Source of the DNA: Alphaproteobacteria bacterium
GTDB lineage: Bacteria; Pseudomonadota; Alphaproteobacteria; Caulobacterales; Aquidulcibacteraceae
Reading direction: 5' to 3'
Assembly (NCBI GenBank): GCA_027488965.1
Contig: JAIYAO010000066.1
Coordinates: 1 to 34,579 of the forward strand
Length of the DNA: 34,579 nt
The position numbers were made by a program, and so were the translations under genes. Under the pieces are notes generated by a model that ran no database searches, was not told where the DNA came from, and saw only the letters and a program-made list of their open reading frames with translations. Position 1 is the stretch's first letter; each line of letters begins with the position of its first letter. Below, piece after piece: positions 1 through 34,579 of this stretch.

Positions 1-72
1 CGCCAGCGCGCCGACCGCCAGCATGATGAGGACCTCAAGGACGGAGAGGCCGCGCTCCCACCGCCGCGTCAT
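1..72 (-). CDS. Type II secretion pseudopilin, GspH-like, cut by window edge
   Basis: Only the first 24 codons are in the window; the gene continues past base 1. The ATG lies at 72-70, six bases after the gspG stop, so the two are almost certainly co-transcribed. The peptide has a short basic leader, then a type IV prepilin cleavage site (G^LSVLEVL) with Glu at mature position 5, followed by a hydrophobic helix. This is the class III signal of T2SS and type IV pilus pseudopilins. The position directly behind gspG matches the usual gspG-gspH order, so GspH is the best guess, but GspI or GspJ cannot be excluded from 24 residues. It would be a minor pseudopilin assembled at the inner membrane after cleavage by the prepilin peptidase encoded at 3565-4200. 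Confidence 0.75.
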   Translation of the reverse strand, partial: MTRRWERGLSVLEVLIMLAVGALA

Positions 73-78
73 GGCCGG

Positions 79-558
79 TCAGTCCTCGCCGCCAAAGACG
101 ATATCGGCCGCAAGGCCCTCGCCGCCCGGCTTGCCGTCTCCGCCGAGGCTGGCGACCCTCGGGCGGCCCTCCGGCGCCGCCGGCGCAGCGTACACATAGG
201 CGCGGCCCCAGGGATCTTCTGGCACCCCGGCGTCGAGATAGGGGCCACGCCACGCATCGCCGTCGTCGAGACCTCGCGAGGGGGAAGTCGCCAGAAGTTC
301 AAGCCCCTCCTGATCGGTCGGGTAGCGCCCGAGGTCGAGCCGCATGGTTTCGATAGCGGATGCGATGGCCTGGATCTGCACGCGCGCCGCCGTCACCTTG
401 GACCGATCAAGCTGCGCCATGAGGCGGGGTCCGACGAAAGTTGCGATGAGCGCGATGATCGACAGGACGATCAGCACCTCAAGAAGGCTATAACCTTCCT
501 CAAGCCGCCTGTGCGCGCGCGTGGGCTTCGGCGTCGATCCCGGTTCTCTGGTTGCCAT
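79..558 (-). CDS. gspG: Type II secretion major pseudopilin GspG
   Basis: Encodes 159 residues, normal for GspG, the main subunit of the T2SS pseudopilus. After a charged leader of about 27 residues there is a prepilin cleavage site (EG^YSLLEVL) with Glu5, then a hydrophobic helix ending in the GPRLM segment. The C-terminal half has the GspG hallmarks GRYPTDQEGL, GPYLD, PEDPWGR and a closing SLGGDGKPGGEG loop, which in characterised GspG proteins binds calcium. I chose the ATG at 558 because it gives a short basic leader; the open frame extends upstream to 744 but those residues are not pilin-like. It is divergent from gspE (743), leaving a 184-base shared upstream region, and precedes the truncated pseudopilin at 72. 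Confidence 0.93.
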   Translation of the reverse strand: MATREPGSTPKPTRAHRRLEEGYSLLEVLIVLSIIALIATFVGPRLMAQLDRSKVTAARVQIQAIASAIETMRLDLGRYPTDQEGLELLATSPSRGLDDGDAWRGPYLDAGVPEDPWGRAYVYAAPAAPEGRPRVASLGGDGKPGGEGLAADIVFGGED

Positions 559-742
559 GGCGCGAGAAAACGCCTTCTGCACCAAAGATGAAGCGAGAAC
601 GCCAAAACGGTGAACGCCGTTGCAGGCCATGAAGGCCGACTGCATCAAATGCGCGGCGCCAGCGCGGACTGAGAATACTTTTCCCTCGCCGCGCGAGACG
701 TCGGTGGGCGGCGGCGCGAGGCGCGCGCAGACGAGGTTGAAC

Positions 743-2346
<1,604 letters not shown>

Positions 2347-2350
<4 letters not shown>

Positions 2351-3561
2351 GCAGCGATCACACGTTTGCGTACAAGGGTAAGCGCGCGGATGGCGCGGCC
2401 GTTTCAAGCGTGATCCGCGCGCCGGACAGGCGATCGGCGCTGCTTCGCCTCGAGAGTGACGGCATCGTGCCGCTGTCTCTCAACGATCAGGAAGACGGCG
2501 CATCACCCTTGCGGCTGCGCCGACGCAGCGACGAGGCAGGGGACCGCCTGCTTGTTCTGCAGCAGATCTCCGTGCTCACCGGCGCGGGCATCCCTTTACT
2601 TGAAGCCGTGGAGTCCGTCGCCGCTGCCCTGACGGATCGCGCAATCTCGTCGCGTCTTCTTGGGACGGCTGCCGCGCTGCGCCGGGGCGAGTCGATCGCC
2701 GGCGCCTTCCAGACCGGCCTGCAAGGCTATCCTGCCCATGTCTACGCCCTGATCCGCGTGGGCGAGACCAACGGCAATCTCGCGATGGTTCTGGAGGAGG
2801 CTGTCCGCCAGTTACGCTTCGCGCAGACGCTGCGCCGCGACGTGCTCAATGCACTGGCCTACCCTGCTTTTCTCGTCATCGCCGCGGCGAGCGCGTTCGC
2901 CTTCCTATTCACCGTCGTTGTACCGCGCTTTGCCGAAATGATCGGCCCCGCGCGCACGGACATCGGCGGCCTATCGCGCTTAATCCTTGATCTCGGTGCG
3001 CTCTTTCACGCCAATCCAGTCGCGCTGCCGCTCATCACCTCAGGCGTCGTGCTTGCAGTGTGGTGGACGGCCATGACGCCGGAGGGCCGTGGCCAGTCCG
3101 CCCGTGTTCTTTCGGAGCTGCCGGGCTTCGGCGGGCTTGTGACGGCGGGCCACCGCGCGGCGTGGGCGCGGCTGATGGCGCTCGCGGTGAATTCCGGTGT
3201 CGGCATCCTCGACGCCGCGGCACTGTCGTTCGAGGCTGCGCCCGCCGGACGCTTCCGCGACCGGCTCAGCGGGTCCGTCAGCGCCCTGCGGGCGGGACGG
3301 CCGGTGGCCGAAGCCTTCGGCGCATCGGGGGCCCTCGACGCCATCGACCGGAGCCTTCTCCATACGGGCCAGGCGGCGGGAAAGCTCGGCGCCATGTTCA
3401 CCGTGATCGCCGACAGGCACGAGGAGGATCTTCGCACCGCCATAAAGCGCGGAACGGCGCTGCTGGAGCAGGCGGCGGTAGCAGTCGTCGCCCTAGTGAT
3501 CGGCGCAGTGGTGCTGGGGCTCGTTGGGGCGATGACCAGCGTCTATGAATCGATCGGGTGA
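2347..3561 (+). CDS. gspF: Type II secretion inner-membrane platform protein GspF
   Basis: The 404-residue product has the duplicated GspF/PilC cytoplasmic helical domains separated by membrane segments. The first domain holds LLVLQQISVLTGAGIPLLEAVE and IRVGETNGNL-type motifs (the sequence is interrupted here to keep motifs short), and the second repeats the pattern with ARLMALAVNSGVGILDA and LLHTGQAAGKLG. Membrane spans are visible near residues 175-195, 220-240 and 375-400. In T2SS the protein sits at the centre of the inner-membrane assembly platform and couples GspE to pseudopilin insertion. The ATG overlaps the gspE stop by four bases, implying translational coupling. Confidence 0.94.
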
Positions 3562-3564
3562 TCG

Positions 3565-4200
3565 GTGGAAGCAATCGACACCTTCCGCGCGTCCGTCCTG
3601 CCCATGGCGGTCATGGCACTGGCCGGCACGATCGCGCATGTGGAACTGCGCGGGAGGCTGCCCGGGCATCTGCTGCTCCACGCCCTGACGGCCTTCGCCA
3701 CGGGCGCCGTGCTCTGGGCCGTCCGCAGGACGCCGGCAGAGGCGCTGCACGTGGGCGCGCTGGTGACGGTGTGCCTCGCCATCGCCCGCATCGACCTGGC
3801 CAAACTGATCATCCCCGATGCACTTGTGCTGGCACTTGCCGCGCTCGCGTTCACCGCGCCGACGCATCTGCCGTTGCAGGATCAGCTCACGGCGGCCGCG
3901 ATCATGGGCGCCATGTTCCTCGGCGTGCGGCTCGGCTACCGCGCGTGGCGCGGCGTCGAAGGGCTGGGTCTCGGCGACGTGAAGCTCGCCGCCGTGATAG
4001 GCGCGAGCCTTGGTCTCGATACCGCCATGCTGGCGACCGGCCTCGCCGCCGCGCTCACCGCCGTATGGACAGCGGCGCCGGCCCTCAGCACGGGTCGACG
4101 AACGGGCATGCCCGTGACGCTGCGCACGCAGACGCCATTCGGTGTCGGGCTCGCTGCGGCGCTTGCGGCGTCCACCGTCCTTGCAGCGTCTGTTCGGTGA
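3565..4200 (+). CDS. Minimal prepilin peptidase, A24 family, GspO/PilD-type
   Basis: Aspartic membrane protease that would cleave the leader of the pseudopilins encoded nearby. It starts with GTG three bases after the gspF stop and encodes 211 residues. The two catalytic aspartates of family A24 are present: D77 in RIDLAKLIIPD and D138 in GLGLGDVKL. Several hydrophobic segments span the chain. Typical GspO/PilD enzymes (about 250-290 residues) carry an N-terminal cytoplasmic methyltransferase domain with paired CXXC motifs; that domain is missing here, so this resembles the short CpaA/TadV-like form. The genetic context, inside a gsp operon, argues for T2SS use. Whether the mature N-termini are methylated, and by what, cannot be told from this sequence. 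Confidence 0.88.
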   Translation: MEAIDTFRASVLPMAVMALAGTIAHVELRGRLPGHLLLHALTAFATGAVLWAVRRTPAEALHVGALVTVCLAIARIDLAKLIIPDALVLALAALAFTAPTHLPLQDQLTAAAIMGAMFLGVRLGYRAWRGVEGLGLGDVKLAAVIGASLGLDTAMLATGLAAALTAVWTAAPALSTGRRTGMPVTLRTQTPFGVGLAAALAASTVLAASVR

Positions 4201-4613
4201 GCCGCCGTCGCAGCCAACGGGGGTTCAGCGCGCTTGAAGCACTGCTGGCCGTTGCGATCCTAGGCATCGGTCTTGGCGGGCTGCTTGGCTGGCGGATGGA
4301 CCTTTCACGCCAGCACGCCCGCATGGATGCGATGACGCTGGACGTGAGCACACAGCGCAACGCCCTTGCCCTAGTCCGCGACATAAACCCGATGGCGACG
4401 CCACAGGGTGAGATGGCGGTGTCGCCGGGCATCGAGCTGCGCTGGCGCGCCACAGCCATCTCGGCGGTTACGCGCAGCGTGGCCTACCCGGCGGGTGACG
4501 GCGATTTCGACGTGGCGCTGTTCCGGATCGATGCGACGGTTGTGCGCAACCAAAAGCCGGCGCTCACCTTTTCGGTGGATAGCCTCGGATGGCGTCGCCG
4601 CGACGCGCGCTGA
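4197..4613 (+). CDS. Type II secretion minor pseudopilin, GspI-like
   Basis: Begins with a GTG that overlaps the peptidase stop codon (GTGA at 4197-4200) and encodes 138 residues. A short basic leader (SRRRSQRG) precedes the prepilin site RG^FSALEALLAV with Glu5, then a hydrophobic helix. The soluble part (DVSTQRNALALVRDIN, IELRWRAT, DVALFRIDATVV) and length resemble GspI, the minor pseudopilin that nucleates the tip complex with GspJ and GspK, but the match is by eye. It is the last gene of the rightward T2SS set; its stop is only six bases from the stop of the convergent curlin-repeat gene. Finding a minor pseudopilin on the opposite strand from gspG/gspH is unusual. Confidence 0.8.
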   Translation: MSRRRSQRGFSALEALLAVAILGIGLGGLLGWRMDLSRQHARMDAMTLDVSTQRNALALVRDINPMATPQGEMAVSPGIELRWRATAISAVTRSVAYPAGDGDFDVALFRIDATVVRNQKPALTFSVDSLGWRRRDAR

Positions 4614-4619
4614 GCGCCG

Positions 4620-5765
4620 CTACTGCGAAACGGTGACTGAGTTGCCGACGCCTGACTGGATCACTGTCGACACCGAGGGCGTGCCGGACACCTGCGTCAC
4701 GAAGGCAAGGTGTCCATACCCTTCCTGGGTGACGAAGGATGTCTTGCCCTGGCCCGCCTGCGCCACGTCTGCGAAATTGTCCTCACCCGCGCCCTGCAGG
4801 ACGTCGGACAGGAGATCCTCCCCGTCCTGTGAGACTTCAGCCACCATGAGACCTCCAGACTGGGTCACCGTGGAGGTGGCCGGACCGTCGCCCGCTTGCG
4901 ACACGGTGGCCGTCTGCCCACTGTCGGACTGCACCACGACGGAGGAGAGAATGCCCGAAGCGCCGCCGGTTTGCACCACATTGGCGACCTGGCCATCGCC
5001 CGTCTGCTCAATGTTGGAGAATGCCTCTGCGCCGGTCTGGCTGAGGAACGCAGTATGGCCAGCGCCCACCTGCATCACGAGCGAATTCAGCATGCCGCCG
5101 CCGAGGCTGTCCTGCGTGACGCTCGCGTAGCTATCCTGTCCGTCCTGCACAACGGCCGACTGTGCGGCGTCCCCGAACTGCGTGACGTCGGCAATCTGCA
5201 TCTCGCCGTCCTGCTGGATGTCGGACAGGAGCATCGCGCCCGGGCCTGAATCGGCCTGCAGCACCGTGGCGATGCCCGACTCGCCGTCCTGTTCGACGGT
5301 GGATATCGTCTGCCCTGCACCGCTCTGGCTGACCCACGCTGTCTGTTCCGTCCCGCTCTGTATGATGAGCGAGTCTGCGCCCGCGCCCGACTGGATGGCC
5401 GTAGCCATTGCATCCGCGCCGACCTGCTCGATGCGAGAGATGTTGGCGGCGGCGTCGCTGTCGGCCGCGCCGGCGCTTGATTGCGAAACCGAGGCGTCGT
5501 TGCCGTCGCCGGACTGGGTGATGGTGGAGACGTTGGCCGCCACATCGCCCACGGCGGATCCGTCATCCACCTGCAGCACGATCGCGAGATTGCTCGCGCC
5601 GATCTGGCTCACGTTCGACTGGCTGCCCCAGAGGCTCAGGTCCTGATTTATGTCGGCGACGTTGCTTGCGTTCTCCTGCGTAACGACGCTCTGGTTGCCT
5701 GGCCCGGCGTGGGCCGCTCCCATGGCCGCAAGCAGCACAAACATCGCAACGCTGGTCCGCAGCAT
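4620..5765 (-). CDS. Secreted curlin-repeat (amyloid-like) protein
   Basis: The 381-residue product starts at an ATG (5765-5763) preceded by GGGAGAA. It has a classical signal peptide with likely cleavage after AHA (residue 20). The rest is about 15 consecutive units of 22-28 residues, each made of two strand-like segments ending in Gln, with the pattern V-x-Q-x-G-x3-5-A-x-V-x-Q (for example SLIIQSGTEQTAWVSQ). This is the curlin repeat logic of CsgA/CsgB, where stacked beta-arches form amyloid. The mature chain has no Cys, almost no Lys or Arg, and is rich in Asp, Gly, Ser, Ala and Gln. It is much longer than CsgA (about 150 residues). No csgE, csgF or csgG gene is in the window. It follows RNase T2 by 158 bases and faces the T2SS operon, so it may be curli-like or T2SS cargo. 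Confidence 0.85.
   Translation of the reverse strand: MLRTSVAMFVLLAAMGAAHAGPGNQSVVTQENASNVADINQDLSLWGSQSNVSQIGASNLAIVLQVDDGSAVGDVAANVSTITQSGDGNDASVSQSSAGAADSDAAANISRIEQVGADAMATAIQSGAGADSLIIQSGTEQTAWVSQSGAGQTISTVEQDGESGIATVLQADSGPGAMLLSDIQQDGEMQIADVTQFGDAAQSAVVQDGQDSYASVTQDSLGGGMLNSLVMQVGAGHTAFLSQTGAEAFSNIEQTGDGQVANVVQTGGASGILSSVVVQSDSGQTATVSQAGDGPATSTVTQSGGLMVAEVSQDGEDLLSDVLQGAGEDNFADVAQAGQGKTSFVTQEGYGHLAFVTQVSGTPSVSTVIQSGVGNSVTVSQ
4623..5690 (-). repeat. Coding repeat array: about 15 curlin-like units
   Basis: Residues 26-381 of the curlin-repeat protein. Each unit spans roughly 66-84 bases. The protein pattern is conserved (paired V-x-Q strands separated by a Gly-containing turn) while the DNA is diverged between units, so the array is old or under selection at the protein level rather than a recent slippage product. 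Unit length varies through insertions such as GSAVGDVAAN and AADSDAAAN in the second and third turns. Confidence 0.75.
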
Positions 5766-5923
5766 GACCCGTTCTCCCCACGCGCCCGGCGCAAGGCGCG
5801 CGAACACCGAGGCAATCTCGCAAACCCAGCGGCCAGGCTGAAGCTTCTTCACCCCAACCGAGCGCATGGCGCGGCGCATCTGCCCCGCGCGGGAGACGCA
5901 TTGGGAGTCGCTGGAGCCTTCGC

Positions 5924-6613
5924 CTACCGCGCTGCCCGCACCGGCGGCATCGCCACGCGGCCCTGGCCGCACTTGTCGCGTACGTCGGCGCCGCAGACAC
6001 GGGGACGCCCCTCCCTGGTCAGACAGACCCGGACCTCGCGCAGGCGCGTGCGGTCGCATTGCACAGCGATCATGGCGGGCGTGATGCCCGGGTTCGCGGC
6101 TGCAAAGGCGCGCTCCACCTCGCCGCCCGTCACCATGAGCGTCCGCTGCGGCGCGCGGTAGGCGACGGGTATGGCGATGCCGGCGTACGCGCGGCGCGTC
6201 AGATCGAAATACGCCTGTGGGGAGAGCCCGGAGCATTTGCCGTGGGAATCCCATTCGTGCTCCACGAGCCGCGGGCTGGGCATGATGTCCAGCATGCTGG
6301 ACACCAGTGCGGGCGGCGCATCGCGCTGACGGCTTGGGCAGCCGGAGGGCCAGCCTCGGTCATGTTGCGGCCACAGCCCGTGCACGACGAAGGAGAATTT
6401 ACGGTCCCGGCCGCACTGGCGTGGCTCGCGATCCGACATGCCGTCCTGCGCGCAGAAGCTCGGGCTCCATGACAAGGCGAGCAGATAGTAGTCGAACCGT
6501 CCCGAAACATCCTGCGCGGAGGCAGGCGCAGTCAGCATCGCGCCAATCGCGATCGCGAACAGCGCACGCAAAAGCCCGCATGGCGCCAAAGTCCGCCTGC
6601 GACGGTCGCGCAC
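5924..6613 (-). CDS. Secreted ribonuclease T2 family protein
   Basis: The 229-residue product is a T2-type endoribonuclease, which cleaves RNA through a 2',3'-cyclic phosphate and usually acts outside the cytoplasm. Both conserved active-site segments are visible: CAS I FVVHGLWPQ (His78) and CAS II HEWDSHGKC (His119, Glu120, His124, Lys126). The N-terminus has a run of Arg, a hydrophobic core and an APASAQ signal-peptidase site near residue 34. I prefer the GTG at 6613-6611, two bases after the stop of the upstream gene; an ATG at 6664 inside that gene is possible. Several Cys pairs suggest disulfides. Translation is likely coupled to the unknown membrane protein upstream. Together with the acid phosphatase at 33792 it could serve phosphate scavenging from RNA. 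Confidence 0.92.
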   Translation of the reverse strand: MRDRRRRTLAPCGLLRALFAIAIGAMLTAPASAQDVSGRFDYYLLALSWSPSFCAQDGMSDREPRQCGRDRKFSFVVHGLWPQHDRGWPSGCPSRQRDAPPALVSSMLDIMPSPRLVEHEWDSHGKCSGLSPQAYFDLTRRAYAGIAIPVAYRAPQRTLMVTGGEVERAFAAANPGITPAMIAVQCDRTRLREVRVCLTREGRPRVCGADVRDKCGQGRVAMPPVRAAR

Positions 6614-6615
6614 GC

Positions 6616-7794
6616 CTAGTTCCGCTGGAGCGAACGGGTCGGCGCAGGCGCCGCGCCCGCGCACATGAACACGCTGAGATAGGCGGGCGTGCGCTGCTGC
6701 GTCATCTGATGCGGCAGGCTGCCGAGCTTGCGGGACTCGATGAAGGCCGACAGCGCATTAGCCTGAGGGCTCTCCGTCAACTCGCCGCGGACCTCGTCCC
6801 GCGTGACTTGATAGCCCTCCCGGGCGTTGGCGGCGGCGGCGAACACGCGCACCCGCACGCGGCCCAGCGTGGCGCCATCGGCCAGCGGCTCGCCGCGGTT
6901 GGCCGCGTCGGCAAGCGCCGCCGCGACCGCCTGTGCGCGCGCCTCATTGGCGGGCGTGCCCTCACACCAGAAAACATCGACATCCCAGCCGCGCGCCTTG
7001 CCTTCCGCATAGATCTGTTCGCGCTGCGCCGCGCGGGGCGGCGCGAGAGATCGGGTGACGGCCGAGCGCGGCGCTGCAAGCGGCGGCGCTGCCGGTGCGG
7101 CATCGGCAGTGGGGGGTGCGGCGGGCTGAGGGGCCGGCGCGTCGGGCGTCGGAGGGGGCTCGTAGGCGGCCTTGGCGGCAGCGGCCATCGCCGCGCGACC
7201 CGCGTCCAGCTGCTGCTGCACCTCCGCCATCTGGCTATCCATTTCGGCGAGATCCCGTTTCCGCCTGCCGAACAACCAGCCGAAGAAGGAGCTGTGTTCG
7301 CTCTCGATCGCAGCCCTCTCCACCTCGAGCGCCGCAAGCCTGGTCTCCATGGCCTCTACGGCGCAGATGAGCTCGAAATCCTTCGGCTCATCGCGCAATG
7401 CCTGGATTTTCGCGGCGATGTATCCCGACTTCGCCACGCTCTCGCCCTGTTCCTCGTAGTTCTGGATCAGGAGTTCGCGCATGCGGGCGCGGCGCGGGCT
7501 GCACTGGTCCTGGCTGCGCACGAGGGCAATCGCAAATTCCGGCGAATCTTCCCGGACGCTGAGCGCCACCTGCTCGAACAGCTTGAGAAGGTACTCGCTC
7601 TCGAACTTGTCGCGCTCGAACGCCTGGCGATCCAGCTCGATCTGGCGCTTGCTTTCCTCGATCTCGTTGTTCGCGCGATCCGTGCTGTAGGCCGCCCACG
7701 CCGAAAACATGGTGGCCGCCACGCCGATCACGGCCGCGAGCGAGGCGGTCCGTGAGGCCCCTTTCCCCGATCCGCCGCCCGATGGTTCACTCAT
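6616..7794 (-). CDS. Membrane-anchored coiled-coil protein of unknown function
   Basis: I do not recognise the family. The 392-residue product begins with a Gly/Ser-rich stretch, then one membrane segment near residues 18-36, then a charged coiled coil (from NEIEESKRQIELDRQ onward) with a QCSPRRARMRELL segment, a second short coiled coil around METRLAALEVERAA, a basic patch GWLFGRRKRD, a Pro/Ala-rich linker of about 60 residues, and a compact C-terminal domain. That last domain has VDVFWCEG, GRVRVRVF, EGYQVTRDEVR and a final FMCAG, with two Cys that could pair. The ATG at 7794 is chosen because GGGGAAAA lies just upstream; an ATG at 7809 has no such site. It is the first gene of a likely operon with RNase T2 and perhaps the curlin-repeat gene. 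Confidence 0.8.
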   Translation of the reverse strand: MSEPSGGGSGKGASRTASLAAVIGVAATMFSAWAAYSTDRANNEIEESKRQIELDRQAFERDKFESEYLLKLFEQVALSVREDSPEFAIALVRSQDQCSPRRARMRELLIQNYEEQGESVAKSGYIAAKIQALRDEPKDFELICAVEAMETRLAALEVERAAIESEHSSFFGWLFGRRKRDLAEMDSQMAEVQQQLDAGRAAMAAAAKAAYEPPPTPDAPAPQPAAPPTADAAPAAPPLAAPRSAVTRSLAPPRAAQREQIYAEGKARGWDVDVFWCEGTPANEARAQAVAAALADAANRGEPLADGATLGRVRVRVFAAAANAREGYQVTRDEVRGELTESPQANALSAFIESRKLGSLPHQMTQQRTPAYLSVFMCAGAAPAPTRSLQRN

Positions 7795-7858
7795 TGTTTT
7801 CCCCGCCATCCGCCGCGCCAGACAACGGGTAAAGGATTAACACGGGACGCCCGGGGCG

Positions 7859-8743
7859 TCACGCGGCCGGCTTGCGGAACTTCAGGGTCATCCGGTCGCT
7901 TTCGCCGATCGCCCTGTAAGGGGCGGTGTCGAACCTGCGGTCGGGCGCTTCGCCGAGGGGCGCGGTGCGCAGCGTGGGCGGCAATGTCCACACACCGAAC
8001 GGGTGATCACGGTCGTCGCGCGGATTGGCGTTGATCTCGGAGGAGCCCACGAACTCAAACCCCGCCTCCTGCGCCAGCATCTTCACCACCACTTCCTGCA
8101 CATAGCCGTTGGTGGCCTGGGGATCGGGCACGCCAGTGGAGCTGGCGCGGTGCTGCTCGATGCCGAGGATGCCGCCGGGCTTGAGCGCGCGGTAGAAGTC
8201 CGCGAACGCCTTTTCCGCGTAGCCTTCACCCATGAGCGTGTGGACGTTGCGCGACACGATGACGAGGTCAGCAGATCCTGGCGGCGCCACGTCTCCGGCG
8301 CGCGGCGACAGGGCTGTGAGTGTCACGGATCCAAATGTCTCCGGATGGGCGATGAAACGCTCGGCGTAGCGGTCGATGGTTTCCTGCTGCGCCGGCGTGG
8401 CAATAAGCGGCGAGAACGTCGCCGCGTAGAGGCGGCCACTGTTCTTTGCGAGATAGGGCGCGATCACAGCCGTGTACCAGCCGCGCCCGGGGAAGATTTC
8501 CACCACCGTCATGCCGGGTCCGAGGCCCCAGAAGCGCAGGGTCTGCACGGGGTGGCGCCAGCGGTCCCGCTCCGGATCGAGCCGCCACGGCCCGGCCGCA
8601 GCCCATTCCAGCGTGCCCACCGCAGGGGCGGGCGCAGCCTTCTCACCTTTGGCGACGGCCTTGGCGAAGGGCGGCACGCTGCCGGGTCCACAGGCCGTTG
8701 CGGCCAGCACCGTTGCGACGACCAGGAGGAAACGAACACGCAT
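7859..8743 (-). CDS. Predicted SAM-dependent methyltransferase with lipoprotein signal
   Basis: The 294-residue product has a class I methyltransferase fold signature: VVEIFPGRGWYTAVIAPYL (motif I form typical of the COG4798 predicted methyltransferases), a SADLVIVSRNVHTLM segment for motif IV, and ALKPGGILGIEQHR for motif V-VI. The N-terminus is a lipoprotein-like signal (hydrophobic core then AATAC, Cys18), so the protein is predicted to be exported. Substrate is unknown. It is divergent from the epoxide hydrolase gene with 75 bases between. Exported methyltransferases of this family are common in proteobacteria, yet where they would obtain SAM is not established. Confidence 0.8.
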   Translation of the reverse strand: MRVRFLLVVATVLAATACGPGSVPPFAKAVAKGEKAAPAPAVGTLEWAAAGPWRLDPERDRWRHPVQTLRFWGLGPGMTVVEIFPGRGWYTAVIAPYLAKNSGRLYAATFSPLIATPAQQETIDRYAERFIAHPETFGSVTLTALSPRAGDVAPPGSADLVIVSRNVHTLMGEGYAEKAFADFYRALKPGGILGIEQHRASSTGVPDPQATNGYVQEVVVKMLAQEAGFEFVGSSEINANPRDDRDHPFGVWTLPPTLRTAPLGEAPDRRFDTAPYRAIGESDRMTLKFRKPAA

Positions 8744-8818
8744 GAACCGGCGTTAGCGCGCCGAATCCGGCAAGTCAAAGAATGGACGCCGCCCCGCATT
8801 CTGCTGCATCATTGCCCC

Positions 8819-9973
8819 ATGAGCACACCCCGCCCCTTCACCGTATCGGTTCCGCAAGCGAAACTGGATGCGATCCGCGCGCGCGTTTCGGCCTATCCTT
8901 GGTTCTCCGCGCCGGATGACGAAGGCGCGCAATGGGCGCGCGGCGTCAACACCACATTCCTGCGCAAGTTGTGCGACCACTGGCTGACTGCCTATGACTG
9001 GCGTGCGCAGGAAGAGGCGCTCAACCGCTATCCGCAGTTCGTGGCGACCATCGACGGACTCGACGTGCACTTTGTCCACGTGGTCGGCGAGGCGCATGGC
9101 AAAAGGCCGCTGATCCTCACTCACGGCTGGCCGGGCTCGCATTTCGAGTTTTGGGAGGCCATCGAGAAGCTGGCCTTTCCGTCCCGTTCCGGCGGCGACA
9201 GCGCAGACGCCTTCGACCTGATCATCCCCTCCCTGCCTGGCTACGGGTTCTCGGGAAAGCCCGCGCGCCCAATGGGGCAACGCGCCACCGCGCGGCTGTT
9301 TGCAAAGCTCATGGGCGACGTGCTGGGCTATCCTCAGTATCTCGCACAGGGCGGGGACTGGGGTAGCCTCGTGACGTCCTGGCTCGGCGTGGACGATGCG
9401 CCGCGGTGCCGCGCCATCCATCTCAACATGGTGCCGCTGCGGCCCTCGCCGCCCGTACCGCAGGACGATGCGGAAGCGGCATGGCTCGCGCACATGCAGG
9501 GCGCGATGCAGGCCGAAGGCGCCTACTTCATGGAGCAGTCCACCAAGCCGCAGACACTGGCGCATGCGCTGATGGATTCCCCGGTGGGAACCTGCGCCTG
9601 GATCGTGGAAAAGTTCCACGGCTGGTCCGACCTCGGCGCGCACGGCGACCTCGAGCAGGTGTATTCGAAGGACCAGCTCCTCACCAACGTGATGATCTAT
9701 CTGGTGACGGACTCCATCGCCACGAGCGTATGGTACTACCGGGCCCTGCTCGAGGAGAGCGCATTTCTGGGCGCCGGCGCCCGCTGCGAAACACCCACGG
9801 CGGTGGCGAACTTTCCGGGCGAACGCATCTTCACAGCACCGCCTCGCTCCTGGGTGGGGCGCGCCTACAACCTCACGCGCTGGACGGACATGCCCGATGG
9901 CGGCCACTTCGCGGCGATGGAAAAGCCCGATGCATTCGTGGCGGACGTACGCGCCTGGGCGCGAGAGCTGTGA
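8819..9973 (+). CDS. Epoxide hydrolase family alpha/beta hydrolase
   Basis: The 384-residue product has the N-terminal epoxide hydrolase domain (FTVSVPQAKLDAIRARV, then WRAQEEALNRYPQF) followed by an alpha/beta hydrolase fold. Visible catalytic features are the oxyanion-hole HGWPGS, the nucleophile elbow GGDWGS with Asp180, the lid region with EQSTKPQTLAHALMDSPVG, and the catalytic His363 in GGHFAAME. This is the microsomal-type/juvenile-hormone-type epoxide hydrolase architecture, which opens epoxides to diols through an ester intermediate on Asp. The ATG at 8819 has no Shine-Dalgarno sequence, and TGGACG-18-CATCAT ends six bases upstream, so the message may be leaderless. It ends convergently against the gene at 9990. 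Confidence 0.92.
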   Translation: MSTPRPFTVSVPQAKLDAIRARVSAYPWFSAPDDEGAQWARGVNTTFLRKLCDHWLTAYDWRAQEEALNRYPQFVATIDGLDVHFVHVVGEAHGKRPLILTHGWPGSHFEFWEAIEKLAFPSRSGGDSADAFDLIIPSLPGYGFSGKPARPMGQRATARLFAKLMGDVLGYPQYLAQGGDWGSLVTSWLGVDDAPRCRAIHLNMVPLRPSPPVPQDDAEAAWLAHMQGAMQAEGAYFMEQSTKPQTLAHALMDSPVGTCAWIVEKFHGWSDLGAHGDLEQVYSKDQLLTNVMIYLVTDSIATSVWYYRALLEESAFLGAGARCETPTAVANFPGERIFTAPPRSWVGRAYNLTRWTDMPDGGHFAAMEKPDAFVADVRAWAREL

Positions 9974-9989
9974 CCCGAAAACGTCGGGC

Positions 9990-10883
9990 CTAGCCGGGCG
10001 TCGCCGGCGATGGCCGGGGCGGCGTCAGGCGCGCGAGCGTGGCCTGGTCGAACACGAAGAGGCGCCAGCGCGCGGTGCGGCCTGCGTCCGACAATGTCGG
10101 ACTGATCTCGGCGCGGATGGTGAGGCCGCAACGGCTGTCCCAGGCAAGTGTGGCGGCAGGATCGGAGCGAACGTTCTGCACGCAGGCGGCCACGGTCCAT
10201 CCCAGCGCCATGTAGGTCATCGTGCCGGAAATGTCGCCCTCGCGCGGCCGTGACCGCAGGGGACGGCCGTCCGGTGCAAAGGTCCAGGTGAGGATGCGCA
10301 CCCCGTTGGTGTCGGTGCGTGCTTCGTGCGGCGCGCCGTACTGCGCCACGAGCATGGACTCCACCACCGGCAGCGACGGGCCCTGGCCCACATCGAAATA
10401 GCTCTCGCGCCACGCGGCGGCCACCTGCTCCGCACCCGCGGGGCCGAACAGTGCGAAGGACGCCGTCTCCTGCCCGCGCTTGGCCACAAGGAGCGGCCGG
10501 GACTTCTGCCCGGGCATTGCGCCGTTGCCGAGCGCCTGCGTCTCCAACGCATAGTCTTCCGAGATGCACTTCACCGTCTCTTCCACGTCCCGCGCATTCA
10601 TGCCGGGACGCACGCCCAAGAGTTCATCCACCGGAAAGCCCAGCGCGCGCGCCGGGACAGAGACGACGGGTGGGCACACGCGCACGGGCTTGACCGCCGC
10701 GGCGATCTCCTGCGGGGCAGGGCCCGTCACCGCCTGCAGCACCACGAGCGCAGTACCCAGGATCACCGCCGTGCCGAGCGTCCAGCCCAGCATCCGCACG
10801 GCGCGGTTGCCGCGCGCGGGTTCGCGCACGCGCCGGGATGGGGCGGGGGGCGGCTCAACCTGCGGCGTCTGTGGCGCTGTCAC
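9990..10883 (-). CDS. Membrane-anchored protein of unknown function
   Basis: Not recognised. The GTG at 10883-10881 sits behind a strong GGAGGGG, giving 297 residues. A Pro-rich cytoplasmic start and a basic patch (RRVREPARGNRAVR) precede one membrane segment at about residues 31-52, so most of the chain (about 240 residues) is probably periplasmic. A segment LGVRPGMNARDVEETVKCI resembles the small SmpA/BamE-like pattern seen in proteins that start with GM-x-x-x-x-V, but I cannot assign it. Four or more Cys (CPP, KCI, ACVQN, SRCG) could make disulfides. It is divergent from the DNA ligase with 89 bases between. Confidence 0.75.
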   Translation of the reverse strand: MTAPQTPQVEPPPAPSRRVREPARGNRAVRMLGWTLGTAVILGTALVVLQAVTGPAPQEIAAAVKPVRVCPPVVSVPARALGFPVDELLGVRPGMNARDVEETVKCISEDYALETQALGNGAMPGQKSRPLLVAKRGQETASFALFGPAGAEQVAAAWRESYFDVGQGPSLPVVESMLVAQYGAPHEARTDTNGVRILTWTFAPDGRPLRSRPREGDISGTMTYMALGWTVAACVQNVRSDPAATLAWDSRCGLTIRAEISPTLSDAGRTARWRLFVFDQATLARLTPPRPSPATPG

Positions 10884-10960
10884 GTTCCCCTCCCTGCGGG
10901 GGCCGGTCTAGCGCGCCACGCCGCAAAGGGAAACGCCGTTCACAGCCGCGCCGGCGCCCT

Positions 10961-10966
10961 CTATAT
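10961..10966 (+). promoter_or_regulatory. Candidate -10 box of the DNA ligase gene, leaderless type
   Basis: The bases TCTATATC at 10960-10967 match seven of eight positions of the alphaproteobacterial -10 consensus GCTANAWC. The hexamer ends six bases before the ligase ATG, so transcription would start at or next to the start codon. There is no Shine-Dalgarno sequence upstream of that ATG. No good -35 was found. Confidence 0.45.
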
Positions 10967-10972
10967 CGGCCC

Positions 10973-12550
10973 ATGCGCGCGTTCGCGGAACTGCTCGACC
11001 GCCTGATCCTGACGCCCGGCCGCAACGGGAAGCTGGCGCTGCTGCGCAGCTATTTCACCGCCACCCCGGACCCAGACCGCGGCTGGGCGCTTGCCGCGAT
11101 CGCCGGCACGCTCTCCTTCGCCGCCGCCAAACCTGCCGCACTGCGCGCCATGACCGAAGCGCGGGTGGACCCCGAACTCTTCGCCCTCTCCTATGACTAC
11201 GTGGGGGACCTTGCCGAAACCATCGCTCTCATCTGGCCGCAGGCGCCGGGCGCCAACAGGGCGCCCTCCCTGCCCGACGTGGTGGAGACACTGCGCAGCG
11301 CGGGCCGGGCGGAAGCCCCGGCGCTCATCGCGCGCTGGCTGGATGCGCTGGAGCCCGGCGGGCGCTGGGCGTTGCTGAAGCTTGTGACGGGGGGCCTGCG
11401 CATCGGGCTGGGCGCCCGGCTCGCCAGGCAGGCGCTTGCGGACATGGGCGGCGTGGACGTCGGCGAAATCGAAGGGCTGTGGCATGGCCTTGAGGCGCCG
11501 TACGCGGATCTCTTCGCATGGCTGGAAGGGCGCGCGGGAAAGCCCGCACACCGTGGCGCCGCGCCCTTCCGCCCCGTGATGCTGGCGCATCCGATCGACG
11601 AGAGCGACTTCGCCCGGCTGGACGCCGCGGACTACGCGGCGGAATGGAAATGGGACGGCGTGCGCGTGCAGGCGGTCTGCGATGGCGGCGTGCGCAAGCT
11701 CTACAGCCGCACGGGCGAAGATCTCACCGCCGCCTTCCCCGACCTCGAGGACGTCATGGCCGACGACGGCTGCATCGACGGGGAACTGCTGGTGCGCAAC
11801 GACGACGGCGTCGCCCTGTTCAACGATCTCCAGCAGCGGCTGAACCGCAAGACCGTGGACCGCAAGCTGATCACGAAATACCCGGCCTTCATCCGCGCCT
11901 ATGACCTTCTCTTGGACCGTAACGAAGACCTGCGCGCGCTGTCCTTCCTTGAACGACGCCATCGCCTTGAAGGGTTCGTGGCGCGTCTCAACAGCGACCG
12001 GCTCGACCTCTCGCCGCTGGTGCCGGCCAACACCTGGGAGGCGCTGGCCGCCGCGCGTGCCGATCCGCCGGCGGCGGCCATCGAAGGGCTGATGCTGAAG
12101 CGGTGGGATTCGAGCTACGAGTCCGGGCGCCCGAAAGGCCTGTGGTTCAAGTGGAAGCGCGATCCCCACCTCGTCGACTGCGTGCTGATGTACGCCCAGC
12201 GCGGCCACGGCAAGCGCAGCTCGTTCTACTCCGACTACACCTTCGGCGTCTGGCGCGGGTCGGAACTGGTGCCGGTGGGCAAGGCTTACTTCGGCTTCAC
12301 GGACGAGGAGTTGAAGCAGATCGACAAGTTCGTGCGCGACAACACAGTGGAACGCTTCGGGCCGGTACGTTCGGTGCGTGCGGGCGCCGATTTCGGCCTT
12401 GTGCTGGAGATCGCGTTCGAAGGGCTGCAGCGCTCCACGCGGCACAAGAGCGGCGTCGCCATGCGCTTTCCCCGCGTGCGCCGGCTGCGGTGGGACAAGC
12501 CCGCCGCGGAAGCCGACACGCTGGAGACCCTTGAACGGCTGCTCAGTTAG
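10973..12550 (+). CDS. ATP-dependent DNA ligase, cisplatin-response class
   Basis: The 525-residue product is an ATP-dependent DNA ligase of the bacterial class often named cisplatin damage response ligase. It has an N-terminal helical DNA-binding domain, the adenylation domain with motif I EWKWDGVR and the AMP-accepting Lys226, motif III-type YDLLLDRNEDLR, motif IV IEGLMLKR, motif V GLWFKWKRD, and an OB-fold domain with GPVRSVRAG and RFPRVRRLRWDK. It would seal nicks during repair, in addition to the NAD-dependent LigA expected elsewhere. In many alphaproteobacteria this ligase sits with a metallo-beta-lactamase-fold exonuclease, a DEXH helicase and a PdeM phosphoesterase; none of these flank it here. 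The ATG at 10973 gives the usual family length. Confidence 0.93.
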   Translation: MRAFAELLDRLILTPGRNGKLALLRSYFTATPDPDRGWALAAIAGTLSFAAAKPAALRAMTEARVDPELFALSYDYVGDLAETIALIWPQAPGANRAPSLPDVVETLRSAGRAEAPALIARWLDALEPGGRWALLKLVTGGLRIGLGARLARQALADMGGVDVGEIEGLWHGLEAPYADLFAWLEGRAGKPAHRGAAPFRPVMLAHPIDESDFARLDAADYAAEWKWDGVRVQAVCDGGVRKLYSRTGEDLTAAFPDLEDVMADDGCIDGELLVRNDDGVALFNDLQQRLNRKTVDRKLITKYPAFIRAYDLLLDRNEDLRALSFLERRHRLEGFVARLNSDRLDLSPLVPANTWEALAAARADPPAAAIEGLMLKRWDSSYESGRPKGLWFKWKRDPHLVDCVLMYAQRGHGKRSSFYSDYTFGVWRGSELVPVGKAYFGFTDEELKQIDKFVRDNTVERFGPVRSVRAGADFGLVLEIAFEGLQRSTRHKSGVAMRFPRVRRLRWDKPAAEADTLETLERLLS

Positions 12551-12593
12551 GACAGGGCGGCATCGCCGGATTCCACGCCGCAGCAAAAGGCGC

Positions 12594-12599
12594 TAGACT
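12594..12599 (+). promoter_or_regulatory. Candidate -10 box of the MscS gene, leaderless type
   Basis: GCTAGACT at 12592-12599 matches six of eight positions of GCTANAWC and ends six bases before the ATG at 12606, the same spacing as for the ligase gene. No Shine-Dalgarno sequence is seen, so the message is probably leaderless or nearly so. Confidence 0.4.
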
Positions 12600-12605
12600 C
12601 CCGCC

Positions 12606-13460
12606 ATGATTCACCTCGCCGCCGCCATCACCGCACTGACGCCGGAACAGCTCTGGTCCCACTACGGCGAAGCCGTCATTGCGGGCGCCTTCAAGGTGTT
12701 GAGCGCGCTGGCGATACTGGTCGCCGGGCTATGGATCACGGCATGGCTGGGGCGCGCCGTGCGCAGGCTTTCGCAGAAGAACCCGCGGATCGACAACACG
12801 CTGGCGGCGTTTTTCGCATCGATCGTGCGCTACGGCCTGATGGCCTTCGTGCTCATCGCGGTGCTCGACCAGTTCGGCGTGGAGACGACGCAGATCGTGG
12901 CGGTGCTGGGGGCGGCGACGCTGGCCATCGGGCTTGCGCTGCAGGGCACGCTGTCCAACGTGGCGGCGGGCGTGATGCTGATCCTGTTCCGCCCCTACCG
13001 CCTGGGCGACGTGGTGGAACTGGCGGGCAAGCGCGGCACGGTGCGCGACGTGAACATCTTCATCACCGAGTTGTCGACGATCGACAACGTCAAGGTCACG
13101 CTGCCCAACGGCCAGTGCTGGGGCGCGCCCATCAGCAACTTCACCGCCAACGGCACGCGCATGATCGAGTGCGTGTTCAATGTCGCCTACGATACCGACC
13201 TCGATCGCGCGATCTTGCTGGTGCTGGAGGTGATCGGCGCCGATCCGCGCACCCTGAAGGCGCCGGCGCCAACCGTGAAGGTGGCCTCCCTCGGCGACTA
13301 CGCGGTGGGCCTGCAGGCAAGCTACTGGTGCGAGAGCGGCGATTTCGCGGCATTGAAGCAGGACGTGACGAAGGCGGTGAAGGAGGCCTTCGACCGCGCC
13401 GACATCGCCTTCCCGTTCCCCACCAGCATCACCTACCAGCACGAGGCCCGCGCGAAGTAG
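12606..13460 (+). CDS. mscS: Small-conductance mechanosensitive channel, MscS family
   Basis: The 284-residue product has three N-terminal membrane helices; the pore-lining TM3 is the Gly/Ala-rich AVLGAATLAIGLALQG followed by TLSNVAAGVMLILFRPY, the signature of MscS. The beta domain follows with GDVVELAGKRGTVRDV, TLPNGQ (the TxPN turn) and ISNFTANG, then the C-terminal alpha/beta domain ending PFPTSITYQHE. Length is that of E. coli MscS (286). It would release solutes on hypo-osmotic shock from the inner membrane. The stop codon directly abuts the stop of the convergent exoD gene with no bases between. Confidence 0.95.
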   Translation: MIHLAAAITALTPEQLWSHYGEAVIAGAFKVLSALAILVAGLWITAWLGRAVRRLSQKNPRIDNTLAAFFASIVRYGLMAFVLIAVLDQFGVETTQIVAVLGAATLAIGLALQGTLSNVAAGVMLILFRPYRLGDVVELAGKRGTVRDVNIFITELSTIDNVKVTLPNGQCWGAPISNFTANGTRMIECVFNVAYDTDLDRAILLVLEVIGADPRTLKAPAPTVKVASLGDYAVGLQASYWCESGDFAALKQDVTKAVKEAFDRADIAFPFPTSITYQHEARAK

Positions 13461-14117
13461 TCACTGCGGCAAAAGCCGCATTGCCTGCTCGACCACACGC
13501 AGGATCAGTGGCCATGCCAACGCCGCCGTTGCGGCGATGCCGAGGGCGCCGAGCAGCAGCAACAGCCCGTCCCGCGCCGTCATGCCAAGCCCGAACAGCA
13601 CGATCACCAGCCCCGGCGCAATCGGCGCGAAGGGGATGAACCCGAGCGGAATGGTGATGAGGGCCGCCGCCATGCACAGCAGCGCAATGACGTTCACGAA
13701 GGGCGCCGCCGCAAGGAAGGTGAGCCGCGGCTTCAGCACCGCATCGATGCGCCGGGCCCAGGGCCGGAAGCCGTTGACGCCTTTCGTCAGCAACTCCGCC
13801 GAGATCTGGCGGTCGAGCACGCCGCCCGGCAGCCACGGCCGCTTCATGCCTAACGCCATCTGCATGGCGATGACGAAGGTGAGCGCCGCCGATAGCCAGG
13901 TCATGCCGGGCACGGCTGTGGCCGGTGAAACAGAGAAGAGGCCGACCACAAGCAGGAGCGGGCCGTACGAGCGCCGCCCCACCGCGGCCATGAGTTCGCG
14001 GAACGTCACGCCGTTGGCGGTGTCCTTCTCCGCCCTCACAAGGCCGGCCATCTCGTCCAGCAGCGATTGCAGGTTTTGCTTGGCGGGCTTTGCATTGGCA
14101 GAGGTCGGGCCGACCAT
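13461..14117 (-). CDS. exoD: ExoD family exopolysaccharide-synthesis protein
   Basis: The 218-residue product has an amphipathic N-terminal region (LQSLLDEMAGLVRAEKDT-like, then GVTFRELMAAVGRRSYGPLLL) and several C-terminal membrane helices with the FIPFAPIAPGLVIVLFGLGMTARDG stretch characteristic of ExoD proteins (quoted in part). ExoD was defined in Sinorhizobium as needed for exopolysaccharide and nodule invasion; its biochemical role is not known. I chose the ATG at 14117, which matches the family length; the open frame continues upstream to 14237 but that part overlaps the divergent gene's promoter region. Confidence 0.88.
   Translation of the reverse strand: MVGPTSANAKPAKQNLQSLLDEMAGLVRAEKDTANGVTFRELMAAVGRRSYGPLLLVVGLFSVSPATAVPGMTWLSAALTFVIAMQMALGMKRPWLPGGVLDRQISAELLTKGVNGFRPWARRIDAVLKPRLTFLAAAPFVNVIALLCMAAALITIPLGFIPFAPIAPGLVIVLFGLGMTARDGLLLLLGALGIAATAALAWPLILRVVEQAMRLLPQ
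13465..13480 (+). terminator. Small hairpin at the mscS/exoD convergent ends
   Basis: TGCGGC-AAAA-GCCGCA forms a perfect 6-bp stem with a 4-base loop, four bases past the mscS stop and inside the last codons of exoD. There is no T-run on either side, so it is a weak terminator candidate. Confidence 0.3.
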
Positions 14118-14235
14118 GGGCGCTCCGGGCTGACGGCGGGGGACACTCTCCCACTTTGCTGCGGGACGCCAGCGCCCCACGGCGCACGGCCCCCCAAGGC
14201 TTGCGCTGGAGAGGACCGCGCGGTTCAACGGCCCC

Positions 14236-15204
14236 ATGAACGCATCCGCCGGCCCGTTTGAGACCTTGATGGACCCCGCCGTCGCCGCCGAGCGCCGGTT
14301 CGCCGCCGGCCTGCCCCATCCGTGGCTGCGCTATCGCTACCTGCGCTGGCGCCAGAAACGGTCTGCGGCGCGCACCGCGCCCGCACGCGTGGCGCAGCGG
14401 GCCGACGGCCTGATGATGCGCGTGGACGAGGCCGACGTGATCGACTTCGCGATCCGGCATTTCGGGGTCTGGGAGCCAGCGTTGGGGGCGCTGATCGAAG
14501 CCCACCTGCGCCCGGGGGACATCGCCGTCGACATCGGCGCCAACATCGGCGCGCACACATTGACCATGGCGCGCAGCGTCGGCGCCGCGGGCCGCGTGGT
14601 GGCGGTGGAGCCCGGACCGCAGACCGCCGCGCGCCTGCGCGCCAACTTGGCGCTGAACGACCTGCAGCACGTGACCGTGATCGAGGCCGCAGCAGCCGAC
14701 GTGGCGGGCGGCGCCACGCTGTTCTCTGGCCCGGATGGAACCCGCGGCCGCGCCACCATGGACGCCGCCGTTGCCGGCGCAGGCCCGTCCACCGAGATCG
14801 CCACGGTGGTCGCCGCAGACATCCTGTCGCCGGAAGACTGGGCGCGGGCGCGCCTTGTGAAGATCGACGTGGAGCGCGCCGAAGACATGGTGCTGCGCGG
14901 GCTGGCGTCCGTGCTGGCGCGCCTGCCCGGAGACGCGCTGCTGATCGTGGAGACGGAGCCGCAACTCCTTGCGCGACGGGGCGCGCCGCTCCGTGGCCTG
15001 GTCCGTCCACTGCTGGACCGGGGCGCTGCATTTTACGCCCTTCGGCAGCGGGTGGACATCCGGGCGATGATGGGGCCGCTGTCCTTCGAACTGGCGCCGG
15101 TCGATCCCGACGCGGTGCTCAGTGCATCGCACACGGATTTCGTCATCGGCGTACCTGCAGCCGTGGACGCCGCCGCCGGTGCAGCCGCGCGCGCGACGGC
15201 TTGA
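14236..15204 (+). CDS. FkbM family methyltransferase
   Basis: The 322-residue product contains a SAM-binding class I domain starting near residue 90. Motif I is VDIGANIGAHT (98-108) followed by GRVVAVEPGP, then ANLALNDL and LVKIDVERAEDMVLRGL, the latter being the FkbM-type post-motif segment (IDVEGxE..VL). FkbM proteins O-methylate sugars or small molecules; the substrate here is unknown. The N-terminal 60 residues are very Arg-rich and not conserved-looking. The start lacks a Shine-Dalgarno sequence. It is convergent with the acyltransferase gene at 15212, with seven bases between stops. Confidence 0.88.
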   Translation: MNASAGPFETLMDPAVAAERRFAAGLPHPWLRYRYLRWRQKRSAARTAPARVAQRADGLMMRVDEADVIDFAIRHFGVWEPALGALIEAHLRPGDIAVDIGANIGAHTLTMARSVGAAGRVVAVEPGPQTAARLRANLALNDLQHVTVIEAAAADVAGGATLFSGPDGTRGRATMDAAVAGAGPSTEIATVVAADILSPEDWARARLVKIDVERAEDMVLRGLASVLARLPGDALLIVETEPQLLARRGAPLRGLVRPLLDRGAAFYALRQRVDIRAMMGPLSFELAPVDPDAVLSASHTDFVIGVPAAVDAAAGAAARATA

Positions 15205-15211
15205 CGACCGT

Positions 15212-16108
15212 TCACACGCCTGCGAACGGCTTGTCCATGTCCCGCGGCAGCTCCTTCTCCACGTAGCGCTTGAGGGCGAGCGTCACATCCTCCGCCTTGC
15301 CCGCGAGCCGCGACGGCGGGATCGGCGGGCCCACCTTGAGGGAGAACAGCTTGCCACGCTTGTTGAGCAGTTCGTGGAACAGCGTGATGTCGCGCAGCTC
15401 CTTCGAGACGCGATCGAAGGTGTGGAAGAAGAAGGGGTATGGCCCATCCATCCAGATCGGGATCACCGGCGCATCGTGCTTGCGGGCGAGAGACACCGCA
15501 GAGGGCTCCCACACCGGATCCTGAATTTCGCCGTCGATCAGGCGGGCGAGCTTGCCGGCCGGAAAGATCATCACGGGCCGCTCGTCCGCGAACGCCTTGT
15601 GGGCCGCGCGCAGGGTCTGCTTGGTCTTTTCAATGGTGCGCTTGTCGGTCACCCATTCCACCGCCACCAGCGCCTCATGGAAGCCGGGGCATACGCGGTG
15701 GGCATCGGCGTTGGCGAAGAAGATCACGTCCGGGCGCACGGGCTTGAGCGCATCATACATCGCCACCCCGTCGGCGATGCCGGTGGGGTGGTTGGCCACG
15801 ATGACGCAGCGCCCGGCCTTGGGCAGCCGCTCCGCCCCCTTCACGTCCAGCCGAACGCTCAGCAGCGTCGAGATGTAGTCCATGGCCGCGCGCCCCGAGA
15901 GCGGGGCGATGTCGTCGGCCATGCGCCGCGCCTGGGGGTAGTTCAACGCCGCGTAGAGCGCGGGCCGGATCATCGGCCAGGAAGCGCGGCTGGCGAGTTG
16001 CGGGCAGCGTTCCTCGATGAGGATGTCGATGATGTGCTTGCGGTCGCGCGCCGACTGCGCGGTCGCGGGCCTTTGGGTGGGCGGGGCGTCTTCGGCTCGG
16101 AGCGCCAT
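15212..16108 (-). CDS. PlsC-like lysophospholipid acyltransferase
   Basis: The 298-residue product has the acyltransferase motif VANHPTGIADG (His107, Asp113), in which the His and Asp are separated by five residues rather than the four of PlsC HX4D, and a second motif IFPAGKLARL (182-190) in place of FPEGTR. Those variants are found in the COG3176/OlsA-related acyltransferases that act on lyso-ornithine lipid or similar acceptors. It probably acts at the inner face of the cytoplasmic membrane; substrate is not decided by sequence. I chose the ATG at 16108, since the open frame further upstream overlaps the divergent gene at 16266. Confidence 0.83.
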   Translation of the reverse strand: MALRAEDAPPTQRPATAQSARDRKHIIDILIEERCPQLASRASWPMIRPALYAALNYPQARRMADDIAPLSGRAAMDYISTLLSVRLDVKGAERLPKAGRCVIVANHPTGIADGVAMYDALKPVRPDVIFFANADAHRVCPGFHEALVAVEWVTDKRTIEKTKQTLRAAHKAFADERPVMIFPAGKLARLIDGEIQDPVWEPSAVSLARKHDAPVIPIWMDGPYPFFFHTFDRVSKELRDITLFHELLNKRGKLFSLKVGPPIPPSRLAGKAEDVTLALKRYVEKELPRDMDKPFAGV

Positions 16109-16265
16109 GGGCGGGACTCGCTGCGTCGGGGGCGGGGAACAGACCACGGGGCGCCCCGCTTGGGAAGCGTCCGCCCCGCGCCGGATGGCTTGCACCGGCC
16201 CCGGAGACGGGGTTTGTGACCCCGCCGAAGACCGCGTCCCTGCGGTCCGTGCCTGGAGACATCCC

Positions 16266-16895
16266 GTGAGCGATGCCGTGCGCCGCGTCGAACGCCCCGC
16301 CCTGCTGTGGCTGGCCAGCGTGATCGCGTTCGGGGCGGCGGCGATGGCCGGGCTCGGCCTCTGGAGCCGCCACGCCGAACGCCTCGCCGGCCCCGTGACG
16401 CTGGTGTCGGAGACCGACCAGATCGCCGATGCCTTGTCCGATTCCCCGTGGGCGGGGTCCGAGAGCAACGGCCCCATCGTCTGGGCGTTCACCAGGCCCG
16501 ATTGCGATGACTGCGGGCAGCTCGATGCGGCCGCCATCGCGGCGCTGGCGGAAGAAGACATGGAGATCCGCATGGTCGTGGTCGCCCCGCGCACCGATGC
16601 GGACGGCGACGCCGCCGCCGCCGCGCTCGCGGAGTCGCGGGATTGGGCAGCGCTCCAGCGCTGGGCCGAGGGCGACGCCATCGCCCCCCAGACCACCGAC
16701 GACGCCGCCCGGGACGGCTACATCGAATGGGGCCGCGCCTCTTGGGACCGCGTCGCCGCGATCCTGCGCGAGAACGACCTCGATCCCCGAATGCCCCTGC
16801 TGATCTGGCGACGGGGCCCCGAGTGGCGGGTGCTGATCGGCGGGCGGGCGGTGACGCTGGACGCCGTGCGCAGCGACATGGCCGTCGAAAGCTGA
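16266..16895 (+). CDS. Membrane-anchored thioredoxin-like protein with CDDC motif
   Basis: Starts at GTG (16266) behind GGAGA and encodes 209 residues. One membrane segment lies at about 12-33 (LLWLASVIAFGAAAMAGLG), followed by a probably periplasmic domain. Residues 70-86 (GPIVWAFTRPDCDDCGQLD) look like the beta strand plus CXXC of a thioredoxin fold, with C80 and C83. A late MPLLIWRRG and WRVLIGG fit the cis-Pro region and final strands. It may be a thiol-disulfide or DsbC/DsbG-like protein; no partner DsbD is nearby. It is nine bases before zapE and likely co-transcribed with it. Confidence 0.72.
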   Translation: MSDAVRRVERPALLWLASVIAFGAAAMAGLGLWSRHAERLAGPVTLVSETDQIADALSDSPWAGSESNGPIVWAFTRPDCDDCGQLDAAAIAALAEEDMEIRMVVVAPRTDADGDAAAAALAESRDWAALQRWAEGDAIAPQTTDDAARDGYIEWGRASWDRVAAILRENDLDPRMPLLIWRRGPEWRVLIGGRAVTLDAVRSDMAVES

Positions 16896-16904
16896 CCCCG
16901 CGCC

Positions 16905-18014
16905 ATGGGACGCGTGCTTGACGAGTATCGCGCGCGGATCGCCGCCGGCGCGTTGGCGCCCGACGCGGCGCAGGCCGCGGCGGCGCAGCGTCTCGACGAT
17001 CTCGCCAGGGAGCTGGCGCAGTGGAAGCCGAAGCGGCTTTTCGGATCGTCCCCGCCGCCGCGCGGCCTTTACCTGTGGGGGCCGGTGGGGCGCGGCAAGT
17101 CGATGTTGATGGACCTCTTCTTCGACGCCGTGCCCGTTCAACCCAAGCGCCGCGTGCACTTCCACGAGTTCATGCTGGCCCAGCACGCGTTCCTGCGCGA
17201 GGCGCGCCTGCGCGCAGCGGGGCAGGACACGCTCATCGCCGATGCCGCGCGCGCCGTGGCCGGACAGGCGCGGCTGCTGTGCTTCGACGAGTTCGCCGTG
17301 ACCGACATCGCCGACGCCATGATCCTGGGGCGGCTGTTCGAACGCCTGTTCGCGCTCGACGTCGTTGTGGTCGCCACGTCGAACCGCCCGCCCGGGGACC
17401 TCTACAAGAACGGCCTGAACCGCCAACTCTTCGCCCCCTTCATCGATCTCGTGCAGGCAAACCTCGACGTGGTGGAGATCGATGCGGCGCGGGACTACCG
17501 GCTGGAGCGCCTGCTGGCGGCGCCGGTGTACCACGCGCCGCTTGGACCGGCGGCGAGCGAAGCGCTCGATGCCGCGTGGGCGAGCCTCACGCTGGGCGCC
17601 AGCGCACAGCCCGTGGCGCTCGACGTGCGCGGCCGCACCCTGCAGATCAACCGCGCCGCAGCAGGGTGTGCGCGCGTGACATTCGAGGAGTTGTGTATGC
17701 GCCCGCTGGGCGCGGCCGACTATCTGGAGCTCGCAGAGCGGTTTCACACCGTGCTGCTGGAAGACGTGCCGCGCTTCACGCCGTCCATGCGGGAGGAGGC
17801 CGCCCGCTTCCGCACGCTCGTCGATGCGCTTTACGAGGCCAAGACCAAGCTCATCGCCACCGCGGATGCGCAACCGCAGGACCTCTACCCCGCGGGAGAC
17901 CAGAGCTTCGAGTTCGAGCGGACCGCCTCGCGCCTGATGGAGATGCGCTCGGCGGACTACCTTGCGTTGCCCCGCCGAGATCGTGCGTACCGCGACGCCA
18001 TCGCCGAAACGTGA
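16905..18014 (+). CDS. zapE: Cell division ATPase ZapE (AFG1 family)
   Basis: The 369-residue product is an AFG1/LACE1-family P-loop ATPase. Walker A is GPVGRGKS (59-66) within RGLYLWGPVGRGKSMLMDLFF (quoted partly), then RRVHFHEFM, Walker B LLCFDEFAVTDIADAM, sensor region VVVATSNRPP followed by LYKNGLNRQLFAPFI, and C-terminal VTFEELCMRPLGAADYLEL. These are all hallmarks of ZapE, which in E. coli binds FtsZ and modulates the Z-ring under low oxygen. Length is typical. It is convergent with the small membrane protein at 18025. Confidence 0.94.
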   Translation: MGRVLDEYRARIAAGALAPDAAQAAAAQRLDDLARELAQWKPKRLFGSSPPPRGLYLWGPVGRGKSMLMDLFFDAVPVQPKRRVHFHEFMLAQHAFLREARLRAAGQDTLIADAARAVAGQARLLCFDEFAVTDIADAMILGRLFERLFALDVVVVATSNRPPGDLYKNGLNRQLFAPFIDLVQANLDVVEIDAARDYRLERLLAAPVYHAPLGPAASEALDAAWASLTLGASAQPVALDVRGRTLQINRAAAGCARVTFEELCMRPLGAADYLELAERFHTVLLEDVPRFTPSMREEAARFRTLVDALYEAKTKLIATADAQPQDLYPAGDQSFEFERTASRLMEMRSADYLALPRRDRAYRDAIAET

Positions 18015-18024
18015 GGAGACGTCT

Positions 18025-18468
18025 TCAGATCAGCCACGTCACCGGGTTCTCGATCACCTTCGTCTCGGAGGCCCGCAGGAAGCCCACCGCGCTGCGCACC
18101 ACCACCCAGATCATCACAACGGGCTTGAAGATCCACGCGATGAGCCAGCCCAGGATCGGGATGATCCCGATGATCGACACGATCGTCCACGCCACGGCGC
18201 CGATGATGATCGTCCGCAGCGCGAACTCGAAGTGCGAGCGGGCCCAGAACGGGCCTTCGTCGCGCTTGGACGCAGCAATCGCCAGCGCCGCGACGCCGAG
18301 GCCGAGGCCGATCCAGTTCACGAACTGGTTGCCGGCCCAGTTGATCCCGAACGCGGTGACCATGAGCCCGTAGACGAGAAACGCCTGCTGCTTGGGATCG
18401 CGCACATCGAAGAGCGGCTTCTTCGGCGGCGGCGGCCGCATCGGCGTGATGTTACTGGAATCGTTCAC
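18025..18468 (-). CDS. Small multi-span membrane protein, DUF4870-like
   Basis: Encodes 147 residues from a GTG at 18468, twelve bases after the putA stop, with GAGGG overlapping that stop as ribosome site. There are about four hydrophobic segments, a conserved-looking HFEFALRTIIIG, and a C-terminus of the form VVRSAVGFLRASETKVIENPVTWL. That arrangement (H-x-x-F-x-x-RT, then R-x-x-x-G-L-x-x-x and a closing NP-x-TW) is shared by a widespread uncharacterised proteobacterial membrane protein close to DUF4870. Function unknown. Its position suggests it is the second gene of a putA operon. Confidence 0.78.
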   Translation of the reverse strand: MNDSSNITPMRPPPPKKPLFDVRDPKQQAFLVYGLMVTAFGINWAGNQFVNWIGLGLGVAALAIAASKRDEGPFWARSHFEFALRTIIIGAVAWTIVSIIGIIPILGWLIAWIFKPVVMIWVVVRSAVGFLRASETKVIENPVTWLI

Positions 18469-18480
18469 CTTGGATGTCCC

Positions 18481-21400
18481 TCAGAGGTTGAGCAGCGCAG
18501 GATCGCCGCCCTGTGCGGTGATGTTCACCGTGACGGTGCGTTCGCCGGCGAAGCGCTGCAGGTAGTGCGGCCCACCGGCCTTCGGCCCGGTGCCCGAAAG
18601 GCCCACGCCTCCGAACGGCTGCACGCCGACGACGGCGCCGACCATGGAGCGGTTTACATAGACATTGCCGGCGGGCACGGCGGCCTGCACTTCGGCGGCG
18701 AAGCTCTCAAGCCGTGAATGAATGCCCAGCGTCAGGCCATAGCCCTTGCGCGCGAGGGCTGCGCCTACGGCCGCGATCTCTGCGGGCTCGTAGCGGATCA
18801 CGTGCAGGATCGGGCCGAACACCTCGTGGTCGATCAGGTCGAGCGAAGGCAGATCGACGATGGCCGGGCCGAAGAAGGAGCCCGCCATGCCCGTCACGTC
18901 GCGCTGCACCAACACCTTTGCGTCGCGTTGCATCTGCGCGAGGTGGGTCTCCAGCATCACGCGCGCGGCAGTATCGATCACGGGGCCCACGTCCGTGCGC
19001 GGGTCTGCGGGATCGCCGATGCGCAGTTCCTGCAACGCGCCGGCGAGCTTGGAGAGAATGAGATCGGCCGTACCGTGCGGCAGGAACAGGATGCGCAATG
19101 CCGAACAGCGCTGGCCCGCGGAGCCGAAGGCGGAGAGCACCGCATCGTCCACCACCTGCTCCGGCAATGCGGTGGTGTCGACGAACATGGCGTTCAGGCC
19201 GCCGGTCTCGGCGATCAGCACGGGAATTGCGCCCTGGCGCGCAGCGAGGGTGCGGTGGATGCGCTTCGCTGTTTCGGTGGAGCCGGTGAAGCAGACGCCG
19301 GCGATGCATTCGTCCTCGGTCAGCGTCGCACCTACCGTTTCGCCGGGGCCGATGGCGAGCTGCAGCACGTCCGGCGGCAGCCCCGCCCTGCGAAACAGCT
19401 GCACCGCCTCGGCCGCAACCAGCGGCGTCTGCTCGGCGGGCTTGGCGATGACCGTGTTGCCGGCGGCAAGCGCGGCCGCGAGCTGACCCGTAAAGATCGC
19501 AAGCGGGAAGTTCCACGGGCTGATGCACGCGAACACGCCGCGCCCATGCAGCTCCAGCACGTTGGTTTCACCCGCGGGCCCCGGCAGTCGCTGCGGCGCG
19601 GCAAAGAAGCGCTCGGCCTCGGCGGCGTAGTAGCGGCAGAAGTCCACGGCCTCGCGGACTTCGTCAATCCCGTCCTGCAGCGTGCGCCCGCCTTCGCGCG
19701 CCAGCAGCGCCACGAGACGATCGGTCTCCCGTTCCAGGGCGTCCGCCATGGCGCGCAGATGCTGCGCACGTTGGCCCCCGCCCAGCGCGTTCCATGCGGG
19801 TTGCGCTGCATGCGCCGAAGCGATCATCGCGCGGACATCGTCGACGGTGGCGTCATTGGCGAATCCGACGACAAGCGACGGATCATGCGGCGCTGTACGC
19901 TTTGCTCCCCCGCCGCGGGGCAGAAATGTGAGCGGTGAAGCATCAAGCGCTGCGACCGCTTGCTGCAACCGTTCGCGGTCGGCGGCGATGGACAGGTCGG
20001 GGCCCGTGGAATTGCGCCGGCTCGCCCCATACAGGGCCGAGGGAGCGGGCAGGCGCGGATGGCGGCGCGGGCTGGCCTCCACGCGCGCGACCGGATCGGC
20101 GGCGACCAGATCGGGAGAGACGTCATCGTCGAGAAAGGAGTGCACGAACGAGGTGTTGGCGCCGTTCTCCAGCAGGCGGCGCACGAGGTACGGCAGCAGG
20201 TCCTCATGGCCGCCCACGGGCGCATAGACGCGCACCGGCGCCTTGAAGCCGCCTGCCGCATAGAGCGCCTCGCCCATGCCGTGCAGGCGCTGGAACTCGA
20301 AGGCCGAAACATTGCGCGTCGACGCGATACGGTTCACGGCCACCGCCGTATGCGCGTTGTGCGTGGCGAACTGCGGATAGAGCCGGTCGGCGGCGTCGAG
20401 CAAATCGCCGGCGCAGACGATGTAGGAGAGATCCGTCGCCGCCTTGGTGGTGAACACCGGATAGTCCGGCCGGCCCATCACCTGTGCGCGCTTGACCTCC
20501 CCGTCCCAGTACGCGCCCTTCACCAGCCGCACCATGAGGCGCGTGCGCCGCCTGCGCGCGAGATCGGCGAGCATCGCCACCGAGGCGCGTGCGCGCTTCT
20601 GGTACGCCTGCAGCGCAAACCCCAGCCCCGTCCAGTCCCTCAGCGACGGCTCGCCCGCGAGCCTGTCCAGCAGCTTGAACGAGATCACCAGCCGCTCGGT
20701 CTCCTCCGCATCGAAGCAGAGATTGATGTTCGCGGACTTCGCCAGCAGACAGAGCTCGACGACGCGGCCGTAAAGCTCCGCGAACACGCGATCTTCCTGG
20801 CGTGCCTCGTAGCGCGGATGCAGCGCCGACAGTTTCACCGAAATGCCGGAGCGCTGTTCAGGCGCCCCTTCGCCGTCGGCGCCCACGGCGCGGATCGCAT
20901 CGGCGTAGCTGTCGAGATAGCGCGCGGCGTCATGCGCCGTGCGCGCGCCCTCGCCCAGCATGTCGAAGGAAAAGAACGCGGCTTCCCCGGCCCGCACGGC
21001 GGCGCGACCGCGCTTGAGCGCCTCGCCCATGTCGCGGCCCAGCACGAACTGCTCGCCGAGGATGCGCATCGCCTGCATGGCCCCGGCGCGCACCACGGGC
21101 TCGCCCGCGCGCGACACGAAGCGCTTCATGAAGCCGGTGAAATCGGTCTTCAGGTCGTCATTGAGCGCCACGACCCGGCCTGTGAGCATCAGCCCCCAGG
21201 TGCCGGCGTTCACGAGCCAGGATTCCGACTTGCCCAGATGCTCGGCCCAGCGGCCCGAGGCGATCTTCTCGGCGATAAGCTTGTCGGCGGTCTCCGCGTC
21301 CGGCACCCGCAGCAGCGCCTCCGCGAGGCACATTAGGGCCAGACCCTCCGCATTGGAGAGGCCGAACTCCTCCAGGAAGCTCTCCATCACGCCCTTGCGG

Positions 21401-21594
21401 CGCTTGAGCGCGCGGGCGCGACGGACGAGATCGCGCGATTCGGCCTCAACGCTGGCGCGCGCGGCGGGATCGAGGGGCGAGGCCGCAAGCAGGGCGGCGA
21501 TCGCGGCGTCCTCCGGTGCGTAGCGGCCGGCGTCCAGGGCGTCCCAGTCCAGTCCCGAAAATCCCGTCCCCGGCGCCGCCGCGGCATCCGCCAT
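18481..21594 (-). CDS. putA: Bifunctional proline dehydrogenase / P5C dehydrogenase PutA
   Basis: The 1037-residue product oxidises proline to glutamate in two steps. The PRODH barrel (about residues 170-470) carries SGISVKLSALHPRYE (partly quoted), RLVKGAYWDGEVKRAQ and an HNAHT segment involved in FAD and substrate binding. The aldehyde dehydrogenase half (about 540-1010) has FACISPWNFPLAIF, catalytic Glu796 in AETGGLNA and Cys830 in GQRCSALR; the 34-residue spacing is that of ALDH enzymes. Length and start (ATG 21594 behind GAGGAG) show the short PutA type without the N-terminal ribbon-helix-helix DNA-binding domain, so it should not autoregulate as E. coli PutA does. No putP or regulator is adjacent. 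A 172-base region separates it from the divergent glycosyltransferase. Confidence 0.96.
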   Translation of the reverse strand: MADAAAAPGTGFSGLDWDALDAGRYAPEDAAIAALLAASPLDPAARASVEAESRDLVRRARALKRRKGVMESFLEEFGLSNAEGLALMCLAEALLRVPDAETADKLIAEKIASGRWAEHLGKSESWLVNAGTWGLMLTGRVVALNDDLKTDFTGFMKRFVSRAGEPVVRAGAMQAMRILGEQFVLGRDMGEALKRGRAAVRAGEAAFFSFDMLGEGARTAHDAARYLDSYADAIRAVGADGEGAPEQRSGISVKLSALHPRYEARQEDRVFAELYGRVVELCLLAKSANINLCFDAEETERLVISFKLLDRLAGEPSLRDWTGLGFALQAYQKRARASVAMLADLARRRRTRLMVRLVKGAYWDGEVKRAQVMGRPDYPVFTTKAATDLSYIVCAGDLLDAADRLYPQFATHNAHTAVAVNRIASTRNVSAFEFQRLHGMGEALYAAGGFKAPVRVYAPVGGHEDLLPYLVRRLLENGANTSFVHSFLDDDVSPDLVAADPVARVEASPRRHPRLPAPSALYGASRRNSTGPDLSIAADRERLQQAVAALDASPLTFLPRGGGAKRTAPHDPSLVVGFANDATVDDVRAMIASAHAAQPAWNALGGGQRAQHLRAMADALERETDRLVALLAREGGRTLQDGIDEVREAVDFCRYYAAEAERFFAAPQRLPGPAGETNVLELHGRGVFACISPWNFPLAIFTGQLAAALAAGNTVIAKPAEQTPLVAAEAVQLFRRAGLPPDVLQLAIGPGETVGATLTEDECIAGVCFTGSTETAKRIHRTLAARQGAIPVLIAETGGLNAMFVDTTALPEQVVDDAVLSAFGSAGQRCSALRILFLPHGTADLILSKLAGALQELRIGDPADPRTDVGPVIDTAARVMLETHLAQMQRDAKVLVQRDVTGMAGSFFGPAIVDLPSLDLIDHEVFGPILHVIRYEPAEIAAVGAALARKGYGLTLGIHSRLESFAAEVQAAVPAGNVYVNRSMVGAVVGVQPFGGVGLSGTGPKAGGPHYLQRFAGERTVTVNITAQGGDPALLNL

Positions 21595-21766
21595 CGCGCA
21601 CTCCTCAACCCTGCCTACGCCGCCGCCCGCCGCCCGGGGCGGGTGACTCGGTCGCGCGAGCCCCTTATATCGGCGCACCGCCGCGCTGACGCCAAGTTTT
21701 CGCTGGAGCCCCCGCATCGCCCCGCCCCTGATCCCCGCCCCGCCCGACCAGGACCCCACGCGCCTC

Positions 21767-22861
21767 ATGCTCGTCACCGACGCCTGGGAGCCGCAGGTGA
21801 ACGGCGTGGTGCGGACGCTGTCACGCACCATCGCCGAGCTGCGCGCCATGGGCGTGGAGGTGGAGGTCGTCTCCCCGTCCGACGGGTACAAGACCATCCC
21901 GCTCATCACCTACGAGGAAATCCGCCTCGCGCTGTGGGCCAAGGACGACGTGGAGGAGCGCTTCCAGGCGTTCGCGCCGGACGCGGTGCACATCGCAACG
22001 GAGGGCACGCTGGGCTGGGCCATGCGCACCATCTGCCGGCAGTATAACTTCCCCTACACGACCAGCTACCACACGCAGTTCCCCGAATACGTCCACGCCC
22101 GGTTCTGGTGGATCCCGCTGATGGCCGGCTATGCCTACATGCGCGCGTTTCACGGCAAGAGCGGGCGCGTGATGGTGGCGACGCCCTCCATGAAGGCGCA
22201 GTTGGAGGAGCGCGGCATCCGCAATCTCACGGTGTGGAGCCGCGGCGTCGATACAGAGCTGTTCAACCCGTCGCGGCGGGGCGTCGACGGCGGCCTGTTC
22301 GCGGACCTGCCGAAGCCCGTGTTCGTCTACGTGGGCCGGGTGGCTGTGGAGAAGAATCTCGAGGCGTTCCTGAAGCTCGACCTGCCCGGCTCCAAGGTCG
22401 TGGTCGGCGGCGGGCCGCAGAAGGAAGAGCTCGAGGCGCGCTATCCGGAGGCGCGGTTCACCGGGCCGAAGTTCGGCGAGGATCTCGCGCGCCACTACGC
22501 GGACGCGGACGTCTTCGTGTTCCCGAGCTTCACCGACACGTTCGGGCTTGTGATCCTCGAGGCCATGGCGTCCGGAACGCCGGTGGCGGGATTCAACGCG
22601 CCGGGCCCGAAGGACATCATCCCCGGCTCCAACGCCGGCGCGGTGTCGGACGATCTGCGCGCGGCATGCCTTGAAGCGCTGACGATGGACCGCGCCGTGA
22701 CGCGGGCCTATGCGGAGAAGTTCTCCTGGCGGGCCTGCGCGGAGGACTTCCTGCACAACCTGCAGCCGCTGCCCAAGCCGGAGAAGAAGCGCTTCTGGCG
22801 CCGGCTGCGCGCCATCCGCCTGCGGCGCAAGCCGGCTACGCCGGCGACCCCCGCACGGTGA
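21767..22861 (+). CDS. GT4 family glycosyltransferase (MgtA/SqdX-like)
   Basis: The 364-residue product is a GT-B glycosyltransferase of family GT4. It begins almost directly with VTDAWEPQVNGVVRTL, the donor/acceptor Gly loop of the MgtA/PimB/SqdX-like subfamily. Later come SYHTQFPEYVHAR, a VWSRGVDTELFNP segment, FVYVGRVAVEKNLEAFL and FTDTFGLVILEAMASGTPV, where the usual first Glu of the EX7E motif is Asp, as is common in this subfamily. It likely transfers hexose or uronic acid to a lipid. Homologues usually have two or three residues before the VTDAW strand, so translation may begin a little upstream with a non-ATG codon. A TTATATC box at 21665 could be its -10. The C-terminus is a basic tail. 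Confidence 0.9.
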   Translation: MLVTDAWEPQVNGVVRTLSRTIAELRAMGVEVEVVSPSDGYKTIPLITYEEIRLALWAKDDVEERFQAFAPDAVHIATEGTLGWAMRTICRQYNFPYTTSYHTQFPEYVHARFWWIPLMAGYAYMRAFHGKSGRVMVATPSMKAQLEERGIRNLTVWSRGVDTELFNPSRRGVDGGLFADLPKPVFVYVGRVAVEKNLEAFLKLDLPGSKVVVGGGPQKEELEARYPEARFTGPKFGEDLARHYADADVFVFPSFTDTFGLVILEAMASGTPVAGFNAPGPKDIIPGSNAGAVSDDLRAACLEALTMDRAVTRAYAEKFSWRACAEDFLHNLQPLPKPEKKRFWRRLRAIRLRRKPATPATPAR

Positions 22862-22884
22862 AACTGTGCAGGGCGACGGCCTGA

Positions 22885-23088
22885 CGGCGTCTGCCGCATG
22901 GCATTGCGAAAAGCAGCATCGCGCCGAGGGAGGCGTTGCGCAGCTTCATCGCGCGCCACGCGACGGCGGGGTCGACCGACGTTTACTTCAGCTCGGGCAA
23001 TCACGCGGTCTTTGAAGGACACGCCGCGCGTGCGGCGGTCAAGGCCTTAGCCCCCGCCTACCACTTGATGTTTTTCCGCATCTGGTAG
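22885..23088 (+). other. Stop-to-stop open frame without start codon, possible gene remnant
   Basis: Between the glycosyltransferase and the convergent pstA there is an open frame of 67 codons bounded by TGA (22882) and TAG (23086), with coding-like G/C-rich third positions for most of its length and peptide segments such as REALRSFIARHATAGSTDVY and SSGNHAVFEGHA. It has no ATG or GTG near its start and its end runs antisense into pstA. It may be the decayed end of a lost gene, or chance in GC-rich DNA. I do not recognise the sequence. Confidence 0.25.
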
Positions 23089-24083
23089 CGCAGCCAGATC
23101 GCCGTGCCGTTCATCAGCAGGGTGATGATCAGCAGCACGATGCCGGCGGCGGCCGCGTTGCGGAGGAACTCGGGCTCGGGACGGCTGGTCCAGTTGAACA
23201 TCTGGATCGGCATGGTGGTGAACGACTGCGACAGCCAGCCCTGCCCATCCGGCGCCCAGGGCAGCCAGCTCATGAGCATGTCGGCGGTGTTGACCACGAT
23301 CTCATTGCCCTCGGAGTCATAGATCGTCTGACCCACATCGCTGGGCGCCACGAAGGGCAGGAACGCCACGAACGTCGGCACGCCGATCACGATCAGCGGC
23401 GCGGTTTCACCCAGCGCCCGGGAGAGACCGATAATCACGCCGGTGACGATCCCGGGGATCGCGTACGGCAGCACGTGGTGGGACGTGGCCTGCCATTTGG
23501 TGGCCCCTACCGACAGGGCCGCCTCACGGATGCCGCGCGGTACGGAGCGGACCGACTCGCGGGCAGTGACGATGATGACCGGCAGGATCAGCAGCGCGAG
23601 CGTCAGGCCGGCGGTGAGGATCGTCTGTCCGAACAGCGAAGACGTCTGGCCAAGGCCGTACACGAAGAGCCCGAGGCCGAGGAGGCCGTAAATGATCGAC
23701 GGCACCCCGGCGAGGTTGTTGACCGTGACTTCGATCACGTCCGTAATGGCGTTCTTCGGCGCGTACTCTTCCAGGTAGACGCCGGCCATGACGCCCACGG
23801 GAATGGCGATCAGCGCGGTGGTGATGATCACGAGGATCGATCCCACCCATGCGGACAGGATGCCCGCATCCTCGGCGGTGCTGGCCGGGAACTTCAGGAA
23901 GAAGTCCATTGTCATCTTCCCGGACGCGTCCTGGAAGAGGCCGACTATGAGCGCGACCAAGACCACCAGCGCGATGCCCGTAGCGAGCACGCCCCAGAAC
24001 ACGAAGGAGAGGTCCCAGAATTTGCGGATTGCGAGGCCCGGGGGCGGCGCAAAGGGTTCGGCGGCGCGGGTTTCCGTGACCAT
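23058..24083 (-). CDS. pstA: Phosphate ABC transporter permease PstA
   Basis: The 341-residue inner-membrane permease of the high-affinity phosphate importer. Six or so membrane segments surround the ABC permease loop: EAALSVGATKWQATSHHVLPYAIPGI (partly quoted) is the EAA motif that contacts PstB, and LSRALGETAPLIVIG is the PstA signature. A periplasmic insertion (SDVGQTIYDSEGNEIVV) before the last helices is typical of alphaproteobacterial PstA. I chose the ATG at 24083, because GAGGAG lies eight bases upstream and the pstC stop is one base before it. No pstB, phoU or phoB follows; the next gene is convergent. Confidence 0.95.
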   Translation of the reverse strand: MVTETRAAEPFAPPPGLAIRKFWDLSFVFWGVLATGIALVVLVALIVGLFQDASGKMTMDFFLKFPASTAEDAGILSAWVGSILVIITTALIAIPVGVMAGVYLEEYAPKNAITDVIEVTVNNLAGVPSIIYGLLGLGLFVYGLGQTSSLFGQTILTAGLTLALLILPVIIVTARESVRSVPRGIREAALSVGATKWQATSHHVLPYAIPGIVTGVIIGLSRALGETAPLIVIGVPTFVAFLPFVAPSDVGQTIYDSEGNEIVVNTADMLMSWLPWAPDGQGWLSQSFTTMPIQMFNWTSRPEPEFLRNAAAAGIVLLIITLLMNGTAIWLRYQMRKNIKW

Positions 24084-24084
24084 G

Positions 24085-24993
24085 TCAGTACTCCTCACGG
24101 AAGGCGCGGTTGAGAGCGAACGCGATGAGGTTGAACGCGAGCGTGATCACCAGCAGGGCGAGGCCCGCGGCGAAGATCGAGTAGAACTCGAGGGTATTGG
24201 CGGCGATGTCGCCCTTCGTGACCTGAGCAATGTAGGCGGTGATCGTGGCCGCACCCTCGGTGGGGTTGAAGGTCAGGTTGGGTTGTTGGCCACCGGCGAT
24301 CGCGACGACCATGGTCTCACCGACAGCCCGCGACATGGCCAGAACGAACGCGCCAGCGATACCGGAAGTCGCCGCCGGCAACATCACATTCAGCGCAGTT
24401 TCAAGCTTGGTGGCCCCCATGGCGAACGACCCCTCGCGGAGCGCGTTCGGGACGGCGCGCAAGGCGTCTTCGGACAACGAGGCGATGTAGGGAATAATCA
24501 GGACGCCGATCACGAGCCCAGCCGACAGGATGTTGAAGCCGGGCAGATTGGGGAACAACGTCGCTTTCAGGAGAGGCGTGACCACGACCAGCGCGAAGTA
24601 GCCGAAGATCACCGTCGGCACCGCCGCTAGCAGTTCCAGAACCGGCTTGACGATTTCCCGCGCGCGCGCTCCGGCGAACTCGGAGAGGTAAATGGCCGCT
24701 AGAAGGCCGAGCGGCACCGCCACCGAAAGTGCAACCAGCGTCGACAGCAACGTCCCGCACAGGAGCGGCGCGATGCCGTAGCGGGGGTTGTCGAAAAGCG
24801 GCGACCAGACGGTGTCGGTCAGGAACGTGAAAACGGGGACCTTCTCGAAGAAGTGGAAGGACTCCGAGAGGAGCACGTAGACGATGGCGATGGTGACGGC
24901 GATGGAGGCGGCAGCTGCCAGAAACAGGGAGCTCTCGATGGCGCGCTCGCCCAGCAACAGGCGCCGCTTCGTGAAATCGCGCGAGACAGGCAC
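24085..24993 (-). CDS. pstC: Phosphate ABC transporter permease PstC
   Basis: The 302-residue permease partner of PstA. It starts at GTG (24993) behind GGGGGAA. Membrane segments begin at about residue 20; FFEKVPVFTFLTDTVWSP is the periplasmic loop typical of PstC, followed by YGIAPLLCGTLLSTL, the EAA-loop ALREGSFAMGATKLETALNV (partly quoted) and MSRAVGETMVVAIAGG. The gene ends one base before pstA. It follows pstS by 99 bases that hold a strong hairpin, suggesting lower expression of the permeases than of the binding protein. Confidence 0.95.
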   Translation of the reverse strand: MPVSRDFTKRRLLLGERAIESSLFLAAAASIAVTIAIVYVLLSESFHFFEKVPVFTFLTDTVWSPLFDNPRYGIAPLLCGTLLSTLVALSVAVPLGLLAAIYLSEFAGARAREIVKPVLELLAAVPTVIFGYFALVVVTPLLKATLFPNLPGFNILSAGLVIGVLIIPYIASLSEDALRAVPNALREGSFAMGATKLETALNVMLPAATSGIAGAFVLAMSRAVGETMVVAIAGGQQPNLTFNPTEGAATITAYIAQVTKGDIAANTLEFYSIFAAGLALLVITLAFNLIAFALNRAFREEY

Positions 24994-25038
24994 GTCAGTT
25001 CCCCCTTCACACCCCGAGCCAACGAGGCCCCGACACTA

Positions 25039-25064
25039 TGCGGGAGGGGTTTCCCCCTCCCGCA
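25039..25064 (-). terminator. 11-bp perfect hairpin between pstS and pstC
   Basis: An uninterrupted 11-bp G/C-rich stem with a 4-base loop lies 28 bases after the pstS stop and 45 bases before the pstC start. Both strands lack a T-run behind the stem, so full termination is unlikely. Hairpins at this place in binding-protein/permease operons usually attenuate or stabilise the upstream message so that the binding protein is made in excess; that role here is inferred. Confidence 0.6.
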
Positions 25065-25092
25065 CGCGTGTCATGCTTTACGTCCGTCCGGT

Positions 25093-26136
25093 TCAAGTCA
25101 CCGGGGTCAGGACGAGCGGACGGCTCAGCACTTCGGAGATCGAGGCGCCGATGTCGTTCTTGCCGCCGAACGCGGTGCCGGCGCTCTTGCGCTGGATGCG
25201 TTGCAGGCCCGTTTGGTAGGCGGCGGCCGGCAGCGGCACGTACTTGGCCTGGCGCACCAGCGTCGGTGCGTTGGTCAGGTAGTAGCTGACGAACTGCGCG
25301 ACCGGCGGGCGCGAGAGCGCGGCGACGTTCACGTAGATGAAGATCGGGCGGGCCAGCGGCACGTACGACGCGTTCTCCACGGCGGCAGGCGACGGAAGAA
25401 CCGCCGGCTTGCCGTTGTAGCTGATGCCCAGCGCACGGACGCGCGAGGTGTTCTCGAGATAGTAGGACATCCCGAAGTAGCCCATGGCGCCCGGCTCACC
25501 GGCAACACCCTGCACGAGGATGTTGTCGTCTTCCGACGGCGTGTAGTCCGTCCGCGAGGCCTTCGCCTTGCCGTTCACGGCTTCGGTGAAGTAGTCGAAC
25601 GTGCCCGACGCTGTGCCCGCGCCGTAGAGTGAGAGCGGCAGGTTCGGGAACGAGGGGTTGACCTGGCGCCAGTTGTTGATGCGGCCCTGGGCTTCCGGCG
25701 CCCAGATCTTCTTCAGCTCGTCCACCGTGATCGAGGTGACGGGGTTCGACGGGTGAACGACGACCGACAGCGCGTCGAACGCGATCGGGATTTCGATGTA
25801 GCGGACGCCCGAGTTGGCGCACGCCGTCATTTCCGACGCCGTGATCGGGCGCGAGGCGTCCTGCACGTGCGTTTCACCGCGGCAGAACTTGCGGAAGCCG
25901 CCGCCGGTGCCGGATTCGGCGACCGTCACGCGGACGCGACCGCCCTGCTGGGCCTGGAAGCCTTCGCCGGCCGCTTCCGAGATCGGATACACGGTGGACG
26001 AGCCGTCGATGACGATGGTGAACACGCCGCGACCCGCGGCCTTTTGCTGTGCTTGCGCGACGCCCATGGCCGCCGCCGCCACGGCGATGGCGGAAACCGC
26101 ACCGATCGCCAGACGTCCGAGTTGATTGATCTTCAA
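25093..26136 (-). CDS. pstS: Phosphate-binding periplasmic protein PstS
   Basis: Periplasmic receptor that delivers phosphate to PstCA. It has a signal peptide (KINQLGRLAIGAVSAIAVAA onward) with cleavage after AQA, then IDGSSTVYPISEAAGEGF and ESGTGGGFRKFCRGE, which form the phosphate pocket in PstS, and later GTASGTFDYFTEAV and GAMGYFGMSYY. Two Cys (RKFCRGE, TACANSG) may form a disulfide. I place the start at TTG (26136), because GGAGG lies five bases before it and the result is a normal signal peptide of 347 residues in total; an ATG at 26148 would add four residues and has only a weak GGGG upstream. A PHO box lies about 100 bases upstream, so PhoB control is expected. Confidence 0.94.
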   Translation of the reverse strand: MKINQLGRLAIGAVSAIAVAAAAMGVAQAQQKAAGRGVFTIVIDGSSTVYPISEAAGEGFQAQQGGRVRVTVAESGTGGGFRKFCRGETHVQDASRPITASEMTACANSGVRYIEIPIAFDALSVVVHPSNPVTSITVDELKKIWAPEAQGRINNWRQVNPSFPNLPLSLYGAGTASGTFDYFTEAVNGKAKASRTDYTPSEDDNILVQGVAGEPGAMGYFGMSYYLENTSRVRALGISYNGKPAVLPSPAAVENASYVPLARPIFIYVNVAALSRPPVAQFVSYYLTNAPTLVRQAKYVPLPAAAYQTGLQRIQRKSAGTAFGGKNDIGASISEVLSRPLVLTPVT

Positions 26137-26237
26137 GGAAACCTCCATGCCTGCCCCACGTGGGGCCGCCCTGTCGGGCGGAAGGCGGGCCATGCCCGAA
26201 CTTCACCCGACCCTTAACCACGGGGCGCAAACCCCGC

Positions 26238-26255
26238 GTGACAGTAAAATGACAG
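26238..26255 (-). promoter_or_regulatory. PHO box upstream of pstS
   Basis: Read on the minus strand, CTGTCAT-TTTA-CTGTCAC is a pair of 7-base direct repeats with a 4-base spacer, matching the PhoB consensus CTGTCAT-N4-CTGTCAT at 13 of 14 fixed positions. A third, degenerate unit (GCGACGG on the plus strand at 26260-26266) continues the 11-base period. It lies in the 166-base gap between the porin stop and the pstS start and is oriented toward pstS. Confidence 0.9.
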
Positions 26256-26302
26256 TTCAGCGACGGCCGCAGCGCACCAGCGCCGCGGCCGCGCCGTATG
26301 CC

Positions 26303-27604
26303 TTAGAAGTCGAACTGCGTGCGCAGCGAGATGACGTTGGCGTCGCCCGTGCGGGTGCCGGCGTCGCCGCCGGTGATGTCGTTGTACGCGTAGTTCAGCT
26401 TGAACCCGACGTAGTCCATCGGGAACCAGTTGAGACCGAACACGTACGACGTCTGCATGCCGCCGCGGACCTTGCCGCCGGTGATGCTGTCGGTCAGCGT
26501 GACGTTGTCGTAGCGGGCGCCGATCTGCCACAGGCCCGTGCCGCCTTCGGCGGTGATGGGCTTGGCCACCGAGACGCGATTGAACACGCCGTTGCGGCCG
26601 TTGTAGTTGTGCGATTCACCCGTGAGGTTGAACACCGCATCGAAGTTGCCGCCGCTGAACGACACGTCCGACGAGCCGAGCACGGGCTCGACGTCGGCGT
26701 AGGCGTACTGCGCCATCAGCATGAGCGGGCCGCGGACGTACGCGCCTTCGGCGACATACAGCGTGTCGGCCTTGCCGGAGAACGCCGGCAGGCCGGCGGC
26801 TGCGTTGTAGTCGGTGTCGATGAAGCGATCGCCGAAGCCGTCGCCCTGCGGACGGGCGCGGTAGCGGAAGCCGGTGCGGCCCGCCGTCGCCACGGCGCTC
26901 GGGTTGTCATCGCCCACATCGCGGTAGCGGATGTTGGCGCCCAGGTGGAGCACGTTGGCGCCTTCCGGCGTGCGCTCCATGATCGGCGCCCAGGTGACGC
27001 GACCCTTCATCTGGTAGGTCTCGTCGCGGTTGGCCGTTTCGGCGTTGTTGATGTTGTCGCCCTGCAGCGCGCCGCGGACCGACCAGTTCGGGCCGTTGGT
27101 GACGAAGCCGATGCCGGCGAAGCGGCCGGTGCCGAAGGCTTCCGTCCACTTGGCGCGCTCGTTGAAGCTGATGAAGCGCGAGGAGGTGAACTCTTCCATC
27201 GGCTCGAACGCGTTGGTCTGGCCGATGAACACCGAGGCGTCCTTGCCGACGTACTCAAGACGGAGGTCTTCCCACGTGGCCGAGCCGCCGAGGAAGCTGG
27301 CTTCCGCCTGGTAGCGGAACTTCGGCGTCATCTGGCCTTCCACGCCCAGGCGCGCGCGGCGCAGGCCGGAGCGGCGGTAGGACTGGTCGTTGGCCGTGCC
27401 CGCGAAGTCGGCGTCCACCGTGTAGACGTCGTACATGAAGCGGCCGCGCACCTTGAAGGTGAAGTCGCCGGCGGCGTCGCGGAACTGCGGCGCAGCCGTG
27501 AAGGTCGGGGCCGGAGGGGCCGCCTGGGCATGCGCCTGGCTCACGCCGGCGCCGGTGGCGAGCGCGAGCAGCGCCGCACCACGCAGAAGAGTTGAGTTCC
27601 GCAT
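26303..27604 (-). CDS. Phosphate-selective porin, OprO/OprP family
   Basis: The 433-residue product has a signal peptide (cleavage after AHA or AQA near residue 25-27) and an outer-membrane barrel ending in Phe. Recognisable OprO/P features are FKVRGRFMYDVYTVDADF near the mature N-terminus (partly quoted), RSGLRRARLGVEGQM, LRLEYVGKDASVFIGQTNAF, and the C-terminal LNWFPMDYVGFKLNYAY followed by RTQFDF. The family forms trimeric anion channels selective for phosphate or polyphosphate. The ATG at 27604 follows GAGGA. It lies upstream of pstS on the same strand and is probably phosphate-regulated, with a possible array of PhoB half-sites about 90-115 bases before the start. Confidence 0.93.
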   Translation of the reverse strand: MRNSTLLRGAALLALATGAGVSQAHAQAAPPAPTFTAAPQFRDAAGDFTFKVRGRFMYDVYTVDADFAGTANDQSYRRSGLRRARLGVEGQMTPKFRYQAEASFLGGSATWEDLRLEYVGKDASVFIGQTNAFEPMEEFTSSRFISFNERAKWTEAFGTGRFAGIGFVTNGPNWSVRGALQGDNINNAETANRDETYQMKGRVTWAPIMERTPEGANVLHLGANIRYRDVGDDNPSAVATAGRTGFRYRARPQGDGFGDRFIDTDYNAAAGLPAFSGKADTLYVAEGAYVRGPLMLMAQYAYADVEPVLGSSDVSFSGGNFDAVFNLTGESHNYNGRNGVFNRVSVAKPITAEGGTGLWQIGARYDNVTLTDSITGGKVRGGMQTSYVFGLNWFPMDYVGFKLNYAYNDITGGDAGTRTGDANVISLRTQFDF

Positions 27605-27691
27605 CTTATTCCTCGGAGTAGTCGTAATCCCCAACCCGCAAGCGCGGGCGCTCACCGTTTGTGGCGAAGCGAGGGCGGCGTACCGAGGCGG

Positions 27692-27721
27692 CGTGACGTT
27701 GACTTAACGAATGTGTGACGA
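27692..27721 (-). promoter_or_regulatory. Possible degenerate PHO box array before the porin gene
   Basis: On the minus strand GTCAC, GTTAA and GTCAC occur at exact 11-base steps (plus-strand starts 27693, 27704 and 27715), the period of PhoB half-sites. Only the GTCA core of the consensus is kept, so this is weaker than the site before pstS. It lies about 90-115 bases upstream of the porin ATG. Confidence 0.4.
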
Positions 27722-27800
27722 ACGAGCTAACCTTATATGTCAGTTATGCGACGCGTCCTTTGGGTCACAACACTTTCTTAGGGAATTGCGCCGCCGGACT

Positions 27801-27815
27801 CCTTGGCGGCCAAGG
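27801..27815. repeat. 15-base palindrome in the divergent region
   Basis: CCTTGG-CGG-CCAAGG has perfect 6-base arms. It could be an operator for a dimeric regulator of the decarboxylase or porin gene, but it stands alone and may be chance. Confidence 0.3.
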
Positions 27816-28054
27816 GCTGCGTCGCTTTCGCGCCGGCGGGGATTTCCGCTTTACATCCGGTCCCGTTACCCCTATCTCGCGTTCACCGGCGGACCTGGAA
27901 ACAGCGTCCACTAACGTACCCCCTCGGCCCAGGCCACACGGGGACCGACTGCCTCTCCACAGGGCAGCACGGCCTCCGGCGTAAGCTCCAAGGGTGCGGA
28001 CCTGACAATTAGGCATGTCCGACTAACGCCGGCCTGGGTTCACATCGCGCCACA

Positions 28055-28075
28055 CACAGGACAGTTGCGTCCGTG
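28055..28075 (+). promoter_or_regulatory. Leader hairpin before the decarboxylase gene
   Basis: CAC-A-GGAC pairs with GTCC-GTG around a 6-base loop, giving a 7-bp stem with one bulged A, and ends 13 bases before the GAGGGG ribosome site. Alphaproteobacterial ornithine decarboxylase genes are known to carry the speF leader RNA motif; I cannot tell by eye whether this leader belongs to it. Confidence 0.25.
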
Positions 28076-28101
28076 GCGCTTCGAGATTGAGGGGCTGCCG
28101 G

Positions 28102-29352
28102 ATGGACAACATCCAGTCGCTTGTCTTTTCGTCGCCGGCTGACGCCGTGCGCGCGATCGCGCCCGAAGGGCCGATGGCGATCGCGCGTCCGCACCGGGTC
28201 ACGGCGGCAGGGCAATGGTTTCGCGAGAACTTCCCCGGGGAGGTTTTCTACGCCGTGAAGGCGAACCCGTCGCCATGGGTGCTCGACGCCCTCTGGGCCG
28301 GCGGCGTGCGCGGATTCGACGTGGCGTCGGAAGCGGAAGTGCGGCTGGTGGCCGAGCGCTTCGGGCCCGAGGCGAAGCTCGCCTTCATGCACCCCGTGAA
28401 ATCGCGCCGCGCCATCGCGCGCGCCTATCATGACTATGGCGTGCGCACGTTCGTGCTCGATACCGAGGACGAACTCGACAAGATCCTGGCCGAGACCAAC
28501 GGCGCCAAGGACCTGACGCTGATGGTGCGCCTTGCGGTGTCCAACGACGGCGCCTCGCTGCCGCTCACGGCGAAGTTCGGCGTGTCGGCGGCGGATGCGC
28601 CGGCGCTACTGCGCCGCGCGCGCGGCGCCACCGAAGAGCTGATGGGCGTGTCCTTCCACGTGGGCTCGCAGTGCATGCGCCCGCTCGCGTTCAAGGCCGC
28701 GATGCTCGACGCCAACCGTGCGATCATCAAGGCTGGCGCGGTGGTCGACATCGTCGATGTGGGCGGCGGTTTCCCAGCGATCTATCCCGGCATGCAGCCG
28801 CCGGAGATGGGCGCCTACATGCGCGAGATCCGCGACACCTTCGAGCAGATGTTCGTGGCGCAGAACGCCGTTCTGTGGGCCGAACCGGGCCGCGCACTGG
28901 TGGCGGAAGCGGGCTCCATCGTCACGCGCGTGGACCTGCGCAAGGGCGACGCCCTGTATCTGAACGACGGCGCCTACGGCAACCTGTTCGACGCGGTGCA
29001 TGTGAAGTGGCCGTTCCCGGTCAAGCACATCCGCGAGGGCGGATCGCGCGCGAAGCTGGCGCCGTTCAAGTTCTTCGGCCCCACGTGCGATTCCATCGAC
29101 GCGGCGCCCGGGCCGTTCATGCTGCCGGCCGACATCCGCGAAGGCGATCACATCGAGATCGGCATGCTGGGCGCCTATGGCGTGGCCATGGCGACGGGCT
29201 TCAACGGCTTCGGCGACACGACCACCGTCGTCAGCGAGGACGCACCGTGGGAGTCGATGTTCGGCCGCAACACCGCAGACCAGGCGCAGGCCGAGGGTGA
29301 AAGCGGCGTGATCCAGCTGTCGGACCGCAAGCGCAAGCCGCGCCGGAAGTAG
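28102..29352 (+). CDS. PLP-dependent ornithine/lysine decarboxylase, alanine-racemase fold
   Basis: The 416-residue product is a fold-III PLP decarboxylase. The PLP lysine is K53 in YAVKANP, followed by GFDVASEAEV, a SFHVGSQC segment, DVGGGFPAIYPG and WAEPGRALVA for phosphate binding, and the catalytic Cys329 in FFGPTCDSIDA. These are the eukaryotic-type ornithine decarboxylase features; alphaproteobacterial members decarboxylate ornithine, lysine or both, giving putrescine or cadaverine. The ATG at 28102 follows GAGGGG; a TTG at 28087 is less likely. A deoxyhypusine-synthase-like enzyme 2.7 kb downstream on the same strand could use its product. The stop codon runs into a 15-base tandem repeat. 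Confidence 0.93.
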   Translation: MDNIQSLVFSSPADAVRAIAPEGPMAIARPHRVTAAGQWFRENFPGEVFYAVKANPSPWVLDALWAGGVRGFDVASEAEVRLVAERFGPEAKLAFMHPVKSRRAIARAYHDYGVRTFVLDTEDELDKILAETNGAKDLTLMVRLAVSNDGASLPLTAKFGVSAADAPALLRRARGATEELMGVSFHVGSQCMRPLAFKAAMLDANRAIIKAGAVVDIVDVGGGFPAIYPGMQPPEMGAYMREIRDTFEQMFVAQNAVLWAEPGRALVAEAGSIVTRVDLRKGDALYLNDGAYGNLFDAVHVKWPFPVKHIREGGSRAKLAPFKFFGPTCDSIDAAPGPFMLPADIREGDHIEIGMLGAYGVAMATGFNGFGDTTTVVSEDAPWESMFGRNTADQAQAEGESGVIQLSDRKRKPRRK

Positions 29353-29364
29353 GGTCAGGCCAAA

Positions 29365-29409
29365 AGGTTCAGGACCGATAGGTTCAAGGCCAACAGGTTC
29401 AAGGACCGG
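29365..29409. repeat. 15-base tandem repeat, three copies plus a degenerate fourth
   Basis: Units AGGTTCAGGACCGAT, AGGTTCAAGGCCAAC and AGGTTCAAGGACCGG lie head to tail, and a 14-base degenerate copy (29351-29364) starts inside the decarboxylase stop codon. The last copy overlaps the end of the convergent membrane-protein gene. It sits exactly where the two convergent transcripts end. Confidence 0.8.
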
Positions 29410-30178
29410 GTGGCGGGCCCGGCGGCGGCGGAAACGCGCGTCCGTCGGCGCCCGCCATCGGGCTGCCGGCGGTGGCGGCGGCGTAGAGGCTGTCGCCGAG
29501 CGGTGAGAACGCGATCGCGCGGGCGAGCACCAGCGCAGCGACCACCACGCCGATCGCCCAGAACCACGCCGGATGCACACGACCGGACACGCGCATATCC
29601 CGGCCGATGCCCACCAGAGGCCCGAACAGCCCCACAAGCACGGCCGTCTCGAACGCCCACGGGGCCAACAGAGGCATCGGCAGGAGGCGCCCGACGCCGG
29701 GGCCCATGAGCGCGGCGAAGGCCCCAATCTGCAGGCGCGCATGCCAATCGGTGCGCTTGCGCATGAGGGCAGCGCCGCCGAGCAGGGCCAGGAATGCGGC
29801 AAGGCCGACCGGATCGGCCACCAGGAAATGCTGCGGCTGGAAGAAGAACGGCACACGCCCCGCCTGCACCGCCGCCACCGTCACCAGCACGCCAGCCACC
29901 AGCATGGCGAGGCTGTAGACCAGCGCCAGCCGCCCTAGCATGCGGTGCACGGAGACTGTCCCGGCCGCAGCCAGCCATGTCTGCGTCAGCACGATCGCCA
30001 CCCACCCCATGAACAGGACAGCATGGGCGTGGACCACAAGCGGCGCAGAGAAGCTCGACCGGCCAGTGGCGAGCTGCACCACAAAGCCCGAGACTAGGAT
30101 CACCGCCATGGCGGTGATGCAGGCGCGCGCAAATCGCGCATCCCTGGCGAAGACGTCTGCGGCAGGCGCGCCCGTCAT
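29399..30178 (-). CDS. Multi-span membrane protein of unknown function
   Basis: Encodes 259 residues from an ATG at 30178 behind GGGGAAAAA. There are about seven hydrophobic segments. Conserved-looking pieces are VVHAHAVLFMGWVAIVLTQ, TVSVHRMLGRLALVYSLAM (His-containing helices) and KRTDWHARLQIGAFA. Similar HAH...W / HRxLG patterns occur in uncharacterised bacterial membrane proteins near DUF2306, and the His residues could bind haem or metal, but this is not shown. The C-terminus is a short Pro/Gly tail (FPPPPGPPPGP) that ends within the tandem repeat. It follows the AbgT gene by 65 bases and is likely in its operon. Confidence 0.72.
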   Translation of the reverse strand: MTGAPAADVFARDARFARACITAMAVILVSGFVVQLATGRSSFSAPLVVHAHAVLFMGWVAIVLTQTWLAAAGTVSVHRMLGRLALVYSLAMLVAGVLVTVAAVQAGRVPFFFQPQHFLVADPVGLAAFLALLGGAALMRKRTDWHARLQIGAFAALMGPGVGRLLPMPLLAPWAFETAVLVGLFGPLVGIGRDMRVSGRVHPAWFWAIGVVVAALVLARAIAFSPLGDSLYAAATAGSPMAGADGRAFPPPPGPPPGP

Positions 30179-30243
30179 GGTTTTTCCCCGGCTGCTTTCC
30201 CTCGCGTCGAGTTTACAGGCGCGGTCCGGACACGTCATCCCCT

Positions 30244-31863
30244 TCAGGGGCGCAGGGCCCCCGGCGGCGTGTAGCCGACCGTGGCGCCGGGGCCGAGCGG
30301 CAGGTCGAACACCACCCACGCCGCCGTCATGGCCGTGCCCGCCACCGCAAAGCAGAGCGCGAACGGCAGCATCAGCGACAGCAGCGAGCCCACGCCGAAC
30401 CCCGGCTCCCACCGGCGCGCGAAGCCTAGAATCAGCGGGAAGTACGACATGAGCGGCGTCATGATGTTCGTGAAACTGTCCCCCATCCGGTAAGCGGCGG
30501 TGGTCATCTCCGGCGAGATGCCCAGCAGCATGAACATCGGCACCACCACCGGCGAGAGCGCGCTCCACTTGGCGGTGGCCGATCCGATGAAGAGGTCGAG
30601 GAACGAGGAGAAGCCGAGCACGCTCACCAGCAGCGCCGGCGACGGGAGGTCGAGCGTCTTCAGCACTTCGGCCCCGTTGATCGCCGCGATCGGCCCGAGG
30701 CGCGACCAGTTGAACATCGCCACGAAGTGCGCGGCAAACAGCGCAAACACGATGTACGGCGCCATGGAGCGGATGCCGTCGATCATCCGGTCGATCACGT
30801 CGCGCGAGGTGCGCACCACGCCCGTCGCCACGCCGAAGGCCATGCCGCAGATCAGGAACAGCAGCATGAAGGCCGCCACCAGCGCCGCATAGAAAGGCTG
30901 CAACCGCGCGGGGCCTTCCTTGGTCTGGTCGATAAGCGAGGTGTAGCCGGGCCACAGCGCAAGCGCCGCGAAGAGGCCCACGATGACCAGCGCCCCAAGG
31001 CCCGCCCATGCGAGCCCCCGCTTCTCCTCCGGCGTCACCGCCGACTTGGCGAGCTCCGCCTTCAGCGCCTCGTCCACCGTGCCGCCCCATGGGCCGAGCC
31101 GCGGCTCCACGATCCGGTCGGTCACGAACCAGATGATCGGCGTGAACACGACGACGATGGCCAGGATGAACCACCAGTTGCCGATCGGGTTCATGGTCCA
31201 GGCGGGATCGATGATGCGCGCGGCTTCCTGCGTGAAGCCGAACAGCAGCACGTCGATCTGGCCGGGCGTGATGTTGCCGGCATAGCCGCCCGAGACCGCC
31301 GCGAACGCCGCCGCAAGGCCCACCAGCGGGTGCCGCCCGACGGCCGCGTACAGCATCGCCGCCAGCGGGATGAACACCACGTAGGCAGCGTCCGAGGCGT
31401 GGTGCGAGGTCATGCCGATCACGCAGACCAGCGGCGTCAGCACCGCGCGGGGCGCATTGCGCAGGCTTGACCGGATCAGCGCGCTGAATAGGCCCACGCG
31501 CTCCGCCACGCCCGCCCCGAACATCACCAGCAGCACGACCCCCAGCGGCGCGAAGCCCGTCAGTGTGCGCGGCATTTCGGTGAACAGGCGCTGGACGTTC
31601 TCCGCGGAGAAGAGGGATTCCGCGCGGTAGCTCAGCACGCCGGCCTCCAGGGTGGCGTACTGGGGCGGCTTGTCGCCCGAGTAGGCGAGCGACGCCGACC
31701 AGCCCTGCTGGGCCCCCACCGCCGACAGGACCATCAGCAGGGCGATCAGCCAGACGAAGATCATGATCGGGTCCGGCAGCAGGTTGCCGACGCGCTCCAC
31801 GAAGCCCAGGAAGCCCCGTTGGCGCGCGGGCGCGCCCGCGGCCTGCTGATCTGTCCCTGCCAT
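30244..31863 (-). CDS. AbgT family transporter
   Basis: The 539-residue inner-membrane protein has eleven or more hydrophobic segments and AbgT signatures: FVERVGNLLPDPIMIF near the N-terminus, RTLTGFAPLGVVLLVMFGAGVAE (partly quoted), DAAYVVFIPLAAMLY, SGGYAGNITPGQIDVLL, FIGSATAKWSALSPVVVPMF and YRMGDSFTNIMTPLMSYFP. E. coli AbgT imports p-aminobenzoyl-glutamate, whereas MtrF and YdaH export sulfonamides and p-aminobenzoate; the sequence does not decide between them. The ATG at 31863 has AAGGAG five to six bases upstream; a GTG at 31878 overlaps that site and is unlikely. It is divergent from the deoxyhypusine-synthase-like gene. No abgAB hydrolase is adjacent. Confidence 0.93.
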   Translation of the reverse strand: MAGTDQQAAGAPARQRGFLGFVERVGNLLPDPIMIFVWLIALLMVLSAVGAQQGWSASLAYSGDKPPQYATLEAGVLSYRAESLFSAENVQRLFTEMPRTLTGFAPLGVVLLVMFGAGVAERVGLFSALIRSSLRNAPRAVLTPLVCVIGMTSHHASDAAYVVFIPLAAMLYAAVGRHPLVGLAAAFAAVSGGYAGNITPGQIDVLLFGFTQEAARIIDPAWTMNPIGNWWFILAIVVVFTPIIWFVTDRIVEPRLGPWGGTVDEALKAELAKSAVTPEEKRGLAWAGLGALVIVGLFAALALWPGYTSLIDQTKEGPARLQPFYAALVAAFMLLFLICGMAFGVATGVVRTSRDVIDRMIDGIRSMAPYIVFALFAAHFVAMFNWSRLGPIAAINGAEVLKTLDLPSPALLVSVLGFSSFLDLFIGSATAKWSALSPVVVPMFMLLGISPEMTTAAYRMGDSFTNIMTPLMSYFPLILGFARRWEPGFGVGSLLSLMLPFALCFAVAGTAMTAAWVVFDLPLGPGATVGYTPPGALRP

Positions 31864-31983
31864 GCTCACTCCTTCCACAGCCCCGGGGGCGGTTCCATGG
31901 TCGCAATGATCGGGCCCGCGCGCGCGGCCATCAAGTCACGAAACCTCCAGACGCTTGCATTCCCCGCGCGTTGCCGTATTTGC

Positions 31984-31999
31984 ACGCGCGATCGCGCGT
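31984..31999. repeat. 16-base perfect palindrome upstream of the DHS-like gene
   Basis: ACGCGCGATCGCGCGT is fully self-complementary and lies 63 bases before the DHS-like start, in the 199-base divergent gap with the AbgT gene. It is a possible operator, but alternating CG is common in such GC-rich DNA. Confidence 0.3.
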
Positions 32000-32062
32000 A
32001 GGCGGAGCGTCCGCGCGATTGGCCCCCAGCCGACGCCGCCGCACGCGACGAGGAGCCACAAG

Positions 32063-33136
32063 ATGGCCAAGACCAAATCCGCCCCGAAGCCGAAGAAGCG
32101 CGACAACCGCAAGGCTGAACTGCTTTCCACCCCGGTGGAGCACATCGATATCGCCAGCTTCGACGGGCGCACCATCATCGAGGCGTGGCGCAAGATGAGC
32201 TTCTCCTCCCGCGATGCGGCGCGGGCGGCGGAAATCTTCAACATGGCGCTCGCCGACAAGGAGTGCTCCACCTGGCTCACGCTCGCTGGCTCCACCTCCG
32301 CCGGCGGCTGCATGCACGTGTGGCGCGACATGGTGGAGAACAACATGATCGACTGCATCGTGGCGACCGGCGCCTCGATCGTCGACATGGACTTCCTTGA
32401 GGCGCTGGGCTTCCGCCATTACCAGGCAAAGGAGATCCCGGACGACAACCTCCTGCGCGAACTCTACATCGACCGGATCTACGACACCTACATCGACGAA
32501 GACGAGCTCCAGCACGTCGATCACACCACCGGCAAGATCGCCAACGCACTTGAGGCGCGCCCCTATTCCTCGCGCGAGTTCATCTGGGAGATGGGCAAGT
32601 GGCTGTCCGAGGGAAACGCCAAGAAAAAGGGATCGCTGATCCAGACCTGCTATGAGAAGGGCGTGCCGATCTTCTGCCCCGCGTTCACCGACAGCTCCGC
32701 GGGCTTCGGCCTCGTGAAGCACCAGGTGGACCGCATGAAGGCCAAGAAGCCGTACATGTCGATCGACGCCGTGGCCGACTTCCGCGAGCTGACGGATGTG
32801 AAGCTCGCCGCCGGCACCACCGCCCTCTTCATGATCGGCGGCGGTGTCCCGAAAAACTTCGCGCAGGACACGGTGGTGTGCGCCGAGATCCTCGGCCACG
32901 AGGACGTGGAAGTGCACAAGTACGCCGTGCAGATCACGGTGGCCGACGTGCGCGACGGGGCCTGCTCCTCTTCCACGCTCAAGGAAGCGGCAAGCTGGGG
33001 CAAGGTATCGACCACTTTCGAGCAGATGGTGTTCGCCGAAGCCTCGTCCGTGGCGCCGATCATCGCGTCGGACGCCTACCACCGCGGCCACTGGAAAAAG
33101 CGCAAGGCGCGCAATTGGGCGAAGCTGTTCGCGTAG
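32063..33136 (+). CDS. Deoxyhypusine synthase-like polyamine enzyme
   Basis: The 357-residue product belongs to the deoxyhypusine synthase (DHS) fold family. Visible matches are TLAGSTSAGG, DCIVATGASIVDMDF for NAD binding, VPIFCPAFTDSSAGFG, MIGGGVPKNF and the active-site segment EAASWGKVST, where Lys314 corresponds to the Lys of eukaryotic DHS that carries the butyl-imine. Bacteria lack eIF5A, so the enzyme cannot be making hypusine here; bacterial homologues are linked to homospermidine-like or guanidinylated polyamines built by NAD-dependent aminobutyl transfer. The N-terminus is a short Lys-rich tail. The ATG at 32063 follows AGGAG. It probably works with the PLP decarboxylase at 28102. 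A strong terminator follows. Confidence 0.9.
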   Translation: MAKTKSAPKPKKRDNRKAELLSTPVEHIDIASFDGRTIIEAWRKMSFSSRDAARAAEIFNMALADKECSTWLTLAGSTSAGGCMHVWRDMVENNMIDCIVATGASIVDMDFLEALGFRHYQAKEIPDDNLLRELYIDRIYDTYIDEDELQHVDHTTGKIANALEARPYSSREFIWEMGKWLSEGNAKKKGSLIQTCYEKGVPIFCPAFTDSSAGFGLVKHQVDRMKAKKPYMSIDAVADFRELTDVKLAAGTTALFMIGGGVPKNFAQDTVVCAEILGHEDVEVHKYAVQITVADVRDGACSSSTLKEAASWGKVSTTFEQMVFAEASSVAPIIASDAYHRGHWKKRKARNWAKLFA

Positions 33137-33163
33137 GCGCACGCTGCGCACCGCAGGACCACG

Positions 33164-33196
33164 AAGGCCGCTCCGCGAGGGGCGGCCTTCTTTTCT
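33164..33196 (+). terminator. Rho-independent terminator after the DHS-like gene
   Basis: An 11-bp stem (one G-U pair) AAGGCCGCTCC / GGGGCGGCCTT closes a GCGA tetraloop and is followed by CTTTTCT. It starts 27 bases after the stop codon and is the clearest intrinsic terminator in the window. Confidence 0.9.
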
Positions 33197-33277
33197 GTGC
33201 GTACGCGGCAACGACCTGCCCCTCCTGACCTGATACGGATGATCCCGTCGCGCGGACGTACACAGGGAGGCGCAGGC

Positions 33278-33646
33278 ATGAGCACGCACGGTCACTATCT
33301 CGCGGTCTTTCTCAGCAACAAGGCGTCGCCGCGCTGGCAGGCCTGGTATGCGATGTCCGAACAGGAACGCCGCGCCAGGGACGAAGCCGGCCTCGCCGCA
33401 CTGGCGGCCTGGGACGAGGCGCACCGGGACGTCATCGTCTATGAAGGTGGCCCGCTCGGCCCGACCAAGCGCGCCTCGACGGCGGGCGTGGCGGACGTCG
33501 TGAACGAAATGACTGTGTTTGTCGTCGTGCGCGCGCCATCGCATGAGGCCGCGGCGAAGCTGTTCGTGGGCCACCCGCACTGCACGATCTTTCCATGCGA
33601 CTCCGTGGACGTGATGCCGTTGCTGTCGGGCCCGCCCGAAACGTAG
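33278..33646 (+). CDS. YCII-like small protein
   Basis: Encodes 122 residues from an ATG behind GGGAGG. The chain starts HYLAVFLSNK, has an Ala-rich helix (EAGLAALAAWDEAH), a central VIVYEGGPLGPTKR, and VNEMTVFVVVRAPSHEAAAKLF followed by HPHCTIFPCDSVDVMPLL. The order strand - helix - GGPL strand - strand - helix - final strand with a CxxAxx / E-x-x-PL ending matches the dimeric alpha/beta-barrel YCII (DGPF) family, whose function is mostly unknown. A second member of this family lies at the right edge of the window on the other strand. Confidence 0.72.
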   Translation: MSTHGHYLAVFLSNKASPRWQAWYAMSEQERRARDEAGLAALAAWDEAHRDVIVYEGGPLGPTKRASTAGVADVVNEMTVFVVVRAPSHEAAAKLFVGHPHCTIFPCDSVDVMPLLSGPPET

Positions 33647-33791
33647 CACGGCCTCACGCCGCGCCGACGCGCCCATCGCCATGCGCCTTGCGCCCCAGCT
33701 CCTGTCGATCTCCACCCAATCCGCGCGCGGCTTGCGTTGGCGCCCGGAGGAGGCCTATCCCGCGGGACAGCTTCATGAAGCGGGGAAATCC

Positions 33792-34505
33792 ATGCGCCCA
33801 ATCCTTTTCGCGCTCGCACTGGCGTTCGCGTCGGGCGGATGCGTGTCCGTCGAGGTCAACGACGCGCCGCCCGCCGCACCCCCGCCGCCCGCAGCGGTGA
33901 CGTTCGACGGGTTCGGCGTGCTCGGCGGGCCGCCGGCGCCGGGCTCGCCGCAGCAGGCCGCAGACCTCGCCATCGCGCGGGGGCCGTGGACGCCGGCGCG
34001 CCTCGCCGTCGCCGCCGCCGACGACGCCGTCGATCCCTGGCTTGCCTTCGACGACGTGCTGGGGCCGGGCTTCACCGCCGCCCGTCATCCGCAGACGCGG
34101 GCGTTGTTTGCGCAGGTGATCGCCGTGGTCGGCCCGCCTGTCGGCGCCACCAAGGCCCGCTGGCAGCGCGCGCGGCCGTTCATCGCCGACCCCCGCCACC
34201 CCACCTGCATCGCGCCGACGGACAGCCTCCGCGCCAGCGGCGCCTACCCGTCCGGCCACAGCGCGCTGGGCTGGGCGTGGGCGCTGCTGCTGGCCGAGAT
34301 CGCGCCGGCGAAGGCCGATGCGCTGCTGCAGCGCGGCTACGAATACGGCCAGAGTCGCGTGGTGTGCGGCCTGCACTGGCAGAGCGATGTCACCGACGGG
34401 CGCGCGCTGGGCGCCGCCGCCGTCGCGCGCCTGCACGGAGACCCCGGCACGCGCGCGCTGATCGAGGCGGCGCGCGCGGAGATGGCCGCACGCGCCGCGC
34501 CCTGA
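33792..34505 (+). CDS. Class A nonspecific acid phosphatase, PAP2 superfamily
   Basis: The 237-residue product carries the full acid phosphatase signature K-x6-RP (K121, R128, P129), PSGH (153-156) and SR-x5-H-x3-D (S188, R189, H195, D199). These are the catalytic residues of PhoN/PhoC-type enzymes, which hydrolyse organic phosphoesters in the periplasm. The N-terminus is an export signal ending in ASGGC, so Cys17 may be lipidated, although the -3 position is Ser. A Pro-rich linker follows. The ATG at 33792 has GGGGAAA upstream. It lacks a PHO box that I could find. It fits with the porin, PstSCA and RNase T2 as a phosphate-scavenging set. Confidence 0.9.
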   Translation: MRPILFALALAFASGGCVSVEVNDAPPAAPPPPAAVTFDGFGVLGGPPAPGSPQQAADLAIARGPWTPARLAVAAADDAVDPWLAFDDVLGPGFTAARHPQTRALFAQVIAVVGPPVGATKARWQRARPFIADPRHPTCIAPTDSLRASGAYPSGHSALGWAWALLLAEIAPAKADALLQRGYEYGQSRVVCGLHWQSDVTDGRALGAAAVARLHGDPGTRALIEAARAEMAARAAP

Positions 34506-34507
34506 CC

Positions 34508-34579
34508 CTACATGGCCATCAACGGCCGCACCTCGATGGCGCCGCGCGTGGCGGCGGGGCACTTCGCCGCCCAGTCGAG
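34508..34579 (-). CDS. YCII family protein, C-terminal fragment cut by window edge
   Basis: The last 23 codons of a leftward gene are present, ending in TAG at 34510-34508. The peptide contains KCPAATRGAIEVRPLMAM; the pattern C-P-x-x-x-x-G-x-IEVRPLM is the usual closing segment of YCII/DGPF-domain proteins. The rest of the gene lies beyond the window. Convergent with the acid phosphatase gene, with two bases between stops. Confidence 0.72.
   Translation of the reverse strand, partial: LDWAAKCPAATRGAIEVRPLMAM

Follow-up and report, generated by a model that had tools for sequence, protein, structure and literature searches.

The window, a 34,579-nucleotide stretch of DNA, corresponds to contig C101 in a draft assembly. 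Its gene at 4620..5765 (minus strand) very probably encodes a second, long subunit of the CsgA type (major curlin) for a curli system of the ordinary alphaproteobacterial CsgG/CsgF kind, the locus of which is cut by contig ends. This conclusion is based on sequence, namely the curlin repeats, the kinship to CsgA, the presence of csgF, csgG, csgA, and csgB in the same genome and cluster, the absence of CsgE, and the lack of a conserved linkage to gspI. On the best reading, the gene appears to have been stranded beside gspI by rearrangement.

The open reading frame encodes 381 amino acids, of which 41 are Gln and none is Cys. Its ATG at 5765 is preceded by GGGGAGA, which resembles a ribosome-binding site. 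By inspection, the N terminus is a hydrophobic, signal-like segment, MLRTSVAMFVLLAAMGAAHA, ending at AHA/GPGNQS; residues 1-21 have low confidence in the AlphaFold2 model. The Curlin_rpt profile (PF07012) matched the protein in a Pfam search with an E value of 2.5e-17, above the curated cut-off. The protein shows the curlin-repeat pattern, N-x-psi-x-psi-x-Q at a period of about 23 residues: 8 copies of the core motif N-x-hydrophobic-x-hydrophobic-x-Q are present, compared with 0.5 (maximum 4) in 2000 shuffles of the protein's own residues, and a looser form occurs 24 times, compared with 9.1 (maximum 18). The 361 residues of the mature protein, at about 23 per repeat, give approximately 15 repeats. 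The earlier note was right to describe a Cys-free curlin-repeat protein of 381 residues and about 15 units, and to regard it as an amyloid subunit encoded beside a type II secretion system (T2SS) operon.

The AlphaFold2 model consists of all-beta repeats and is confident (mean pLDDT 87, pTM 0.86), but a Foldseek search with it against the PDB gave no significant match (best E 0.16); a CsgA from Pontibacter (PDB code: 8c50) ranks third in the Foldseek list with a TM of about 0.3. By sequence, 8c50 is the sole significant match to the protein among solved structures (E 2e-15).

Over its full length, the protein is about 40% identical to the CsgA of its own genome (477 amino acids when the pieces on contigs C110 and C170 are read together), and 44% and 46% identical to the CsgAs of the csgFG loci in genomes G033 and G051, respectively; its identity to the CsgA of G025 also falls within about 40-46%. 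In a tree that also took in curlins of other Alphaproteobacteria, the protein and the CsgAs of its own genome, G051, G033, and G025 formed a five-member clade with support of 99/98. A mature start of PGN-x-S-x-V-x-Q and an insertion of DDG-x-x-VG are common to the protein and those CsgAs. The tree does not place the duplication, as it gives no branching order within the clade. No close relatives turned up when named genomes were scanned with the protein as query. Most of the named alphaproteobacterial csgG loci examined carry one to four long CsgA-like genes together with a CsgB-size gene, and multiple CsgA copies per genome, as well as proteins of about 15 repeats, have been reported (PMC3521004, PMC10192328). 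Therefore, an extra long CsgA is usual, and the position of the present one alone is odd. The earlier view of this gene as part of an undescribed system is not sustained, since the curli loci of Alphaproteobacteria often include additional long paralogues of CsgA (PMC3521004; PMC10192328).

The genome (200 contigs) was searched for curli export genes. Within the window, no csgG, csgF, or csgE was found, as the earlier note had stated; however, the exporter is neither missing nor remote, as csgG and csgF lie on the abutting contig C110. CsgG was identified there by PF03783 (E 1e-58) and by its match to a solved CsgG (E 6e-54), and CsgF with an E value of 1.6e-30. CsgE is absent from the genome, but since all alphaproteobacterial curli systems lack csgE (PMC3521004), it has no defining value for them. 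Further curlin repeats are present on C110 and C170. The last 19 bases of C110 are identical to the first 19 of the window, and the frame of a minor pseudopilin (gspH/J-like), the start of which occupies 1..75 (minus strand), continues unbroken across the join. At its other end, C110 overlaps the beginning of C170 by 20 bases, and the csgA frame continues across. The chance of such an overlap is about 1e-5 (roughly 400 x 400 contig ends), and the C170-C110-C101 joins are drawn from overlaps of 19-20 bp in a draft assembly rather than from reads.

On one strand, C110 carries the N terminus of csgA, csgG, csgF, a TolC-type gene, HlyD, an ABC transporter, and gspD, followed on the same strand by a gene in the gspC/N position, gspM, gspL (a name given solely from its position and its resemblance to gsp loci in relatives), gspK, and the minor pseudopilin cut at the contig end. 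C170 carries the continuation of csgA, then a csgB-size curlin, a 161-residue protein, and multicopper-oxidase-like genes. The rebuilt order is csgB-csgA-csgG-csgF-TolC-HlyD-ABC-gspD...gspG, gspE-F-O-I, the curlin gene, and RNase T2, with about 16 kb between csgG and the curlin gene. The exporter seemed missing because a contig end cuts csgF and csgG from the window. The gene of the 161-residue protein lies directly after csgB (L011:1524-2009), and its product has no Pfam or NCBIfam match; genes resembling it follow csgB in G025 (L031:11310-11738) and perhaps in G051. The genome also has a second CsgG-superfamily gene (L012:1626-2570; E 3.5e-13), the C-terminal part of which gave a weak SH3-like match; this gene is likely a paralogue and not the curli exporter.

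Within the window, the pseudopilin start is followed by gspG (79..744, minus strand; T2SSG, E 3e-31) and, on the plus strand, by gspE (743..2350; T2SSE, E 2e-122), gspF (2347..3561; T2SSF, E 1.4e-35), a gspO-like prepilin peptidase gene (3565..4200; Peptidase_A24, E 5.7e-12), and a gspI-like minor pseudopilin gene (4197..4613). The last was assigned by its N_methyl motif and its similarity to related gsp loci, in 11 of which the gene closing the gspE-F-(O) run shares 31-45% identity with it. It is convergent with the curlin gene, the stop of which lies six bases from its end, a spacing that had been noticed earlier. On the other side, a gap of 158 bases (5766..5923, minus strand) separates the curlin gene from its same-strand upstream neighbour, which encodes a secreted nuclease of the RNase T2 family (5924..6571; Ribonuclease_T2, E 1e-14). 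The nuclease was considered as a partner of the curlin and rejected, its relatives in the genus's two other species lying elsewhere, without gsp or curlin neighbours; it is probably unrelated to the curlin gene. A 9-mer, ACTCCCAAT, occurs upstream of both the curlin gene (window 5900-5908, minus strand) and csgF (L010 near 2333-2341, minus strand), and its 8-base core, CTCCCAAT, occurs once each in the window and in C110. This sharing is weak (shuffle p 0.05) and came to light by inspection, and no claim is made from it.

The upstream region bears on the possibility that the gene is a decaying or silent csgA leftover that yields no functional fibre. A sigma-70 consensus was sought in the 158-base gap and was not found; moreover, the gene is absent from the two congeneric species, and none of the relatives in the family carries a copy here. 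However, despite long divergence from CsgA, the gene retains a full-length frame, intact repeats, a signal-like segment, and a ribosome-binding-like site; a silent leftover is unlikely. Two further points weigh against the main reading. About 60% of the residues differ between the protein and the CsgA of its own genome, which leaves room for a distinct role, and a regulatory motif common to the upstream regions of the curlin gene and csgA was not found (shuffle p 0.78). A more novel reading, which we consider improbable, is that the T2SS, the type I secretion system (T1SS), and curli form a single, jointly regulated surface-secretion cluster in this lineage, with the second CsgA as a specialised fibre subunit that acts with T2SS or T1SS products in the matrix.

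The earlier note suggested from the arrangement that the curlin might be exported by the T2SS or by remote curli genes. For export by the adjoining T2SS, with the gsp genes and the curlin gene as a functional unit, speak the six-base distance and the place of the csg locus in the same cluster as gspD. The genes are, however, convergent and consequently not co-transcribed, and a dedicated CsgG/CsgF exporter is present. In addition, the T2SS carries folded proteins, whereas curlins cross CsgG unfolded. A GspF relative occurs in 13 of 60 family genomes, and 11 gsp loci besides the window's own were compared, the weak relative in G026 being left out. None of the 11 has a curlin beside gspI, and a conserved gsp-curlin linkage was rejected on this count. 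In G025, G033, and G051, the three closest relatives with both csgFG and gsp, CsgA adjoins csgG, away from gsp. The two congeneric species have neither a GspF match nor CsgF. Overall, the T2SS appears very unlikely to be the exporter. By the earlier note's own standard, a complete csg locus outside the window and the absence of a conserved pairing with gsp refute the reading as a novel system, although csg is physically linked to gsp in this one genome.

In 10 of the 11 related gsp loci, the neighbour of gspI is an operon for type I secretion (ABC/HlyD, in most cases with TolC), and an SDR-like gene takes its place in G029; in the window's genome, the operon lies between gspD and csgF instead. 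Least probable of all is export of the curlin by this operon. The TolC-type gene directly upstream of csgF, both here and in G025, speaks for it, but the curlin has a putative Sec-type N-terminal signal segment and the same T1SS stands beside gsp without curlins in relatives. About 38 other alphaproteobacterial csgG loci were examined with flanks of up to 10 kb, and no T1SS or gsp relatives were found in them.

If the gene encodes a second CsgA, the protein would be exported by Sec, after which its signal would be cleaved. By analogy with its family, it would then most likely cross the outer membrane unfolded through the CsgG-CsgF pore and be built, alongside CsgA or in alternation with it, into beta-solenoid amyloid fibres outside the cell, which would be nucleated by CsgB. 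One possible scheme for its position suggests that a gsp/csg/T1SS block was duplicated in tandem and that partial losses left a single csgA beside gspI; such events would give exactly the order seen. In G033, two short curlin genes (L032:9415-10444, G033:C2) have no csgF or csgG beside them and adjoin EamA-like and acyl-CoA-dehydrogenase-like genes, which also follow csgB in G051 (L029); this pair may be another example of curlin copies that stayed behind where a csg locus once lay.

With the exporter hidden by a contig boundary, a would-be new route of curli export is removed. What is gained is one more example of a csgA paralogue that lies away from its operon, and a single genome, related to the hyphomonads, in which the genes for curli and for type I and type II secretion are physically linked in an unusual way.

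Among known systems, E. coli CsgA and CsgB are related to the protein, which is matched by the NCBIfam families CsgB (E 7e-29) and CsgA (E 6e-19) below their equivalog cut-offs; however, the E. coli system has five repeats, an N22 signal, and both CsgE and CsgC. Pontibacter korlensis CsgA R15.5 (8c50; PMC10192328) likewise has about 15 curlin repeats, but it comes from another phylum, the repeats of the present protein are less regular and include a few insertions, and the Foldseek match is not significant. The csgH-type alphaproteobacterial loci also encode curlin repeats, but in short curlins accompanied by CsgH, with no CsgF or curli-type CsgG, whereas the window's genome lacks CsgH and has CsgF and CsgG. 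Curlin repeats are present in 39 of the 60 family genomes, and CsgF with a curli-type CsgG in only 12; CsgH (PF21112) is present in 26 of the 27 genomes that have a curlin without CsgF, typically with short curlins (loci from the family-level curlin searches include L060:8634-10015, L061, L064, L054, and L059). Three genomes that are 99-100% complete (G001, G030, and G047) encode a curlin and CsgH but gave no match whatever to CsgG. The occurrence of curlin and csgH without other csg genes was already noted by Dueholm 2012 (PMC3521004). The closest likeness is to the csgF-csgG-csgA(n)-csgB loci of Alphaproteobacteria (Hyphomonadaceae, Erythrobacter, and Sphingomonas), whose CsgAs are likewise long, with the same motif and mature start, and which, as in the window's genome, have csgF, csgG, and csgB without csgE. 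The present curlin gene differs from them in its place, as it lies beyond the gsp/T1SS block and not in tandem with csgA.
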